This document shows, one piece after another, positions 1 to 64,000 of a DNA stretch of 64,000 bases; the stretch's first letter is position 1, and each line of letters opens with the position of its first letter. The stretch covers positions 744,001-808,000 of the forward strand of contig JARFXP010000001.1 in the NCBI GenBank assembly GCA_029194675.1, read 5' to 3'. Position numbers and translations under genes: made by a program. The stretch is from Nitrospira sp. GTDB lineage: Bacteria; Nitrospirota; Nitrospiria; Nitrospirales; Nitrospiraceae. The notes under the pieces are model-generated. The model searched no databases. It saw only the letters and a list, made by a program, of their open reading frames with translations, and was not told where the DNA came from.

Positions 1-370
1 GTTGATTCTGCAGTGCGACTCTGGTCCGCCCCACCTCTTCCCGTTCGGAACGAGCGCTGCTTAGTTCTTCCCGTTGGAGATCAATCACATGGCGAGCTTC
101 CGTCAACCGACGTTCCGCCTCCCGATTACGCCCTTCGAGCTGCGCCCGGACGATCTGCACATCAGCCAATTCCTGACGTCGTGCGTCGGCCTCTGCTCTC
201 AACTCGGCAACCGTTCGCTGGGCATTTCGCAATGAGATCTTGAGGGTGTCTACCGTGAGTTGGAGATCCGACATCTCCGGTTCTTCCCTAATGGTGGGTT
301 CGAGCGGACTACAGGCCGACATTCCGAGCAAAAGGATTCCCAGGAACGTACTCCCCCATTCTCCCCTCAC
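1..370 (-). CDS. coiled-coil lipoprotein, 3' part beyond the window
   Basis: An open frame of 123 codons starts at a GTG (368-370) and runs off the left edge. The first 20 residues form a short basic and hydrophobic leader ending in a lipobox (L-G-M-S-A-C, Cys20), so the protein is probably lipid-anchored facing the periplasm. The rest is rich in Glu, Arg, Ala and Leu with heptad spacing, as in a long coiled coil. It lies 56 bp downstream of a pseudopilin gene on the same strand and may belong to the same secretion/pilus cluster. No catalytic motif is visible. A similar lipoprotein plus coiled-coil layout occurs at 51644-52309. The function is unknown and the start is only moderately certain because no strong ribosome site precedes it. 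Confidence 0.6.
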   Translation of the reverse strand, partial: MRGEWGSTFLGILLLGMSACSPLEPTIREEPEMSDLQLTVDTLKISLRNAQRTVAELRAEADARRQELADVQIVRAQLEGRNREAERRLTEARHVIDLQREELSSARSEREEVGRTRVALQNQ

Positions 371-426
371 TCGAAACGCTTCGTGCCCCAGGCAGAATCT
401 ACTCCGAGGCGATCTCACGCGCCTGT

Positions 427-828
427 TCACCATTGGTTATATGGAGTCCCGTTTGTCCCAACAAGGTCTGACCCTGAATACACATCAAAGATGCCACCCT
501 CTGTTGGTTCAATGATCTGTTGCCAGGAACTCGGCGAATTCGTAAAGGGGTCTTTAGGTAGGGTCCGTAGATACCCTGCAGTTACCAGACTATCCAAAGC
601 CGGAGGATACTTCCCTTTGTCCGCACGATGATGGTCCAACAACTCGCGGAGCGTGAAGAGGTCCTGCCGCAACACCGTCTCCCTAGCTTTGATCAAGGAT
701 GATTGATAGGACGGAACGGCAATAGTAGCCAAAATGCCGACGATGGACACGGTGATCATAAGTTCAATTAGTGTGAACCCCTTTGGATTCCATCCATCTA
801 TCTTACCAATCCTGGTACTTGGTACCAT
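427..828 (-). CDS. type II secretion/type IV pilus pseudopilin (GspG-like)
   Basis: About 133 aa. A short basic leader ends in a prepilin peptidase site (K-G-F-T-L-I-E-L), with the +5 glutamate, followed by a hydrophobic helix (MITVSIVGILATIAVP). The C-terminal half has the Gly/Asp-rich DVYSGSD and terminal YNQW typical of major pseudopilins. A GTG at 846 is an alternative start; the ATG at 828 is preferred because AGGAG lies about 10 bases upstream. It overlaps the end of the next pseudopilin gene by 26 bp, so the two are likely translated together. Predicted role: a subunit of a periplasmic pseudopilus that works with the secretin encoded upstream. Confidence 0.85.
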   Translation of the reverse strand: MVPSTRIGKIDGWNPKGFTLIELMITVSIVGILATIAVPSYQSSLIKARETVLRQDLFTLRELLDHHRADKGKYPPALDSLVTAGYLRTLPKDPFTNSPSSWQQIIEPTEGGIFDVYSGSDLVGTNGTPYNQW

Positions 829-1309
829 CGAGTGCCGACTCCTCACTTTGTGTCATCACATCGTAGACATCTTCACCGCACCAGCTAGACGGCTTCGGAC
901 GATCTTTGTAACAACGCAGGCCCCAATCGGGTTTTCCTGTCAGTGGGTCGATTGGCATCACCCGTAAATAGCGCCTTACCGTGGTGCCTCGAATCGTCGC
1001 CTCTTCTCCCGTCAGTTTTACTCCTAACAGAGCATCGAGGGACTTCGGATAGCCGTACGACCCGGTGATTTCCTTACACACCAACCTATTCTTCATACAG
1101 ACCGCTCCAAGTAAGACATCTCCATCGCGATTCCATTCCATTTTGAACAGATCGATCGCGCCGCGAATGGTCCGAAGATGCTGGCGCAGCTCAATCTCCT
1201 GGGCTCTTTTCATTGATACCTTACTCAATGGCATGGCGACCGAAGCCAAGAGCACAATGATTGCCATGGTGACAAGAATCTCGATGAGTGTTAACCCGCC
1301 CTCGCTCAC
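803..1309 (-). CDS. type II secretion/type IV pilus pseudopilin
   Basis: 168 aa. The processing site comes almost at the N terminus (S-E-G-G-L-T-L-I-E-I), so the leader is only about five residues long, followed by a hydrophobic helix. The C terminus (DVYDVMTQSEES, ending YQDW) resembles the neighbouring pseudopilin and indicates a common origin. Three or four cysteines in the globular part may form disulfides. The GTG start overlaps the secretin stop by 4 bp (GTGA), so translation is coupled to the secretin gene. Predicted role: an assembly subunit of the same pseudopilus. It cannot be assigned to GspG, GspH or PilE from sequence alone. Confidence 0.85.
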   Translation of the reverse strand: MSEGGLTLIEILVTMAIIVLLASVAMPLSKVSMKRAQEIELRQHLRTIRGAIDLFKMEWNRDGDVLLGAVCMKNRLVCKEITGSYGYPKSLDALLGVKLTGEEATIRGTTVRRYLRVMPIDPLTGKPDWGLRCYKDRPKPSSWCGEDVYDVMTQSEESALDGTKYQDW

Positions 1310-3651
1310 CGCACTCTCACCACACCTGTCCCGATTACTCCGGGTGATGCCTGTACCGCACCACCAGAATCAGTCAGTTCAACGCGAACCGGCGACACCC
1401 CAGGCACCCTTGCGACAAAGATAATGCTCGCGGACCGCGGAGCATGTTGGTTCGGACGGGCTAGCCTGAACGCTATATTTCCTACGGCCTTCCTCTGATT
1501 TCCAGGAGGGAGGTCCGATGGGATGACAAGTTCCGCCGCACTGAGCCGTTTGAACTGAAGCACCTTCGGGTCATATTCAAACTTGAATACGTTGCGATCC
1601 GATGCACCGATCCGGCCATCCACGATCGACAACCTGATTTCCCGACCAGCTTGAACAACCGATTCATCTGGGTGGATGGCCAGCAGTGGATCGGGGACAG
1701 CCAGTTGAGCCAAGGAACGGGCCAGGTTCGTTTCTCCGGTGTCTTTCGCCGCCCTGTCGCCTACGACGGGATGCTCTCCGTACCCCGTCCCTACCGACGT
1801 GGATACCTTCCGCCCAGGGACCGGATACATCGGCTCGGTTGCATAGGTGAATTCCGTGCCGGACCAAAACGCTTGCGCGTTGAGTGTTGGAGGGGTCATG
1901 TTCTGCACAATATGCGGCGTAATCGTCAAAATCACTTCAGTGGTAACTCGGTCGGTCCTGAACGAACTGATGAGATTCCCGATCAAAGGAAGGTCGCCGA
2001 GCCACGGGATCGTCACTTTGGTTTTCCGATCTTCCTCTTGCAGGAGCCCGCCCAGGATAATGGTTTCCCCATCCTTGATACTGAGCATCGTCTCGGCCGA
2101 CCGATTGCCAAACTTGAACTGCGTAATGGGCGGAGATGCCTGCAACGTGACTTGCTCGCCCAGCCGAATCACTTCGATCTTCATTTTCAATCCGAGCTCG
2201 CCCCCCAGCCTGATAGAAGGTTCTACCGTCAGTTTGACGCCGGTATCCCGAAACTCAATCGACGTCACGGTCGATGTCGTCGGCACCGCGCCCGTCGTGG
2301 CTTGACCGGGCAGGACGTTCGTCGTGGACAGGAGGATCGGCTGTTTGTCGCCAATGTTGATCTCCGCTTTCTTATTGTTCACGACCCGGATCTTCGGCGC
2401 GGCAAGCGTCTTCGCGTCCGTTATCTGTTTGAAGAAATCCAGCTGGACATTCGTTGGGAGCTTGAAGAGGTAATTATCCGGTCCTAAGTTGGTCAACTGA
2501 CGCAAGGTGAACTGTTGGGCAAGTGTCCCGGCAATAAGGCCAGCAGGTCCTGGGGGAACCATGGCGTAGGCGACCTGTTTCGGATATGTCAGTCCATAGG
2601 TCTGATTGACGGTCCGATCGACCTCCAGCACTTCGACGTCAAAGAGCACTTCTGCCTCCTGGCGATCGTTGGCCAGGATAATTTTTTCAGCCATCTGGAT
2701 TTTTTCAGGCTGATCACGGATTACGATCGTGTTCAACTGCTCATTGGCATGCATGCGCTTCGAATCGAGCATGCTTTTCAGGAGCGACAACATGTCTTTG
2801 GATTTGGCGTTCGAAAGGTAAAAGGTTCGGATCATCAGATCCTGATACTGTTCCTGTTTCTGCTTGGTATCAGGGCTGACGATCAAGACCGTTGGAGATA
2901 CCTGACGGGAAAACAAACTATTGCTATTGAGAATCAGTTGCAGTGCTTCATCAAAAGACGTGTCCTGAATCGAAATAGAAATAGGGTCGTTCCTTACATC
3001 CTTGTCGAAAACCAACGTAAACCCGCCAACCTTCGCCACACTCTCCAAGACTTCCTTAATCCCGGCGTTCTTGAACTTTAATGTCACAGGCTGCCTGGAA
3101 CGCTCGCCTCTTGCGAGCCCTTGTTGCTCTTCGGTAAGCCGGGTAATGCTCTCCAGCGCCTCCCGGTACGCTGGATCGAGCTCAACAGCCCGCCCAAAAC
3201 TACCCATCGCCTCCTCGATTCGTCCATGTTGAACCAGCCGTTCCGCCTCGCGGTAATGAGACCTGGATTCTTTCACCCGAGTGGTTTCCATGAAACCCGC
3301 TTGGTGGTCGGTACTGGAGGGGTCGATGGCCAGAGCTCGCTTGAATTCTTCAAGGGCAAGATCGAATTGCTTTTCCTTCAGAAACGCCCGACCGTGCTCC
3401 GCATGCATCGCCGCAGCGCGCTCGCGAGCCAACGCGTACTTGCGTTGTAGAGACGGATCAAAAGGATCGTCTTTTAGCGCCTGTTTGTAAGCAAGGATGG
3501 CTTCTTCCCAACGCTCCCCGGCCAAATGCTGATCTCCACGCTTGACCTCCGGAGACACCAGTAGAGCACATCCAAACGTCCCGAGAATTGCCAGAACCTG
3601 GGTGATTTCTATCGTTCGGTTATGAAGACGCGGCTTCAATTGACGAGCCAC
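1306..3651 (-). CDS. secretin with N-terminal TPRs and C-terminal cohesin-like domain
   Basis: 781 aa from a GTG start. Order of parts: an N-terminal hydrophobic anchor (about residues 14-33), three or four TPR-like repeats (about 36-180), an STN-like domain (about 190-265), an N1/NolW-like region with many charged residues, the secretin beta-barrel core (about 400-590, with GETIILGGLL and VPWLGD-like IPWLGDLPLIG and a closing TEVILTITPHIV), and a C-terminal beta-rich part (about 665-781, VFKFEYDPKVLQ) that reads like a cohesin domain. Secretins form the outer-membrane gate of type II secretion and type IV pilus machines. Here the gene heads a unit with two pseudopilins and a lipoprotein. No GspE/GspF ATPase or platform gene is present nearby, so those parts must be elsewhere. 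Confidence 0.9.
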   Translation of the reverse strand: MARQLKPRLHNRTIEITQVLAILGTFGCALLVSPEVKRGDQHLAGERWEEAILAYKQALKDDPFDPSLQRKYALARERAAAMHAEHGRAFLKEKQFDLALEEFKRALAIDPSSTDHQAGFMETTRVKESRSHYREAERLVQHGRIEEAMGSFGRAVELDPAYREALESITRLTEEQQGLARGERSRQPVTLKFKNAGIKEVLESVAKVGGFTLVFDKDVRNDPISISIQDTSFDEALQLILNSNSLFSRQVSPTVLIVSPDTKQKQEQYQDLMIRTFYLSNAKSKDMLSLLKSMLDSKRMHANEQLNTIVIRDQPEKIQMAEKIILANDRQEAEVLFDVEVLEVDRTVNQTYGLTYPKQVAYAMVPPGPAGLIAGTLAQQFTLRQLTNLGPDNYLFKLPTNVQLDFFKQITDAKTLAAPKIRVVNNKKAEINIGDKQPILLSTTNVLPGQATTGAVPTTSTVTSIEFRDTGVKLTVEPSIRLGGELGLKMKIEVIRLGEQVTLQASPPITQFKFGNRSAETMLSIKDGETIILGGLLQEEDRKTKVTIPWLGDLPLIGNLISSFRTDRVTTEVILTITPHIVQNMTPPTLNAQAFWSGTEFTYATEPMYPVPGRKVSTSVGTGYGEHPVVGDRAAKDTGETNLARSLAQLAVPDPLLAIHPDESVVQAGREIRLSIVDGRIGASDRNVFKFEYDPKVLQFKRLSAAELVIPSDLPPGNQRKAVGNIAFRLARPNQHAPRSASIIFVARVPGVSPVRVELTDSGGAVQASPGVIGTGVVRVR

Positions 3652-3962
3652 CCTATATGTCTCCTAGGGATATTCCGTATGGCCTGAAGCATTTCCCGTG
3701 CCCAGCCATCAATTTTTATACTACGGATCAGGACAGGCTCAAAGGAAAAGCCCAGAAGAGATGAGAGCGACGTCCCGCAAGAACAAGTCAACAAGTTAGG
3801 GTGGAGCAGGATGGCGACTTTGACCGCCGCAAAAGTATACCCCCCTGGACCTGAGGAACCCTAAAATCGGCTCTTCGGTCAGTTGAAGAAGCGGCTTCTG
3901 TGCGAACAAGCGTCGAGAGACTGTCTCGCCCCATCAGCAACACAAGTCTCTGCTCGCGTGGG
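3652..3962. other. intergenic, 311 bp, no gene seen
   Basis: This lies between the BACON/FN3 gene and the secretin gene, both on the minus strand. Every frame is broken and I see no coding fragment, no clear terminator hairpin and no riboswitch. On the minus strand an AGGAG lies about 10 bases before the secretin GTG start. The promoter of the secretin unit probably lies here but cannot be placed. Confidence 0.4.
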
Positions 3963-5039
3963 TCAGAAAATACTCTTGCTGACCTCATTCGAGTAAGCGC
4001 TTTCATTCCCTGCGATATCAAAAGCCGTGACAACAAAGAAATACGTCGTACCGAATTGGAGTCCTGTTGCAATGTACCCGGGCGTATTACCCTGGATCGT
4101 CGCAATGGCGGCTCCGTAGATTCCTGATGACGTCGATCGATACACTCTATATCCCGCTAGGTCGCTTTCGACATTGGCATTCCAAGTCAGCGTGACGGAC
4201 GAACTCGATGAAGGATTCAGCATCAGGGTGACCCGTACGGTGCTGATTAGACCGCCACTCTTCACAGTGATGGTGGCCGCATTATCTCCTTGGGTCGCGG
4301 TAGCGGTATTGACGCTTGCCGTAATGGTTCCGTTGTTAGAGCCGGACGTAGGACTAAGCGATAACCAGGAGGCACCATCACTTACCGTCCACGTTCCATT
4401 TGCACTAATGGCGATGCTCTGGTCGGAAGGGTTTGCCCTTCCCTGCGTAGCTGTGTAGGTCACGCTGTTGGGGGAAGCCGTCAATGACCCGGCTGATACG
4501 GTTAACGTGACGGAAATAGTTCTCGCCACGCCACCGCTCGTAACGGTGATCGTGGCGTTGTTCAGGCCTACCGTAGTAGCTGATAAGTCAACGTTGGCTG
4601 CGATGGATCCGTTGCCGTTCCCTGATGATGAACTCAGCACGAGCCAAGGGGCGCTGCTATTGGCCGTCCAATTGCCATTAGAATTGACCGTCACGGTTTG
4701 ACTTGCCGGATTGCCCCCTCCCTGAACCCCCGAGAACGTCAACGATGACGGACTCAACGCAACAGTCGTCATAGGAGACTTTGGTAATGGTGGAGTCGGA
4801 AGAGGGATGGGCGGCGGAGCAAGCTTTTTCGGTCCCGGCATTTCAGACACGAGCCTGTCCAGGGGGGGTGTTGTCGGTCGCCCTTGCATCTGACCGGGAA
4901 GCGGTGCAGTCGTCGAGATTGTACCTCGACCTGGCGCCGCTAACGCTGGTTGTATCAATGGAATCATCTGATCAAAAACAAACAATAGTGTGCTCATACT
5001 GGACGCGAAGAACAACAATCGCTGAATTTTCTGGCGCAT
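3963..5039 (-). CDS. secreted BACON / fibronectin type III surface protein
   Basis: 358 aa. The ATG at 5039 is chosen because GGAGGA precedes it by 8 bases; an upstream in-frame start at 5066 lacks this. A signal peptide (LLFFASSMSTLLF to about LAA) is followed by a Pro-rich linker, two BACON-like repeats (about residues 95-180 and 185-270, each with a W-T-A/V-S-x2-A/S-W-L core followed by ITVTSGG or ITVKSGG), and one fibronectin type III domain (about 280-358, VTLTWNAN ... GYRVYRS ... SNEVSKSIF). BACON domains are usually carbohydrate- or surface-associated. The FN3 domain closely resembles the whole mature part of the small lipoprotein at 18581-18931. It sits upstream of the secretin and could be a substrate of that system, which is inference. 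Confidence 0.8.
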   Translation of the reverse strand: MRQKIQRLLFFASSMSTLLFVFDQMIPLIQPALAAPGRGTISTTAPLPGQMQGRPTTPPLDRLVSEMPGPKKLAPPPIPLPTPPLPKSPMTTVALSPSSLTFSGVQGGGNPASQTVTVNSNGNWTANSSAPWLVLSSSSGNGNGSIAANVDLSATTVGLNNATITVTSGGVARTISVTLTVSAGSLTASPNSVTYTATQGRANPSDQSIAISANGTWTVSDGASWLSLSPTSGSNNGTITASVNTATATQGDNAATITVKSGGLISTVRVTLMLNPSSSSSVTLTWNANVESDLAGYRVYRSTSSGIYGAAIATIQGNTPGYIATGLQFGTTYFFVVTAFDIAGNESAYSNEVSKSIF

Positions 5040-5447
5040 TATCGGAGTCCTCCATGGAAAACACATTGCGAACTGTGGATGCGCACAAGGCTAGAAAGCG
5101 ATGAGCAAGTTAGGTGCCCCTTGCGAATGGGGAAACAATTTTGACTAGTGGGTGTTCAAATGAAGAGGTTTCTATGGGTTTTACTGAAATTCGTGCCCTT
5201 CGAGCGGTTTCAGAGAAAGAGATCCATGAGGGAACTTTCGCATCTCCTAGACGTACACATGAAGTGATGGTTTAGGTTCATGTTCATCGGTGTTAGAACC
5301 ACTCGTATCGTCCTTATTCGACATGTACATGCATACGGAGATCTCTTTGATATCTTTGGCAATTCTCGGATAAGGGAAGCATGGTCTTCCAAGGAGAAAC
5401 CACACCGCATTCTATCAGTATCTTCAGTATCTAAGGTGCCTGCGGTG
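5040..5447. other. intergenic, about 400 bp, no gene seen
   Basis: This stretch lies between the BACON/FN3 gene and the transposase remnant. A short open frame begins near 5280, but it has no convincing homology or ribosome site. Codon use is irregular. It may be debris from the same insertion event as the ISL3 remnant downstream. Confidence 0.35.
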
Positions 5448-5974
5448 GACAAGAAGATCGCTTTCTACCGCCAGGTCATGGGCCATATCGGCAAAGCGGC
5501 AGACACGGTCTCGAAACCATTACCACCGAGACCTGATGGCATCAGATGACGAGGCGCTCAAGGGTAACAAGTATCAGGAGCCGTACCCCCGGGGGGGTAC
5601 GTGTCGGCGCGATGGCGCAATGAGTTTGCCACCCTGATTCGTCTGGAGCTCAAGGTCGGCCGGACGTAGGCGCCATGAAAAAGACGCTGCGCCATCTATG
5701 GCAATACGCTTACCCGGCGTCAGCTCAGCAGTTTAGAACGGTGGTACTGCGCAAAAACGCACAGCCGACTGAAGCCGATCCGCAAGACCACCGCGATGAT
5801 TCGCAGGCACCGAGAACACTGTGAGTTATTGCCAGCACCCGGCGACCAACACGAGGAGTGAGAACACAATTGCCAGATTCAGCAGACCAAGAGCCTGGCA
5901 TCAAGATTCCGCAACACCGAGCGCTTCAAGCCGGCGATGGACTCACATGCGGAGGGCTCTACCTGTATTCATGA
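5448..5974 (+). pseudogene. decayed ISL3-family transposase (C-terminal half)
   Basis: Reading across several frames recovers the C-terminal half of an ISL3-type (IS204/IS1001/IS1165) transposase: MGHIGKAADTV, then RDLMASDDEALKGNKYQ, then EFATLIRLELKVGRT, then KTLRHLWQYAYP, then RLKPIRKTTAMIRRH, then NCQIQQTKSLASRFRNTERF, and finally GGLYLYS and a stop at 5972-5974. The order and spacing match the family, but at least four frameshifts and in-frame stops separate the pieces, so it cannot be functional. The N-terminal half and catalytic aspartates are not seen. The terminal repeats could not be identified with confidence. Confidence 0.8.
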
Positions 5975-6155
5975 TAAATCCGGAAGCCCCATAATGTTAT
6001 TGAGGCTGATATAAGGAATGTTTCTTTGTCGGGAGACGCGGCGTTTGAAATATACAGGTAACGGCACGTACCGCGATACACAATCCAAGTCGGCGAGGCA
6101 TAGCCCGCTTTCATTTGCTTGACTTTATTTCCTCGGCTGCCATACCATCCGCCGC

Positions 6156-7160
6156 ATGGCACAAGGTCCTGCGATCGCAGCCCTGCACAGCATGTCGGAT
6201 GTATGGGACGCCTACCGTGATGAACTGGACGGGGTGGAGAATCGGGTCAGGAAGAACCTCGACTCCAGCGTGACCCTGGTCAATACGGTCGCCGCCCACA
6301 TCTTGAGCGGTGGCGGCAAACGCATCAGACCACTGCTCCTCCTCTTGTCGGCTCGCCTCTGCGGCTATCCTGGAATCGAGCATCATCAGCTCGGCAGCAT
6401 CGTGGAATTCATCCATACCGCCACCCTCTTACACGACGATGTCGTGGATGACGCCGATCTCCGTAGAGGCAGAAGAACCGCGCGCAAGGTTTGGGGAAAC
6501 CAGATCAGCATCCTTGTGGGGGATTATCTCTACACCAAAGCCATGTGCAAAGTCGTTGAGTTTCAGAGCCAAGGGATCAATGAAGTCCTCGCCGAGGCTT
6601 GTAAGAAAATGGCCGAAGGTGAAGTCCTCCAGTTGTATTACAACGGCAATCCCGCCATGCCCGAAATCGATTACATCAAGATCGTCGAGCACAAAACCGC
6701 CGGTTTGATTGCGGCCGCCTGCCGCATGGGTGCCATTCTTGCCGATGCTCCCGAAACACAACAGAAAGCGTTGTTCCGCTTCGGCCAATACCTCGGTATC
6801 GCGTTTCAAGTTGCCGACGATACTTTGGATTACATCGCAAACGGCGAATCGCTCGGAAAAACGATCGGGCAGGATCTCCGGCAGGGAAAAGCGACGCTGC
6901 CCCTTCTACATCTGTTACAACATTGCTCGGAACAGGATCGGCAGATGATCAAGGATCGAATGGAAACTCGGACGCTCAGCACCGCCGATCTTGAACGTAT
7001 CCTGTTCCTCATGGCCGATTTCGGTTCGATCACCTATGCCATGGATCGCGCGAGTGCCTACATCGCCGCCGCCAAACATGAGCTCGAACACTTTGACGAC
7101 AGTACTGCACGGCGCGCGCTGTCGGTCGCCGCTGATTATATGATTACCCGCGACCGTTAG
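6156..7160 (+). CDS. ispB: polyprenyl diphosphate synthase (octaprenyl type)
   Basis: 334 aa, a trans-isoprenyl diphosphate synthase. GGGKRIRP (substrate-binding Lys/Arg) is followed by the first Asp-rich motif (LLHDDVVDDADLRRG) and the second (FQVADDTLDY). These bind Mg-diphosphate during repeated addition of isopentenyl diphosphate to an allylic primer. The chain length cannot be fixed from the sequence. The most likely role is making the quinone side chain, hence the tentative ispB. An alternative ATG start at 6192 (MSDVWDAY) is equally possible because neither has a clear ribosome site. The next gene lies 126 bp downstream on the same strand. Confidence 0.9.
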   Translation: MAQGPAIAALHSMSDVWDAYRDELDGVENRVRKNLDSSVTLVNTVAAHILSGGGKRIRPLLLLLSARLCGYPGIEHHQLGSIVEFIHTATLLHDDVVDDADLRRGRRTARKVWGNQISILVGDYLYTKAMCKVVEFQSQGINEVLAEACKKMAEGEVLQLYYNGNPAMPEIDYIKIVEHKTAGLIAAACRMGAILADAPETQQKALFRFGQYLGIAFQVADDTLDYIANGESLGKTIGQDLRQGKATLPLLHLLQHCSEQDRQMIKDRMETRTLSTADLERILFLMADFGSITYAMDRASAYIAAAKHELEHFDDSTARRALSVAADYMITRDR

Positions 7161-7286
7161 CTGTCCTCCCACCGGCTGGAAAGACGCTGGGCCGTAGGAG
7201 CGGCACGGCGTGGGGCGAAAGGATCCCACTCCCTCCTATTAACCATCAAACCGTGTCGCTGTCACGACACTGCCAAGAGGTTGTTC

Positions 7287-8612
7287 ATGTCTCAGATCAT
7301 TCCGTTTCAGGGCATGCTGTACGACCAAACGCTCGTGGGCTCTATCAAGGACGTGGTCGCCCCGCCATACGATATCATCGATGTGGAGGGACAGAAACGA
7401 CTGCACGACCGCCATCCTCACAACATTATCCGAATGGAATTGGGTCTCGACCAGACCGGTGACAGCCTTGCCTATAACCGGTATACCCGCGCTGCAACTA
7501 CGCTGCGGACATGGCTCACCGAGGGCATCCTCAAGCGCGACGCACAGCCGGCCGTCTACTTTCACATGATTGAATACGCTCCTCCCTACTTAGCCTCCGA
7601 CGCTCACAAGAAAGTGCTTCGGGGATTTCTGGCGCTGGCAAAGCTGGAGGCGCTCGACTCCGGACATATTTATCCTCACGAGAATACACGTGCCGCGGCA
7701 AAGACTGATCGCCTGAATCTGATCGAAGCCTGTCGCTCAAACTTCAGCCCGATCTGGTCCCTCTACTCCGATCCGCTCGGTGACATCATCCAACTTCTGG
7801 AAACCGCGGTAAAAGGCAAGCCGGCGCGCTATGACTTTCAAGACGATGCAGGCTGTCGCGAATGCCTCTGGGACGTGACCGATGAGACGATCCTTCAACA
7901 AGTTACCGACGCGATGCAGAGCAAGCCGCTGTTCATCGCGGACGGTCACCATCGCTATGAAACGGCGTTGAGCTATCAGAAGCTCCGACAACAGCAGGCG
8001 GGGCCTCAGACTGGGCTGCAACCTTACGACTCCGTGTTAATGCTGCTCACCCCGCTTGAAGATCCAGGGCTGACGGTATTACCGACACACCGAGTTGCGA
8101 CCACCCCCTTACCGTCTTCAGGCCAGATCAAGACGATACTGGGAGACACGTTCGAGTTTCGGGAATTCCCCTTCAGCACATCCACACAACAGCAAGCGCG
8201 GTCACAGTTCTTGGCCAGCTTGCGGACGGAAGGAAAGAACGTTCCGGTGTTCGGACTGGCGCGACGAGGCGACGACCGGTACGTCACTCTCACGCTGAAA
8301 CCGGCCCATCGCCCTTCCACTCAGGCATCACCACGAGCCAAACTCGACGTCTCCTTGCTGCAACAACTGATCGTGACCAGGCTTTGTGCGACGCAGCAGC
8401 AACAAGAAGCCATTCTGTACACGAAAGATGACCACGAAGCCCTGGACTGGGTGGCCAACGGAACGGGGACGGGCGCATTCCTGCTCAACGCTACGAAGGT
8501 CAGTGAAGTTCAAGCCGTCGCAGCAGCGAGAGAACGAATGCCGCACAAGTCAACGTATTTTTATCCGAAGCCGTTGACGGGCCTCGTCATCAATGTGATG
8601 AACGGTTATTAA
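7287..8612 (+). CDS. DUF1015 family protein
   Basis: 441 aa. The ATG at 7287 is preceded by AAGAGG at a good distance; a TTG two codons upstream is less likely. The N terminus (IIPFQGMLYD, then VVAPPYDII) and the central FIADGHHRYETAL block are hallmarks of the DUF1015 family. That family is widespread in bacteria and archaea and sometimes sits near serine or sugar-phosphate genes. No enzymatic activity can be assigned from motifs here, although the conserved Asp-Gly-His-His-Arg patch suggests a catalytic or ligand site. It is followed about 100 bp later by an NtrC-type regulator on the same strand. Confidence 0.88.
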   Translation: MSQIIPFQGMLYDQTLVGSIKDVVAPPYDIIDVEGQKRLHDRHPHNIIRMELGLDQTGDSLAYNRYTRAATTLRTWLTEGILKRDAQPAVYFHMIEYAPPYLASDAHKKVLRGFLALAKLEALDSGHIYPHENTRAAAKTDRLNLIEACRSNFSPIWSLYSDPLGDIIQLLETAVKGKPARYDFQDDAGCRECLWDVTDETILQQVTDAMQSKPLFIADGHHRYETALSYQKLRQQQAGPQTGLQPYDSVLMLLTPLEDPGLTVLPTHRVATTPLPSSGQIKTILGDTFEFREFPFSTSTQQQARSQFLASLRTEGKNVPVFGLARRGDDRYVTLTLKPAHRPSTQASPRAKLDVSLLQQLIVTRLCATQQQQEAILYTKDDHEALDWVANGTGTGAFLLNATKVSEVQAVAAARERMPHKSTYFYPKPLTGLVINVMNGY

Positions 8613-8714
8613 GTGGAGATGTTTTTCAAATCGTCGCTCGCCGATCGCAAGACGACTTCCTGGCCGATTCGTCCATGACGGCCGACAGATGACCCGAGGC
8701 AGAGGGTTATTCCG

Positions 8715-10079
8715 ATGAACGCCAAAATTCTTATTGTCGACGATGATCCCGACATCGTCACGATGCTCGAGGACCGGCTCCAAGCCTCCGGATACGAGAC
8801 CATCGTGGCCACCGAGGGGCAGCAGGCGCTCGACAAAATCATTGACGAATCTCCGCACCTGATCCTACTGGACCTCACACTGCCCAAAGTGTCGGGGCTT
8901 GATGTCCTCAAGCGTCTGTCCCAGATGAAACCATCGGAAGGTCCTCCTGTCATTGTGATGACCGCATACGCATCCATTGAAGCCGCAGTGGACGCCATGA
9001 AACAAGGAGCTTACGACTTTCTGACCAAGCCCCTCGACAAAGACCATCTGCTCATCGTGATCCGCAAAGCGTTGGAGCGAGATTCGCTCCGGCGGCAAGT
9101 CGCCTATCTTCGTTCCGAGGTCCACAGCCGTTACGCCAACATCGTCGGCAACAGTCCATCGGTTCGGTCCGTCGTGGAAGCCGCACAGCGAGCCGCCAAG
9201 TCAGATGCGGGCGTGTTGCTGCTGGGTGAAAGCGGCACAGGAAAAGAACTCTTTGCGCGTTCGATCCATCAGTGGAGTCATCGCTGTTCGATGCCGCTAG
9301 TCGTCATCAACTGCGTGGCCTTGACAGAGACTCTGCTGGAGAACGAACTGTTCGGCCACGAACGTGGCGCGTTCACCGGGGCGGACCGACAGCAAAAGGG
9401 CAAGCTGGAAATGGCCAACGGTGGGACCGTCTTCCTCGACGAGATTGGAGACATGTCGCTTCCGCTGCAGGCTAAGCTCTTACGTGTCCTGCAAGACCGT
9501 GAGTTTCACCGCGTCGGCGGCTCCAAAATCGTCTCGGTGAACATTCGCATCATTGCAGCCACGAACAAGGATCTTCGGCAGACTGTGCGAACAGGCCACT
9601 TCCGCGAAGATCTTTATTTTCGACTCAACGTCGTGAGCCTGACCCTGCCGCCGCTCCGCGAACGATCGGAGGATGTCGCGGCCCTGGCTCAGTTTTTTTT
9701 GGATCGACATACGAGAGATGCGAAAAGACCAGGCATGACTCTGAGCACAGCCGCGCTCAATGCCTTGATCCGCTATCCCTGGCCGGGAAACATTCGGGAA
9801 TTGGATAATGTGATCGCGCGCGCCGTCGTCTTGAGCCCGAAAGACATCATCGAACCGGAGATGTTGGCCCTACTGGCGGAGGACACCATGCTCCGTCGAA
9901 ATGACGATACTCCCCTGGCCTATCTGAACCTGCCCTACCATGAATCGATGGAGCAACACAGCCGCTACATCATCGCGCGCGCGATGGAGCAGGCCGAAGG
10001 CAATCAGACGAAAGCCGCCGATTCGCTCAAGCTTCAACGAACTTACTTGGCTCGGTTACTCAAACAACAAAAAGAATAG
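8715..10079 (+). CDS. sigma-54-dependent response regulator, NtrC/AtoC type
   Basis: 454 aa in three classical parts. A receiver domain (about 1-120) has the acidic pair in VDDDPD, phospho-acceptor Asp in LLDLTLP and switch Lys in FLTKPLDK. An AAA+ domain (about 140-370) has Walker A GESGTGKE, the sigma-54 contact loop GAFTGA, Walker [12 protein letters not shown] and the R-finger region. A Fis-type helix-turn-helix closes the protein ([20 protein letters not shown]). It should activate transcription from -24/-12 promoters on phosphorylation. No histidine kinase is adjacent, so it is an orphan regulator with unknown targets. The start has AGAGG upstream. Confidence 0.95.
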
Positions 10080-10130
10080 GCCCGATGGAGTGCCCAGCGG
10101 GTGAAGCGTCGTGATCGAGATCAACTCTAC

Positions 10131-10889
10131 TTACGTGAGCGGAACACGCGGTTCGAGAGACTGCCGGTCTTCCAAACGAATCAACCCCGCTCGGACATCC
10201 CGTTCCGCCTGCGCGTAGCGCTCGGCCGTGCCGATGTCCGACCAATATCCCTGCAGGTCATACCCAAGCACCGGTTCTCCTCGCTCGATGGCCTTCACAT
10301 AGGGATCGATGATCGAAGATGCCACTCCTTTCGGCACCTCCCGGAGCAATCGAGGGTGCAAGATATGAATTCCGGCGAACATGCGCGGCGTCGCGGGTAC
10401 GGAATCCACAAGCCCTTGTCCAGTGATACGTAAGACCTGCCCCTTGTCTCCCACCTCAACCAGCCCCCAACGGGCAGCCTCCGGATCTTCCCGGAGTACC
10501 AACGTTGCCGCTGCATTGCGCGAGCGGTGAAAATCGCAGAGTGCCTCAAGATCCAATTCCACCAACGTATCCCCGTTGAGAATCAGAACCGGCTCTCCGG
10601 AAAAATGAGGCTCCGCCTGTTTTATCCCACCGCCGGTTCCAAGGATGACCGGCTCATGGGAGTAAGTAATCCGAACCCCGAACTTTGAACCTGTGCCCAA
10701 TGCCTGTTCGATCATCGAACCCAGGTGATGCAGGTTGATGACGACTTGGCGGAACCCATGCCGTTTCAGCAGCAGTAAGTTCCAGACGATGAGCGGCGCT
10801 CCTCCGACCGGCAACAACGGCTTAGGAATGGTGTTTGTCAGCGGTCTCAGGCGGGTGCCGAGACCGGCCGAAAGAATCATGGCTTTCAC
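10131..10889 (-). CDS. murU: nucleotidyltransferase, MurU-like (MurNAc-1-phosphate uridylyltransferase)
   Basis: 252 aa. The N-terminal nucleotide-binding signature GLGTRLRPLT...KPLLPV and a downstream LNGDTLVELD metal-binding motif place it in the NTP_transferase family of sugar-1-phosphate nucleotidyltransferases. The adjacent upstream gene encodes an AmgK-like sugar kinase. This pairing is the known signature of the AmgK-MurU shortcut, in which recycled MurNAc is phosphorylated at C1 and converted to UDP-MurNAc. The precise sugar is inferred from context; mannose-1-phosphate or glucose-1-phosphate are the alternatives. A heptad repeat hairpin fills the gap to amgK. Confidence 0.8.
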   Translation of the reverse strand: MKAMILSAGLGTRLRPLTNTIPKPLLPVGGAPLIVWNLLLLKRHGFRQVVINLHHLGSMIEQALGTGSKFGVRITYSHEPVILGTGGGIKQAEPHFSGEPVLILNGDTLVELDLEALCDFHRSRNAAATLVLREDPEAARWGLVEVGDKGQVLRITGQGLVDSVPATPRMFAGIHILHPRLLREVPKGVASSIIDPYVKAIERGEPVLGYDLQGYWSDIGTAERYAQAERDVRAGLIRLEDRQSLEPRVPLT

Positions 10890-10895
10890 ACAATC

Positions 10896-10941
10896 AGTGC
10901 TGAGTGCTGAGTCGACGATTCGACGTTCAGTCCTCAGTCCT
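10896..10941. repeat. intergenic heptad inverted repeat, GTGCTGA type
   Basis: The left arm reads AGTGCTGAGTGCTGAGTCGA. The right arm is its imperfect inverted counterpart (complement reads AGGACTGAGGACTGA then CGTCGA). Both arms consist of 7-base units with the core CTGA. The hairpin fills the whole gap between the two minus-strand genes amgK and murU. It lacks a run of T and is unlike a standard terminator. The same 7-base unit occurs at 14821-14905 and 19022-19121. Confidence 0.7.
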
Positions 10942-12045
10942 CTACTGCAATTCCGGCACGTGTGGGCTGAGCTGCTTCCGGAGGGTAGTCAGTTCCGGAT
11001 ATTTTTCAAGATTGCGTTTGACGTAGCTCAAGACACGAGGGATATCGGCTAAGAATTTCGGGTTACCTTTCACCCGATCAATGTAGACAAACCGGCCTGC
11101 CGCCTTCAGATTGCGTTGAATACTCGTCAGATCAAACAGCCGTCGGAACGCGGCACGATCAGCCCCGACGAAACGTCGTTCGGCCAGCTGGTCGAGGTAA
11201 TCCCCCACCAAATCATCAACGAGGGCTTCGTCGAGCTGAATGTAGGCGTCCCGCAGCAGTGATGCAAGATCGTAGGTCGTCGGTCCCATCAAGGCATCCT
11301 GAAAGTCGATCACGCCGAGCCGCAGCCCGTCGACCATCAAATTGCGAGAGTGGTAATCGCGATGGGTGAAGACGCGTGGCTGCCCAGCTAGTAGTTCCGC
11401 AATGCCTTCGAACTCGCGCCTTATCGCCGTGGCATCCTCATCGGGCAACGGTCTACCGTTGCGTGCCGCGATTCCATATTCCAGGAAGTGATCGAACTCC
11501 CACATCAATAACGGCACGTCGAAGCTACGGTGAAACGCCAGGCACCCGGGATCAGCCGGTGTCGTCGCGTCGATCTGCATCTGTACCAAGACGTTGACGG
11601 CCTGCTTGTACCGTGACTCCACTCTCGGTGCATCCGCCTGGCTGACAGCTTCCGCCAACGTCACATCTCCGAAATCTTCCAGATAGAGCAGCCCTGCGGA
11701 TTGATCATAGTAGTGAAGTGTAGGCACCGGCACCTTCGCTTTGGCCAGATGCGACATGATATTGACGAACGGCAGTTCGGAGATCTGATGTATCCCCCCA
11801 CTCACCGCCTCTTCGGACTGTTTGAACCCTTCCGGCTCAGCCAGCTGCATCACGATCACGGAATGTGGTGGCCCTCCGGCAACAGCAGCTCGATAGTAGC
11901 GCCGATTGGAGGCATCCCCTGCCAATGGCGTCAGAGTCCTCAACAAGAGGCCAGGAGGAAGACGAGTTTCGACGGCCTGAGCGATGAGTGTTTGATCAGG
12001 CGGAGAGAGTGGTGCCTTCAAAGGGGTTGGGTTGGCCGACAACAT
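10942..12045 (-). CDS. amgK: sugar kinase, AmgK-like (MurNAc/GlcNAc anomeric kinase)
   Basis: 367 aa, aminoglycoside-phosphotransferase fold. GDASNRRYYR (glycine-rich loop) near the N terminus, the catalytic loop FTHRDYHSRNLM and the metal-binding VIDFQDALMGP followed by YDLASLLRD match the AmgK subgroup. AmgK phosphorylates MurNAc and GlcNAc at C1. MurU then makes the UDP-sugar, bypassing de novo UDP-MurNAc synthesis. The murU-like gene follows directly on the same strand. Substrate is inferred from family and context. Confidence 0.82.
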   Translation of the reverse strand: MLSANPTPLKAPLSPPDQTLIAQAVETRLPPGLLLRTLTPLAGDASNRRYYRAAVAGGPPHSVIVMQLAEPEGFKQSEEAVSGGIHQISELPFVNIMSHLAKAKVPVPTLHYYDQSAGLLYLEDFGDVTLAEAVSQADAPRVESRYKQAVNVLVQMQIDATTPADPGCLAFHRSFDVPLLMWEFDHFLEYGIAARNGRPLPDEDATAIRREFEGIAELLAGQPRVFTHRDYHSRNLMVDGLRLGVIDFQDALMGPTTYDLASLLRDAYIQLDEALVDDLVGDYLDQLAERRFVGADRAAFRRLFDLTSIQRNLKAAGRFVYIDRVKGNPKFLADIPRVLSYVKRNLEKYPELTTLRKQLSPHVPELQ

Positions 12046-12106
12046 ACCCGGCGAATTATAGCGAGCGTCCCGTGACTTGTCACGAACACCACGTATTCGA
12101 TCGGTG

Positions 12107-12508
12107 CTACGGCAGCGCTTCCGGAATCGAGCCCACCGGTCTGAAACTCAACGCCCGATGCATGACGGTCACCCCGAGCGCGGCTCCGACGGTATCCGCC
12201 AGCCAATCGAGCCAACTCGATTCTCGAAACGGAACGAACGCTTGGTGAACCTCGTCGCTCACCCCGTACAACGAGGTCAGTAGAATGGCCGCTGGAATCG
12301 CAACCTGCCCCCACGAATCATTTCCACTTCCACGAATTGCCCTGTAGCACAACGCACCCAATACCGCATACTCGACGGCATGCAAGACCTTATCACTGAA
12401 ATATGTGACGAACGGTACATGGGTTTCAGGATGAGACTGCGCGGATAGATAGAAAATGAGCCCGGCATATCCGCACACCGGCCCCCAGTACCGAAGAAAT
12501 GTCGTCAT
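12107..12508 (-). CDS. VanZ-like membrane protein
   Basis: 133 aa with four predicted membrane helices. The conserved pieces SDKVLHAVEYAVLGAL and the acidic SDEVHQAFVPFRESSWLDWLAD loop match VanZ/phosphotransbutyrylase-like small membrane proteins. The family is linked to teicoplanin resistance in enterococci, but its general role is not established. The gene lies 61 bp upstream of amgK on the same strand, in a possible peptidoglycan-related unit, and is divergent from the GH57 gene. Confidence 0.8.
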   Translation of the reverse strand: MTTFLRYWGPVCGYAGLIFYLSAQSHPETHVPFVTYFSDKVLHAVEYAVLGALCYRAIRGSGNDSWGQVAIPAAILLTSLYGVSDEVHQAFVPFRESSWLDWLADTVGAALGVTVMHRALSFRPVGSIPEALP

Positions 12509-12607
12509 CTCAAATCCTCACCCAATCTTCGATCATAAATTCACCCGCGGATTGCATGCTCATACCCCCTATGACATACTCGCCGAAAGCAGGGAGAATC
12601 GGCAGCG

Positions 12608-14812
12608 ATGAAGAATGTCCACGTGTGTTTCCTGTGGCATATGCACCAACCCTATTACACCGATCCCGTAGCTGGATCGGCCAGCATGCCGTGGGTACGC
12701 TTGCATGCGACCAAGGCCTATTATGATATGGCTGCTTTGTTGGAAAGATTTCCTGCTGTTCGCGCCACATTCAATTTTACCCCATCCCTTCTCTTGCAGT
12801 TACAGGAAATCGACACCGGTAAGATTCTCGACCTTTTTCTGGAACATGCACAACGCCCAGCAGCCAATCTCACTCTTGAAGAAAAGGCCTTCCTGGTTCG
12901 TCATTTCTTTTCGGCCAACTGGGCGACGATGGTACGACCCTATCCACGATACCATGAGTTGCTGGTGAAACGGGGACTGGACATGCCAGGGCATGATCTC
13001 CACCGCGTCGCCCGCCAATTTTCCACACAAGAGCTCCTGGATCTGCAAGTTTGGCACAATCTCGCCTGGTTCGGGTACGGCACCGTTCAACAATATCCTC
13101 GTCTGGCCACGCTGCGCCAGAAAAATCGCGGCTTCACCGAGGACGACAAGCAGGAAGTATTGGAACTGCAACGGACGGCCGTGCGAGAAATTCTCCCCCT
13201 GTACCGACGGCTCATGGAGCGGGAACAAATCGAACTGACCACGACTCCTTTCTATCATCCGATTCTGCCGCTGGTCATCGACACCGATATCAACCGACGG
13301 GCCAGGCCGGACCTCCCCTTGCCCGCTCGTTTCCACGCACCTGATGATGCCGCGGCTCAACTTCAACAGGCCGTCGATTTTCATCATCAAACATTCGGCC
13401 GGTCTCCTGTCGGTTTGTGGCCATCAGAGGGATCGGTTTGTCCCGAGATGCTTCCTCTTATCCATCAGGCCCGCCTTCGCTGGTTTGCCACGGACGAAGG
13501 CATCCTTGCACGCTCTCTGGGAATGTGCGGCCGTCCATGGCATCGACAGTCCGCGCTCTATCAACCCTATCGCATCGGTGAAGAGGGGCATTCTTTAACC
13601 GCACTGTTTCGCGACCGCGAGATCTCCGACGCGTTCGGATTCGTCTATCACAAGACGACTCCCGAATCCGCAGCCGAGGATGTCATGCGGCGTGTGCGGG
13701 GCATCTTCCATGAAGTCTCACAAGATAAGATCGTCATCGCCATCGTTTTGGACGGTGAAAACCCGTGGGAACACTATCACGACGGCGGTGAACGATTCCT
13801 TTCGCTCCTGTACGAGGCGTTCACGAATCATAGACTGGATCAAGCCGGACAGATCGTGGTCCACACGTCGACTGTCTCCGATGCGATTACCTCCTTTCAG
13901 CCCATGCAGCAGCTGCCCTCTCTCCATTCAGGCTCCTGGATCAATTCCGACTACAAGATCTGGATCGGGCACCATGAGGACAATCGCGGATGGGATCTCC
14001 TCGGCCATACGCGCACACGGCTCATGGAGCTAGCGCCGAGCCTTCCTCCTGACCGCGCAAGAGCGGCATGGCAAGAACTGTACGCCGCCGAAGGCAGCGA
14101 CTGGTTCTGGTGGTACGGTGATGATTTCGATACCGATTTCAAGCCGGAATTCGATCGGCTCTTTCGAACGCATCTCCGCAATGTCTGGACCTATATGGGC
14201 ATTCCGCCTCCCGACCAACTGAACAATCCCATCTGCACCAGGGACATCGCCTCCTGGTCCGATTCGATTCAACAGCCGCTCGTCCTGTTGAATCCCACGA
14301 TCGACGGCATGGTGACCGATTTTTTCGAATGGCGCGGCGCGGGAAGCATCGATACGCGACCCCCGCTTGGCGCCATGTGGAAAGCCGACGGGCTCTTCAC
14401 TGCGATCCGATTCGGCTGGAACATGGATCATCTCGTAATGAGATTCGACCCCGACGAAACGAGCGGCACACGACAGGGCCTCGACGTCGACATTACTGTG
14501 CAAGGGCCTCAATTCACGTTTCGGCTTATGTTTCCGCTTTCTTCCTCGCCGGGCCCGAAGGCATTTCTCTTATCTCGCCGGACCCAGACGGATGCCTGGC
14601 AGGAAATCGGCTCTTATGGCTCGATCAAAGCCCACGCCATCCTGGAGTTGGCGGTCCCTTGGAAAGAGTTGTGCTTGGAACAAGGAAATGCGGCCCAGAT
14701 CTCGATCATCGTCCGAGAACAGGGTCTTGAAGTGGCCCGCTATCCCGGCCATGGTTCGGCCATCCTCACCGTCCCCGGGCCGGAATTTGAGGCCGGACTG
14801 TGGAGAGTTTAG
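12608..14812 (+). CDS. glycoside hydrolase family 57 protein
   Basis: 734 aa. The N-terminal half is a GH57 (beta/alpha)7 barrel: LWHMHQPYY (first conserved region), a nucleophile-region motif GLWPSEGSV and WFATDEGIL, then a block with LDGENPWEHYHDGG where the acid Asp would lie. GH57 enzymes act on alpha-glucans (amylases, 4-alpha-glucanotransferases, branching enzymes). The C-terminal part (about 560-734) is beta-rich, as seen in many uncharacterised GH57 proteins. The gene precedes galT, consistent with glucan/sugar-phosphate metabolism. The precise activity cannot be told from the sequence. Confidence 0.88.
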   Translation: MKNVHVCFLWHMHQPYYTDPVAGSASMPWVRLHATKAYYDMAALLERFPAVRATFNFTPSLLLQLQEIDTGKILDLFLEHAQRPAANLTLEEKAFLVRHFFSANWATMVRPYPRYHELLVKRGLDMPGHDLHRVARQFSTQELLDLQVWHNLAWFGYGTVQQYPRLATLRQKNRGFTEDDKQEVLELQRTAVREILPLYRRLMEREQIELTTTPFYHPILPLVIDTDINRRARPDLPLPARFHAPDDAAAQLQQAVDFHHQTFGRSPVGLWPSEGSVCPEMLPLIHQARLRWFATDEGILARSLGMCGRPWHRQSALYQPYRIGEEGHSLTALFRDREISDAFGFVYHKTTPESAAEDVMRRVRGIFHEVSQDKIVIAIVLDGENPWEHYHDGGERFLSLLYEAFTNHRLDQAGQIVVHTSTVSDAITSFQPMQQLPSLHSGSWINSDYKIWIGHHEDNRGWDLLGHTRTRLMELAPSLPPDRARAAWQELYAAEGSDWFWWYGDDFDTDFKPEFDRLFRTHLRNVWTYMGIPPPDQLNNPICTRDIASWSDSIQQPLVLLNPTIDGMVTDFFEWRGAGSIDTRPPLGAMWKADGLFTAIRFGWNMDHLVMRFDPDETSGTRQGLDVDITVQGPQFTFRLMFPLSSSPGPKAFLLSRRTQTDAWQEIGSYGSIKAHAILELAVPWKELCLEQGNAAQISIIVREQGLEVARYPGHGSAILTVPGPEFEAGLWRV

Positions 14813-14820
14813 GAGAAACA

Positions 14821-14905
14821 GTGCTGAGGGTTGCGTGCTGGGTTTTGAGTTGTGAAATCGGTCTTTGTCTGGGACACTGAGCACCCAGGACTGAGCACTT
14901 AGAAC
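14821..14905. repeat. intergenic heptad inverted repeat, GTGCTGA type
   Basis: The left arm from 14821 is five 7-base units: GTGCTGA, GGGTTGC, GTGCTGG, GTTTTGA, GTTGTGA. The right arm (about 14874-14905) on the complementary strand reads GTTCTAA, GTGCTCA, GTCCTGG, GTGCTCA. The two can fold on each other with mismatches. It lies between the co-directional GH57 and galT genes, and 23 bp separate its end from the galT start. Confidence 0.7.
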
Positions 14906-14928
14906 TTTTCAAAGAGAGTGGAGAGCAC

Positions 14929-15933
14929 ATGCCCGATTTAAGACGTGATCCCATTGTGGGCCGCTGGGTAATCATTTCCACAGAACGAAGGGGCCGCCCA
15001 CATGACTTCGTCAAACCCCAACAGACCCGACCTGTTTCCACCGCCCTCTGTCCCTTTTGCCCGGGACAGGAACGGCTCACACCCAAAGAAATCATGGCCT
15101 ATCGACCGCAGTCGGGCGGACCCAATTCTCCCAACTGGACCGTGCGTGTCGTCCCGAATAAATTTCCCGCGCTGCATGTCGAAGGGGACATGGGTCGCGA
15201 GGGGATCGGACTCTACGACCGCATGAACGGCGTGGGCGCTCATGAAGTCATCATCGAAACACCCAACCATGTCGAAGGCCTCGCAGATCTCCCGACCAAG
15301 AAGATCGAGGACATGCTGTGGGCCTATCGGGACCGAATGATCGATCTCAGAAAGGATCTTCGGTTCCGCTACATTCTCATTTTCAAAAACCACGGTGTAT
15401 CCGCCGGTGCGACACTGGAACACAGCCATTCTCAGCTCATCGCCCTACCGATCGTCCCGACGAGCGTGCAAGAGGAGCTTGACGGATGCCGCCATCACTA
15501 CCAGCAGAAGGAGCGCTGCATCTACTGCGACATTCTCCGACAAGATCTCTCGGATGGAGATCGGATCGTCGCCGAGAATACGGAGTTCCTCTGTGTGACG
15601 CCGTTCGCACCCCGATTTCCGTTCGAAATGTGGATTCTTCCCAAGCGTCACGCGGCGTATTTCGAGGAAAGTCAGAAGTCGCAGTTCGAATTTCTGGCTC
15701 CCATCCTTTCGGAATCGCTGCGCCGCATGGACAAAGTGCTGTCCCGTCCCCCATACAACTTCATCCTCCACAGTTCTCCCCTTCATGAGAAGACCGGCGA
15801 CTACTACCATTGGCACCTGGAGATCATCCCCAAACTGACGCAAGTCGCAGGCTTCGAATGGGGCACCGGCTTCTACATCAATCCGGTAGCCCCGGAGGAA
15901 GCCGCGACGTTTCTCCGCGAAGCGGTGATCTAA
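14929..15933 (+). CDS. galT: galactose-1-phosphate uridylyltransferase
   Basis: 334 aa. The protein has the GalT pattern: RRDPIVGRWVII at the N terminus, a CPFC zinc pair, the active-site HSHSQ (catalytic His in HxHxQ) at about residues 165-169, and a C-terminal HWHLEIIP. The enzyme exchanges UMP between UDP-glucose and galactose-1-phosphate. Some relatives act as ADP-glucose phosphorylases, which cannot be excluded. The stop codon abuts the start of the CCA-adding enzyme, so the two are probably co-translated. Confidence 0.9.
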   Translation: MPDLRRDPIVGRWVIISTERRGRPHDFVKPQQTRPVSTALCPFCPGQERLTPKEIMAYRPQSGGPNSPNWTVRVVPNKFPALHVEGDMGREGIGLYDRMNGVGAHEVIIETPNHVEGLADLPTKKIEDMLWAYRDRMIDLRKDLRFRYILIFKNHGVSAGATLEHSHSQLIALPIVPTSVQEELDGCRHHYQQKERCIYCDILRQDLSDGDRIVAENTEFLCVTPFAPRFPFEMWILPKRHAAYFEESQKSQFEFLAPILSESLRRMDKVLSRPPYNFILHSSPLHEKTGDYYHWHLEIIPKLTQVAGFEWGTGFYINPVAPEEAATFLREAVI

Positions 15934-17316
15934 ATGCCGGCCCGCTTTCGTCTTGCAGATCCTGCCCTAAGGGAAGTCCTTCGCCGTATTGAATACACCA
16001 TTCGTCGTGGAGGCGGAAGGGTCTGGCTGGTTGGCGGCTCAGTCCGCGATCTCGTGCTCGGTCGACAGCCTCGGGATCTGGACCTCGAAGTCCTTGGACT
16101 CCCGCCTGGTCAAGTCTATGCACTGCTGAGCGAGCACTTCTCGGTGCAATTCGTTGGAAAAGCGTTCCAGGTCTTCAAGCTGCAAGGTCTGCCGGTCGAT
16201 CTTTCCATTCCTTCCCGCATGCTCACCGACGATACCCCTCTCCCCAGCTTGCTCAGGCAAAGCGCTCCCGACATGCTCATCGACGAGGCGCTGGCGCGGC
16301 GAGACTTCACCATAAATGCGATGGCCTGGGATCCGGACACCATGGAGCTTCGCGATCCCTTCAACGGTCGCGACGATCTTGATTCACGGACATTGCGTCA
16401 CACGTCAAACCGATTCGCCGACGATCCTCTGCGCGTCTTGCGTGGCATGCAGCTGTCTGCCCGCTTTGAGCTCACTGTTGCGCCGGAAACAGTGGCCCTG
16501 TGCCGAACACTGTCCCAGGAGGGTCAACCAAGCGAGCGTCTGTGGGAAGAATGGAAGAAGCTGCTCCTTCAAGGACGCAAGCCATCGCTGGGTTTGCAGT
16601 TCTTACGTCACTGCGGCTGGCTGCATTTCTATCCGGAGCTCGCAGCCCTTGAAGGTTGCCCACAAGATCCCATCTGGCACCCTGAAGGCGACGTCTGGGT
16701 GCACACACTCCACTGCTTGGACTGGTTCGCAGCGGAGCGAACCGGTGATGAGCCGGACGATCTTGCCGTCGGGTTGGGCGTCCTCTGCCACGACTTCGGC
16801 AAACCGGCCACGACGAGAGCGGAATATGGGTACGTAACCTCCCGAGGACATGAATCGGAAGGGGCAGGCCCGACAAGACGTTTTCTTGAACGACTGACCA
16901 GCCAGCAGGACCTCATCGATGAAGTGGTCCCTCTGGTGTGTTGCCATCTTCGTCCTCGTGCCCTCCATAACACCAACGCTTCGGACAGCGCAATCCGTCG
17001 ATTGGCAAAGCAAGTCCACCGCATCGACCGATTGGTGCGCGTGGCTCGGGCGGACCATGCAGGGCGGCCGCCGAACCAGTTTGATGGATTTCCCGCCGGC
17101 GAGTGGTTATTGACCCGGGCACAGCACCTGGCAGTGGACCGTCGGGCTCCTCTTCCCATTATCATGGGCCGTCACCTGTTGGAATTGGGAATCCGGCCAG
17201 GTCCTGACATGGGCCGACTCCTTGACGACTGTTATGAGGCTCAACTTGATGGAGACTTTGGAACGCTGGAGGACGGCCTCACTTACGTAAAGAATCGACT
17301 CTCCGCTCGGTGCTGA
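15934..17316 (+). CDS. cca: CCA tRNA nucleotidyltransferase with HD domain
   Basis: 460 aa. Class II nucleotidyltransferase core: VWLVGGSVRDLVLGRQPRDLDLEVLG has the GG and DxD metal-binding aspartates, then a flexible loop, RRDFTINAMAWD, and RFADDPLRVLRGMQ. The C-terminal half has an HD phosphohydrolase domain (LCHDFGKP at about 280, later VCCHLRP), as in the multifunctional type. It adds or repairs the CCA end of tRNAs. Its ATG follows the galT stop with no gap. Poly(A) polymerase activity is the only serious alternative. Confidence 0.9.
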   Translation: MPARFRLADPALREVLRRIEYTIRRGGGRVWLVGGSVRDLVLGRQPRDLDLEVLGLPPGQVYALLSEHFSVQFVGKAFQVFKLQGLPVDLSIPSRMLTDDTPLPSLLRQSAPDMLIDEALARRDFTINAMAWDPDTMELRDPFNGRDDLDSRTLRHTSNRFADDPLRVLRGMQLSARFELTVAPETVALCRTLSQEGQPSERLWEEWKKLLLQGRKPSLGLQFLRHCGWLHFYPELAALEGCPQDPIWHPEGDVWVHTLHCLDWFAAERTGDEPDDLAVGLGVLCHDFGKPATTRAEYGYVTSRGHESEGAGPTRRFLERLTSQQDLIDEVVPLVCCHLRPRALHNTNASDSAIRRLAKQVHRIDRLVRVARADHAGRPPNQFDGFPAGEWLLTRAQHLAVDRRAPLPIIMGRHLLELGIRPGPDMGRLLDDCYEAQLDGDFGTLEDGLTYVKNRLSARC

Positions 17317-17405
17317 TCAGCTACTTGTTCTTCGGCCTTTCGAACGCTCACTCATAGTTCCTGACACGCTTGCCCCTTGGTTGCTGGAACGCGTATCATC
17401 CTCCT

Positions 17406-17600
17406 ATGCACGTGCAATTGAATCACCCGTCGCGGTCGATCGAAATCAAAGGGCCGAAGCAAGCCAAAGACCTGCTGCGCGAATTGCATCTTCTGCCTGA
17501 AGCACACCTGGTGATTCGAGACGACGAATTAGTGACTGAGGACGAGATGCTTTCCGACCAAGACCAGATTGAAATCCGTCCGGTGATTTCGGGAGGGTAA
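17406..17600 (+). CDS. small ThiS/MoaD-like sulfur carrier
   Basis: 64 aa with a beta-grasp pattern (HVQLNHPSRSIEIKG, AKDLLRELHL, HLVIRDDELV, DQIEIRPVISGG) and a terminal Gly-Gly, the site of adenylation and thiocarboxylation in ubiquitin-like sulfur carriers. The ATG at 17406 gives the best fit to family length. Since thiazole synthesis here appears to use Thi4, a classical ThiS role in thiamine is less likely. tRNA thiolation (TtuB-like) or molybdopterin synthesis are options. The neighbouring cca gene makes a tRNA role attractive, but that is only context. Confidence 0.75.
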   Translation: MHVQLNHPSRSIEIKGPKQAKDLLRELHLLPEAHLVIRDDELVTEDEMLSDQDQIEIRPVISGG

Positions 17601-18078
17601 GGATCGTTCCGATTTTGTCATAATGAACACCCTGCTGCTTTGGCCCGATCGAGGACGGCGCCGCCAAAATACTGAGCATAGAAATAGGAACACGAATATA
17701 TCTGGTTTCTACACGAGCATCTCAAGGTATCCCGCCCCGTCGCTGGTCAGGCCTGTCTTCTTACTTGCAGCCAACCGTTGAACCCCTCGAACGGATTTGC
17801 AACCGAGTAAGGGCAGGTGATCGCAAAGAGTCTGCCGGTCAGCATGCTGCTATACAAATGAGGCAGTTTAGTCGTATCGATACCATTCTGCTACAGCGCC
17901 ATGTAGGATTAATCATTCGCGGTTTCATGAGAGAAATTTCCTAACCTACTGATTCATCAAAGGTCTGTGTTTCATCTTGCGAATAAGGCAGAACGGCATT
18001 ACCTTTGCTGAATGTCTCCGGTAAGTGCCCATTGAGTGGCACACACTTTTATAACTTTCATACAGGGGGTATCTCATA
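17601..18078. other. intergenic, about 480 bp, no gene seen
   Basis: All six frames are short, apart from an antisense frame that overlaps the lysine-rich peptide gene. No RNA motif or repeat stands out. A strong ribosome site (AGGGGG) ends the stretch just before the small secreted peptide. Confidence 0.35.
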
Positions 18079-18282
18079 ATGAAGAGCATGTTGATGGCAG
18101 TCATGGCAGTGGCAGTGGCAGTGACGTTCAGCGCACCAGCGTTTGCCAGTGGTGATGAGAAGAAGCAAGAGAAGAAGAGCGGCCACGTGGTTGTGTACGG
18201 TGAAGAGAAGAAGAAGGACGAGAAGGGCGGAAAGGTCGACGAGACCTTCAGTGATAAGAAGAAGGAAGAGAAGGGCAAGTAA
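18079..18282 (+). CDS. small lysine-rich secreted peptide
   Basis: 67 aa. A clean signal peptide (MKSMLMAVMAVAVAVTF, cleavage after APAFA) is followed by about 43 residues dominated by Lys, Glu, Asp and Gly (repeated EKK, KKKDEK, KKKEEKGK) around a short hydrophobic GHVVVYG. AGGGGG precedes the ATG, and a strong terminator follows the stop, so this is a single-gene transcript. The mature part is almost certainly disordered and periplasmic or extracellular. I recognise no family. Binding of metals, nucleic acid or envelope polymers would be guesses. Confidence 0.8.
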   Translation: MKSMLMAVMAVAVAVTFSAPAFASGDEKKQEKKSGHVVVYGEEKKKDEKGGKVDETFSDKKKEEKGK

Positions 18283-18306
18283 GACTCAGCTTCGTAAAGC
18301 TGGGAT

Positions 18307-18341
18307 GGGGGGCTTTCTACGCCGTAGGAAGCCCCCTTTCT
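18307..18341 (+). terminator. Rho-independent terminator of the lysine-rich peptide gene
   Basis: GGGGGCTTTCTAC and GTAGGAAGCCCCC form a stem with one bulge around a GCC loop, followed by TTTCT. It starts 25 bp after the stop codon at 18282. Confidence 0.85.
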
Positions 18342-18580
18342 GTTCGTTTCATGGAGCAGAGCCTCGCTCCCCTCATCCAGCCCTCTAAGAAGTAACAAAT
18401 TCGGGCCAAGTTGTACGATTCTGACAGTGACCCGGCGAGCCTCATCCTGCTGATCGTCCTGGCAATCCCTTTTCATCTCTTGTAGTTCCACGTACTTCTG
18501 TGGGAATATTTCCATGCTGACATCGGTACAAACTTTGCGGATAGACTTCCAAACGGACTGCCACAACCAAGGAGTTCGGC

Positions 18581-18931
18581 ATGGAGCTACCGAGATCGAT
18601 GACCAGCCAGTATCGTTGGCTTCTGATCCGTTTGTTTCCGCTCGTTATTACAGCGTGCGCTTCACCTGATTCTGATTCCGCGCCAACCAGTGGAACGGCC
18701 ACGCTTTCGTGGGATGCGAGCGCAGGACCGGACCTTGAAGGATACAAGATCTATCAGGCAACGGCCTCAGGGGGGTATGGTGCACCGATTGCTACCGTGA
18801 CCATGGACTTCACGAGTTACACCGTAACTAGTCTGGAAGCCAGCACTACCCATTTCTTCGCAGTCACCGCGTACAATTCGGATGGGGCCGAAAGTTCCTT
18901 CTCAAACGAAGTGAGCAAGACTATCCGCTAA
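18581..18931 (+). CDS. FN3-domain lipoprotein
   Basis: 116 aa. AAGGAG lies 7 bases ahead of the ATG. An N-terminal hydrophobic segment ends in V-I-T-A-C, a lipobox-like sequence with Cys near residue 26. The rest is one fibronectin type III domain (ATLSWDASAGPDLEGYKIYQ ... HFFAVTAYNSDGAES ... SNEVSKTI). It resembles the C-terminal FN3 domain of the BACON protein at 3963-5039, including the ending SNEVSK. It probably sits on the cell surface or in the periplasm and binds another protein or glycan. Confidence 0.82.
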   Translation: MELPRSMTSQYRWLLIRLFPLVITACASPDSDSAPTSGTATLSWDASAGPDLEGYKIYQATASGGYGAPIATVTMDFTSYTVTSLEASTTHFFAVTAYNSDGAESSFSNEVSKTIR

Positions 18932-19021
18932 TCAACCATCGCTGAACCTCGAGTCCAGACTTTTCCAGCGTTCGTCCCTTGACCCTCACTCTCCGAGAAC
19001 TGTATAACCACTGACTCCAGG

Positions 19022-19121
19022 AAGTGCTGAGACGAAAGTGCTAAGTCCTGAGACGAAACTCCCTCCTTGCCCATCGTCTTCAAGCTAGCCCTTTAACTCA
19101 GAAGTCACACCTCAGCACTGG
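19022..19121. repeat. intergenic heptad inverted repeat, GTGCTGA type
   Basis: The left arm has consecutive units GTGCTGA, GACGAAA, GTGCTAA, GTCCTGA, GACGAAA. The right arm (about 19094-19121) read on the complementary strand gives GTGCTGA, GGTGTGA, CTTCTGA. It ends nine bases before tRNA-Arg. The unit is the same as at 10896 and 14821. Confidence 0.65.
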
Positions 19122-19129
19122 TTCGGCAT

Positions 19130-19205
19130 GCGCCCGTAGCTCAATGGATAGAGCACCAGACTACGGATCTGGGGGTTACAGGTTCAAGTCCTGTCGGGCG
19201 CACCA
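19130..19205 (+). tRNA. tRNA-Arg (anticodon ACG)
   Basis: 76 nt cloverleaf. Acceptor stem GCGCCCG/CGGGCGC, D arm with AGCTCAATGGATAGAGC, anticodon stem CCAGA/TCTGG around the loop CTACGGA (anticodon ACG), T arm with GGTTCAAGTCC, discriminator A and an encoded CCA end. An insertion sequence region begins about 115 bp downstream. Confidence 0.95.
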
Positions 19206-19320
19206 AACCTACTGGCTTCTCCTTGGTTACCAAGACCTCCGGCTTGCCTTATTTTCACTCGGCACCTCCTTGTATGTACCTCTGTCAAGTATTCGGTCTT
19301 CTGCATGATTCACAACGACC

Positions 19321-19407
19321 ATGCTTTCGGAGAACGATCTCCTGACCCGCATTGAGGTCAAGACCGCGGTGGCAAAGGACGTCGCCGTCCGTCAGCGCAA
19401 CAATCAA
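19321..19407 (+). pseudogene. 5' fragment of an older IS1380-like transposase, split by a younger IS
   Basis: A 29-codon frame from the ATG at 19321 (MLSENDLLTRIEV ... RQRNN) ends exactly at the left terminal repeat of the intact element. Joining it to the sequence after the right repeat, with one ATCAA copy removed, gives a continuous frame N-N-Q-Y-S-V-G-E-L-L-L-A-I-L. The same Asn-Asn-Gln stretch stands before the equivalent helix in the intact transposase. This shows that the younger element landed inside this gene. Confidence 0.7.
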
Positions 19408-20969
19408 CCCGGATTCCGCAGTAGAGATCCGATTAGGGGGAGGCCCCAGACATCTGGTGTGATGGTTGGATCGTAGGCATGGAGGGATTGGGGGCGCGAG
19501 CGAGGGCGTGATCCTCGTTCTTGGCTGCACTCAAGTCCCAGTCCAACTGCGCCGCAATGGGCAGCCCCTCGGAAAGCGTGCGCAGGCGCTGGAGCAACTC
19601 GGACCGTTCCTCAGGGGGCACCGCGAACCGGACCCGCAGCCGTCGGGCGTCGGGGATCAGATCCGCCCCGACCAGGAAGACCAGATCTCGCACGGCTCGC
19701 AGCCGCCGCTCAAACCAGCCCGAGGGCAGAACCGTCTCGCGAAAGCCCATGAGCAGATTGTAGAGGACGCAGCCCGTGCGGAAGGCCGCATCGGTGGCCT
19801 CGAACGACTGGAGACAGAACGTGTCGAGACTCAAGTCCTCCTTCAGTTCCTTGATCCGGTTCTCACTGTCGGCTCGGCCCGCGTACATTCGGGTGACCAG
19901 TTCTGCGGCGAAGGGGACACTGGTGACGAAGACGCGGTACGTATAGCCCGGACACTCGATCAGCCGCCGCCCACTCGCATCGGGGCGATCCGTCAGCGTC
20001 TGGCGCAGACACACGAACCGCCGTGGCTGTCCGTGCCAGGCTAGCAACGTGGCCATCATGTCGGCGACCGCGATGCCCCGCGCGACGGGCCGCCAGTCGG
20101 CTTCCGGAATCCGGTGAATCACCACTTTGCGCACCAGCGGGGTGAGCCGCGCCACGATGATGTACGGCAAGTCCCGGGTTTCCAAGCAGTGCAAGAAGGC
20201 CGTGACAAAAAAGCCGGCATCGGCACGCACCAGGCCAATCTGGTGCCCGGCGGGCAATAGCGTCAGCGCTTGCGCCAGAAACTCCCGTGCGCCGTTGGCC
20301 GTCCCTGCATGGCCCGCCCGCAAGGTGGCCCACAAGAGCCGCCGACGCTCGCTCAACCACGCCACCAACGGATGATGGGAGGGGCGGCCACGCTTGATCG
20401 GGTTATGCCCCTTGAGACTCCCACCTTGCTCGCCATACCGACAGAACACGGTCGAATCCAAATCCAGCGTGTGGCCCAGCAGAATCGGTCGCATGGCCTT
20501 CAAGGAGAACCGCATCAGGGCCTCCGATACCTCGGTGGTCCGCCGGTACGTAAACCCACAGAAGAACCGCCGCAGCGTATCGGGCGAGGGAAACCGCGGC
20601 AGGCCCAGCAGCCGTGGCAACAGTGGATCCCGCCGATAGCGGGTCATGTGCGCAAAACGTTCAGCGCCCAGTGCCAGCCCATACCACCAGGCCAGCAGCA
20701 CGTCCACGGTCGGAATCTGATTGTTGGAGGTCTTCGCAAAGGGGATCAGCAGCGGAGCAAGTGCCGCGCGCAGCCCGATCAATTCGAAATACAGCCGCAG
20801 TAGAATCGCACCGGCCCAGACGGTGATCGGATGGTCCGTGAAGGCAAAGCGAATCTTCGGATAGAGCGGTGATGCGGGAGCTGGACGGACGCGCATGCCA
20901 ACCTCCTCTGTGGACAGGAGAATTTGGCCGCCTACTCTACATCAAAACCACTCTACTGCGGAATCCGGG
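19408..20969. mobile_element. intact IS1380-family insertion sequence
   Basis: A 1562-bp element. Perfect 19-bp terminal inverted repeats (CCCGGATTCCGCAGTAGAG at 19408-19426 and its complement at 20951-20969) are flanked by the 5-bp direct repeat ATCAA (19403-19407 and 20970-20974), which is the target duplication. It carries one transposase gene on the minus strand. Perfect ends, an intact gene and an intact duplication all point to recent insertion. Confidence 0.93.
19433..20896 (-). CDS. IS1380-family transposase
   Basis: 487 aa with AGAGGAGG ahead of the ATG. DDE transposase of the IS1380 type: TLDLDSTVFCRYG carries the first Asp, GLVRADAGFF the second, and RADSENRIKELKEDLSL the Glu in the YREK-like region. 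The N-terminal LLAWWYGLALGAERF and RFPSPDTLRRFF are family hallmarks. The frame is complete and lies within perfect terminal repeats, so the enzyme is probably active. It cuts and pastes the element. Confidence 0.93.
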   Translation of the reverse strand: MRVRPAPASPLYPKIRFAFTDHPITVWAGAILLRLYFELIGLRAALAPLLIPFAKTSNNQIPTVDVLLAWWYGLALGAERFAHMTRYRRDPLLPRLLGLPRFPSPDTLRRFFCGFTYRRTTEVSEALMRFSLKAMRPILLGHTLDLDSTVFCRYGEQGGSLKGHNPIKRGRPSHHPLVAWLSERRRLLWATLRAGHAGTANGAREFLAQALTLLPAGHQIGLVRADAGFFVTAFLHCLETRDLPYIIVARLTPLVRKVVIHRIPEADWRPVARGIAVADMMATLLAWHGQPRRFVCLRQTLTDRPDASGRRLIECPGYTYRVFVTSVPFAAELVTRMYAGRADSENRIKELKEDLSLDTFCLQSFEATDAAFRTGCVLYNLLMGFRETVLPSGWFERRLRAVRDLVFLVGADLIPDARRLRVRFAVPPEERSELLQRLRTLSEGLPIAAQLDWDLSAAKNEDHALARAPNPSMPTIQPSHQMSGASP

Positions 20970-21341
20970 ATCAATACAGCGTGGGCGAGTTGCTGCTCGC
21001 GATTCTCTACTCCATGATCTGGGGTCTGGAGCGAATCGAGACTACCATGTTGCAAGCCCATGACATGTTTCGTCGCCTGAGCGGCCTGCCGACCTACCCC
21101 GATCCCAGCACGTTGCGGCAGTCCTTGTTGCGCATGGCCCAGCCAGCCGCTGATGCTGTTCAATCTTGGGAAGTACCACTATCAAGTGCTCACCACTAAC
21201 CTCATGCTGCAGCCACTGAACCTCTGGTGCTTGCACAATTGTTGCGCGGGCGTCGAGCGGATCATCCGCGATCTTAAAGAGGATTACTCCTTGGGAAAAA
21301 TTTCCAGTCGGCTCTTTGTGGCGAATGAAACCTACGTTTGA
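20970..21341 (+). pseudogene. 3' fragments of the older IS1380-like transposase
   Basis: This is the continuation of the interrupted gene. One frame gives QYSVGELLLAILYSM ... RLSGLPTYPDPSTLRQSLL up to about 21160. After a large internal deletion and frame change, a second frame gives NLGKYHYQVLTTNLM ... AGVERIIRDLKEDYSLGKI ... VANETY, the C-terminal Glu-containing block of IS1380-type transposases. The catalytic Asp region is missing, so the gene was already dead or died after the insertion. Confidence 0.8.
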
Positions 21342-21770
21342 TGAATAATGTTAACTCCCCATGCCTTTCTGCCTGGGGCAGAACGAATCTCGCACTGGGA
21401 TTGTCCCGAAGCATCACCTCGTCCGTCCAATGAACAACGAGTTGTGGCTGCGTGAATGCGAGGGTGATGCCGAGTGGTATGGTTTCACATGTTTGGCATA
21501 AGAACGAACGAGCAGGTTGTTGTTATCAGATCAATGTGAAGGACAGAGTCCGCCTCACAGGCACTGCTGAGGAGCCCTGGTCTTCTTCACAAAGAGGCGG
21601 TCCATGGTGGAAGTTTTGTTTGCAATAGAGGCTTTGTATCGATTGGCGAAAGCCGGCAGCCCCGTTTCGCTTTCGCTCTCCGACAAGAAACAGTGGCCCG
21701 TGTCTGATCAGGTGACCAACCGACCAATGGTTCAGAAACCAATGCTCGTTCACGTACAATCGCCCAGGCT
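21342..21770. other. intergenic, about 430 bp, no gene seen
   Basis: Frames are short and unlike neighbouring genes. I find no terminal repeat marking the far end of the older insertion sequence. The last part should hold the promoter of the repeat protein that follows. Confidence 0.3.
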
Positions 21771-22138
21771 GTGACCAAACAGATCACACCACTCGTCCTC
21801 ATTTTAGGAGTCTCCGTCCTGTTGATGTCCTCGGATTGTGCCGCAGGGCCTGGGGATTCACCCAACCCGTCTGGCAGAACACTCGATAGCGTACGTTCGG
21901 GAAAGACCGGTGAACGGACAGGACGCTCCGGCCTAGACAATACGCCGGCTGGCGGCACATTGCCGGGAGGGACAGTGCGGGTGACACGTTGCCTGGTGGG
22001 ACTCTTCCGGGTGGAACAGTCCCGGGAGGAACATTTCCCAATAAGACCTTGCCAGGAGGAACGGTGCCTGGTGGCATGGTGCCGGGCGGCACGCTACCAG
22101 GTGGCACAGTGCAAAGTAAGAAACTACCCAGCGAATAG
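21771..22138 (+). pseudogene. frameshifted secreted GGTLPGGTV-repeat protein
   Basis: A GTG start is followed by a hydrophobic leader (LVLILGVSVLLMSS) and then SGLDNTPAGGTLPGGTV. The frame then slips near 21977. Restoring one base (GTGCGGG to GTGCCGGG) yields a continuous run of five-residue units: GDTLP, GGTLP, GGTVP, GGTFP, NKTLP, GGTVP, GGMVP, GGTLP, GGTVQ, ending KKLPSE at the stop 22136-22138. The layout and the landmark GGTFPN match the intact protein at 28402-28830. It is either a pseudogene or phase-variable. The function of the family is unknown. Confidence 0.75.
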
Positions 22139-22184
22139 CCCTGATACAACGGACAGCCGTGTCATGTGAAATGAATTCCTGCGG

Positions 22185-22411
22185 GTTTTATCTATCCGCA
22201 GCACCGCGATTGAGCGGACTTTGAGGTCGAGCGCTTCTCCGCCCCACAGCTATTTGCGATCTTCCTGTTCTTCGGCATCGCTTGTATCGACGAATGTTCC
22301 CCACCGAGCTCCACGCTGATGCGCGGAAAGGACGAAGGGAAACCGTTCGTGGTGAGCATTGAATAGCAGCAGCGCGTCCTGGTCTGTCAGGTGGATGAGC
22401 CTTGTGTCTTG
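22185..22411 (-). pseudogene. C-terminal fragment of a glycogen debranching enzyme (GlgX-like)
   Basis: On the minus strand one frame gives LTDQDALLLFNAHHERFPFV ... RGARWGTFVDTSDAEEQ, an in-frame stop after EDRK, and then LWGGEALDLKVRSIAVLRI. The pattern LLLLFNAHHE, RW...DT, RS(I/L)AVLR is that of the C-terminal beta domain of GlgX/TreX-type enzymes. The catalytic barrel is absent and there is an internal stop, so this is a leftover of a lost or moved gene. Confidence 0.6.
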
Positions 22412-22632
22412 CTCTCATGCCTAGCCATCGCGGCGGATCCCACACTCGACAGGATTTCATTAAGCTGAAGAATCTCCATTACGCCGCGAAGCAAAGTTTG
22501 ATCGAAAAAAGATACCGCACTTCCGATGTGCGTTCATGGCTCACACCCGTCGGGTGGAAAAGAGAATATTGAAATGCGAACCGAGTTCCGGCGATGATCG
22601 GCACATTGTCGATAACAGAAGGAGGACCTATC

Positions 22633-22770
22633 ATGAATTGGGAAGCGCCCTCATGTGTGGAAATAAAAATGGACGCCGAGATCGGTTCGTACCAAGATGA
22701 TTTTCGAGACGACCCCGACGCGAAGGAACGATCGACGGAGGAGCCGAGGAGCACCACCCGTCAAGGATAG
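22633..22770 (+). CDS. pqqA: PQQ precursor peptide PqqA
   Basis: 45 aa, MNWEAPSCVEIKMDAEIG and on. AGGAGG lies at a good distance from the ATG. The invariant Glu16-x3-Tyr20 (E-I-G-S-Y) are the two residues that PqqE cross-links to form the PQQ skeleton. The N-terminal W-E-A-P and E-I-K-M-D-A-E are family typical. The tail (DDFRDDPDAKERSTEEPRS) is longer and more charged than the 23-24 residue peptides of many proteobacteria. It sits 26 bp before pqqB and heads the operon. Confidence 0.93.
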   Translation: MNWEAPSCVEIKMDAEIGSYQDDFRDDPDAKERSTEEPRSTTRQG

Positions 22771-22796
22771 CCAAGAATGGCAATAGGGTGGATGTG

Positions 22797-23720
22797 ATGA
22801 TCCTTCGGGTTCTAGGGTCGGCTGCTGGAGGTGGATTCCCACAGTGGAACTGCGCCTGTGTGAATTGCAGAGGCCTGCGGAACGGGCTGGTCGTCGCAAG
22901 CTCTCGGACAGAGGAATCCATCAGTCTCAGCGCAGACGGGGATAACTGGTTTCTCATCAACGCCTCTCCGAACATTCGGGCTCAGATCGAAAGCTTCGGC
23001 CCCCTCCATCCTCGTCAATCACGTTCTACGCCGATCCAAGCCATCTTCTTGACCAACGGAGATCTGGACCACTGTCTGGGACTCCTCTCGCTTCGGGAGA
23101 ATCATCGGCTTGTTCTGTATGCGACCGACTCCGTGCGCCGAGGATTCACCGAAGGCAATGTCTTGTATCGGACGCTCCAGCGTTTCGCCGAACAGGTCAC
23201 CTGGCGGACCTTGAAGCTCGATGTTGAGGAACAAGTGTTACATGCGGATGGAGGACCGTCTGGGCTGACGGTGACAGCCGTGGCAGTTCCGGGGAAGCTT
23301 CCAATCCATTTGGAGGGACTCGTTTCCTCCTGTGAGGCGGACGTGAATGTGGGGCTTCGCTTTCGCCAATCGTCCGACGGGGGAGTGCTGGCCTATTTTC
23401 CCGCTGTCGGTCGGATCACGCCCTCAGTTCTCAACGCGCTCGAGGGAGCCGGTTGCGTCATGTTCGACGGGACGTTTTGGTCGAGCGATGAACTGTCCGC
23501 CCCGGGATTTCTTGAAAAATCGGCGGAAGATCTCGCACATTGTCCTGTCGGTGGACCGGGAGGAAGCCTTTCGATGCTCTCGAAGATTGTCGCTTCTCGC
23601 CGGGTGTTCATCCACATCAACAACACCAATCCGATGTTACGGGAGGATTCTCACGAACGAAAACTCGTCGAGACGACAGGATGGGAGGTCGCATGGGACG
23701 GAATGGAGATCCTATTGTGA
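22797..23720 (+). CDS. pqqB: PqqB, PQQ biosynthesis metallo-beta-lactamase-fold protein
   Basis: 307 aa from the ATG at 22797, preceded by AGGG at 8 bases; a GTG at 22788 is an alternative. ILRVLGSAAGGGFPQWNC with CACVNC is the PqqB signature. The metal-ligand region is LTNGDLDHCLGLLSLRE, where the HxHxDH motif is degenerate as usual for the family. PqqB is an iron-dependent hydroxylase that acts on the diamino acid intermediate released from PqqA. Its stop overlaps the likely pqqC start (GTGA). Confidence 0.93.
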   Translation: MILRVLGSAAGGGFPQWNCACVNCRGLRNGLVVASSRTEESISLSADGDNWFLINASPNIRAQIESFGPLHPRQSRSTPIQAIFLTNGDLDHCLGLLSLRENHRLVLYATDSVRRGFTEGNVLYRTLQRFAEQVTWRTLKLDVEEQVLHADGGPSGLTVTAVAVPGKLPIHLEGLVSSCEADVNVGLRFRQSSDGGVLAYFPAVGRITPSVLNALEGAGCVMFDGTFWSSDELSAPGFLEKSAEDLAHCPVGGPGGSLSMLSKIVASRRVFIHINNTNPMLREDSHERKLVETTGWEVAWDGMEILL

Positions 23721-24487
23721 CGATGAAGGAAGATCGCCGTCGGGATCGGCTCTCACAGGACGCCTTTATCGAATGGCTCAAGCGGGAAGGCTCTCGTCGC
23801 TACCATGACCGCCATCCGTTCCATGAGCTGATGCATGACGGGAATTTGACCAAGACACAGCTCCAACAGTGGGTACTGAACCGCTACTACTATCAAACGC
23901 GGATTCCCATCAAGGATGCCCTCATTGTTTCGAAATCCGAGGACCCGGCTTTTCGGCGGATGTGGCTCCGTCGCATCCGAGACCATGACGGCGAACAGGA
24001 AGGAGAAGGCGGACTCGCCCTATGGCTTGAGTTGGCACGAGGCGTAGGCCTCAACGCAGACGAGGTGGGGAGTTTCCGATCCGTCCTCCCGGGAGTCAGG
24101 GTCGCGTGCGACGACTATGTCCGGTTCGTCCGCGAGGCTCCGCTTCTCGAGGCCGTGGCCTCCTCGCTTACGGAATTGTTTGCGCCTTCCCTCATGGCGC
24201 GCCGCCTCGAAGCGTGGAGGCAACATTATCCCTGGGTGTGCTCGAAGTCCCTGGAGTATTTTCAGTTGCGCATCTCTCGTGCAACTCTCGATTCGAACCA
24301 GGCCGTCGAATTTGTCGTTCAGCACGCGACCACTTATTCCCTTCAAGAAAGTTGCGTGAAAGCCTTGGTCAAGAAGGCCGATATTTTGTGGACCATGCTC
24401 GACCACCTCTCTTTGGCGTATGTTGAGACGGGATCGCAACGGAAGCAAACTGCTCATGACTCTCGCCACAGTCAGACCTCGGCTTAG
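23717..24487 (+). CDS. pqqC: PqqC, pyrroloquinoline-quinone synthase
   Basis: About 256 aa. The GTG at 23717 overlaps the pqqB stop by 4 bp, with GGAGAT 6 bases upstream; ATG codons at 23693 and 23723 are alternatives. HPFHELMHDGNLTKTQLQQWV and NRYYYQTRIPIKDA are the PqqC core, followed by DHDGEQEGEGG. This all-helical oxidase does the final ring closure and eight-electron oxidation to PQQ. The C terminus extends beyond the family core with a charged tail overlapping pqqD. Confidence 0.93.
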   Translation: MTMKEDRRRDRLSQDAFIEWLKREGSRRYHDRHPFHELMHDGNLTKTQLQQWVLNRYYYQTRIPIKDALIVSKSEDPAFRRMWLRRIRDHDGEQEGEGGLALWLELARGVGLNADEVGSFRSVLPGVRVACDDYVRFVREAPLLEAVASSLTELFAPSLMARRLEAWRQHYPWVCSKSLEYFQLRISRATLDSNQAVEFVVQHATTYSLQESCVKALVKKADILWTMLDHLSLAYVETGSQRKQTAHDSRHSQTSA

Positions 24488-24737
24488 TCCAAAAGTACGC
24501 CTTCGATTCGATCGGCGTACCGGTCGTCACCTGCTCTTGTACCCTGAGAGGGGACTCGAACTGAACGACACGGCCACGGCAATTGTGCGTCTTTGCACGG
24601 GTGAATGGACGATCGAGGATATGGTGGATCATCTCACCCGAGCCTATGATAACGGGTCTCCCGATGAGATCAAGCGAGAGGTCTGCAAGTTTCTGGATGT
24701 CCTCGCCGATCGCGGCCTGCTTCAACGCCTGTCATGA
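24456..24737 (+). CDS. pqqD: PqqD, PqqA-binding chaperone
   Basis: 93 aa. RPRLSPKVRLRFDRRTGRHL ... LYPERGLELNDTATAIVRLC and the C-terminal VCKFLDVLADRGLL are typical of PqqD. It presents PqqA to PqqE for cross-linking. The gene begins inside the end of pqqC (32 bp overlap) and overlaps pqqE by 4 bp (ATGA), so all are translationally coupled. Confidence 0.92.
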   Translation: MTLATVRPRLSPKVRLRFDRRTGRHLLLYPERGLELNDTATAIVRLCTGEWTIEDMVDHLTRAYDNGSPDEIKREVCKFLDVLADRGLLQRLS

Positions 24738-25837
24738 ATCACGAGCATCGCCCTTATACATTGATTGCCGAACTCACCTACCGGTGTCCGCTTCACTGCC
24801 CCTACTGTTCGAATCCGTTGGACCTTGCAGAGCATGGGAGCGAAATCGGCACTGACACATGGCTTCGGGTGTTTCATGAAGCCGAAGAACTCGGCGTGGT
24901 TCAACTCAACCTCACGGGAGGCGAGCCGTTATTGAGAGATGATCTGGACTTGCTCATCGAGGGGGCCGGCAAGCTCGACCTCTATACAAATCTCATTACG
25001 AGCGGAATTCCGCTCACGCCCGAGCGACTCTCTCGACTTCGCACACTTGGGCTGAATAGCGTGCAAGTGTCAATCCAAAGTACGAGATCGTCCGTTTCGG
25101 ACCGAATCGCCGGAGCACCGTCGTTTAACCGCAAGCTCGATGTCATGCAGTGGGTCACATCGCTCGGACTTCCATTGACCATGAACGTCGTGCTCCATCG
25201 AGAGAACATCTTTGAAGTCGAAGAGTTCATCGCCCTGGCTGAACGCGTTTCCGCCGATCGGCTCGAGTTGGCGAATACGCAGTATCTTGGATGGGCATTG
25301 AAGAATCGCGTCGCGCTCCTCCCCACTCGGGAACAGGTCGAGCGGGCGCGAACCGTTGCGGCTGAGGCCAAAGCACGCCTTCGTGGAAGAATGGAGGTGC
25401 TCTTCGTCACGCCCGACTATTACACCGAGTACCCCAAATCCTGCATGGAAGGATGGGGCCGCCGGTTCATCGTGATCAATCCGGAAGGGCTCGCGTTGCC
25501 CTGCCATCTGGCGCATACGATACCGGGATTGCGTTTCGAGCATGTCGCGCAGCGCAGGCTCGCGGATATCTGGCACCATTCAGCGGGATTCAACCGATTT
25601 CGTGGCGACGATTGGCTGCCCGAGCCTTGTAGCACTTGTGAGCGCCGCGCCGTGGACTTCGGAGGTTGTCGCTGTCAAGCGTTTCATGTCATGGGAGATG
25701 CCGGCATGACCGACCCTGTCTGCTCTCTCGCTCCCGGCCATGACCACATTGAGTCGGCCAGAGCTCAGGCTAGTCGCACGACCGAAATCCCTGTTCTGTT
25801 CGATTATCGGACCGGTCGGGGGTGCTCTTCGCGATGA
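24734..25837 (+). CDS. pqqE: PqqE, radical SAM PqqA cross-linking enzyme
   Basis: 367 aa. The radical SAM cluster is C18-x3-C22-x2-C25 in TYRCPLHCPYC. LNLTGGEPLLR is the GGEP SAM-binding motif. The C-terminal SPASM part carries cysteines in SCMEGWG, LPCHLAH, CSTCERR and GGCRCQAFH. PqqE forms the Glu-Tyr carbon-carbon bond in PqqA. Its stop overlaps the ATG of a small membrane peptide by 4 bp. Confidence 0.95.
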   Translation: MNHEHRPYTLIAELTYRCPLHCPYCSNPLDLAEHGSEIGTDTWLRVFHEAEELGVVQLNLTGGEPLLRDDLDLLIEGAGKLDLYTNLITSGIPLTPERLSRLRTLGLNSVQVSIQSTRSSVSDRIAGAPSFNRKLDVMQWVTSLGLPLTMNVVLHRENIFEVEEFIALAERVSADRLELANTQYLGWALKNRVALLPTREQVERARTVAAEAKARLRGRMEVLFVTPDYYTEYPKSCMEGWGRRFIVINPEGLALPCHLAHTIPGLRFEHVAQRRLADIWHHSAGFNRFRGDDWLPEPCSTCERRAVDFGGCRCQAFHVMGDAGMTDPVCSLAPGHDHIESARAQASRTTEIPVLFDYRTGRGCSSR

Positions 25838-25932
25838 TCCGACGTATTGCCCGGGGTTTACCCGCTCTCTTCGTTCTTCTATTATGGTATTGCTGGGATA
25901 GTGGATCTGTAATCGCGAGGAGATCATCATGA
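25834..25932 (+). CDS. 32-aa single-span membrane peptide in the pqq operon
   Basis: ATG at 25834 overlaps the pqqE stop (ATGA). The TGA at 25930-25932 overlaps the ATG of the sugar dehydrogenase by 4 bp as well. The product is MIRRIARGLPALFVLLLWYC followed by 12 polar or basic residues: a basic start, about 12 hydrophobic residues and a second basic end, as in a small single-pass membrane peptide or a cleavable leader. The double ATGA overlap fits the coupling seen in the rest of the operon. It could also be only a translational bridge whose sequence does not matter. No family is recognised. Confidence 0.5.
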   Translation: MIRRIARGLPALFVLLLWYCWDSGSVIARRSS

Positions 25933-27074
25933 GGTCAAACCGCGTGCGAAAAGGCACAGTCATGAATCGTGTTGTCGTGGCGGTCTGTGCTTCGCTGATC
26001 CTGTGCTTCATCGGGAACCGGATCGAAGCCGGCTCTCTTCCACTCGATACGATCAAACTTCCTCCTGGTTTTACCATCGCCGTCTACGCGGACAATGTTC
26101 CGAATGCGCGGGGTATGACGCTCGGGCAGGACGGCACCCTCTTCGTCGGCACACAGGAAAAAGGCGATGTCTATGCTGTGCTGGACAAGAACGGCGATCA
26201 GCGCGCCGACGAAGTGCTGACGATCGCTCGCGGGTTGCACATGCCGGTGGGCGTGGCCTATCGAAAGGGCTCGCTGTACGTGTCCGCCGTCGATCGCATC
26301 CTGCGGTTCGACAATGTCGATACACGATTGAAAGATGTGCCGCCACCGGTGGTCATCCCGCACCGCTTGCCCAAAGAGACCAGTCACGGGTGGAAATTTA
26401 TCGCCTTTGGGCCGGACGGAAAACTCTACGTGCCGGTGGGAGCCCCCTGCAATATCTGTGAACCAGATCCCGATCGCTACGCCCTCATCGGCAGGCTCAA
26501 TCCGGACGGGAGCGAGTACGAGATCGTCGCGCGTGGGGTCCGAAACTCAGTCGGCTTCGATTGGGACCCGACCACTCATGACTTATGGTTCACCGACAAT
26601 GGTCGGGATCATCTCGGTGACAATCAACCGCCGGACGAACTCAACCATGCGGCGAAGCCAGGGCAGCACTTCGGCTATCCCTACTGCCATGGGGGAACGA
26701 TTGCGGATCCTGAGTACGGCCGCAGACATGCTTGCCGGGAATTCACGGCACCTGCCGCCAATCTGGGTCCTCACGTCGCCTCCCTGGGCATGCGTTTTTA
26801 CACCGGCACCATGTTTCCCAAGGAATATCGGAATCAAATCTTTATCGCCGAACATGGGTCTTGGAATCGGAGCGAGAAAATCGGATATCGGATCACGCTG
26901 GTGTCACGAGATGAGCAGGGGCGAACCCGATATTCGGTCTTTGCAGCAGGATGGCTTCAAGGCCAAAAGGAATGGGGCCGCCCTGCCGACGTCCTCGTCA
27001 TGCCGGATGGTGCCCTGCTGGTCTCAGACGATTCGGCCGGGGCGATCTACCGAATCACCTACAGCGAACCCTAA
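25929..27074 (+). CDS. secreted PQQ-dependent sugar dehydrogenase (sorbosone/glucose dehydrogenase fold)
   Basis: 381 aa. AGGAGAT precedes the ATG at 25929. A signal peptide (VVAVCASLILCFIGN) is followed by a six-bladed propeller: LPPGFTIAVYADNVPNAR, GTLFVGTQ, SHGWKFIAFGPDGKLYVPVG, RGVRNSVGFDWDP, WFTDNGRDHLGD and HFGYPYCHGG, the blocks shared by soluble PQQ glucose/L-sorbosone dehydrogenases. Four cysteines (in PCNICEPD, YCHGG and HACREF) may form disulfides. It lies at the end of the pqq operon, so it is the likely user of the cofactor. The sugar substrate is unknown. Confidence 0.88.
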   Translation: MRSNRVRKGTVMNRVVVAVCASLILCFIGNRIEAGSLPLDTIKLPPGFTIAVYADNVPNARGMTLGQDGTLFVGTQEKGDVYAVLDKNGDQRADEVLTIARGLHMPVGVAYRKGSLYVSAVDRILRFDNVDTRLKDVPPPVVIPHRLPKETSHGWKFIAFGPDGKLYVPVGAPCNICEPDPDRYALIGRLNPDGSEYEIVARGVRNSVGFDWDPTTHDLWFTDNGRDHLGDNQPPDELNHAAKPGQHFGYPYCHGGTIADPEYGRRHACREFTAPAANLGPHVASLGMRFYTGTMFPKEYRNQIFIAEHGSWNRSEKIGYRITLVSRDEQGRTRYSVFAAGWLQGQKEWGRPADVLVMPDGALLVSDDSAGAIYRITYSEP

Positions 27075-27223
27075 TCGCCATCGCAGCGCAATCAAAGAGA
27101 TTTCCAAGGCAGATTGCAGTGTCGGTCGAGCCAAGGGCTGGTTCGTTGATAGAAGGTTTCATGGGAGTCGGCTGCTCTCGAATTGATCGCCCGCTCATGA
27201 TATTCGTCACGTCCTGCCTGCGA

Positions 27224-28066
27224 TCAAACTCGATAGCGTAGAAACAGATGACCGCTCTTGGACCGTTTCACGGATAGCAGGGTTCCCCAGATTGCCTGCT
27301 TGGGGATCAACTCAAGCGGGCCGGAAAAAGCCGGCCGCTCTCCCGTCCGGCTTCGCCCGACGATTTGAGGGGCCATGGTGAGAAACAATTCGTCGAGCAG
27401 CGATTGTTCCAGGAAAGCTGAAAACAACGTCGGCCCTCCTTCGTGGAGGAAAAGCTTCACTCCATACTCGGCATGGAGCAGCGCAACCATATCTGATGGA
27501 TCGAGCGCCGCGTCGCCTGGAAGTACGTGGACCGTAGCCGGTAACGTGGCTCCGTATTTTTGATGCAAACGCGCGGCGCCTTGTTCGGTCGTCAGCACGA
27601 GGCTCCGGATCTCTTCATGTCTAAACAATGGTTCGTCCAGGTCGACACGGCCTCTGCCGCTCACGACGACATTCAGAGGATGGAGAGAGTCCTTACCCAC
27701 ATGTTTGCGAAGTGCGTGAAACTCCGTCTCGAATGCGGGACACACGCAGCCCGCAGTCCAAACATGCTCGGGCGCGTTCCGAAAGGTATCTTCTCCGAAC
27801 ACGACCGCGTCGGCATAGGCGCGTAACATCCCCATGATGAACGCATCCTCTTCATTGCTCCCACTGATCTCCGCGCCTCCCGATTTACCTGGAATCTTCA
27901 GTGAGACAATACCGTCCAATGTCTGTACGAAGTTGCCGAAGATCAGCGGTCTGCTCGATGAATTGCTGAAGAACAATTCTCCATCATACGCTTCGCGCAG
28001 GATCTTCGTCAGACAGGGAGAGGGTTGAGCTCCGCTTCCATCGTATAGCGTTCTAATGTCCAACAT
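27224..28066 (-). CDS. RibD C-terminal-type pyrimidine reductase
   Basis: 280 aa. RPLIFGNFVQTLDGIVSLK (dihydrofolate-reductase-like start), DAVVFGEDTFR, VVVSGRGRVDL and the closing FLHEGGPTLFSAFLEQSLLDELFLTMAPQIVG match the RibD_C reductase family. The family reduces the pyrimidine riboflavin precursor with NADPH or acts on related substrates. There is no deaminase domain, so it is a stand-alone reductase. It faces the sugar dehydrogenase convergently. No clear terminator is seen between them. Confidence 0.85.
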   Translation of the reverse strand: MLDIRTLYDGSGAQPSPCLTKILREAYDGELFFSNSSSRPLIFGNFVQTLDGIVSLKIPGKSGGAEISGSNEEDAFIMGMLRAYADAVVFGEDTFRNAPEHVWTAGCVCPAFETEFHALRKHVGKDSLHPLNVVVSGRGRVDLDEPLFRHEEIRSLVLTTEQGAARLHQKYGATLPATVHVLPGDAALDPSDMVALLHAEYGVKLFLHEGGPTLFSAFLEQSLLDELFLTMAPQIVGRSRTGERPAFSGPLELIPKQAIWGTLLSVKRSKSGHLFLRYRV

Positions 28067-28401
28067 CCCTCCAGAGTGAGGCCAGGCTGCAGATGTACCC
28101 TATTGAGCCCCGGCGCGGTTGCTATCAGTACTAGGATTTTTCGGAGTAGTAGACCCGCCGGTCATGGAGATCTCGAGCCTATGTCCTCTGGTTACCTAGG
28201 AATCTCACAACATGACCTTGCAGCGTGACGACAAAGCGGTGGAAGGTCAAGTCCGCAGCAGGTTGGCTGATTTTGGCTCTGGATGGGTTCGTTGCCATCA
28301 ACAAGCAAGCGGAAGTGTAAAGCCGCTCCAGCACTAAACGGCAAAGGCACGAGCGATAACGATGATTGATGGATTCACACAGACCGACAGATAAAGCATG
28401 C

Positions 28402-28830
28402 TCACAAGTTCGGCTGATCTTCGCCAGGGAGATCGTCACTGGACACTGTGCCGCCCGGCACCGTTCCGCCGGGAAGCGTGCCGCCCGGTACCGTCTCATT
28501 TGGGAAGGTCCCGCCCGGCAATGTCCCGCCTGGAACAGGGCCCCCCGGAACCGTGCCGCCGGGAAGAGTACCGCCGGACAGGGTTCCGCCGGGCACTGTG
28601 CCTCCCGGTAAGGTACCCCCTTCTGGCGTGTTGTCCAACCCAGCCATCTCAGGTTCCTTGAATCTCATCTCGCCCGATCGCACGTCGCCGGCTAGACCGG
28701 CCCGGGCAGCGGATGGTTCTTCGGCCCCCCATGCCGGGGCAGTCACCCATGCAGCGGACAGGCCGATCCCGAAACAAAGACCCACGCATCCATCAATGAT
28801 CCATCGATCTGTGTTCGTTCGGTGATTCAC
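28402..28830 (-). CDS. secreted GGTLPGGTV-repeat protein
   Basis: 142 aa from a GTG start with GGGGGTG upstream. A signal peptide (VGLCFGIGLSAAWVTAPAWGA) is followed by about 35 ordinary residues, then LDNTPEGGTLPGGTVPGGTL and 13 five-residue units of the form G-G-T-x-P with x being Leu, Val or Phe, ending SSDDLPGEDQPNL. The repeat resembles collagen-like or pentapeptide-type low-complexity sequence, with hydrophobic residues every fifth position. The gene is intact, unlike its relative at 21771-22138, which shares the VRSG, GLDNTP and GGTFPN landmarks. Function unknown; probably a periplasmic or surface structure. Confidence 0.8.
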   Translation of the reverse strand: MNHRTNTDRWIIDGCVGLCFGIGLSAAWVTAPAWGAEEPSAARAGLAGDVRSGEMRFKEPEMAGLDNTPEGGTLPGGTVPGGTLSGGTLPGGTVPGGPVPGGTLPGGTFPNETVPGGTLPGGTVPGGTVSSDDLPGEDQPNL

Positions 28831-28889
28831 TTTTCACCCCCGGTCAATACGACGAAAGGCGCAATCTGCTTCTACTTGATGGTATTTCG

Positions 28890-28994
28890 TCAGACCTCGT
28901 TTTTTGGGCCCTGTGACTCGATAAAATCTTTGGATCGCTTCAAGTCTCCTTCCATCCGTTGAGAGATCACGTCAACGACTGTTTCATTGCTCAT
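28890..28994 (-). CDS. possible 34-aa peptide after the DUF2630 gene
   Basis: An ATG overlaps the end of the DUF2630 gene by 11 bp and opens 34 codons: MSNETVVDVISQRMEGDLKR, then SKDFIESQGPKNEV. The composition is that of a normal soluble helix, and the overlap suggests coupling. There is no recognised family and no independent ribosome site, so it may be chance. Confidence 0.35.
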   Translation of the reverse strand: MSNETVVDVISQRMEGDLKRSKDFIESQGPKNEV

Positions 28995-29229
28995 ACTTCT
29001 CGACGATCTCCGGCGGTCGGACCTGCGCCATGTCAGCATCTTGTCCGGCGGTCCGTAGCGCGCGTCGTTGACGAAGGAAATCCCAGCATTGATCGAGTTC
29101 CACTTGCAGAGCCCTCAACCAGCCTTGATCTTCCTCACTCGTGGTTTCGCGAGCCAGCATCTCATGCTCCTGGCCGACGAGTTCTTCGATACGATTGAGC
29201 ACTGACTGATCGGTTGTTTTCTCATCCAT
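28984..29229 (-). CDS. DUF2630 family protein
   Basis: 81 aa from the ATG at 29229. SVLNRIEELVGQEHEML, then LRALQVELDQCWDFLRQRRA and VRPPEIVEKYE match this small helical family found in actinobacteria and nitrifiers. The frame is open further upstream to 29370, but that part has no family similarity. It is an all-helical cytoplasmic protein of unknown role. Confidence 0.8.
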   Translation of the reverse strand: MDEKTTDQSVLNRIEELVGQEHEMLARETTSEEDQGWLRALQVELDQCWDFLRQRRALRTAGQDADMAQVRPPEIVEKYEQ

Positions 29230-30047
29230 TTCGACACCCGCGTCCGTTAAGGGTTCGTTTGCAACGAGTATTTCACTTGGCGCGACTTTTCCCGATGGGT
29301 CTGTAGAACCGGAAGAGTCGAGACGATCCACTGCTTGATGTCTTGATCCTGCATGGTCTTTACACAACATTCGAACTTCTCCACTCTATTGTACTGCCTG
29401 TAAGGGCGGATGAGGACTAGCAGATTCCCGAGAAATGAGCACAGAGATGTAGTTGTGCATGTATCCAGCATCTCCTGCTGGGCTACGTTCGTAGCCGATT
29501 TTGGCGGACAATCAGCACATGCTGTGGCTCAGAGCGGAGGTACTCAAGGTGTCGCACATGCCCATGCTCGATTCGCCTGTCAGTGGCAGCAGGGTGATGC
29601 GCGCGGTTGGCCTTCCCGGCGACGCCATGAGACCGCATGGTCATCAGGGAACACCGCCATACCGGACACTTCAGTGAGAATCAGGGAATTTCCGACTTCT
29701 CGGAGGCCCGTAAGAAGACCACCATGTGAAATAGGAAAGCGTTTCGCAAACAGTTTAGAACCAGAGATCCCTGTCGGTGAGAGAGGAAACGTCGTGGAAC
29801 AATCGTTGACGGATCAAGTCGGCGTCACTGATGAGCAGGTTCGTGGTGCCATCCAGGAGAGACCACCCGATTGTACCTCGCCGGTCCACAGAGCATCGTC
29901 AGGTCGCTGGGATGGATTTAAACGTCGGCGATAGAAAGGTTTTTTGATGCACGTGAATCTGCGAGTTGGATAGAAGAATGGTCTTGTTTGACTGGAGAAT
30001 ACAATGGCTGGGAACCAAACCAACTTTGTCCTATTTATGACAACACC
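29230..30047. other. intergenic, about 800 bp, no certain gene
   Basis: A long plus-strand frame (29410-29934) is open but reads as Arg/Ala/Ser-rich and shows no recognisable family. Its last 46 codons (from a GTG at 29793, VEQSLTDQVGVTDEQVRGAI) look more protein-like and could be a short damaged gene. No repeat or RNA motif found. Confidence 0.3.
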
Positions 30048-30265
30048 ATGAGTGAACGGATACGGTTAACAATGCTTTGCGATCGAGACGGCCTAGATGT
30101 CGTCAACGAGTGGGTGCAGGCGACGCTCAACTCTGTCGGCAGGCTGTACAGAATCCAGCGCATTTTGCATCCCAGGCAGACTGGAAAGCACGTTTTGACC
30201 ATAGCATTCGGGAACTGGCGACATTCATAGAATGTGGGTTAGATACCCATGGAGGTCATTCATGA
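30048..30265 (+). pseudogene. small conserved-looking protein gene with a frameshift
   Basis: The first frame from the ATG at 30048 gives MSERIRLTMLCDRDGLDVVNEWVQATL. The overlapping frame then gives LCRQAVQNPAHFASQADWKA, then RFDHSIRELATFIECGL, ending at a TGA that overlaps the next gene's start. Together they read as one 72-residue helical protein split by a one-base change near 30125-30140. I do not recognise the family with certainty. It is either a pseudogene or a sequence error. Confidence 0.45.
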
Positions 30266-30708
30266 CCATCGAACTCGATCATACGATCCTGCCCGCGCGT
30301 GACAAGGAAAAGTCGGCGCGCTTTTTTGCCGACATTTTCGGCCTTCAATATGAACGGTCATCTGGACATTTCGCTCCTGTAAAGGTGAATGACAGGCTCA
30401 CGCTCGATTTCGATCGGGATGGTGCGGAGGCGGTTAAGCTCGTCGGAGGCCTACGTCCACATGTGATGGTGATGGACATCAACATGTCGAGAATGAACGG
30501 AATCGATGCCACGACACACATCAAAACGCACTGGCCGGAGACGATAGTGATCGGGATCTCGGTCAATACCGGTGACGAGAACAGTGCCGCGATGAAGCGA
30601 GCCGGCGCGACCGCCGTCCTTCCGAAAGAAACGGTGGGCGACCAGTTGTATGCTGTAATCGTTCAGGAGACCGGCGTTTCCCTCGACAAGCTCACTCCAC
30701 CACATTGA
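30262..30708 (+). CDS. chimeric protein: glyoxalase/VOC N part joined to receiver C part
   Basis: 148 aa with GGAGG before the ATG. Residues 1-54 (MTIELDHTILPARDKEKSAR, FFADIFGLQYE, FAPVKVNDRLTLDFDRD) are the first half of a VOC/glyoxalase-like domain. Residues 55-148 (EAVKLVGGLRPHVMVMDINMSRMNG ... AGATAVLPKET) are a receiver domain without its first strand and acidic pair. The phospho-acceptor Asp in VMDINM and the switch Lys in LPKET are kept. Both halves are incomplete, so the gene probably arose by a deletion joining two genes in frame at a DRDGAEA-like seam. Whether it folds is unclear. Confidence 0.7.
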   Translation: MTIELDHTILPARDKEKSARFFADIFGLQYERSSGHFAPVKVNDRLTLDFDRDGAEAVKLVGGLRPHVMVMDINMSRMNGIDATTHIKTHWPETIVIGISVNTGDENSAAMKRAGATAVLPKETVGDQLYAVIVQETGVSLDKLTPPH

Positions 30709-31141
30709 TCGTCACTGAGGCTTACACTGCGTTGAGGGCTGCTCATATCCTTCAGAGAGACGTTCTCTCCCGCCATACCAGAGCGTCAGCCTTAGCAGCG
30801 TCAGCAAGAAGTACAAGGCTCAACGGCACAACCAGACGTACGGGAGGCTGAGGGTTGGGGATTGGAACGCCCTAAATCAGTACAGCGTCACGATGATGAT
30901 CCCTGGTAACAAGCTGCCGGCGATACGTTCACCATGTTACAGTCATCGGGCAGCCAAAGAGACCTCGGCTCCGTCCCGCGCCGGTGAAAGAAAGATACAG
31001 CCAAGTCGTCCGCCGGTGCGCCGCAGTTTTGCTTGAGTGATGAATCTCAGCAAAAGCTAGGCGAAGAGTTGCCGCTATGCCATGATGTCATGGCGAGTAT
31101 CTTGCAAGGTATCATAACCGACCCGGATCGAGAGGCTTCCC
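30709..31141. other. intergenic, about 430 bp, no gene seen
   Basis: No frame of useful length, no clear hairpin terminator and no recognisable RNA motif. The first bases (30710-30900) are compositionally irregular and may be gene debris. Confidence 0.3.
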
Positions 31142-31669
31142 ATGGCAGAGATTCTCATCTTGTGGATGTTGGGTTTGATTGTGATCGCCATCGCATGGGG
31201 AGTCACAGATAAACTGGCCGCTCCTATCAAAACTCTCGCCCAATCGTTGCAACCTCAGGAACGGAGCAAACGTTTGGAAATTATGGTCGCGAGTCTTTTA
31301 GCGTTAGTCGTCCTCTCGATCATGGTGGCCGCAGCGGATCGTAGTATGGAAGAAGGTGCAGGCCTGCCGACGCTCTTGATATGGGCCGGTGGCCTCTGGC
31401 TGATCCCATTTCGAGCTGACGCTGTGGGGCATTACTGGCTCTCTTCTCTAGCTATCGCCGTTATTCTGGCCTTATTCTGGCTGGTGAGCGCTTCCACTTC
31501 TTCAAGACGAACCCATGCCCAGACGGATGTCTCGACTCAGCAGGAACAGGACACTTCCACGAGCGTGACCGGTCTTGGGTTCCTCTTTTGGATTTTCTTG
31601 ATCGGCCTCACTGTTGCTGCCATTGCTCGATACACATCTACGTGGCATGCCGCTGCTCTTAATTCATGA
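31142..31669 (+). CDS. four-helix membrane protein of unknown function
   Basis: 175 aa. Membrane segments at about 4-22, 48-66, 78-112 (broken by a loop, FRADAVGHYWLS) and 145-165. Between the third and fourth lies a polar linker rich in Ser, Thr and Gln (STSSRRTHAQTDVSTQQEQD). The N-terminal part has a charged cytoplasmic loop (DKLAAPIKTLAQSLQPQERSK). No family recognised. It is a single gene with gaps on both sides. Confidence 0.6.
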   Translation: MAEILILWMLGLIVIAIAWGVTDKLAAPIKTLAQSLQPQERSKRLEIMVASLLALVVLSIMVAAADRSMEEGAGLPTLLIWAGGLWLIPFRADAVGHYWLSSLAIAVILALFWLVSASTSSRRTHAQTDVSTQQEQDTSTSVTGLGFLFWIFLIGLTVAAIARYTSTWHAAALNS

Positions 31670-32257
31670 ACTACGCCTTTCTTGTAAGCTAGTCGGCAGG
31701 ATTCCTACTCGACCGCAACCAATTAGCACCCGTAGAGCCTCGGTCAGAATCGATTTCACGGATGCTGATCGACGGGACATTCTGTCACCGGCAAGGCAGG
31801 ATGTTCAGGTCCTCGCCCCGCTTCGATCAATTCCAGCTAACCTCCTCTATCCCGATGCAGAAAGCTAGCACCTGCACTGCTTTTGCCATGAGTTCACGTC
31901 TATCGACGACCATTTCATTTCATTACCTTCGTCTCGATATTCCGTGGACCGGCAATCCATTCAGAGCGGGACTTCGAAGATCTGCTTTGGAAGCACATTC
32001 AGGGAATGCACGCTCTTGAATGATGTGGCAGCTACACTGATGGCATTGCCCCTTGCTTCTCCTCCGACAATCAACCATCCTCATGGTGGCCATATACCAA
32101 CGGATCCCTGCTCGGCGGGCTAGTAGGCTCCCTTGAGCGCCACGCGCAGTGTATTTTGTCATACAGCTGGTAGCACGGACTGAATACGCACGATTCACGA
32201 GACATCGTTCAAGGTGTAGAATGATGCGATTATGACAAGCAGAGAAGGAGATCGTCC
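31670..32257. other. intergenic, about 590 bp, no certain gene
   Basis: A minus-strand frame at 31923-32198 is open for 91 codons and Cys/Arg-rich but has no ribosome site or recognisable homology. The last bases contain a possible weak promoter (TTCACG, 17 bases, TAGAAT at 32215-32220) in front of the response regulator. Confidence 0.3.
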
Positions 32258-32914
32258 ATGAATACCAAACCTTCCATCTTGCTGGCCGATGATCATGTCC
32301 TTGTCGCCCAGGGCATTCAAAAACTGTTGGAACCGGAATTCGAACTGCAGAGGATTGTTCCGGACGGCCGCGCGTTGCTCAAAGCCGTCGAAGAATGTCA
32401 GCCGGACGTGGTCATCGTCGATATTTCTCTCCCGCTGCTCAACGGATTGGATGCATCCCGTCAAATTTTGAAGCACCACCCCGCCGTCAAAGTCCTTATC
32501 CTGACGATGCACTCGGAGCAAAACTTCGTGACGGAAGCGCTCCGTATAGGAGTATCGGGCTATGTGTTGAAGCAGTCGGTCGGATCGGAATTGGTGCAGG
32601 CGCTCAAAGAAGTCTTGAACGGCAAGACGTTCGTTTCTCCGATCGTCGCCGACCGGGGGAAACATTCTCAGGCCGATGAGGACACTGAAGAAGCACCCGA
32701 AGGAGGATTTGCTCACACGCTCAGTTTACGACAGCGGGAAGTGCTGCAGCTCGTGGCCGAAGGGAAATCCATCAAAGAAGTGGCGGCCGTCCTGAACCTC
32801 TCGATCAAGACCGTCGAGTTTCACAAGACACGGATTATGAGGCAGCTCGGCATACGGTCGGCGGCTCAGCTGACGAAGTATGCAATCACGAACGGACTCA
32901 TCGCCCTTCACTAG
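32258..32914 (+). CDS. NarL/FixJ-type response regulator
   Basis: 218 aa. Receiver domain with the acidic pair in LADDHV, phospho-acceptor Asp in IVDISLP and switch Lys in YVLKQS. C-terminal LuxR-type helix-turn-helix (LSLRQREVLQLVAEGKSIKE ... KTVEFHKTRIMRQLG). GAGAAGGAG precedes the ATG. No kinase gene is adjacent. It faces a paralogous regulator convergently 28 bp away, and the two share the same architecture, so they may derive from a duplication or serve related kinases. Confidence 0.92.
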   Translation: MNTKPSILLADDHVLVAQGIQKLLEPEFELQRIVPDGRALLKAVEECQPDVVIVDISLPLLNGLDASRQILKHHPAVKVLILTMHSEQNFVTEALRIGVSGYVLKQSVGSELVQALKEVLNGKTFVSPIVADRGKHSQADEDTEEAPEGGFAHTLSLRQREVLQLVAEGKSIKEVAAVLNLSIKTVEFHKTRIMRQLGIRSAAQLTKYAITNGLIALH

Positions 32915-32942
32915 CCTGATAGACCGGTCGATCGATGTCCGT

Positions 32943-33584
32943 TCACAAGGCTGTCATGCCTGAAGCGAGCGCAACGCGAATCAAATCGGACGTGGTACGA
33001 ACACCGAGCTTGCGGGTAATATTGCCTTTGTGGAATTCCACGGTCTTCATCGAAATGTTGAGTTCTTTGGCGATATCCTTGGTGGAAGTCCCGTCGGCAA
33101 GCATCGCAAGGATTTGCCGCTGTCGGTCGGTCAAGTTCGTCGTATAGCCTTCCGGTCGCGACCATTGACATTCCATCGCTTCACGAACTTCCACGTCAAG
33201 TTTGAAAGACACAAATCTTCGATTCGCCATGACGCTCTTGACCGCGGCATGGAGTTCGTCCGAGGCATCTTGCTTTAACACATAGCCCATGGCTCCCGCA
33301 CGGAATCCCTCACTGACTGCAACAGCTTCGGTCAGCATCGTAAGAAAGATAATTCTAACCGTGGGCAAGATGTTTTTGAGTTGTCGAGCCGCTTCAAATC
33401 CGTTCATCCCCGGCATGTTGGCGTCAAGCAGCACGATATCCGGCTGCAACTTCTCGGCTTGCTCCAGCACTTGTTGCCCGGTCTGTGCGGTCCCTACCAC
33501 CGAAAAGTCCGGCTCGAGTAATTGCTTCACGCTCTCTAAAACTAACGGGTGATCGTCGGCAAGCAAAATTCTAACGCTAGACAT
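32943..33584 (-). CDS. NarL/FixJ-type response regulator
   Basis: 213 aa from the ATG at 33584, chosen because AAGGGAG stands 5-6 bases upstream; an in-frame start at 33629 lacks a site. Receiver domain with LADDHP, phospho-acceptor in LLDANMPG and switch Lys in YVLKQD. LuxR-type DNA-binding domain at the C terminus (LTDRQRQILAMLADGTSTKD ... KTVEFHKGNITRKLG). It should act as a phosphorylation-dependent transcription regulator. It faces a paralogue convergently and no kinase is adjacent. Confidence 0.92.
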   Translation of the reverse strand: MSSVRILLADDHPLVLESVKQLLEPDFSVVGTAQTGQQVLEQAEKLQPDIVLLDANMPGMNGFEAARQLKNILPTVRIIFLTMLTEAVAVSEGFRAGAMGYVLKQDASDELHAAVKSVMANRRFVSFKLDVEVREAMECQWSRPEGYTTNLTDRQRQILAMLADGTSTKDIAKELNISMKTVEFHKGNITRKLGVRTTSDLIRVALASGMTAL

Positions 33585-33894
33585 GACACTCCCTTTGCAT
33601 GATACGGCCAACCTGTTTCCGCTCAACATCGCGTTCTAATGGTAGGTCTAAACTTCAAACACCTCTATCAATTATGGCAGCCGCTTCCGAAGAATCCGAC
33701 TAGAGGTATCCCTAGCATTTCCGGGGGCACGACATTGGGTTACCGCAGAACGCCAGACAGCGCAGCGCGTTGAACTGCGTTGAGGCCGAGGCCGGCCTGG
33801 CCGTTACGGAAGCTTCCGAAGGTCACGGAGGCTATCATTGCGTGACTCCGGCTAACGGGCGCTCCCCGCACGCCGACCAGGCCGAGCGGGTACG
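33585..33894. other. intergenic, about 310 bp, no gene seen
   Basis: Between the minus-strand regulator and the end of the Rh channel gene. It holds GC-rich imperfect palindromes around 33780-33830 (CCGAGGCCGGCCTGGCC and GGAAGCTTCC) that could slow or end transcription from the Rh gene. There is no T-run, so a terminator is not proven. Confidence 0.35.
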
Positions 33895-35202
33895 TCATGC
33901 GATCGGTCTCGGCTCCTCTCGCGCGGAAGGCGGAATGTGCATCCCTGTGCGGGCAAGCAGTTCCTTTTGCAAGGCTTCGATATCCGCCTTTGCGCCTAAC
34001 GCGAGCTCCTCAACCTTGCGTTCACTCTCAGGCCCCGGCACATGGGAAAACTCATGGCTGTCTTCATACGCCAGTTCTGTCGTGCCTGTGGCTCTGATCA
34101 CCATGCCGGCAATCACCCCACCGACAACGGCAATGACAAGCGTCATCGCAATGCCCACGAGTTGGACGCCGACAACACTCGGAACGACGACGATCGCAGT
34201 GAGTCCGCCTAGGAGCCCCGGCATCCCATGCAGATTGTGCACGCCACAGGTATCGATCAGTTTGATTTTCGATTCCAGGATGGGCTGAATAAAGACGAAC
34301 CCGATCACCGAGAGCGCACCGGCAAGCAATCCGATACCAAACGCACCAGTGGGACTCACGAGATTACAGGTCGAGCCGATGGAGACCCCACCCGCCAACG
34401 CCGCATTGGCCATATCCACCATCGAGGTTTTTCCATGATGAAAATGTGTGCTGAGAAAATAGGTGGCAAGCGTGGCCCCGCTGAGAGCAAGAACCGTATT
34501 CACGATGGTTTGGGGCATTTGCTCGAACGGCACAATCGCGGTGGCAAAACTCGGCCAAAACAGCCACAGGACCATGGAACCGAGCATCGCGAACCGATCA
34601 GACGTCGGATCGGATTCGATCGGTTGACTACGTTGCTCCGCAGTCGTCAGAACCAGCGACGCGGCCAATCCGAAATAAGCCCCGAACGCATGGATGATGA
34701 TCGAACCTGCCGAGTCCTGAAACCCTTTCGTGAGCCCCGAGCCATTGTCCAACACCAAGTATTCGTTCAGCGCATAGAGTGGTATTAATACCAGCGTGAG
34801 TAACGCGTATTGAAACACGCGTAATCTCCCGAGCACCGCTCCCATCGCGATCAGCGCCGTCGCCACCGAAAATTCGGCCAGCATCAGCGTCTCGACCGAA
34901 TGGGCCTGTATCGCATGCCCCACCATCCCGTTGGCGCGCAAAAATATGTAGAGGGGCAATCCGGTTGCGACGAGGAGATAGGTACCGGTCGTTGCCCCGA
35001 AGCCATACCGTCGGACGAACACCATGAGAAATCCGAAGCCGACCAACAACATGGCCAGGATGTGAATCGAGTAATTGTATTGTGCGACCAAGCGTGCCTC
35101 ATTGACGGCACCCGCCGGTTCTTCGGCACCGACCCAACTCGTGACGCACAAGAGAAACAGACTTGCTGCGCTGAGCATCTTCACCCAGAAGCTGTTCTGC
35201 AT
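33895..35202 (-). CDS. Rh-type ammonium channel
   Basis: 435 aa from the ATG at 35202 (AAGGAGGA 4 bases upstream; a start at 35268 is less likely). A cleavable signal peptide ends near VGA-EE. Then eleven or so membrane helices. The Rh family rather than Amt is indicated by the paired signatures SAGSIIIHAFGAYFGLAAS and DTCGVHNLHGMPGLLGGL, which carry the pore and twin-His regions. The C-terminal cytoplasmic tail of about 60 residues is charged. It conducts ammonia/ammonium and perhaps CO2. In nitrifiers, Rh channels are known from betaproteobacterial ammonia oxidisers and comammox Nitrospira, while most nitrite-oxidising Nitrospira carry Amt. Confidence 0.92.
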   Translation of the reverse strand: MQNSFWVKMLSAASLFLLCVTSWVGAEEPAGAVNEARLVAQYNYSIHILAMLLVGFGFLMVFVRRYGFGATTGTYLLVATGLPLYIFLRANGMVGHAIQAHSVETLMLAEFSVATALIAMGAVLGRLRVFQYALLTLVLIPLYALNEYLVLDNGSGLTKGFQDSAGSIIIHAFGAYFGLAASLVLTTAEQRSQPIESDPTSDRFAMLGSMVLWLFWPSFATAIVPFEQMPQTIVNTVLALSGATLATYFLSTHFHHGKTSMVDMANAALAGGVSIGSTCNLVSPTGAFGIGLLAGALSVIGFVFIQPILESKIKLIDTCGVHNLHGMPGLLGGLTAIVVVPSVVGVQLVGIAMTLVIAVVGGVIAGMVIRATGTTELAYEDSHEFSHVPGPESERKVEELALGAKADIEALQKELLARTGMHIPPSAREEPRPIA

Positions 35203-35743
35203 TGAGTCCTCCTTGGACAGTAGGAGTGAATGGGGGGCTATAGGGGTGGCAGTGTACTCCACTAGCAAGCGCCCTTGTCAAACCCCACCTAAGGCTTACT
35301 CACAGGGGCAGCAACTAAAATAGTAGCCTCAATCAGTCGGCAGGAAACTAGAGAACAACCACGAAGTAAGCGATAAACCAAACAAAGTACCGGTTTCAGA
35401 GCTGAACGCTGTGGCGTGCAAGCAACGGGTCAAACGGGTCAGTGGCCAGTGTGTAATTCGTCATTACGGAAGGCAGGTAGTCGCTTGTCCCATAGTGGGG
35501 CGCGTCCGGTAACGCTCGTACACCGTAAACTACCACCGTCCAAACCGTTCACCGCGTCTTCTGTTCAACCACACCAGATCGACGCCGTCCCACCCCACTT
35601 CAATCGCCTTCTTCGCCGCACCATTTATTTACGGCCCGCTAGACAGCAGACCTTCACTGAGTATAATGGCATTCAGTTCGTACGTACGATCGGACTTCTG
35701 GCAGCGCCTGAACCTGCGCAGACAACTCAGTAAAGGATCATTC
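35203..35743. other. intergenic between the Rh channel and thiD, about 540 bp
   Basis: This divergent gap should hold promoters for both genes. One good sigma-70 promoter for thiD is listed separately. A minus-strand stretch near 35540-35625 reads AIEVGWDGVDLVWLN and could be debris of a gene, but it has no start and is not assigned. No RNA motif is seen. Confidence 0.35.
35640..35667 (+). promoter_or_regulatory. sigma-70-type promoter upstream of thiD
   Basis: TAGACA at 35640-35645, a 16-base spacer and a perfect TATAAT at 35662-35667. It lies 77 bp ahead of the thiD start. There is no TPP riboswitch here, in contrast to thiC. Confidence 0.5.
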
Positions 35744-36544
35744 ATGTCGAATACGTTGAAACAGGTGCTCACAATTGCCGGCTCGGATTCAGGCGGAGGC
35801 GCAGGTATCCAGGCGGACATCAAAGCCATGTCCGCCAACGGTGTCTTCGCCATGTCCGTCATCACGGCCATCACGGCTCAGAACACCGAGGAAGTGACGG
35901 ATGTCTTCGAATTACCTCCGGCCATCATTGCGTCGCAACTCGATGCAGTCTTCGACGATTTCGACGTTGCGGCGGTGAAGACCGGAATGCTGTCCTCGGC
36001 AGCCATCGTCGAGGTGATCGTGAAGATGTTGAAACCTCAAAATGTCGTGAATCTGGTTGTGGACCCCGTGATGATCTCCAAGAGCGGTCATTCCCTCTTG
36101 CGGCCGGACGCCATCGAGGCCGTCAAGACGAAGTTGCTCCCGCTTGCCTTGGTCGTGACGCCGAACGTGCATGAGGCCCAACAGCTTTCAGGGATTGAAA
36201 TCGCCTCGTTGGCCGACGCTCGACGAGCAGCCAAAGTGATTCATGGCTTCGGATGCAGGCATGTCCTGATCAAAGGCGGACATCTGCTCAATGAGCGGGC
36301 GACCGATCTGCTCTATGACGGACGATTTTTCAACGTCTTGAAGGGAGAGTTCATCGAGACCCGCCATACTCATGGCACCGGCTGTACGTTCGCCTCAGCA
36401 TTGGCGGCTCATCTTGCACGAGGGCGATCCGTTTTGGATTCCGCGCAAGCCGCCAAATCCTACGTGACGGAAGCGATCCGGCATGGATTGGCCATCGGCC
36501 ATGGACAAGGCCCGACAGATCATTTTTATTTCCTGGAGCGATAA
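35744..36544 (+). CDS. thiD: hydroxymethylpyrimidine/phosphomethylpyrimidine kinase
   Basis: 266 aa from the ATG at 35744 (AAAGGATC upstream); the frame stays open to 35666. [20 protein letters not shown] is the classical HMP kinase N terminus. [14 protein letters not shown] and [20 protein letters not shown] (anion hole and catalytic Asp region, here Gly-Thr-Gly-Cys) complete the ribokinase-type active site. It phosphorylates HMP and HMP-P for thiamine pyrophosphate synthesis and works with thiC and thi4 at 58-61 kb. Confidence 0.93.
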
Positions 36545-36554
36545 CAACAGGCCA

Positions 36555-37880
36555 ATGTTCACACGAACTATTCCCCCTCTCGTGTTTTGCATCACGGGTT
36601 TCAGCTGGCTGGTGCTGGCTTCGATTGTCGGCATGGCGACCCTGATCGGGCTGGTCCACGGGACCCCTTTGCCGTCATGGGTCAGGGCGCTCCATGTCCA
36701 TGCAGTCCTGGTCGGCGGTATAACGCAGATCATTCTCGGCGGATTTCTCTTGCTCATCCCTTCGCCGAATTCGGCAAACCGAAAGGAAGCAGACTCACAT
36801 CCTCTCACATTCTGGGCAATGAACGGCGGCCTGATTGCAATGCTCGTGGGGTTCTGGTTGCATCAGTACCTGGTCGTGGGTGTGGGCGGCTTCGTGGTGA
36901 TTGCCGCGTTTCTTTCCGTCATCTACACCGTTTGGATCCGTGCGAGTAGGACTTGGAAGTTCTCATTCAAAGAATCTTGGTACTACGCGCTTTCCCTCTT
37001 CTGCCTTGTCGCCGGGTCGGCCTTCGGAGAAATCATGGCACTCGGTTTCGTTCAGGAATCCCATGGCTATGTGCGGCTCGCGCACATTCATCTGGTGGTG
37101 CTCGGCTTTGTGGTCTTGGCCATCGTCGGGATGGTGCAGCATCTCCTGCCGACGGTTTGGAACCGTCCGCGCTTGAGCCCCAAGCTTGCCCAAGCAGGAA
37201 CGATCGTGATGCCGATAGGCATGGCCCTCTTAATCGGTGGATTCTTGAACTCATCCGTCCCGATTGAGCTGGCCGGCGGCGCCATATTTTTCATGGGTGG
37301 GATCCTCTGGACCGGCAGCCTGTTTCGAACGTGGCTCTTCTCAACTCATACCGGCAGCGCCGCCTCGGACCATCTCTTCGTCAGCGCTTTCTTTCTCATC
37401 TTTACCGTCATTCTAGGCATACTTGTCGGAGCAAATAACCTCTCCAGTCCACCAGTGCTACCCTATGGCAAACTCCACCTTGTGGCCTACACGCACATGG
37501 TATTCGTCGGCTTCATCATGAACGCCATCATGGGCGCGTTCTCTTACCTGATTCCAATCACCCTTGCGACCGATCGCACTTCAAGTCATAAGAAGCGAGG
37601 GCCCTATCTTGACCAACTCACGACCATGATGAACCGATGGAGTAGCGTTCAAATCGTCACCCTCAACCTAGGAACCATGGGACTCGGCATCTTGGCGACA
37701 CTGAGCTGGAATGTGCCGTTGACATCCCTCTACATCCTGGTTGCAAGCTGGATCAGCCTAACCCTCTTGACGACCGGCTTGGTCATCTTTTCGGTCAGGC
37801 TCACCTCGATTATCGCCAGGAAGCCGGTCCAGCTTCGGACAGGACAGATCTCCACCGACGAACTCAAGCTCACCGCCTGA
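36555..37880 (+). CDS. haem-copper oxidase subunit I-like membrane protein
   Basis: 441 aa from the ATG at 36555, 10 bp after thiD. About twelve membrane helices. Histidines sit within helices at family-like positions: LHVHAVLVGG, LAHIHLVVLGF, MVQHLLP and HLVAYTHMVFVGF. This is the pattern of the cbb3/NO-reductase-like subunit I superfamily, but no partner subunits or cytochromes are adjacent. It may bind haem or copper as an orphan sensor or transporter rather than as a terminal oxidase. Family membership is moderately sure, function is not. Confidence 0.6.
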   Translation: MFTRTIPPLVFCITGFSWLVLASIVGMATLIGLVHGTPLPSWVRALHVHAVLVGGITQIILGGFLLLIPSPNSANRKEADSHPLTFWAMNGGLIAMLVGFWLHQYLVVGVGGFVVIAAFLSVIYTVWIRASRTWKFSFKESWYYALSLFCLVAGSAFGEIMALGFVQESHGYVRLAHIHLVVLGFVVLAIVGMVQHLLPTVWNRPRLSPKLAQAGTIVMPIGMALLIGGFLNSSVPIELAGGAIFFMGGILWTGSLFRTWLFSTHTGSAASDHLFVSAFFLIFTVILGILVGANNLSSPPVLPYGKLHLVAYTHMVFVGFIMNAIMGAFSYLIPITLATDRTSSHKKRGPYLDQLTTMMNRWSSVQIVTLNLGTMGLGILATLSWNVPLTSLYILVASWISLTLLTTGLVIFSVRLTSIIARKPVQLRTGQISTDELKLTA

Positions 37881-37941
37881 ACGTCTGACTGGGCTGTCCC
37901 TCTTCCTGACCTCAGACACCGATTCTGATACAATCCCGTCC

Positions 37942-38718
37942 GTGGAAGAACGGTTCTCATTTCCCGATCCTCACGGCCATCGGGTAGCCGCCATCTTGAC
38001 CATCCCCAACGGAGGAACGGACAAAGTCTCCATCCTGTGTCACGGATTTCTTTCATCGAAGACCAGCTCGACGAACAATGCGCTGACCCGCATGTTGGTC
38101 GGCCGAGGCATCGCCACGTTCCGCTTCGATTTCTTCGGACAGGGAGAAAGCGAGGGTCCGTTCGATCGGATTACCGTCAGCTTGGCCGTTGAACAGGCCA
38201 AGAGAGCAGTCGATCTCATGAGAGATCGCGGGTATCGACACATCGGCCTGATGGGATCAAGTTTCGGTGGTCTGGTCTCGATTTTGACCGCTTCGCAACG
38301 GACGGACTTGGCCTGCCTCGCCCTGAAATGTCCCGTCGTCGACTTCGCCGAGGAGCTTCGGCTCGAATTCGGAGATGATGGAATGGCTCAATGGAAGGCA
38401 ACCGACACGATTCCAAACATCATGGGCGGCCCCGATCGAATCCCGCTGCACTATGCCTTTTATGAAGATGCGCTTCGGCAAATCGCCTACGTCCCCGCGC
38501 AATCGATCACGGCTCCGACCATCATTGTGCAAGGCGACAAGGACGAGCATGTTCCGCTTCATCAAAGCCGTCAGCTTTGTGACGCACTCCGAGTCAAGAA
38601 ACACCTTGAAATGCTACCAGGAGCCGACCATCAGTTCACGAAGGGTCCGGATTTCCTACGGATGACCCAAACCATTGGCGATTGGCTGATACGGCACCTG
38701 TCGGCCGCTCAGTCATAA
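37942..38718 (+). CDS. alpha/beta hydrolase
   Basis: 258 aa from a GTG start. Oxyanion region CHGFLSSKTS, nucleophile elbow LMGSSFGG (Ser), acid in VQGDKDEHVP (Asp) and base in PGADHQFTKG (His) give a full triad. The family includes esterases and peptidase-like hydrolases active on small molecules, and the substrate is unknown. It stands alone, 61 bp after the oxidase-like gene. Confidence 0.88.
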   Translation: MEERFSFPDPHGHRVAAILTIPNGGTDKVSILCHGFLSSKTSSTNNALTRMLVGRGIATFRFDFFGQGESEGPFDRITVSLAVEQAKRAVDLMRDRGYRHIGLMGSSFGGLVSILTASQRTDLACLALKCPVVDFAEELRLEFGDDGMAQWKATDTIPNIMGGPDRIPLHYAFYEDALRQIAYVPAQSITAPTIIVQGDKDEHVPLHQSRQLCDALRVKKHLEMLPGADHQFTKGPDFLRMTQTIGDWLIRHLSAAQS

Positions 38719-38883
38719 TCAGCCGGTTGAAAGCGAATAATGGTTCGACGCAGTATTGTCAAGTTTCCTCCCCACGTCAAATCAACACCTCCACCGACGC
38801 AATCTCCACCATCGCTGACAGTAAAATCCCAACACACTCTCTTCCGGTATGTCCGAGAGATGTGGCCTGAACCCGAGCAAACC

Positions 38884-39102
38884 TCAGGAGGCCCACTTGA
38901 GCGCCAACTTTTTCTGGTTGATGGCGCAGTCTCTCAAGTACAGGTTGATGAGACGCTGGTACGGCATACCAAGCTCATCAGCCAGCCCCTTAAAATACGA
39001 GATCGTTGTGCTATCCAATCGAATCGTAATGGGCTTCTTGAGTAATTTCCGATAGGGATTCCGAACTCCCTTCATCTTCGAAAAGTCATATTGAGCTCTC
39101 AT
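38884..39102 (-). CDS. brnA: BrnA-type antitoxin
   Basis: 72 aa. KPITIRLDSTTISYFKGLAD followed by PYQRLINLYLRDCA is the ribbon-helix-helix pattern of BrnA antitoxins. The gene starts 3 bp after the BrnT toxin gene on the same strand, the usual order. BrnA binds and neutralises BrnT and represses the operon. Confidence 0.85.
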   Translation of the reverse strand: MRAQYDFSKMKGVRNPYRKLLKKPITIRLDSTTISYFKGLADELGMPYQRLINLYLRDCAINQKKLALKWAS

Positions 39103-39105
39103 GTG

Positions 39106-39405
39106 TCACCTCTCATAATGTCTAGTTTCGCTTCGAGTAGCTTTCCGTGCCGAGATGATCCGGATGACTCGATCACTTTCCCTGTAGCAATGACAGACGA
39201 TCAGAGCGCGCAGCTTGAAGCTGATCCCCAGCATGAGAAAGCGATCTTCGTCGTCTGAGTGGTCGGGATCATAGAATCTGATAGCATGATCATCAAGAAA
39301 CACCGTCTGCGCCTCTTCAAATGAAACGCCGTGCTTTCTGCTATTGCTCCGATTCTTGGCTTCATCCCATTCAAAGCGCAGCTCATGCATGTGTACAGTG
39401 TACAT
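39106..39405 (-). CDS. brnT: BrnT-type ribonuclease toxin
   Basis: 99 aa, or 94 from a second ATG at 39390. FEWDEAKNRSNSRKHGVSFE, then DEDRFLMLG and the C-terminal VIRIISARKATRSE, TRHYE are the BrnT signature. BrnT is a RelE-like ribosome-independent mRNA-cleaving toxin. TGTACACTGTACA overlaps the first codons and could be an operator half-site if the later start is used. The pair forms a type II toxin-antitoxin module. Confidence 0.87.
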   Translation of the reverse strand: MYTVHMHELRFEWDEAKNRSNSRKHGVSFEEAQTVFLDDHAIRFYDPDHSDDEDRFLMLGISFKLRALIVCHCYRESDRVIRIISARKATRSETRHYER

Positions 39406-39496
39406 AAGCTTAACGTCATCGGCAATGGGGACTATTCGGTGAAGCAGGAGCGGAAGGATGAAGAGCCCCTTGTTGCGCTAGGCATTTCGTCTGTAC

Positions 39497-39710
39497 CCCA
39501 GCCTCTAGCAATCTTATCCGGGACGCCAAAACGTTTCAGATCGCCTCGCTCATGCAGACAGGGAAGAACGTCGGCATGCAGACCTTGGATGACGCGATCC
39601 AGGATCTACTGAGAAAGAAATGGATCTCACCTGAAGAGGCGTATGAGAAAGCCATCGACAAGAACCGATTTACCAAGCTCCTCAACACCCCGCCGGATGG
39701 GCTGCAGTAG
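39497..39710 (+). pseudogene. C-terminal fragment of a PilT-type ATPase
   Basis: One frame gives TPASSNLIRDAKTFQIASLM, QTGKNVGMQTLDDAIQDLL, WISPEEAYEKAIDKNRF and the stop at 39708-39710. This is the extreme C terminus of the twitching-motility ATPase PilT (the NLIR...QI...MQ...DDAI pattern). The Walker domains are missing, and the sequence upstream of about 39497 is unrelated, so it is a truncated leftover next to the BrnTA module. Confidence 0.75.
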
Positions 39711-39787
39711 CCCCAGGCAGTGTCGTGATGAACAATACTGGAAATTCGACACGCAGCGATCTTGCCATGGACCCTAGCCTTGCCTAG

Positions 39788-39813
39788 TGCAGGTACAGGA
39801 CAGATTTAGCCCC
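39788..39813 (+). repeat. short dispersed repeat, copy 1 (weak)
   Basis: TGCAGGTACAGGACAGATTTAGCCCC, spread over 26 bases, matches copy 3 at 40932 at most positions (TGCA-GTACA-CA-AT-GCCCC). It is the most degenerate of four copies around the toxin-antitoxin pair. Confidence 0.4.
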
Positions 39814-39886
39814 TATCCTTCAATTGGATCTGGCAACTAAGGCACTTCCCTTGCCCGCGAGTAGTTCTCCACAATCTGCAAGTAGG

Positions 39887-39923
39887 CTGGCATGCATAAA
39901 ACACGACGTACGCCCGGTTCTGT
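39887..39923 (+). repeat. short dispersed repeat, copy 2
   Basis: CTGGCATGCATAAAAC then ACGACGT, CGCCC and GGTTCTG. It aligns with copy 4 at 40974-41015 over about 37 bases with a few gaps, so the two bracket the HigB/HigA-like pair as degenerate direct repeats. Confidence 0.5.
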
Positions 39924-40053
39924 TTAAGGTATCCAGTATTGCCATGAGAGCACCGCAAGGAAGCGACAGTGCGGTCTCACTCGCCGTAGAAAACCAGGCT
40001 CACCTTCTTGATGCCCTTGACAAGAATATACTAAAACTCGCATATTATTTCAC

Positions 40054-40380
40054 GTGAGCCAAAAGCCGATCGTGTGGCTGGGATCATCGCACCGTGACCT
40101 TCAGACGTTCCCTCAAGATGCCAGGCGGTCAGCCGGTTTTCAACTCCGGCAGGTGCAACAAGGCCTGGACCCGGCTGACTTCAAGCCGATGCCTTCGATT
40201 GGTTCAGGCGTCTATGAAATCAGAGTGCATACGGCAGTGGAACACCGTGTCTGCTACGTGGCAAAGTTTGCCGAGGCCATCTATGTGCTCCACGCGTTCT
40301 CAAAACGAACCAGAAAAACATCGCAGCATGATGTCCTCGTCTCAAAACAACGTTATCAAGCCCTCCTCACCCAACGTTGA
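40054..40380 (+). CDS. HigB/RelE-like toxin (phage-derived Gp49-like family)
   Basis: 108 aa from a GTG start. IVWLGSSHRDLQTFPQDARR at the N terminus and PSIGSGVYEIRVHTAVEHRV ... YVLHAFSKRTRKTSQHDV at the C terminus are the Gp49/HigB-like toxin pattern (basic patch KRTRKT at the end). Such toxins cut mRNA on the ribosome. The antitoxin gene follows 26 bp downstream, the toxin-first order of HigBA. Confidence 0.85.
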   Translation: MSQKPIVWLGSSHRDLQTFPQDARRSAGFQLRQVQQGLDPADFKPMPSIGSGVYEIRVHTAVEHRVCYVAKFAEAIYVLHAFSKRTRKTSQHDVLVSKQRYQALLTQR

Positions 40381-40406
40381 GTGGTGATGGACACAGGGAA
40401 AGAATG

Positions 40407-40706
40407 GCCATGAGACTCAAGATGACCAAATCCAGCGGCAATGTTTTCCGGGATATCGGCTTTCGGCGCGAAGAAGCCGAACATCTGTTGGTCCGCGCGG
40501 ACCTCATGATCCAAGTGCAAAAGCTCATCGCCTCCCGACGTCTCAAGCAGAAGGCCGCGGCCAAGATCCTCGGTGTGACGCAGCCTCGCGTGAGCGATCT
40601 CCTTCGGGGACGAATCGACCTCTTCAGTACGGACGCACTGATCGATCTCTTAGCCCGCTTGGGGGCTGAGGTGCGGCTCAAGGTAAGAATCCGGGCTGCA
40701 GCCTAG
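40407..40706 (+). CDS. HigA-like XRE-family antitoxin
   Basis: 99 aa from the ATG at 40407 (AGGGAAAGA upstream). Helix-turn-helix: LKQKAAAKILGVTQPRVSDL, then GRIDLFSTDALIDLLARLGA. The N-terminal SSGNVFRDIGFRREEAEHLL is usual in antitoxins paired with Gp49-type toxins. It should bind the toxin and repress the operon. Confidence 0.87.
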   Translation, partial: AMRLKMTKSSGNVFRDIGFRREEAEHLLVRADLMIQVQKLIASRRLKQKAAAKILGVTQPRVSDLLRGRIDLFSTDALIDLLARLGAEVRLKVRIRAAA

Positions 40707-40717
40707 GAAATACCACA

Positions 40718-40909
40718 TTGCTTGCTAAGATCATTCAATCCGGACAGCTCACCCACACGGACATCGCTAAACTTTCCGGTACATCGAGAACCAGAGTGAC
40801 GGCCATCGCAAATGGGAATACGCAGGGCGTTTCAACCGACGTGTTGATTCGAATACTTGCCGCAATGGACCACCGTACCGAAATGCGAATCAAGAAAATC
40901 GCTGCCTAG
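40718..40909 (+). CDS. small XRE-like helix-turn-helix protein, possibly an antitoxin remnant
   Basis: 63 codons from a TTG, 11 bp after the antitoxin. IIQSGQLTHTDIAKLSGTSR, then VSTDVLIRILAAMDHRTEMR follows the same helix-turn-helix plus VDVLI..LA pattern as the preceding antitoxin but lacks its N-terminal part. It may be a second small repressor or a decayed duplicate antitoxin. The start codon is weak. Confidence 0.5.
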   Translation: MLAKIIQSGQLTHTDIAKLSGTSRTRVTAIANGNTQGVSTDVLIRILAAMDHRTEMRIKKIAA

Positions 40910-40931
40910 TGTTGCCCGAGGCACTGCTCAG

Positions 40932-40960
40932 CTGCATGTACAAATCAAGATGTGGCCCCA
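40932..40960 (+). repeat. short dispersed repeat, copy 3
   Basis: CTGCATGTACAAATCAAGAT and on to GTGGCCCCA. It is close to copy 4 (CTGGCATGCACAGAACAAGA). The complement (GGGGCCACATCTTGATTTGT) resembles a motif widespread next to Y1-type REP transposases, although no such gene is nearby. Confidence 0.55.
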
Positions 40961-40973
40961 CTTGCATTCGAAA

Positions 40974-41015
40974 CTGGCATGCACAGAACAAGACGTGGCC
41001 CCAGGCCAGTTCTCC
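40974..41015 (+). repeat. short dispersed repeat, copy 4
   Basis: CTGGCATGCACAGAACAAGA followed by CGTGGCCCCAGG, CCAGTTCTCC. It pairs with copies 1-3. An internal inverted repeat (GGCC-CCA-GGCC within AGAAC...GTTCT) suggests a small hairpin. Confidence 0.55.
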
Positions 41016-41036
41016 GCTGCACGCCAGTTATGCATG

Positions 41037-41741
41037 CTAGTGATCGAACAGATCCCACTTGTATAGCCATTCTACGTATCCAGCTATCCCATCCACATCA
41101 GGGAACATCGACGCCTGGTTGATCCCGGCTTTATTCAATGAAAGCTTCAGACCAAGGCACAAGCGACTTGGAATAACCCATTTACTGAGCGCCTTCGGTT
41201 GGTATGGACCATCGGGGGTGCGATGCCAGGTAAACAAACCTCTTTGAGCCGTGACTCGTGCCGTAACGTGATGCGGAAAGTAGGCAACAACCTCTTCGGT
41301 AGAGGACGACAGTTCCAAGTCTGACTCAACGACGGACGGGGGAGGCAGGGCATAGATCGCGGGGTCTTTCCGCTCCCCTCGAACTATCCCCGTTGGCTTG
41401 ACCGCGAAAAATGCGGCGACCAGCGGGCTAGCAGACCAGTCAAGTAACCGGGTGGGCAATCCATGATGCTGCGCAATGCACAGCCACTCCAGTTCGGAGC
41501 GTGGCTCTAGCATCAGATGAGGACGAGCTTCGCGCTTGAACCGCGCGATGCACTTGCCTTCGGCATCAGGCGAATATACCAAATCGGTTCCATCTAGCTT
41601 CTTGCGAGTACCGCACCGGCCAATCTTGGGGATAAGGTCATAGCTTTCATCTTCGACACCACGGAAAACCCGGTTCCGTGTCGAAAACTGCTGAGCGAGA
41701 TCGGAAAGCTCTGCCCAGCTGGATATCGTATACGTGTCCAT
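41037..41741 (-). CDS. FRG-domain protein
   Basis: 234 aa. FRG domain: ISSWAELSDLAQQF, VFRGVEDESYDLIPKIGR with the name-giving Phe-Arg-Gly, then LCIAQHHGLPTRLLDWSASPLVAAFFAV and AIYAL. FRG proteins occur on mobile islands and near defence and toxin genes; their biochemical activity is not established. The frame is intact and its neighbours are a toxin-antitoxin pair and gene debris, which fits accessory DNA. Confidence 0.82.
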   Translation of the reverse strand: MDTYTISSWAELSDLAQQFSTRNRVFRGVEDESYDLIPKIGRCGTRKKLDGTDLVYSPDAEGKCIARFKREARPHLMLEPRSELEWLCIAQHHGLPTRLLDWSASPLVAAFFAVKPTGIVRGERKDPAIYALPPPSVVESDLELSSSTEEVVAYFPHHVTARVTAQRGLFTWHRTPDGPYQPKALSKWVIPSRLCLGLKLSLNKAGINQASMFPDVDGIAGYVEWLYKWDLFDH

Positions 41742-41883
41742 AAGGGAAATCGCTACCCAAGCGCATAGCGCCGACGTTCACACGTCGCCGAGCGAGGCGA
41801 GAGAACCGCGAGATCGCAGGGTGAGCGATGTCGCATGCAACGCCTTGTGTGGTAATGGCTTATGCATCCAGTTTTCCATATCC

Positions 41884-41984
41884 CTCTCGATAAATGTCCC
41901 GCCCATCACCCAGTGTCGGCCATCCGAAATGTCGATCAATAATCGTGTGAGATTCATGCGAACCAGCTGTGAGCCGATCTCATC
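41884..41984 (-). pseudogene. duplicated C-terminal tail of the adjacent methyltransferase gene
   Basis: About 100 bp align with the 3' end of the methyltransferase gene at 42353-42452, from before the stop codon inward. At protein level DEIGSQLVRMNLTRLLIDIS, DGRHWVMGG compares with DEIGSQLARMNLTRLLIDIP, DDRHWVIGG. The fragment follows directly after the lipoprotein gene, so a former tandem copy has lost everything except its tail. Confidence 0.8.
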
Positions 41985-42000
41985 TACTGCTTTACATATC

Positions 42001-42336
42001 TCACCGGGACACAACCTTGAATGTATCGCCGGCGATGATGAGTCCCTCGGTGCCGTCGGCAAGCTTGACCTTGAAGCCGTCATGATCCTGGCCGTGATAG
42101 ACGCCGACAGCTTTTATTTTCTCATCTGCCTTCAGAATCGTGATGACTTTACCTGGTTGAAAACTCGCGCGCTGAGAGTCAGAAGAAGGTATCTGGTCTA
42201 TGCTGTGAACCTCCGTCGGCGTTTCGATCAGGAGGATCGTCTCGGGGTTCTCGCACCCAAGTTGGACTGAGACACTCAGAATCAGTAAAGCCAGCAGGGC
42301 CAGGGGCTTACCAAAACGGATTGTACAGGGCCACAT
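42001..42336 (-). CDS. small lipoprotein with an SH3-like domain
   Basis: 111 aa. N-terminal hydrophobic leader (PLALLALLILSVSVQLGC) with a lipobox ending at Cys28. The mature part (PGKVITILKADEKIKAVGVY, HDGFKVKLADGTEGLI) has the short beta-strand pattern of an SH3-like barrel. Probably anchored in the envelope. It lies 19 bp downstream of the methyltransferase gene on the same strand, and the duplicated tail lies on its other side. Confidence 0.7.
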   Translation of the reverse strand: MWPCTIRFGKPLALLALLILSVSVQLGCENPETILLIETPTEVHSIDQIPSSDSQRASFQPGKVITILKADEKIKAVGVYHGQDHDGFKVKLADGTEGLIIAGDTFKVVSR

Positions 42337-42355
42337 ATTTTCTCGTGTTCTCCTC

Positions 42356-43015
42356 TCAATAAATGATCCCCCCGATCACCCAATGCCGGTCGTCCGGAAT
42401 GTCGATCAACAATCTCGTGAGATTCATTCTGGCGAGCTGCGAACCGATTTCATCCTCCGTAAAAGCGGCGAGCAGGGAATTGTAGAAGTCACGGCGTAGA
42501 ATGTCCGGCTCGTTAGCAGCATACTGGTCAACGATGGCCTGTGCCTCTTCCGGCGATTCGGGACGGAGTAGATCCATCACGAGTACCGGCGCACCAGGCT
42601 TCACTAGCTGGCGAATCTTCTGCCAAAACTGCAACGGATTCGACAGATGATGGAGCAGGCTGTTGGAAATGACGGCATCAACGATTCTTGCACCGGCGAC
42701 CTCTTCATACCGTTCGCAGCGCAGCGTAATGCGATCCGTCAATCCCGTTTGCTTTACCGCTTGCTCTCCTAACTGAATCATCGGGGCTGAGGCATCGATG
42801 CCGATGACCTGGCAGGCTGGATAGAGTTTGGCGAATCGAATCGGAATATCGGCTGGCCCACAGCCCAGATCCAGCACCCGACCCTGCGAAAACTCCGGGA
42901 AGTATTCTTTAAAACGATCGACGAATCCTTGATTCTCCTCCGAGAAGTCGGCACGCGCGTAGGCCTCGGCCTGCTTCTGATCGTCCATGAGTTCCGGTTC
43001 TAATATTCGATCCAT
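42356..43015 (-). CDS. class I SAM-dependent methyltransferase
   Basis: 219 aa. Motif I GRVLDLGCGPADIPI, acidic residue in VIGIDASAPM, motif for the adenine pocket DAVISNSLLHHL and the post-motif VLVMDLLRPES define a small-molecule or unknown-substrate methyltransferase. The substrate cannot be inferred. The 3' end is duplicated at 41884-41984. Confidence 0.85.
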   Translation of the reverse strand: MDRILEPELMDDQKQAEAYARADFSEENQGFVDRFKEYFPEFSQGRVLDLGCGPADIPIRFAKLYPACQVIGIDASAPMIQLGEQAVKQTGLTDRITLRCERYEEVAGARIVDAVISNSLLHHLSNPLQFWQKIRQLVKPGAPVLVMDLLRPESPEEAQAIVDQYAANEPDILRRDFYNSLLAAFTEDEIGSQLARMNLTRLLIDIPDDRHWVIGGIIY

Positions 43016-43020
43016 TGGTT

Positions 43021-43110
43021 AGCTCCAAGAGCGTATGGCCGATGGCTTGTTGCAGAAACAAGAGTGACGAAGGAATCGCCTGTGCCATACGCTATACGCC
43101 ATTAGCTCCC
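43021..43110. repeat. intergenic heptad inverted repeat, TGGCGTA type
   Basis: The left arm has GAGCGTATGGCCGATGGC. The right arm read on the complement has GAGCTAATGGCGTATAGCGT, then ATGGCACA. The arms consist of 7-base steps of the type TGGCGTA/TAGCGTA and include the 10-bp inverted pair AGCGTATGGC/GCCATACGCT. It lies between two co-directional minus-strand genes and its right arm runs into the last codons of the MOSC gene. Confidence 0.6.
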
Positions 43111-43584
43111 TATCTCCACTGCATCTCCCGGCCGCACCACACCGCCGCGCAATACTTTCGCATAAACCCGACTCCAGCCTGGGTTTAACTTCTGCGAAAT
43201 GCGCGAGAAGTCCTCGTCCAGAAACCAGCGGCCATTGTGACTGCAGGGCGTCGTGTAGCTCGTCACCTCGACTTGAATATCTGGGCCGATGGTCAACCGT
43301 ACGCCTGGCCGGACCAGGTCCCAGTCCATGCCGGACAAAGTCAGGTTTTCACCCGACGACCCTGCATCGATGGGGTGACCTTCATCTTGAAGTTGCTCGA
43401 TGAGCTCAAGCGAATACAAACAGACCGCACGGTCAGGTCCACCATGGAACCTGAGGTTCCGCTGCCGATCGCCATCCAACCCCCGTTCACTCACCTTCGC
43501 TTCCCAGACAGGAAGTTTCGGGACTCCGCCATCAGAAACGTTGATCTGATGGACATGTGGGTAAGATGGCCTGGTGGACATCAT
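43102..43584 (-). CDS. MOSC-domain protein
   Basis: 160 aa. The ATG at 43584 overlaps the prmA stop (TGATG), so translation is coupled. GLDGDRQRNLRFHGGPDRAV and GENLTLSGMDWDLVRPGVRL are the MOSC core, with CSHNGRWF holding the conserved Cys. MOSC domains move sulfur or handle molybdenum cofactor substrates, as in YiiM. The substrate is unknown. Confidence 0.87.
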   Translation of the reverse strand: MMSTRPSYPHVHQINVSDGGVPKLPVWEAKVSERGLDGDRQRNLRFHGGPDRAVCLYSLELIEQLQDEGHPIDAGSSGENLTLSGMDWDLVRPGVRLTIGPDIQVEVTSYTTPCSHNGRWFLDEDFSRISQKLNPGWSRVYAKVLRGGVVRPGDAVEIGS

Positions 43585-44465
43585 CAGTCCGTGCCGTCGC
43601 AGGATTCCGGCTTGAGGAGTTTCATCGCCACCCAACCTTCTTCCTCACGTCGGCCGACGCAGACAAGGCCTAGATTGGACAACTGTTCGGTGATCTCCGC
43701 TTCTTGCTCGATGAGAATACCGGAGAGCAGTAGACGCGCCCCGGAGCATGCACGGCTGGCTAAATCCTTCGCGAGAGCTAAAATGGTTTGCCGATCAAGA
43801 TTGGCCAGCACGAGATCGGCGGCAAACGAACCTCTCTGTGCCAGATCCTTCAACGTCCCGCACAGGATTTCAATCCGCTCCTTCAATCCATTCAGCACGA
43901 CAGCCTCTCTCGCACAATCTACGGCAACAGAATCAATTTCGACGCCAATGGCTGATGCCGCACCTAGTTTTACCGCTGTTATGGCCAAGATTGCGCTGCC
44001 CGTCCCCACATCTAAAACCTGTTCTCCGCCGTGAATGTCGTTTTGCAACCAGCTGAGCAACATGCGAGTGGTCGCATGGTGGCCGGTGCCGAACGCCTGC
44101 TTGGGATCGAGCACGATCTCGACATCCTTTGGCCCTAGCACGACCGGTTCCCAACTCGGACGAATGACCAGGCGACCGATTCGAAGCGGTTTCACGGAGC
44201 GTGCCCACGCATCGTTCCAGTCTTGAACCGCCATCCGTGTCACGAAAAGAGAATGCTCGCTGCTCGCTGTCGCCAGATTTGAAACGGCCTCACGCACCGA
44301 AGCTAACCGCTCTCCGTTCCAGTGGTCTTGCGCCCAATAGAGATGAACCTCGTCCACATCTTCCCAGGCTCCCTGGACCGTCGGATCATCAAGCCGACTC
44401 AGCAATTCCCCCGCATCCAGAGAACCGCGAATACACACATCCACCCAGTCATGCGGCATCATCAT
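43584..44465 (-). CDS. prmA: ribosomal protein L11 methyltransferase
   Basis: 293 aa, the usual length. DPKQAFGTGHHATTRMLLSW is the PrmA signature, followed by the SAM motif EQVLDVGTGSAILAI, IGVEIDSVAVD and VLANLDRQTI (N-L of the substrate loop). It trimethylates L11. The N-terminal domain is short and rich in acidic residues. It overlaps the MOSC gene. Confidence 0.9.
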   Translation of the reverse strand: MMMPHDWVDVCIRGSLDAGELLSRLDDPTVQGAWEDVDEVHLYWAQDHWNGERLASVREAVSNLATASSEHSLFVTRMAVQDWNDAWARSVKPLRIGRLVIRPSWEPVVLGPKDVEIVLDPKQAFGTGHHATTRMLLSWLQNDIHGGEQVLDVGTGSAILAITAVKLGAASAIGVEIDSVAVDCAREAVVLNGLKERIEILCGTLKDLAQRGSFAADLVLANLDRQTILALAKDLASRACSGARLLLSGILIEQEAEITEQLSNLGLVCVGRREEEGWVAMKLLKPESCDGTD

Positions 44466-44557
44466 TACTCACTCGTGATTGGCTACTTCCATCGTGCCAT
44501 GCCGGAGATGCAGCCTGATTTGACGTTCACCATCTGTTCCCAGTAAGGTCGCCGGAT

Positions 44558-46417
44558 ATGGCAAGCTCACGCATCGCCCAGATCGAGGCGGTTATCCGAC
44601 GCACCGACCGCCTCATTGCTCAAGGAACGAAGACCAGCGCAACCTTCACACGATGGCGGCTGGCTATTTTCCTCACCGGCCTCGTCGGCACCGTGACCCT
44701 CTATAAGCTCGACTGGTATCACAGCGGCAACCTGGCCCTTGGAGCATTCCTTACCATTTTCGTCACCGTGGCCGCGTATCATAACAGGGTGGAAACCAGG
44801 ATTCACCGGCTCCGCCAATGGAAGCAGGTCAAGCTGGGTCATCTGGCTCGAATGGCGTTGGATTGGGCCGCGATTGCTCCAAGACCCGGTGAAGGTCCGA
44901 GGTCTCATCCATATGCCGCTGATCTGGATCTCTTCGGCGCACATTCCCTAACACATCTCCTCGACACCACCGTGTCGGACCATGGTCGCGAGCGTTTGCA
45001 GAGCTGGCTGCTGGAGCACCCCCCTTCCCCCTCGCATTGGGACACACGGCAGTCGTTGGTGAAAGAACTGGCGCCTCGTTCCTTATTTCGCGACCGGCTT
45101 GCGCTCGAAGCCGAGCTGACGGGAGACCAAGAAATCAACGGTAGGCGGTTGGCCGCCGTGCTGGAACATCCGATCGGCTTGCCTCGCTTAGACGCCATAC
45201 TTGCCGTTCAGAGCGTCCTTGCTCTTGCCACGATAGGCCTTGCCTCAGCTTCGATGCTCGGCCTGCTTCCCGGTTATTGGATGTTTTCGTTCGCGGCCTA
45301 TGTATTGATTTACTTCATGACTGATCAAGGGGAAGAATTGCTGGAGCATGCCGTCGGACTCCACCATGAAACTGAGAGGCTTGCCACGGTTCTCGGTTAC
45401 ATTGAGCGGCATGCAAGACGACGAGACACGGCACTCGCTTCAGTCTGGACGAACCTGATCGATGCAGTCAGTCCTACGCTGCATCTCAACCGTGCTGCAC
45501 GTACACTCCATGCGATCAGCATCAAGGCCCATCCCCTCGTCCATCTGGCCGTCAACGCGCTGTGCCCATGGGATCTGTGGTTCACTCGACGACTGATTCA
45601 GATCCAGCACGAAATCAAAACTGCCCTCCCTCGCTGGCTTGATTGTTTGGCCGAAATCGAAGCGGCATCGGCCCTGGCTACCTTTGCCTATCTCCATCCC
45701 CATTACACATGGCCAACTCCCTTCATCGCAGCCGGCGAACAAAACGGCATCCCTCCTGCTCTCAACGCCGACCGACTTGGCCATCCGTTACTGCCGGCCA
45801 AGACCCGTATAACCAACGACGTTCATCTGAAGGGACTCGGCTCCATTCACCTGATTACCGGCTCCAACATGTCCGGCAAGAGCACCTTCCTACGGACGAT
45901 CGGTATCAATCTCTGCCTAGCGCAAGCCGGCGCCCCTGTCTGCGCCGATTCATTTGAATGGACCTGGAGCAGGCTGGCCTGTTGCATCCGCGTCGATGAC
46001 TCCCTCGATGCCGGTCTGTCGTTCTTTTATGCCGAGGTGAAACGGCTGAAAACAATCCTCGATGCAACCAAGGAACGCACCTTGCCACCCGTACTGTTCC
46101 TCATCGATGAAATCTTCAAGGGAACCAATAACCGGGAACGGCTCATCGGCAGCCGTGCCTATATTACCGCACTGTCGCAAGGACACGGCTTCGGCCTCGT
46201 GAGTACCCATGATTTGGAATTGGCGGATCTGGAATCAGCAATACCGGGTTTGGCCAACGCGCACTTTCAAGAAACCGTCTCGGCCGGCGCCCTGGAATTC
46301 GACTACAGGCTCAGACCTGGCCCTTGCCCCACGACCAATGCGCTGAGAATCATGGAACTGGAAGGGTTGCCTATTTCCCCGGCCCCCCAAATCAGGCACA
46401 ATAACCCTCACGGATGA
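44558..46417 (+). CDS. membrane-anchored MutS-like ATPase
   Basis: 619 aa. Two membrane helices near the N terminus (about 32-50, 58-72) and two more around 210-250. The last 200 residues are the MutS domain V ATPase: Walker A LITGSNMSGKSTFLRTIG, signature-like DDSLDAGLSFFYAEVKRLKT, Walker B PVLFLIDEIFKGTNNRER and the switch STHDLELADL. The mismatch-recognition and connector domains of MutS are absent. This subfamily is known only as MutS-related membrane proteins and has no proven function in repair. It overlaps the Aas-like gene by 4 bp (ATGA). Confidence 0.88.
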   Translation: MASSRIAQIEAVIRRTDRLIAQGTKTSATFTRWRLAIFLTGLVGTVTLYKLDWYHSGNLALGAFLTIFVTVAAYHNRVETRIHRLRQWKQVKLGHLARMALDWAAIAPRPGEGPRSHPYAADLDLFGAHSLTHLLDTTVSDHGRERLQSWLLEHPPSPSHWDTRQSLVKELAPRSLFRDRLALEAELTGDQEINGRRLAAVLEHPIGLPRLDAILAVQSVLALATIGLASASMLGLLPGYWMFSFAAYVLIYFMTDQGEELLEHAVGLHHETERLATVLGYIERHARRRDTALASVWTNLIDAVSPTLHLNRAARTLHAISIKAHPLVHLAVNALCPWDLWFTRRLIQIQHEIKTALPRWLDCLAEIEAASALATFAYLHPHYTWPTPFIAAGEQNGIPPALNADRLGHPLLPAKTRITNDVHLKGLGSIHLITGSNMSGKSTFLRTIGINLCLAQAGAPVCADSFEWTWSRLACCIRVDDSLDAGLSFFYAEVKRLKTILDATKERTLPPVLFLIDEIFKGTNNRERLIGSRAYITALSQGHGFGLVSTHDLELADLESAIPGLANAHFQETVSAGALEFDYRLRPGPCPTTNALRIMELEGLPISPAPQIRHNNPHG

Positions 46418-49400
46418 CCACCTCGGCCGGTTCTGAAACTCAACCTCTGTCGCATCCCCTTCGCGGTCTCTTGATCGCCCAATTCTGCGGCGCATTCAAT
46501 GATAACGCGTGGAAACTGATGGTCGCCTTACTCGCCATTCGGCAAGCCACGGCAGGTATGGCATCGGGCCCCCAACTGGAGACAGTGGCCCAGACCCAGA
46601 CCGCGATGGCATTTGTCATTTTTACCCTGCCGTTGGTGTTCCTCTCTCTTGTCGGAGGCACATTGGCCGATCGCGTGAGCAAGCGGACGGTCATCATCGC
46701 CATCAAAATTGTTGAGGTATGTCTCATGTCCGCCGGCACCGGCGCGCTCTGGCTCAATCCCGCCGGTGGCATGCTCCCCTTGATCGTCTTATGCGGCATG
46801 GGCGTGCACAGCGCGCTCTTCAGTCCCTCGAAGTACGGAATTCTTCCTGAATTGATCCCGCATGAGCGACTCGCTGTCGGTAACGGTCTGTTGGAGATGT
46901 GGACCTTTGCGGCCATTCTGACCGGTACCGCTGCCGGAGGTTTTCTATTACAGATGTCCGGAGACCACACCTGGCTGGCTCCGCTCGTATTGACCGGACT
47001 GTCGGTCGTCGGTCTCACGACCGCCTTTAGGATTCCACGAGTGTCGCCCGCCCGTGCTGCCGGAGGGGTGGGAACCACAGTCCAAGGCGCATGGGCGGCG
47101 ATTCAATCCGAACGGATGTTGCGCATGGCCATTCCCATGGAAATCATGTTCTGGACGATTGCGAGCCTGTTCGGACAGAACATCATCGTCTATGCCAAAG
47201 CTGTCTTGCATCTGTCCGACGCGATGTCGGGCCTTCCACTCACCGTTCTGTCGGTAGGCATCGGAATCGGCGCCATGCTCGTTGGACGAATCTCCCAGAA
47301 CCGGGTCGAGTACGGACTCATTCCGTTAGGCGGCATCGGCGTGTTTCTGACATTGCTGTCGCTCGGCATCCTGGCACCCCCGTTGACAGGAACATTCCTC
47401 ATGATGGGAGTACTGGGAATTTGTAGTTCATTCATCTTTGTTCCGTTGAACGCCATCCTCCAATGGAAATCCCCGTCCGATCGGCGCGGCGCCGTCATTT
47501 CGTTCTCCAACACCTGTGTCTTCACCGGTATCCTGTTGGGATCACTTGCGGGTGGCTCTCTGGCCAATATCGGTATCTCGACGACCGGCATTTTTTTGGC
47601 CGCGGCCGCCATGACTCTGGGCGGCATCGGGTGGGCGCTTTGGTGCTTGCCTGACACGTTTATTCGGCTGGTGCTGGTCATGCTCACAATCACACTCTAT
47701 CGCCTCCGCATCGTCGGCCAGTCTCATGTTCCACAATCCGGTGGAGCACTCCTCGTTCCTAATCATGTCTCCTTCATCGACGGTTTTCTGCTGATCGCCA
47801 GTCTGGATCGCCCCGTGCGCTTTGTCGTTGATTCGCAATATGCCGAACAGCCCATCCTCAAACCTTTCATGAAGGTGCTCGGAGTCATCCCCATTTCCTC
47901 TCAGGGAGGCTTGCGTGTTATTTTGAAGGCGCTCCGCGAAGCCGGCGCCGCTCTCGACAAAGGAGACCTCGTCTGCATTTTCCCCGAGGGTCAGATCACT
48001 CGCACCGGCACGCTCTTACCGTTCCGCCGGGGCTTCGAACGTATCGTCAAGGGACGAACGGCTCCTATCATTCCGATTTACTTGGATCGTGTTTGGGGCA
48101 GCATCTTCAGCTTCAATCGCGGCCGCTTTCTGTGGAAAGTTCCGGACCAACTTCCGTATCCCGTTACCGTCTCGTTCGGCGCACCGCTGCCGACGGATAC
48201 CTCGGCGCATGAGCTGCGTGGGAAGATTCGAGAGCTCGGCGAAGCAGCCTGGCAACTCAGGAAAGCGACTCGTCGACCGCTCCACCGCGAATTCATCCGA
48301 TCGATGCGTCGCTATCCGTTCCGCCTGGCCTTAGCCGACCAGAATCGCCCCCACGTCACGTCCTTGCAGGCTCTCATCGGATCGATCGTCCTTGCCAGGA
48401 CGCTTCGTCCCTACTGGAAAGATCAAGAACGCGTCGGTGTTCTGCTACCACCGACAGTTGCCGCAGCCTTGGTCAATGTCGCAGCGCCGCTTTGCGGCAA
48501 GACGATCGTGAACTTGAACTACACGGTCGGGAAATCTGGCTTGGAGACCGCTGTACGTCTTGCCGGGCTGCGCACGATCGTGACGAGTCATACCTTCGTC
48601 GAGAAAGCCAAACTCGAACTCCCGAATGGGCCGTCGGTGATCTGGTTGGAGACCGTGGCCAAGACGATCGATTTCAGCCAAAAAGTGTTGGCTTCGCTGC
48701 TGGCCCTGTTCGCTCCCTGTCGCGTCATCGAACGAGCCTGTGGTCAGACGACCCCGCTCACTCCCGACAGCCTGGCCACAGTCATCTTCAGCAGCGGCAG
48801 CACCGGAGAGCCCAAAGGGGTCATGCTCTCGCACTTCAACATTGACGCCAATTGCCAGGGCGCTACGCAGCTGCTCCATCTCTATCAAGACGAACGCGTT
48901 CTCGGTATCCTGCCGTTCTTTCATTCATTCGGATACATGGTGTTCTGGTTCGTGATGTTCAACAACGGAACCATGGTTTTTTACCCTTCGCCGCTCGACG
49001 CGGCGGCGATCGGCGAACTCGTTCAACGATACCGTATCACCTTCGTCGTCATCACCCCGACGTTCTTGCAGCTCTATTCGCGCCGCTGCACGCCGGAACA
49101 ATTCAGTTCAGTGCGGATCATCCTCACCGGTGCGGAAAAGCTGTCGGCTCGACTCGCCCAAGTGATCGAAGACAAGTTCGGTGTCGCCCCGATCGAAGGC
49201 TATGGAGTCACCGAATGCGCCCCTGTCATTGCCGTCAATTGCCAGGACTATCGCGCAGCGGGCTACTATCAACCGGCCTCGCGCCGTGGGACCGTCGGCC
49301 AACCGCTCCCCGGTGTATCCGTGCAGATTGTCGATCCTGATAGTTACACACCGCTGCCGGCCGGCGCACCGGGAATGTTGCTTGTGAAGGGACCGAACGT

Positions 49401-49854
49401 GATGAAAGGTTATCTGGAGCGTGAAGACCTCACGGTCCAGGTCATGCGGGGCGGGTGGTACATCACCGGTGACATTGCCTCCCTGGATGAAGACGGATTT
49501 TTGACGATTACCGACCGGCTGTCACGTTTCTCAAAAATCGGTGGGGAGATGGTCCCGCACGGCAAAGTCGAAGAAGCCCTGCAACTGGCTGCTGAAACCG
49601 ATACGCAAGTCTTTGCCGTGACCGGTTTACCGGATGAGAAAAAGGGAGAGCGTCTCGCAGTCCTCCATACGTTGGAGGAATCCCGCATTCCTCACGTTCT
49701 GGAAAGGATCTCGGCGAGCGGCCTACCAAATTTATTTATCCCGGGGAAGCAACAGTTCATCAAGGTTGATGCGTTGCCGGTCCTCGGGACCGGTAAGCTC
49801 GATTTGCGGGGCGTCAAGCGTATTGCAACGGAACGATTAGGGTCGAACACGTGA
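46414..49854 (+). CDS. aas: LplT-Aas fusion: MFS transporter, acyltransferase and acyl-ACP synthetase
   Basis: 1146 aa in three parts. Residues 1-410 form a 12-helix MFS domain (AQFCGAFNDNAWK, the LplT-type start). Residues 420-620 form a PlsC-type acyltransferase (HVSFIDGFLL for Hx4D, FPEGQITRTG). Residues 650-1146 form an AMP-forming acyl-ACP synthetase (IFSSGSTGEPKGVMLSH, YGVTECAPV, GWYITGDIA). Together they should import lysophospholipid and re-acylate it. In Escherichia coli LplT and Aas are separate proteins; the fusion occurs in several phyla. It overlaps the MutS-like gene. Confidence 0.92.
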   Translation: MTTSAGSETQPLSHPLRGLLIAQFCGAFNDNAWKLMVALLAIRQATAGMASGPQLETVAQTQTAMAFVIFTLPLVFLSLVGGTLADRVSKRTVIIAIKIVEVCLMSAGTGALWLNPAGGMLPLIVLCGMGVHSALFSPSKYGILPELIPHERLAVGNGLLEMWTFAAILTGTAAGGFLLQMSGDHTWLAPLVLTGLSVVGLTTAFRIPRVSPARAAGGVGTTVQGAWAAIQSERMLRMAIPMEIMFWTIASLFGQNIIVYAKAVLHLSDAMSGLPLTVLSVGIGIGAMLVGRISQNRVEYGLIPLGGIGVFLTLLSLGILAPPLTGTFLMMGVLGICSSFIFVPLNAILQWKSPSDRRGAVISFSNTCVFTGILLGSLAGGSLANIGISTTGIFLAAAAMTLGGIGWALWCLPDTFIRLVLVMLTITLYRLRIVGQSHVPQSGGALLVPNHVSFIDGFLLIASLDRPVRFVVDSQYAEQPILKPFMKVLGVIPISSQGGLRVILKALREAGAALDKGDLVCIFPEGQITRTGTLLPFRRGFERIVKGRTAPIIPIYLDRVWGSIFSFNRGRFLWKVPDQLPYPVTVSFGAPLPTDTSAHELRGKIRELGEAAWQLRKATRRPLHREFIRSMRRYPFRLALADQNRPHVTSLQALIGSIVLARTLRPYWKDQERVGVLLPPTVAAALVNVAAPLCGKTIVNLNYTVGKSGLETAVRLAGLRTIVTSHTFVEKAKLELPNGPSVIWLETVAKTIDFSQKVLASLLALFAPCRVIERACGQTTPLTPDSLATVIFSSGSTGEPKGVMLSHFNIDANCQGATQLLHLYQDERVLGILPFFHSFGYMVFWFVMFNNGTMVFYPSPLDAAAIGELVQRYRITFVVITPTFLQLYSRRCTPEQFSSVRIILTGAEKLSARLAQVIEDKFGVAPIEGYGVTECAPVIAVNCQDYRAAGYYQPASRRGTVGQPLPGVSVQIVDPDSYTPLPAGAPGMLLVKGPNVMKGYLEREDLTVQVMRGGWYITGDIASLDEDGFLTITDRLSRFSKIGGEMVPHGKVEEALQLAAETDTQVFAVTGLPDEKKGERLAVLHTLEESRIPHVLERISASGLPNLFIPGKQQFIKVDALPVLGTGKLDLRGVKRIATERLGSNT

Positions 49855-49861
49855 TCACCTG

Positions 49862-50497
49862 ATGGCCGAGATTGAAAACCGTGAATCCTACCTTTTGCTG
49901 AGTCTTGTTGGCGGAGGCCTTCTTGCATCCGCCATCGGACCAACGGATCGATTTACATGGTTTCTCGAAGCACTGCCGGTGCTCCTCGGAATTCCTCTCG
50001 TGATTAGCACACATGCCGCGTTTCCATTGACGCCCCTGCTCTCTCGCCTACTCGTTGTTCATGCCTGCATTCTGTTGCTGGGTGCCCATTACACCTACGC
50101 TCAGACACCGGTCGGCCATTGGATGCAGGACCTGTTTCATTTCACCCGCAACCACTACGACCGGATCGGCCATTTCGCGCAGGGCTTTGTCCCAGCAATT
50201 CTGGCCAGAGAAATCCTTCTTCGTCGCTCTCCGCTTCAACCTGGGAAATGGCTCTTTTTCCTGGTCTGTTCGGTCTGCCTCGCATTCAGCGCCTCCTATG
50301 AGCTCTTTGAATGGGGAATCGCACTTTCAACCGGCGAAGCAGCAACTGCCTTCCTCGGTACGCAGGGCGATGAGTGGGATACGCAGTGGGACATGTTTTT
50401 GGCATTCCTTGGATCAGTGATTGCTCAATTGGCTCTTTCTCCAATGCACGACCGCCATCTCATCGTGCTAGGTTCTGCCAAACCAAGGATCACATAG
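49862..50497 (+). CDS. DUF2238 (YjdF-like) membrane protein
   Basis: 211 aa with six membrane segments. HYTYAQTPVGHWMQDLFHFT, NHYDRIGHFAQGFVPA and SASYELFEWGIAL with the closing GDEWDTQWDMFLA are the family signatures. The role is unknown; the conserved His/Asp/Glu residues in membrane-facing loops could bind metal. It starts 7 bp after the Aas-like gene and precedes an amidohydrolase. Confidence 0.87.
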   Translation: MAEIENRESYLLLSLVGGGLLASAIGPTDRFTWFLEALPVLLGIPLVISTHAAFPLTPLLSRLLVVHACILLLGAHYTYAQTPVGHWMQDLFHFTRNHYDRIGHFAQGFVPAILAREILLRRSPLQPGKWLFFLVCSVCLAFSASYELFEWGIALSTGEAATAFLGTQGDEWDTQWDMFLAFLGSVIAQLALSPMHDRHLIVLGSAKPRIT

Positions 50498-50502
50498 ATG
50501 CC

Positions 50503-51492
50503 ATGACATCTCCTCTGTACAGCAAATCACTCATTGACTGTCATGTCCATCTCGCGGCATTGCCTGACGGTGACAACGGCTGCTTCATCTCGCCGAACCT
50601 CCTACGAAGTCCGCTCTTTCGTTTTCTCCTGTGGAAGCACGACCTCTCACCGGCCCACCCGCGCGAAACCAACCGGAAGTATCTCGAACATCTGCTGACG
50701 GAGCTACGCGCCTCACGGCATGTTTCGAAAGCAGTGCTGCTCGGCATGGATGGGTTTTACGACCAAGCCGGCCTGCTCGATCGGCAGCACACGGACTTTC
50801 TTGTCAGCAACGATTACGTCTTCACGACTGTCCGAGCCTATCCAGACATATTCCTTGCCGGTCCGTCGATCAATCCCCAGCGCGAAGATGCCATCGACGA
50901 AGTCCATCGCTGTGCCGATGCCGGCGCCGTCTTGATCAAAGCGTTGCCGAACGCCCAGCACTTCAACCCGGCTGACGTGAAATATAGAGCGTTCTATCGT
51001 GCACTGGCGCAACGGAGATTACCGTTCTTGAGCCATGTCGGTTACGAATTCAGTCTGTACGGAAAAGACCAATCCCTCGGAAATCCCGATCGGCTCCGCC
51101 TGGCACTGGAAGAAGGAGCGACCGTCATCGCCGCTCATGCCTGCAGTTATGGTCTCATGTTCTATGAGAAGTTCCTGCCGACGTTACGGGAGTTCTCGCG
51201 GCAGTATCCAAACTTCTATGCCGACATTTCCGCCCTCACCCAACCCCATCGGTTGAAAATGCTGTTGCATCTCAGGCATCACCCTGAACTCCACTCCCGT
51301 CTGCTCTTTGGAACCGACTACCCATTGTCCGTCTTCCACCTGGCAACTTGGGGCCGCGTGGGCCTTGGCAGGTTGTGGAACTTGATTCGTACAAAGAACC
51401 GCTTCGATCGACAAGTCGAGGTCTGTACCGGTCTGAATTTGAATTTTCGATCCTTCGGCGAACTTGTTTCAGGCCGGACCTCATACCGCTGA
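50503..51492 (+). CDS. amidohydrolase-type TIM-barrel protein
   Basis: 329 aa from the ATG at 50503, which follows the DUF2238 stop by 5 bp; the frame stays open further upstream but overlaps that gene. Metal motifs: DCHVHLAAL (HxH), SHVGYEF, AAHACSYG and FGTDYPLSVF. This is the amidohydrolase_2-like family (decarboxylases and lactonases). The substrate is unknown. A strong bidirectional terminator follows. Confidence 0.82.
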   Translation: MTSPLYSKSLIDCHVHLAALPDGDNGCFISPNLLRSPLFRFLLWKHDLSPAHPRETNRKYLEHLLTELRASRHVSKAVLLGMDGFYDQAGLLDRQHTDFLVSNDYVFTTVRAYPDIFLAGPSINPQREDAIDEVHRCADAGAVLIKALPNAQHFNPADVKYRAFYRALAQRRLPFLSHVGYEFSLYGKDQSLGNPDRLRLALEEGATVIAAHACSYGLMFYEKFLPTLREFSRQYPNFYADISALTQPHRLKMLLHLRHHPELHSRLLFGTDYPLSVFHLATWGRVGLGRLWNLIRTKNRFDRQVEVCTGLNLNFRSFGELVSGRTSYR

Positions 51493-51580
51493 CGCCCCAG
51501 ATATCAACCACGGCAGCTCTGCGCTGGATCGTTCCCCTAGGTAAATCGGTAAGCTGGAGTACGGTTTGTCCATCCAAACA

Positions 51581-51615
51581 AAACGGCCGTTCTCCCAATA
51601 GGAGAACGGCCGTTT
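51581..51615. terminator. bidirectional terminator between convergent genes
   Basis: A perfect 15-bp stem (AAACGGCCGTTCTCC, and GGAGAACGGCCGTTT) around a 5-base CAATA loop. T-rich sequence lies on both outer sides. It serves the amidohydrolase gene and the lipoprotein gene that face each other. Confidence 0.92.
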
Positions 51616-51643
51616 ATGTCTCCCTGAATCTGACCGAGATGAT

Positions 51644-52309
51644 CTATGGACTGACTGAGATCCGATCCTTGATCAAGTCGAACGTCTCTTTCGGAACGAC
51701 GTTTCTCGCCACCAATTCACCCTTCACGCGATACGGACGATTGCTCACGATCCGATCGGCTTCGTCCTGCTTCAGGCCTAAAAAGAGGATCATATCGCTC
51801 GCTGAAACCTTATTAATGTTCATCGTCGCCGAAGCAGCTGCCGGAGCGGTTCCGGATGGAGCCTGGCTCGGGGTCACTATCGCTGTTTGAGGGTTGGAAC
51901 GATCCTTGAGCTCCTTTTGGTAACGGGCAACCAATGCTTTCAGCGTGTCGTTATGGCGTTTTACATCCTGATATTCCTGTCGCACATTCTTATTCTGCGC
52001 CGACAACGCTTTGACTTTGTCCTCGAGCTCCTTGGTTCGTCCTTCAATCGTGCCTCGCTCCGCATCACGTGCATGCTCAATGCGCTGAAGTTCATCGCGA
52101 GCCGCTTGTGCCTCATTGCTGAACTTCACGTTCAGTTCTTTGAGGGTTCGGACCTGTTGTTCCATGGCGTTTTTCTGTTGACGGGTCTTCTCCAGTTCCA
52201 TCTTGACGCTGTCTGCTTCCGTCAGCGCCTCCTGGTATTTCTTGTTGGATACGCAACCCGTGGTCAACACCGCTCCAACCAACACTATCGCCGTCCACTC
52301 GCGTCTCAT
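51644..52309 (-). CDS. coiled-coil lipoprotein with a C-terminal helix-hairpin-helix-like domain
   Basis: 221 aa. Signal with lipobox LTTGC (Cys19), then a coiled coil of about 120 residues rich in Glu, Lys, Gln, Arg and Ala, an Ala/Pro/Ser linker, and a C-terminal 55-residue domain (NKVSASDMILFLGLKQDEAD, then NRPYRVKGELVARNVV) that resembles the ComEA/helix-hairpin-helix fold. Such domains are often DNA- or protein-binding in the periplasm. The exact role is unknown. Compare the coiled-coil lipoprotein at 1-370. Confidence 0.75.
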   Translation of the reverse strand: MRREWTAIVLVGAVLTTGCVSNKKYQEALTEADSVKMELEKTRQQKNAMEQQVRTLKELNVKFSNEAQAARDELQRIEHARDAERGTIEGRTKELEDKVKALSAQNKNVRQEYQDVKRHNDTLKALVARYQKELKDRSNPQTAIVTPSQAPSGTAPAAASATMNINKVSASDMILFLGLKQDEADRIVSNRPYRVKGELVARNVVPKETFDLIKDRISVSP

Positions 52310-52595
52310 GCGATCCTCCCTCCATCGAATTTCAGGGCTTGACCATCCTTCATGTGGATGTCCGCTTCCACCGGCTGTTACAGTCGCCCTTCCGGATACT
52401 TTCTTTGTGTGTATGCCAACAGTCGGGCATTGTCAACATAATTGCTTTCATGTGAGACTTTGCCACTGACACAGACTGCCGGCAAACCATCCGGCGCTTG
52501 ACGGATCAGGGTCGCTCTGTGATTATCGCTCACATTCTAACAAACATGGTCATGAGGATTGAAACCTCCCTCTCACTATTCCAAGTGGTGCACGC

Positions 52596-53471
52596 ATGAA
52601 CGAATGGGGTCCAGCGCTCGCGGTGATTCTCGGGGTCGTCGAAGGACTGACGGAGTTTCTGCCTGTCTCGTCCACCGGACATCTTATTCTGGTCGGCCAT
52701 GCCCTCGGCTTCACCGGAGACGTAGCTGCCAACGCCGAAATCTCCATTCAGTTGGGTGCAATTCTGGCCGTCATCGTCTTTGAACGGCAAAAAATTGGAC
52801 GATTGCTGTCCGGAGCCTGGCAGGAGCAGAAGGCCGTGCGTGCTGCCTCGGCAAACCAGCTTTCCGCCCCATGGTCCGACCGCATCAAGGTCTCCATGCA
52901 CAGTCATCCCAACTTATGGTTCTTGCTGGGACTGGGAATCGCCTTCCTGCCGGCGGCCATACTCGGCCTGTCGGCTCATGGATGGATCAAGTCGTATTTG
53001 TTCACTCCCCAAACAGTGGCGGCAACATCGATCCTCGGGGGTATCATCATCCTCATTGTTGAAGCCAGGAAACGAACCATCCATGCGATGAGTCTGGACC
53101 AGGTGTCGACAGTCCATGCATTCTGGATCGGTCTTGCACAATGCGCCTCCCTGATTCCCGGCATGTCTCGATCCGGCTCAACCATCATTGGAGGTCTGCT
53201 CGCGGGGCTGGATCGAAAAGTTGCCACAGAATATTCGTTTTTCCTCGCCCTCCCGACCATCATCGCGGCCACGGTCTACGAAACGTGGAAGGCACGAGGG
53301 ACGTTTACAGACCAGGATTTTCTGGCGCTCGGCCTCGGCATGTTCGTCTCATTCCTGGTGGCCTGGGCCGTCATCGCCGCCTTTTTGACCTATGTCCAAC
53401 GGCATACCTTGCGCGTCTTTGCCTACTATCGTATTATTCTCGGACTGTTGGTGATGTTGATCGTCCGCTGA
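52596..53471 (+). CDS. uppP: undecaprenyl-diphosphatase
   Basis: 291 aa, polytopic. ILGVVEGLTEFLPVSSTGHL is the (E/Q)GxxE and PVSSTGH motif of UppP/BacA, and LIPGMSRSGSTI is the second catalytic motif. It dephosphorylates undecaprenyl diphosphate so that the lipid carrier of peptidoglycan synthesis can be reused. It is followed by the small DUF2024 gene, 12 bp later. Confidence 0.95.
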   Translation: MNEWGPALAVILGVVEGLTEFLPVSSTGHLILVGHALGFTGDVAANAEISIQLGAILAVIVFERQKIGRLLSGAWQEQKAVRAASANQLSAPWSDRIKVSMHSHPNLWFLLGLGIAFLPAAILGLSAHGWIKSYLFTPQTVAATSILGGIIILIVEARKRTIHAMSLDQVSTVHAFWIGLAQCASLIPGMSRSGSTIIGGLLAGLDRKVATEYSFFLALPTIIAATVYETWKARGTFTDQDFLALGLGMFVSFLVAWAVIAAFLTYVQRHTLRVFAYYRIILGLLVMLIVR

Positions 53472-53483
53472 AAGGAGTTGTTC

Positions 53484-53744
53484 ATGTCTTCTGATACGAT
53501 TCATGTCTATGATACGTGGGTCAACGGTAAAAGCGGTCGCATTCACTTCGATGTGATGACGACGGACGAAGCCACCGCCCTCAAACTTGCCAAGGAATAC
53601 CTCGTCAGCATCGGGGAGCCGACTGCGGCGGTGACAACGAAAGAATGTCAATTCTGTCACAGCGAACCGCTGTTCATGTTCTCTGCGGAGCAGCAGAAGC
53701 AAGCCAAGGAAACTGGCGGATTTATCGTCCGAATGCCGGCTTAA
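53484..53744 (+). CDS. DUF2024 family protein
   Basis: 86 aa. AAAGGAG lies at a good distance from the ATG at 53484. VYDTWVNGKSGRIHFDVMTT at the start and ECQFCHSEPLFMFSAEQQ at the end are family hallmarks. Small cytoplasmic protein of unknown function; the C-x2-C motif might bind metal. Confidence 0.85.
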   Translation: MSSDTIHVYDTWVNGKSGRIHFDVMTTDEATALKLAKEYLVSIGEPTAAVTTKECQFCHSEPLFMFSAEQQKQAKETGGFIVRMPA

Positions 53745-53770
53745 CCATGAAGGGGTAAATGAGGGGTACA

Positions 53771-53806
53771 TAGTTCGTGTTGAGCGCAAGTTCAACACGA
53801 ACTATT
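53771..53806. terminator. terminator after the DUF2024 gene
   Basis: TAGTTCGTGTTGA and TCAACACGAACTA form a 13-bp perfect stem around GCGCAAGT, followed by TTTAG. It also lies 33 bp beyond the lspA stop on the other strand and can serve both. Confidence 0.85.
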
Positions 53807-53838
53807 TAGGAATACATACTCATGGCACCGGGATCATG

Positions 53839-54390
53839 CTACTGGTCTGACGGGACAGAAGAAGTTTCCGAGGCAGGAGGAGGATCGGTCCGTTTCTCAA
53901 AGGCAAAGTGAATGATCAGGAAGATCACTCCGACGGTGATCGCAGAATCCGCGACATTGAACGCAGGCCAGTGATAGTTGTCGACATAGACATCCAAAAA
54001 GTCGATCACTTCTCCAAAACGCAGCCGATCGATGAGGTTGCCGATTGCGCCGCCGAGAATTCCCGCAACGCTGACCCGCCCCATCCAATCCTGTTCGGGC
54101 ATCCGTAACAGGATCGTACCCAGCAGCCCAAGGGCAAAAATCGACGTCAACCCGAAGAAGACCATCCGAAACGCGTTGCTGCTCCCGGCCAGCAGACCGA
54201 ATGCCGCCCCCGGATTTCGAATATAGGTCAAGCTGAAGAGATTGGGGATGATGGAGATCGATTCATGGAGCCGCATGGTCTGCATGATCTGTTGTTTGGT
54301 CAGCTGATCCAGAAAAATGATGCTACCGGTCACTGATGCGAGGGCCAGATTGCGAAGGCCTGATGCACTCAACGGATTGCCTCCACACAT
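53839..54390 (-). CDS. lspA: lipoprotein signal peptidase
   Basis: 183 aa from the ATG at 54390, which overlaps the ileS 3' end by 22 bp. Four membrane helices. Catalytic Asp residues in NLIDRLRFGEVIDFL and FNVADSAIT; NPGAAFGLLAG is the family block. It cleaves the signal from lipoproteins, of which this window has several. The frame is open to 54459 but that part lies in ileS. Confidence 0.92.
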   Translation of the reverse strand: MCGGNPLSASGLRNLALASVTGSIIFLDQLTKQQIMQTMRLHESISIIPNLFSLTYIRNPGAAFGLLAGSSNAFRMVFFGLTSIFALGLLGTILLRMPEQDWMGRVSVAGILGGAIGNLIDRLRFGEVIDFLDVYVDNYHWPAFNVADSAITVGVIFLIIHFAFEKRTDPPPASETSSVPSDQ

Positions 54391-57182
54391 CGATCGCACA
54401 GTGTCGGATGGGCGGCATCCTTGCCGACCGCTTCTCGATAGTTCCAGCAACGTTCGCACTTTCCCGCTTGTGATTTCGACACCGTCACACGAAGCGGTTC
54501 TCCACCTTCCGGACTTTGCGTTAACATCACTTTCGAGACGATGAACAGGGCGCTGAGGTCTTGTTCGTACGGCTTCAAAAATCGGAAATTATCGGCATTA
54601 GCTTCGATGTGCACATGAGCTTCCAAAGAAGAACCGATCGTCTTCCTCTGGCGGCTCTCTTCCAGCACCCCCTGCACCTGCGTACGACATTTCAGCAGCC
54701 GCTCCCACCGCTCGGCCAGCTTCGCATCGGGCCAAGCTGGATCGACCTCAGGAAACGAGGCGAGATGCACACTCGCCGTTCCCACCCCTCCAGGTACCTG
54801 CGCGGCTAATGTTCGCCAGATCTCCTCCGCCGTGAAGCTCAACACTGGGGCCATAAGTTTCGCCATCGCCACAACGATGTCGTACAGGACGGTCTGGGAG
54901 CTGCGACGCTCGTGTGCATCCTTGCGGAACGTATAGAGCCGGTCTTTTAGGATGTCGAGATAGACCGCGCTCAGATCGACGGAGCAGAAGTTGTTCAATG
55001 CATGAAAGATCGTATGAAACTCAAAATCTTCATAGGCTTGCCGCACTTTCGTGATCAGTTCCCCGAGACGCAACAATGCCCATCGGTCCAATTCCGGCAG
55101 TTTCTCAAAGGGGACACGATGGGTTGCCGGATCGAAATCGTACAGATTACTCAAGAGAAACCGGCAGGTGTTACGGATCTTCCGATAGGCTTCGATGAGT
55201 TGCGCCATGATGGTGGTAGAGATGCGTATATCGTCTTGATAATTCTGGGCAGCGACCCATAGCCGAAAGATTTCCGCCCCGTGCTGCTTGATGATTTCAT
55301 GGGGTGCCACGCCGTTCCAGGCCGATTTCGACATCTTCTTGCCATGATCGTCAACGACGAAACCATGTGTGACTACTGTCTTGTAGGGTGCCCGTCGGTC
55401 TGTGACTATCCCTGCCAGCAAGGCACTATGAAACCAGCCGCGATGCTGATCGGACCCTTCAAGATACAAGTCAGCTGGCCACCACTTCCTCGGCTTCAAC
55501 ACAGCGGCATAGCTCACGCCCGATTCGAACCAGACATCGAGAATATCCTGCTCTTTCTCGAATTGATCTTCGCCACACTGCGGACACTTCGTGCCAGCCG
55601 GCAACAGCTCACCGGCAGATCGTTCAAACCAGAGGTCTGCCCCCTTCGCTTCCATTAAGACCGCGATATATTCGATCACGACTGGATCGGCGAGCACATG
55701 ACGACAGGTCTTACAGGTGAACCCCGGAATCGGGACGCCCCACACACGCTGACGTGAGAGGCACCAATCAGGCCTGTTTTCGATCATGCCATTGATTCGA
55801 TCGCGGCCATAGCTCGGAATCCATTGAACCCGTTCGATCTCGGCAACGGCTTCTTTCCGCAGATCGTTCATCTCCATCGACACAAACCATTGCTCCGTCG
55901 CCCGGAAGATCACTGGACTCTTGCAGCGCCAGCAATGGGGGTACGAATGGCTCAACGAACCATGCCCGAGCAGGCGACCATTTGCCTGCAGGTAGTCCAC
56001 GATTTTCGGATTGGCCTTCAAGACATGTTGGCCGACGAACTCCTTCACGACCGGCGTGAACCGCCCAGCGCTGTCGACGGGTGCCAGGATTTCGAGTCGT
56101 TCACCGGATGAAGCCTTAGCGTTGTGCTCAAGCACGAGGAGATAGTCTTCCATGCCATGTCCAGGGGCGATGTGGACGCAGCCGGTTCCTTGCTCAAGAG
56201 TCACAAAGTCACCGAGCAGAATCGGTGACAGGCCGGTAGACAACGGACGTTGCGTCTCCAACCCCTCGAACCCCTCTCCACCTTTCTTCACCCCCAACAC
56301 CCGATAGTCTTCGAACTTGCAAGCTTTGGCCACGCCCTCGATCAACTTCTCGGCCATAACGAGAAGCTCATCTCCCACCTGCACGAATGCGTAGTTGATC
56401 TCGCGATGAAGACAGACCGCTTGATTCGCCGGAAGGGTCCAGGGTGTGGTCGTCCAGATGACAATGGAGACCAGCTTCGTTCCTTCCGGAAAAGAAATGC
56501 CAGGGAAGGTCTTTCCCAGAACCGACGGTGAGGTGACGATCGGGAATTTCACATAAATCGACGGGGATGTATGATCATCATATTCGACTTCAGCTTCTGC
56601 CAGCGCGGTTTGATCTTGAGTACACCAGAGGACCGGCTTGAGCCCTTTGTAGACCCCGCCCCGCTCAACGAATTTTCCAAACTCACGAATGATCGTGGCT
56701 TCATAGCTCGGCGTCATTGTCAAATAGGGCTGCTGCCAGTCACCCAGCACTCCCAGCCGCTTAAATTCTTCTCCCTGGAGAGTGACATGTTTTTCCGCGT
56801 ATTCTTTGCAGAGTTTGCGGATAGCGAGAGCATCCAGATCCCTTTTCTTCTCCCCGAGGTCCTTCATCACTTGGTGCTCGATCGGCAGGCCGTGACAATC
56901 CCAACCCGGCACAAAAGGGGTTTGATACCCTGACATCGTCTTCGACTTGACGATGATGTCCTTTAGGACGTAGTTCAACCCATGACCGATGTGAATGCGG
57001 CCATTGGCATATGGAGGGCCGTCGTGGAGCACGTACAGAGGCCGTCCATGCCCCATCGCTTGAATCTGCTCGTAAAGCTTCTGTTGCTCCCACCAGGCCA
57101 GCATTTCAGGCTCGCGTTGCGGCAGATTGGCCTTCATCGGGAAATCGGTTTTCGGAAGGTTGAGTGTTGATTTGTAATCCAT
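54369..57182 (-). CDS. ileS: isoleucyl-tRNA synthetase
   Basis: 937 aa. HDGPPYANGRIHIGHG (HIGH), editing domain blocks, KMSKSAWN (KMSKS) and the C-terminal zinc site CERCWNYREAVGKDAAHPTL, CDRC show a complete bacterial-type IleRS. Essential for translation. The ileS-lspA arrangement with overlapping genes is common. It is preceded by about 80 bp without a gene before nadA. Confidence 0.96.
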   Translation of the reverse strand: MDYKSTLNLPKTDFPMKANLPQREPEMLAWWEQQKLYEQIQAMGHGRPLYVLHDGPPYANGRIHIGHGLNYVLKDIIVKSKTMSGYQTPFVPGWDCHGLPIEHQVMKDLGEKKRDLDALAIRKLCKEYAEKHVTLQGEEFKRLGVLGDWQQPYLTMTPSYEATIIREFGKFVERGGVYKGLKPVLWCTQDQTALAEAEVEYDDHTSPSIYVKFPIVTSPSVLGKTFPGISFPEGTKLVSIVIWTTTPWTLPANQAVCLHREINYAFVQVGDELLVMAEKLIEGVAKACKFEDYRVLGVKKGGEGFEGLETQRPLSTGLSPILLGDFVTLEQGTGCVHIAPGHGMEDYLLVLEHNAKASSGERLEILAPVDSAGRFTPVVKEFVGQHVLKANPKIVDYLQANGRLLGHGSLSHSYPHCWRCKSPVIFRATEQWFVSMEMNDLRKEAVAEIERVQWIPSYGRDRINGMIENRPDWCLSRQRVWGVPIPGFTCKTCRHVLADPVVIEYIAVLMEAKGADLWFERSAGELLPAGTKCPQCGEDQFEKEQDILDVWFESGVSYAAVLKPRKWWPADLYLEGSDQHRGWFHSALLAGIVTDRRAPYKTVVTHGFVVDDHGKKMSKSAWNGVAPHEIIKQHGAEIFRLWVAAQNYQDDIRISTTIMAQLIEAYRKIRNTCRFLLSNLYDFDPATHRVPFEKLPELDRWALLRLGELITKVRQAYEDFEFHTIFHALNNFCSVDLSAVYLDILKDRLYTFRKDAHERRSSQTVLYDIVVAMAKLMAPVLSFTAEEIWRTLAAQVPGGVGTASVHLASFPEVDPAWPDAKLAERWERLLKCRTQVQGVLEESRQRKTIGSSLEAHVHIEANADNFRFLKPYEQDLSALFIVSKVMLTQSPEGGEPLRVTVSKSQAGKCERCWNYREAVGKDAAHPTLCDRCVEAIR

Positions 57183-57266
57183 AAGACTCTATGGGATTCG
57201 AGCATTCACCGGATGATCATATGGAATCGATGGACTATACCGGAAGGAAGGGGGGAGGCACCAGCC

Positions 57267-58370
57267 CTAACTGATGGCCATCATGCGGTCCAATGCAACC
57301 TTCGCCCAGCGCTTGTCGTCTTCCGGTACCACAATACGGTTGACGATCTGGCCTTCGGCAAGATTCTCCATGGCCCAGCAGAGGTGTGCCGCATCGATTC
57401 GAAACATGGTGGCGCACTGACAGACCGTGGATGACAGGAAGAACACTTTTTTATCGGTGAGTTCATGCTTCAGTCGATTGACGAGATTCAATTCCGTCCC
57501 GACCGCCCATATTGTGCCGGCCGGCGCAGCGGTCACCGTGCGAATGATGAACTCGGTCGATCCGATGAGATCCGCCCTATTGACCACATCTTCGTGGCAT
57601 TCTGGATGCACAATGACGTTGCCGTCCGGATACTGTTTGCGGAAGTGATCCACGTGGATTGGTTGAAACATTTGATGGACGCTGCAATGACCTTTCCATA
57701 AGATCAGTTTGGCTCGCTTAATAGCTTCCTTGGTATTCCCGCCGTTGGGTTGATAGGGATCCCACACGATCATCTGTTCGCGGGGAATGCCCATTTTGTT
57801 CGCCGTGTTGCGGCCCAAGTGTTCATCAGGAAAGAAGAGAATTTTTTCTCGCCTCGCCCAACACCATTCAATTACGGCCTTCGCATTGGAGGACGTACAG
57901 GTGATTCCGCCGTGCTCCCCACAAAACGCCTTGAGCACCGCCGCTGAATTCACATACACCGCCGGCATCACGGTCTCCTCGACCGAAACCACGCGTCCCA
58001 ACGCTTCCCAACATTGATCGACTTGCTCAATCGCAGCCATGTCCGCCATCGAGCAACCGGCGGCCATGTCCGGCAGGATCACTGTTTGTCGGGAACGGCT
58101 GAGAATGTCTGCCGTCTCGGCCATAAAGTGCACGCCACAGAAGACGATGTAGGGGCGTTCGGATCGTTCGGCGGCTAATTTCGACAACATAAGCGAGTCA
58201 CCGCGAAAATCGGCATGCTGGATGACTTCGTCCCGCTGGTAATTATGGCCCAGGATCATGACCTGCTCACCGAGCGCACTCTTCGCTGCTGTCGTCCGGC
58301 GGTATAATTCCTCCGTCGACTGAGTCTGGTACTCGGTGATTGGCCTCGGTAGCGTCGCAGTAGCCGTCAC
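57267..58370 (-). CDS. nadA: quinolinate synthase
   Basis: 367 aa from a GTG start with GGAGGAG 5 bases upstream. ILGHNYQRDEVIQHADFRGD at the start, cluster cysteines in CGVHFMAE, ITCTSSNA and a C-terminal VCQCATMFRID region, plus VHPECHEDVV, fit a 4Fe-4S quinolinate synthase. It condenses iminoaspartate with dihydroxyacetone phosphate in NAD synthesis. No nadB or nadC gene is adjacent. Confidence 0.94.
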   Translation of the reverse strand: MTATATLPRPITEYQTQSTEELYRRTTAAKSALGEQVMILGHNYQRDEVIQHADFRGDSLMLSKLAAERSERPYIVFCGVHFMAETADILSRSRQTVILPDMAAGCSMADMAAIEQVDQCWEALGRVVSVEETVMPAVYVNSAAVLKAFCGEHGGITCTSSNAKAVIEWCWARREKILFFPDEHLGRNTANKMGIPREQMIVWDPYQPNGGNTKEAIKRAKLILWKGHCSVHQMFQPIHVDHFRKQYPDGNVIVHPECHEDVVNRADLIGSTEFIIRTVTAAPAGTIWAVGTELNLVNRLKHELTDKKVFFLSSTVCQCATMFRIDAAHLCWAMENLAEGQIVNRIVVPEDDKRWAKVALDRMMAIS

Positions 58371-58539
58371 AATACTCCTCCAAACGTAAGGGAATTGATT
58401 CTACGATAGGCCCCTTCCACAATCAACGGATCGCCAATCGAGGAAAAGCCCTAGTCACCCGCCCAAAGGAGAAGAAGTGGAATAGGCCTAATAGCCGATT
58501 GACTTCGGTATCTCGAAAGAATACGATTGTCCTCTATAG

Positions 58540-58622
58540 CTAGGGGAGCCTTGAGGCTGAGAGTCCGATTGATCGGACGACCCTCACAACCTGACCTGGA
58601 TAATACCAGCGTAGGGAAGCCG
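58540..58622 (+). promoter_or_regulatory. TPP riboswitch (THI element) upstream of thiC
   Basis: The sequence has GGGGAGCC, GGCTGAGAG, a stem with GTCCGATTGATCGGAC, GACCCTC, AACCTGACCTGGATAATACC and AGCGTAGGGAAG, the conserved elements in the right order and spacing. The divergent nadA gene is 170 bp away. Binding of thiamine pyrophosphate should favour the terminator that follows. Confidence 0.95.
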
Positions 58623-58649
58623 GGCGACATCGGATCTTGTGAGGAATTC

Positions 58650-58686
58650 AGCCGCGTTCCCGGCTTGTGGGAAGGCGGCTTTTTTA
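58650..58686 (+). terminator. intrinsic terminator of the TPP riboswitch
   Basis: AGCCGC-G-TTCCC and GGGAA-G-GCGGCT form a stem around GGCTTGT with one mismatch, followed by TTTTTTATT. It lies 28 bases after the aptamer and 63 bases before the thiC start, as expected for transcription attenuation. Confidence 0.85.
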
Positions 58687-58737
58687 TTGCACGAATGCCG
58701 TCGTCAGCAGTGGACCCTGCACGTCGATCAACCATGA

Positions 58738-60654
<1,917 letters not shown>

Positions 60655-60663
60655 GAGCACCAC

Positions 60664-61464
60664 ATGGCCAAACCGAGACCTGCACCGTTACGTGAACGAG
60701 ATATCACCCGGCAGATCGCCCGGGAATACTATAAAGAGTTTGATCAGCTCATCGAGAGTGACGTCATTATCGTCGGCGCGGGACCATCCGGGCTTATTTG
60801 CGCGCACGATTTGGCCGCGATGGGATTTCGCACGCTCCTCATCGAGCAAAGCCTGGCTCTCGGCGGTGGATTCTGGTCCGGCGGGTATCTCATGAACAAG
60901 GCCACCATCTGCGAGCCGGCGAATGAAATTCTTGAAGAAATCGGCGTGCCTTGTAAGAAGATCAAAGAGTGCGAGGGAATGTATATAGTCGACCCACCGC
61001 ACGCCACCGGAGCCTTGATTGCCGCCGCGTACAATGCCGGCGCCAAGATCATGAATCTGACGCGAGTGGTGGATTTGATCCTGCGCAATGACGGCCGATT
61101 GGAAGGAGTCGTCGTCAACAGCACCACTGCCGAGATGGCCGGTCATGATATCATCCACGTCGATCCCATCGCCCTTGAAAGTAAGATCGTCGTTGATGCC
61201 ACCGGCCATGACGCGATCCTAGTCGAGCTTCTTCACAAGCGAAACCTGTATAATAAGTTGCCGGGAAACGGTGCCATGTGGGTCGCACGATCCGAAGAAG
61301 AGATCATGGACCGTACCGGAGAAGTGTATCCGAATTGTTTCGTCATCGGATTGGCCGTCGCCGCCGTATATGGCACTCCAAGAATGGGCCCAGCCTTCGG
61401 CTCGATGCTGTTGTCCGGGCGATATGGAGCGGAATTGATTAAGAAGAAGCTGAAACAGGAGTGA
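60664..61464 (+). CDS. thi4: sulfide-dependent thiazole synthase (Thi4 family)
   Basis: 266 aa with AGGAG before the ATG. Rossmann motif VIIVGAGPSGLICAHDLAAM, GGGFWSGGYLMNK and the C-terminal VIGLAVAAVYGTPRMGPAFG are Thi4 hallmarks. The residue equivalent to the sulfur-donor Cys of the yeast suicide enzyme appears to be His (IIHVDPIAL in place of CCMDP), as in archaeal Thi4 that use free sulfide and iron. It would make the thiazole from NAD and glycine, replacing the ThiG/ThiS route. The His reading is from my own alignment and should be checked. Confidence 0.9.
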   Translation: MAKPRPAPLRERDITRQIAREYYKEFDQLIESDVIIVGAGPSGLICAHDLAAMGFRTLLIEQSLALGGGFWSGGYLMNKATICEPANEILEEIGVPCKKIKECEGMYIVDPPHATGALIAAAYNAGAKIMNLTRVVDLILRNDGRLEGVVVNSTTAEMAGHDIIHVDPIALESKIVVDATGHDAILVELLHKRNLYNKLPGNGAMWVARSEEEIMDRTGEVYPNCFVIGLAVAAVYGTPRMGPAFGSMLLSGRYGAELIKKKLKQE

Positions 61465-61467
61465 GGG

Positions 61468-61552
61468 AATGGTTGATGAATGATGGGTTCATGGCGGATG
61501 ACAAGGAGCCGATGCTCGTTAACCCTCAACTATCGACCATTCAGTGATTCAC
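61468..61552. repeat. intergenic heptad inverted repeat, TTGATGA type
   Basis: Left arm GGTTGATGAATGATGGGTTC then ATGGCGGATGA. Right arm on the complement reads GAATCACTGAATGGTCGATA then GTTGAGGGTTAAC. Both are made of 7-base steps like TTGATGA/ATGATGG. It fills the gap between thi4 and the TPR gene. Confidence 0.55.
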
Positions 61553-62068
61553 ATGGATATTCAAGACTTTTTGGTCCAAGGCGAAGGCCGCGAAGAAGAC
61601 AAACGCCAGGCATGGGATCTCTTTCAGCAGGCTTATGAGCAACAGATGAAGCGTGAATTGGAGGAAGCCGTCAACCTGTACAAAAAATCGCTTGCGACTC
61701 ATCCCACTGCCGAAGCTTACACGTTCTTGGGATGGACCTATAGCTGGATGGGGCGGATTGACGAGGCAATTGAGGAATGTCACAAGGCCATCGTGCAGGA
61801 CCCTGACTTCGGCAACCCTTACAATGACATCGGCGCCTACCTGATCGAAAAGGGCGAATTCGACGAGGCCATTCCCTGGTTTCAGAAGGCGATCCAGGCC
61901 AAGCGGTACGAGAGTCCGGCCTATCCGCACCTCAATCTCGGCCGCGTGTACGAGCGCAAAGGCGACTGGACCGAGGCAATCGATTCGTATAAGAAAGCGC
62001 TCACTCTGGATCCAAACTATGTGTTGGCCAGGAAGGCGCTCGGACGGTTGGTCAGCTCCCTGAACTGA
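61553..62068 (+). CDS. TPR protein
   Basis: 171 aa from the ATG at 61553 (a GTG three codons upstream is possible). Three tetratricopeptide repeats: ELEEAVNLYKKSLATHPTA, RIDEAIEECHKAIVQDPDFG and DWTEAIDSYKKALTLDPNYV, with a fourth weaker unit in EFDEAIPWFQKAIQAKRYES. Likely a soluble protein-protein adaptor. Both flanking gaps carry heptad repeats. Confidence 0.85.
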   Translation: MDIQDFLVQGEGREEDKRQAWDLFQQAYEQQMKRELEEAVNLYKKSLATHPTAEAYTFLGWTYSWMGRIDEAIEECHKAIVQDPDFGNPYNDIGAYLIEKGEFDEAIPWFQKAIQAKRYESPAYPHLNLGRVYERKGDWTEAIDSYKKALTLDPNYVLARKALGRLVSSLN

Positions 62069-62073
62069 AACGG

Positions 62074-62178
62074 CTTGTTTGGTTTATCTGGTTTGTTCCG
62101 TTTATTCGATTCATCTCATTGTGCCGGACATTAATCTGTAAACAAGAAAAATCAAATGAACCAGACAAACCACACAAC
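62074..62178. repeat. intergenic heptad inverted repeat reaching into the next start codon
   Basis: Left arm: GGCTTGT, TTGGTTT, ATCTGGT, TTGTTCC, GTTTATT, CGATTCA, TCTCATT. Right arm: AACAAGA, AAAATCA, AATGAAC, CAGACAA, ACCACAC, AACCATC, which is largely its inverse (GGTTTATCTGGTT against AACCAGACAAACC). The right arm contains the start codon and first eight codons (MNQTNHTT) of the next gene. Confidence 0.65.
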
Positions 62179-62554
62179 CATCCTGGTCGCCATTACAGAT
62201 CTTTTCTTCTACACCAAAGTCAGAGACGCATTACGTCAACCGGAATACCAGCTTGAAAAAGCACGTACACAACAGGATATTGTCGATAAGGCCGTATCGG
62301 CCAGCCCAAGGGTAATCCTCTTCAATATGAACGACCTCACCCTTGATGCCTTTCAAGCGTTGGAGAAACTGAAAGCCGATCCACGATTGAAGAGCATTCC
62401 GACACTGGCCTTTGCCAATCATGAAGAAGTGGATACTTGGAACCGTGCGAAAGCACTGGGAGTGACGAAAGTAGTCTCCCGTAATGAGTTTTCAGCCCGC
62501 ACGAGGGAACTGGTGGAAGAAATACTCACGTCCGGCGTAAGGAGCAAGGCGTGA
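62156..62554 (+). CDS. receiver-like protein without the phospho-acceptor
   Basis: 132 aa. TILVAITDLFFYTKVRDALR, VILFNMNDLTLDAFQALEKL and TLAFANHEEV follow the receiver fold. The phospho-acceptor position is Asn (F-N-M-N-D rather than L-D-L) and the acidic pair is incomplete, so it is a pseudo-receiver that cannot be controlled by ordinary phosphorylation. A conserved Ser/Thr and Lys late in the domain are partly kept (TKVVSRNEF). It could bind another regulator. The first codons lie inside a heptad repeat. Confidence 0.65.
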   Translation: MNQTNHTTILVAITDLFFYTKVRDALRQPEYQLEKARTQQDIVDKAVSASPRVILFNMNDLTLDAFQALEKLKADPRLKSIPTLAFANHEEVDTWNRAKALGVTKVVSRNEFSARTRELVEEILTSGVRSKA

Positions 62555-62612
62555 ACGGTTTTCGGAACAACACGGTAGCTCGTCTCACACCTAACGTTTC
62601 ACTTCTCAGGGG
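62543..62612. repeat. intergenic heptad inverted repeat, GTGAAAC type
   Basis: The right arm on the complement reads GAGAAGTGAAACGTTAGGTG, then TGAGACGAGC (units GTGAAAC, GTTAGGT, GTGAGAC). The left arm is short (GGCGTGAACGG) and lies over the stop codon of the preceding gene. The weakest of the seven loci. Confidence 0.4.
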
Positions 62613-62618
62613 TTCTCG

Positions 62619-63710
62619 ATGAAACAATCCCCCCTTCACATGCAACATGCCCAACTTGGAGCGACGTTTGAGGACGTCACCGGCTGGGAAATACCGGCCC
62701 ACTATGGCGACGTTGCGGCCGAACATCGTGCCGTCCGCCACACCGTGGGGATAGCCGATCTCTCCCATCGCGGCAAGCTCCGAGTCACGGGCGAGGATCG
62801 TGTGAAGTGGCTGCAAAGCGTCATCAGCAACGACATCCTTCCCCTCCAACCAGGGCAAGGCCGTTATTCCAGTTTTTTGACCCACAAAGGCAAGATGCTC
62901 ACATACTTCCGCCTGTATATGCAGACAGAAGCCGTCATGCTGGAAGACGTCGGCGAGATCGGGGACACCACGTTCCAGGCCCTACGCAAGTTCCTGCTCT
63001 ACGGGACCAAAGCCAAGATGGAAAACTGTGCCGAGAGCTGGGGGCTGCTGTTGATCAGCGGACCGAAGGCTCTGCATGTGGTGCAATCCGCGTTCGGTGT
63101 GGACGTCACGGACGTAAAGCCGGTCGATTTTGTCACCGCACAGATCAGCGGACATCACGCCCTGGTGTTACGCACCGAAGAAACGGGAGAAGTTGATATT
63201 GAAGTGCTGCTCCCCACGGATGGCCTCCTAGCCGCTTGGACCAGTGCCATGCAGGTCGGAGACAAGTACGGCATGAGGGCATTCGGAACCCACACGCGAG
63301 AAGCCTTGCGCCTCGAAGCGGGCCTCCCGAAGGCCGGAGCTGATTTGAACGAAGAGATTGTGCCCCCAGAAGCTAATCTTGAGGAAAAGGCTTTCAGCCT
63401 GAACAAAGGGTGCTATCCGGGACAAGAAGTCGTTGCACGGATGGATACCTACGGCAATGTGCGCCGCAAGCTCGTCGGGCTTGTCCTAAAGGATTCAGTC
63501 GTTCCGTCGCATGGAGCCAAACTATACAGTGGTGATCGCGAAGTAGGCTGGATCAGCAGCGCCGTCCATTCACCCCAGCTCAATAAGGTCATTGCCTTCG
63601 GATTTCCTCTGCGCGACTTCAGCAAGCCTGGCACGGATCTGGCCGTGGAATTTGAGAGTGGCAGACATCCGGCCACCGTTCAGACCCTGCCCTTCTACGC
63701 CAAACAGTAA
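62619..63710 (+). CDS. YgfZ/GcvT-family folate-binding protein
   Basis: 363 aa. GWEIPAHYGDVAAEHRAVRH and IADLSHRGKLRVTGEDRVKW are the aminomethyltransferase-like N part. The signature NKGCYPGQEVVARMDTYGNV carries the YgfZ motif K-G-C-Y-x-G-Q-E with its conserved Cys, which is not found in true GcvT. YgfZ assists iron-sulfur cluster assembly with tetrahydrofolate. Length is slightly greater than in Escherichia coli. Confidence 0.88.
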   Translation: MKQSPLHMQHAQLGATFEDVTGWEIPAHYGDVAAEHRAVRHTVGIADLSHRGKLRVTGEDRVKWLQSVISNDILPLQPGQGRYSSFLTHKGKMLTYFRLYMQTEAVMLEDVGEIGDTTFQALRKFLLYGTKAKMENCAESWGLLLISGPKALHVVQSAFGVDVTDVKPVDFVTAQISGHHALVLRTEETGEVDIEVLLPTDGLLAAWTSAMQVGDKYGMRAFGTHTREALRLEAGLPKAGADLNEEIVPPEANLEEKAFSLNKGCYPGQEVVARMDTYGNVRRKLVGLVLKDSVVPSHGAKLYSGDREVGWISSAVHSPQLNKVIAFGFPLRDFSKPGTDLAVEFESGRHPATVQTLPFYAKQ

Positions 63711-63731
63711 CACCAGGCCTCACGAAGACAT

Positions 63732-64000
63732 ATGTCCGTTGGTGAACAGGAAGACAGCGTACAAACCACTCCGTATCATGAGGCAGGTGAACTTGCGGGA
63801 ATCACTCGCTTGGTGGACGAATTTTACGTCAATATGGACAGGCTGCCTGAAGCCGAAACCATCAGAAGTATGCATCCCTCGGATTTAACTGAATCGCGCA
63901 AGAAGCTGACCTATTTCCTGTGCGGCTGGCTTGGTGGTCCCAAGCTGTTTCAGCAGCACTATGGGCCGATCAGCATTCCGGGATTCCACAAAAAGTTTCC
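63732..64000 (+). CDS. group II truncated haemoglobin, 3' part beyond the window
   Basis: 89 codons visible from the ATG at 63732, cut by the right edge. ELAGITRLVDEFYVNMDRLP, then HPSDLTESRKKLTYFLCGWL, GGPKLFQQHYG and then GFHKKF match the TrHb2 family (B-helix Phe/Tyr, E-helix region, and the proximal His still to come or in PGFHKKF). Such globins bind O2 or NO and can protect respiration. Confidence 0.9.
   Translation, partial: MSVGEQEDSVQTTPYHEAGELAGITRLVDEFYVNMDRLPEAETIRSMHPSDLTESRKKLTYFLCGWLGGPKLFQQHYGPISIPGFHKKF

Follow-up and report, generated by a model that had tools for sequence, protein, structure and literature searches.

Does a single Rh-type ammonia channel gene identify the Nitrospira that carries it as a complete ammonia oxidizer (comammox), and what would such a channel do there? 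The question is raised by a gene in a 64,000-nucleotide stretch of contig JARFXP010000001.1 from a Nitrospira sp. assembly (GCA_029194675.1); this whole stretch is the DNA that was analysed and is referred to below as the window. With a probability of roughly 93%, the best explanation overall is that the gene encodes an Rh50 protein in a clade A comammox Nitrospira, where it replaces AmtB after loss of the amtB locus and a probable horizontal gain of Rh.

The gene lies at positions 33895..35202 on the minus strand, and its translation is an unbroken reading frame of 435 amino acids plus stop. The reading frame opens further upstream at a TTG; the ATG start is credible because a ribosome-binding site read from the sequence, AAGGAGG (35208..35214, minus strand), sits 5 nt ahead of it, and the N terminus of the protein resembles a signal peptide by eye. 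The protein scores 183 bits against Pfam PF00909, the Amt/Mep/Rh superfamily (gathering score 23.2), and 113 bits against the NCBIfam amt model, under the cut-off of 343. Its best solved relatives are the three Rh50 entries 3b9w, 3bhs, and 3b9y (633–635 bits), which we take to be Nitrosomonas europaea Rh50, followed by the Rh type A and C entries (219–220 bits), Rh(CE) (84 bits), and the Amt entries (27–42 bits). The alignment with 3b9w reaches 635 bits over residues 31–415, and the two proteins share the same motifs, His pair, and Asp. The Nitrosomonas europaea origin of the three entries fits a citation in PMC6311188. Judged by its sequence, the gene is an ordinary Rh50-type channel that is nearer to Rh than to Amt, and with these scores and both motifs present, the initial annotation of an Rh-type rather than an Amt-type channel stands.

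That annotation had also considered two motifs as Rh-specific: GAYFGL (residues 174–179; 34666..34683, minus strand), which lies shortly after the conserved His171, and CGVHNLHGMPG (residues 319–329; 34216..34248, minus strand), which includes His322 and His325. Alignment rows were obtained for the window protein and 110 further Rh loci, one of which (L086) is a second entry of the window gene, and loci L087–L115 largely duplicate genomes among L004–L083. The exact GAYFGL string is found in 110 of these 111 rows and the exact CGVHNLHGMPG string in 106, the remaining rows deviating by one letter at allowed places; these counts are partly circular, as the reading frames were selected by either one or the other of two similar motifs. 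His171, His325, and Asp163 are invariant in all 111 rows, with some genomes entered twice. The twin His and the preceding Asp are pore residues of the Rh50 type. Neither motif is present in any of the seven Nitrospiraceae Amt reading frames checked, which were selected by Amt-like motifs and read GG(A/T)VVH and VG(I/V)HG(V/I)GG instead (an eighth locus, L212, yielded no row). The specificity against Amt was thus borne out, but an Rh protein of another Nitrospiraceae genus (G005), 50% identical to that of the window, reads GALFGL and CGVTNLHGWPG; at the sequence level, the exact strings are a mark of the nitrifier Rh50 group and not of every Rh.

The suggestion that the channel hints at comammox was examined in the rest of the source assembly, which comprises 5.2 Mb in 16 contigs (completeness, 99.2%; contamination, 1.1%), with the window in contig C1. 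The genome contains amoA, amoB, and amoC together with a cluster resembling hao, c554, and cM552 genes, and the initial guess of a comammox organism is supported; a lack of amo and hao, which would have spoken against it, is not observed. One copy of amoA is full (contig C4) and another is cut by a contig edge (C5:6-173); contig C5 begins with the end of this amoA, then amoB follows, and reading frames resembling octahaem HAO, haoB, c554, and cM552 are located after amoB on the opposite strand, together with others resembling cytochrome c biogenesis genes, the haoB and biogenesis readings being made by position and by eye only. Matches to amoC number seven, at six places: four are near full length, two are parts of a single gene that spans two frames, and the seventh is truncated at a contig edge (C8:2-472). 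AmoA, AmoB, and AmoC all exceed their NCBIfam cut-offs. The HAO-like protein has eight CXXCH motifs and scores 456 bits against the Pfam Multi-haem_cyto model, although no NCBIfam model is above cut-off for it (the best, hydrazine dehydrogenase, reaches 135 of 900); CycA is above its cut-off (419 of 400), and a NapC/NirT-like partner is present. The Rh gene is the sole PF00909 match of the genome, and no Amt was detected in the 5.2 Mb by the PF00909 search at E <= 0.001. In a tree of AmoB, the protein falls on the clade A side, separated from six clade-B-type rows with a support of 100; clade labels here rest on AmoB identity and the literature. The ammonia-oxidation genes and the AmoB tree support assignment of the genome to clade A comammox Nitrospira.

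It is very improbable that the organism is instead a canonical nitrite oxidizer whose ammonia-oxidation genes derive from a co-binned comammox strain. Contig edges do cut one copy of amoA and one of amoC, and the amoC of the copy on C4 is split over two frames, as co-binning might produce; however, completeness is high and contamination low in few contigs, the amoCA genes on C4 are far from either end of a 475 kb contig, and their order, amoC-amoA-ftsH, is shared with G057, G115 (a single contig), and G116 (two contigs). Furthermore, the Rh gene is inside contig C1 in a genome in which no Amt was found, and in the one-contig relative G115, Rh is joined to amoA, amoB, and haoA in a single contig.

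The second amoC-amoA copy, followed by a gene for an FtsH-type protease, is an observation in its own right, being present in four clade A genomes: the source genome (G000:C4, locus L085: 10233-15576, minus strand), G115 (L128), G116 (L129), and G057 (L130). In the source genome and G115, it is followed by an uncharacterised 228-residue reading frame, similar to reading frames near the main amo cluster and possibly amoD/E-like, and by a further amoC; a singleton amoC on C1 (G000:C1:1790268-1790999, L123) is also followed by an ftsH. An ftsH adjoining amo genes was not found in the open-licence literature searched, and the protease might serve quality control of AMO. The split amoC of the source genome (G000:C4:299876-300551; L085: 14850-15576) is whole in G115, G116, and G057; in the source it has either been damaged or been misassembled.

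How well Rh marks comammox was surveyed in 175 Nitrospiraceae genomes, which were searched with the Rh protein, amoA (PF02461), PF00909, AmoB, and HaoA (E <= 1e-50 for haoA and E <= 0.001 for the others). The genus of the window, g1, is represented by 79 genomes including the source, and 53 of them have Rh at an identity of at least 78%, fragments included. A comammox marker (amoA, amoB, or haoA) is present in all 53, although in G106 and G110 it consists solely of a haoA fragment of 114–133 residues. The use of amoA alone as the marker was rejected: it occurs in 39/53, and the other 14 would look exceptional, yet each has amoB or haoA, and the likely cause is that amo contigs were lost in binning. 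Rh is found in none of the 16 marker-free genomes of the genus, 14 of which have an Amt-level PF00909 match. A Fisher test of this association was set aside because it takes no account of kinship between genomes, and an estimate of joint incompleteness serves only as an indication. A single transporter gene read from raw sequence thus rightly pointed to a comammox genome, as the corresponding rule gives 53 true and no false calls among the 79 genomes and misses 10 of the 63 that bear a marker. The mark is nevertheless inexact. Ten marker-bearing genomes (G071, G079, G082, G090, and G096–G101) are without Rh, and comammox therefore does not depend on it; nine of them have no PF00909 match at E <= 10 among candidates passing the first stage of the search, and the tenth, G071, has a broken PF00909 fragment. 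For G079 (80% complete), the absence of Rh may reflect a missing contig. In another genus, g17, a marker is present in 18 of 32 genomes and this Rh in none; the near-full-length AmoB matches of this genus are 59–62% identical to that of the source genome, on which basis it was taken as clade B. The initial notion of Rh as a sign of comammox hence stands for clade A and fails for comammox in general.

Several genomes depart from this pattern in individual ways. G072 (54% complete, g1) has both Rh and Amt. G005, which belongs to another Nitrospiraceae genus, has the aforementioned 50%-identical Rh (G005:C146, L132) and an Amt without a comammox marker; its Rh is possibly contamination, as the contig is 8 kb long. 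One stop is present within the aligned stretch in seven Rh matches (G064, G081, G093, G102, G113, G118, and G125), which may reflect either a shortened C terminus or damage to the gene. G082 is a very small comammox genome of 2.0 Mb (99% complete) with no match to Amt, Rh, or glnD.

The initial annotation had called for the position of the protein in a tree with betaproteobacterial and comammox Rh50. A quick tree without bootstrap was built from 80 named loci and the window protein, with G005 as the outgroup, and revealed one Nitrospira Rh group beside the Rh proteins of betaproteobacterial ammonia oxidizers (AOB): a branch with an SH-aLRT of 99 separates the 42 Nitrospira rows from the 39 AOB proteins. 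Locus L030, with a protein approximately 89% identical to that of the window, was counted as Nitrospira despite its Nitrosospira title. The window protein is sister to those of WA-bin32 and LK70 (support, 92), and no difference of kind was seen between it and the other clade A comammox Rh50 proteins (WA-bin32, LK70, S1bin.12, and others), with identities of up to 96% (WA-bin32). The protein of N. europaea ATCC 25978 (L058) is 72% identical to it in the best segment, and Rh-type channels of clade A comammox are reported to be approximately 76% identical to those of beta-AOB, with Amt in canonical and clade B Nitrospira (PMC6311188). The close relationship to beta-AOB would probably be explained by horizontal transfer into clade A after its earliest branch had split off, although this quick tree, with its very long outgroup branch of 8.9 changes per column, would allow transfer in either direction.

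The beta-AOB loci differ from the window in host phylum and in gene neighbourhood. A divergently oriented neighbour of Rh encoding a thiD-like phosphomethylpyrimidine kinase (35744..36544, plus strand) recurs at 28 of the 41 Rh loci from Nitrospira, some of which are shortened by contig ends, and two genes for LuxR-type response regulators, one adjoining Rh (32943..33629, minus strand) and the other beyond (32258..32914, plus strand), each recur in 9/41; none of the three is found in the 39 AOB loci. None of the tested window reading frames neighbouring Rh has a match near Rh in the 39 AOB loci, where only Rh-overlapping frames match; if Rh was transferred, it accordingly came without these neighbours. 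The thiD gene was also considered as a syntenic anchor for sites of Rh loss and was matched in 14 of 18 genomes, yet it cannot indicate an empty site because it is on a different contig from Rh in the Rh-bearing genomes G081, G076, and G102 and approximately 36 kb away in G060. Elsewhere in the window, a TPP riboswitch (58532-58634; 73 bits) precedes a long reading frame at 58738-60651.

In canonical and clade B Nitrospira, AmtB belongs to the same Pfam family, PF00909, as the window protein but has other motifs and is 24–32% identical to it among the matches listed. In the six genomes examined, amtB adjoins glnD, within about 0.4–0.6 kb and on the same strand (canonical G054, G119, and G121; clade-B-type G133, G139, and G151), and glnB was read out between the two in G119 only. 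The relevant comparison within clade A is provided by G071, which has no Rh and retains glnB (PF00543) and glnD (TIGR01693, above cut-off); ahead of these genes, all that remains is an apparent amtB start and a stretch covering the final third of the family profile, interrupted by stops and a frame change. The AmoB tree, with 61 rows including one of two amoB copies of G096, places G071 as the first branch of clade A, ahead of 54 further rows (support, 93; unstarred). GlnD was searched in 22 genomes with the G071 protein as the single query and a strict threshold (E <= 1e-60), and matches were obtained in seven: G071, three canonical, and three clade-B-type genomes. This query and threshold detected no GlnD in the remaining 15 clade A genomes, including the source and the single-contig genomes G053 and G115. 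Rh is present in 12 of them, and the other three (G082, G097, and G098) are without both, so that loss of glnD is not tied to having Rh.

These observations suggest that loss of the amtB-glnB-glnD locus from the clade A lineage roughly coincided with the Rh gain and that several later clade A lineages then lost Rh as well. A different history, in which the ancestor of all clade A gained Rh once, independently of the loss of the amtB-glnB-glnD locus, and Rh was lost wherever it is now absent, is rather unlikely but has evidence of its own. Of the ten comammox genomes without Rh, nine fall among Rh bearers in the AmoB tree, where G082 is sister to the Rh-bearing G081, apart from the group in which G090 and G096–G101 surround G102 and which probably corresponds to a published one; the tree takes five changes with clade B left out, the starred branches force at least four as tabulated, and G082, G097, and G098 indicate that glnD loss exists without Rh. 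By contrast, the first branch, G071, lacks Rh and keeps glnB-glnD with a decayed amtB, which suits a later gain of Rh, this evidence being one genome whose position is the aforementioned unstarred one.

Under the later gain of Rh, the switch of channel may have been accompanied by loss of PII-uridylylation control, as the gene content suggests. A more extended proposal is that Rh50 replaced a whole PII-controlled uptake module, amtB having decayed first (the relic in G071) and glnD having then been lost, such that ammonia uptake would now escape PII/uridylyl control or, in some of the lineages, proceed without any Amt/Rh channel; we consider the chances of this proposal to be even. If it is true, a major group of nitrifiers would lack GlnD-based sensing of nitrogen status. 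Should glnD indeed prove absent, the exchange of one ammonium channel for another between the clades was at the same time a change in nitrogen regulation, which would bear on why clades A and B differ in ammonium-rich versus ammonium-poor places. The Rh gene, the comammox inference, and the distribution of Rh agree with published knowledge, and the finding is an ordinary one in these respects; PMC12903955 already raises the possibility that Rh50 was gained as amtB was lost and describes amtB-bearing deep-sea clade A members. The glnD pattern was not found in the open-licence papers searched, in which GlnD is named once, in the figure legend of one paper, and the absence of glnD in clade A is a modest, testable extension beyond print.

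With respect to function, Rh50 would let ammonia cross the inner membrane of clade A comammox Nitrospira and take the place that AmtB has in canonical and clade B Nitrospira. AMO is thought to draw ammonia from the periplasmic side. The role of Rh50 is most likely in nitrogen assimilation and in the balance of ammonia and pH. A channel used chiefly for ammonia export or pH control, rather than for nitrogen import, appears improbable. Such a role would suit an ammonia-oxidizing lifestyle, where export or balance could matter, and Rh proteins are considered to conduct uncharged NH3; in addition, the nine comammox genomes of the genus without a PF00909 match imply that assimilation does not strictly require an Amt/Rh channel. 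In the source genome, however, Rh is the only PF00909 gene found, and assimilation presumably uses it.

Finally, PF14711 was tried as a stand-in for NXR and dropped as evidence of nitrite oxidation, since its match proved to be the NarH of a narGHJI-like operon for a cytoplasmic nitrate reductase (G000:C2, locus L218: 8229-14940, minus strand). NarH scores 865 bits against a cut-off of 524, and NarG, NarJ, and NarI were assigned by size and order only. According to PMC12342949, this operon occurs in only a few Nitrospirales genomes, and it is reported for LK70 in PMC7078480; LK70 is also a sister row of the window protein in the Rh tree.
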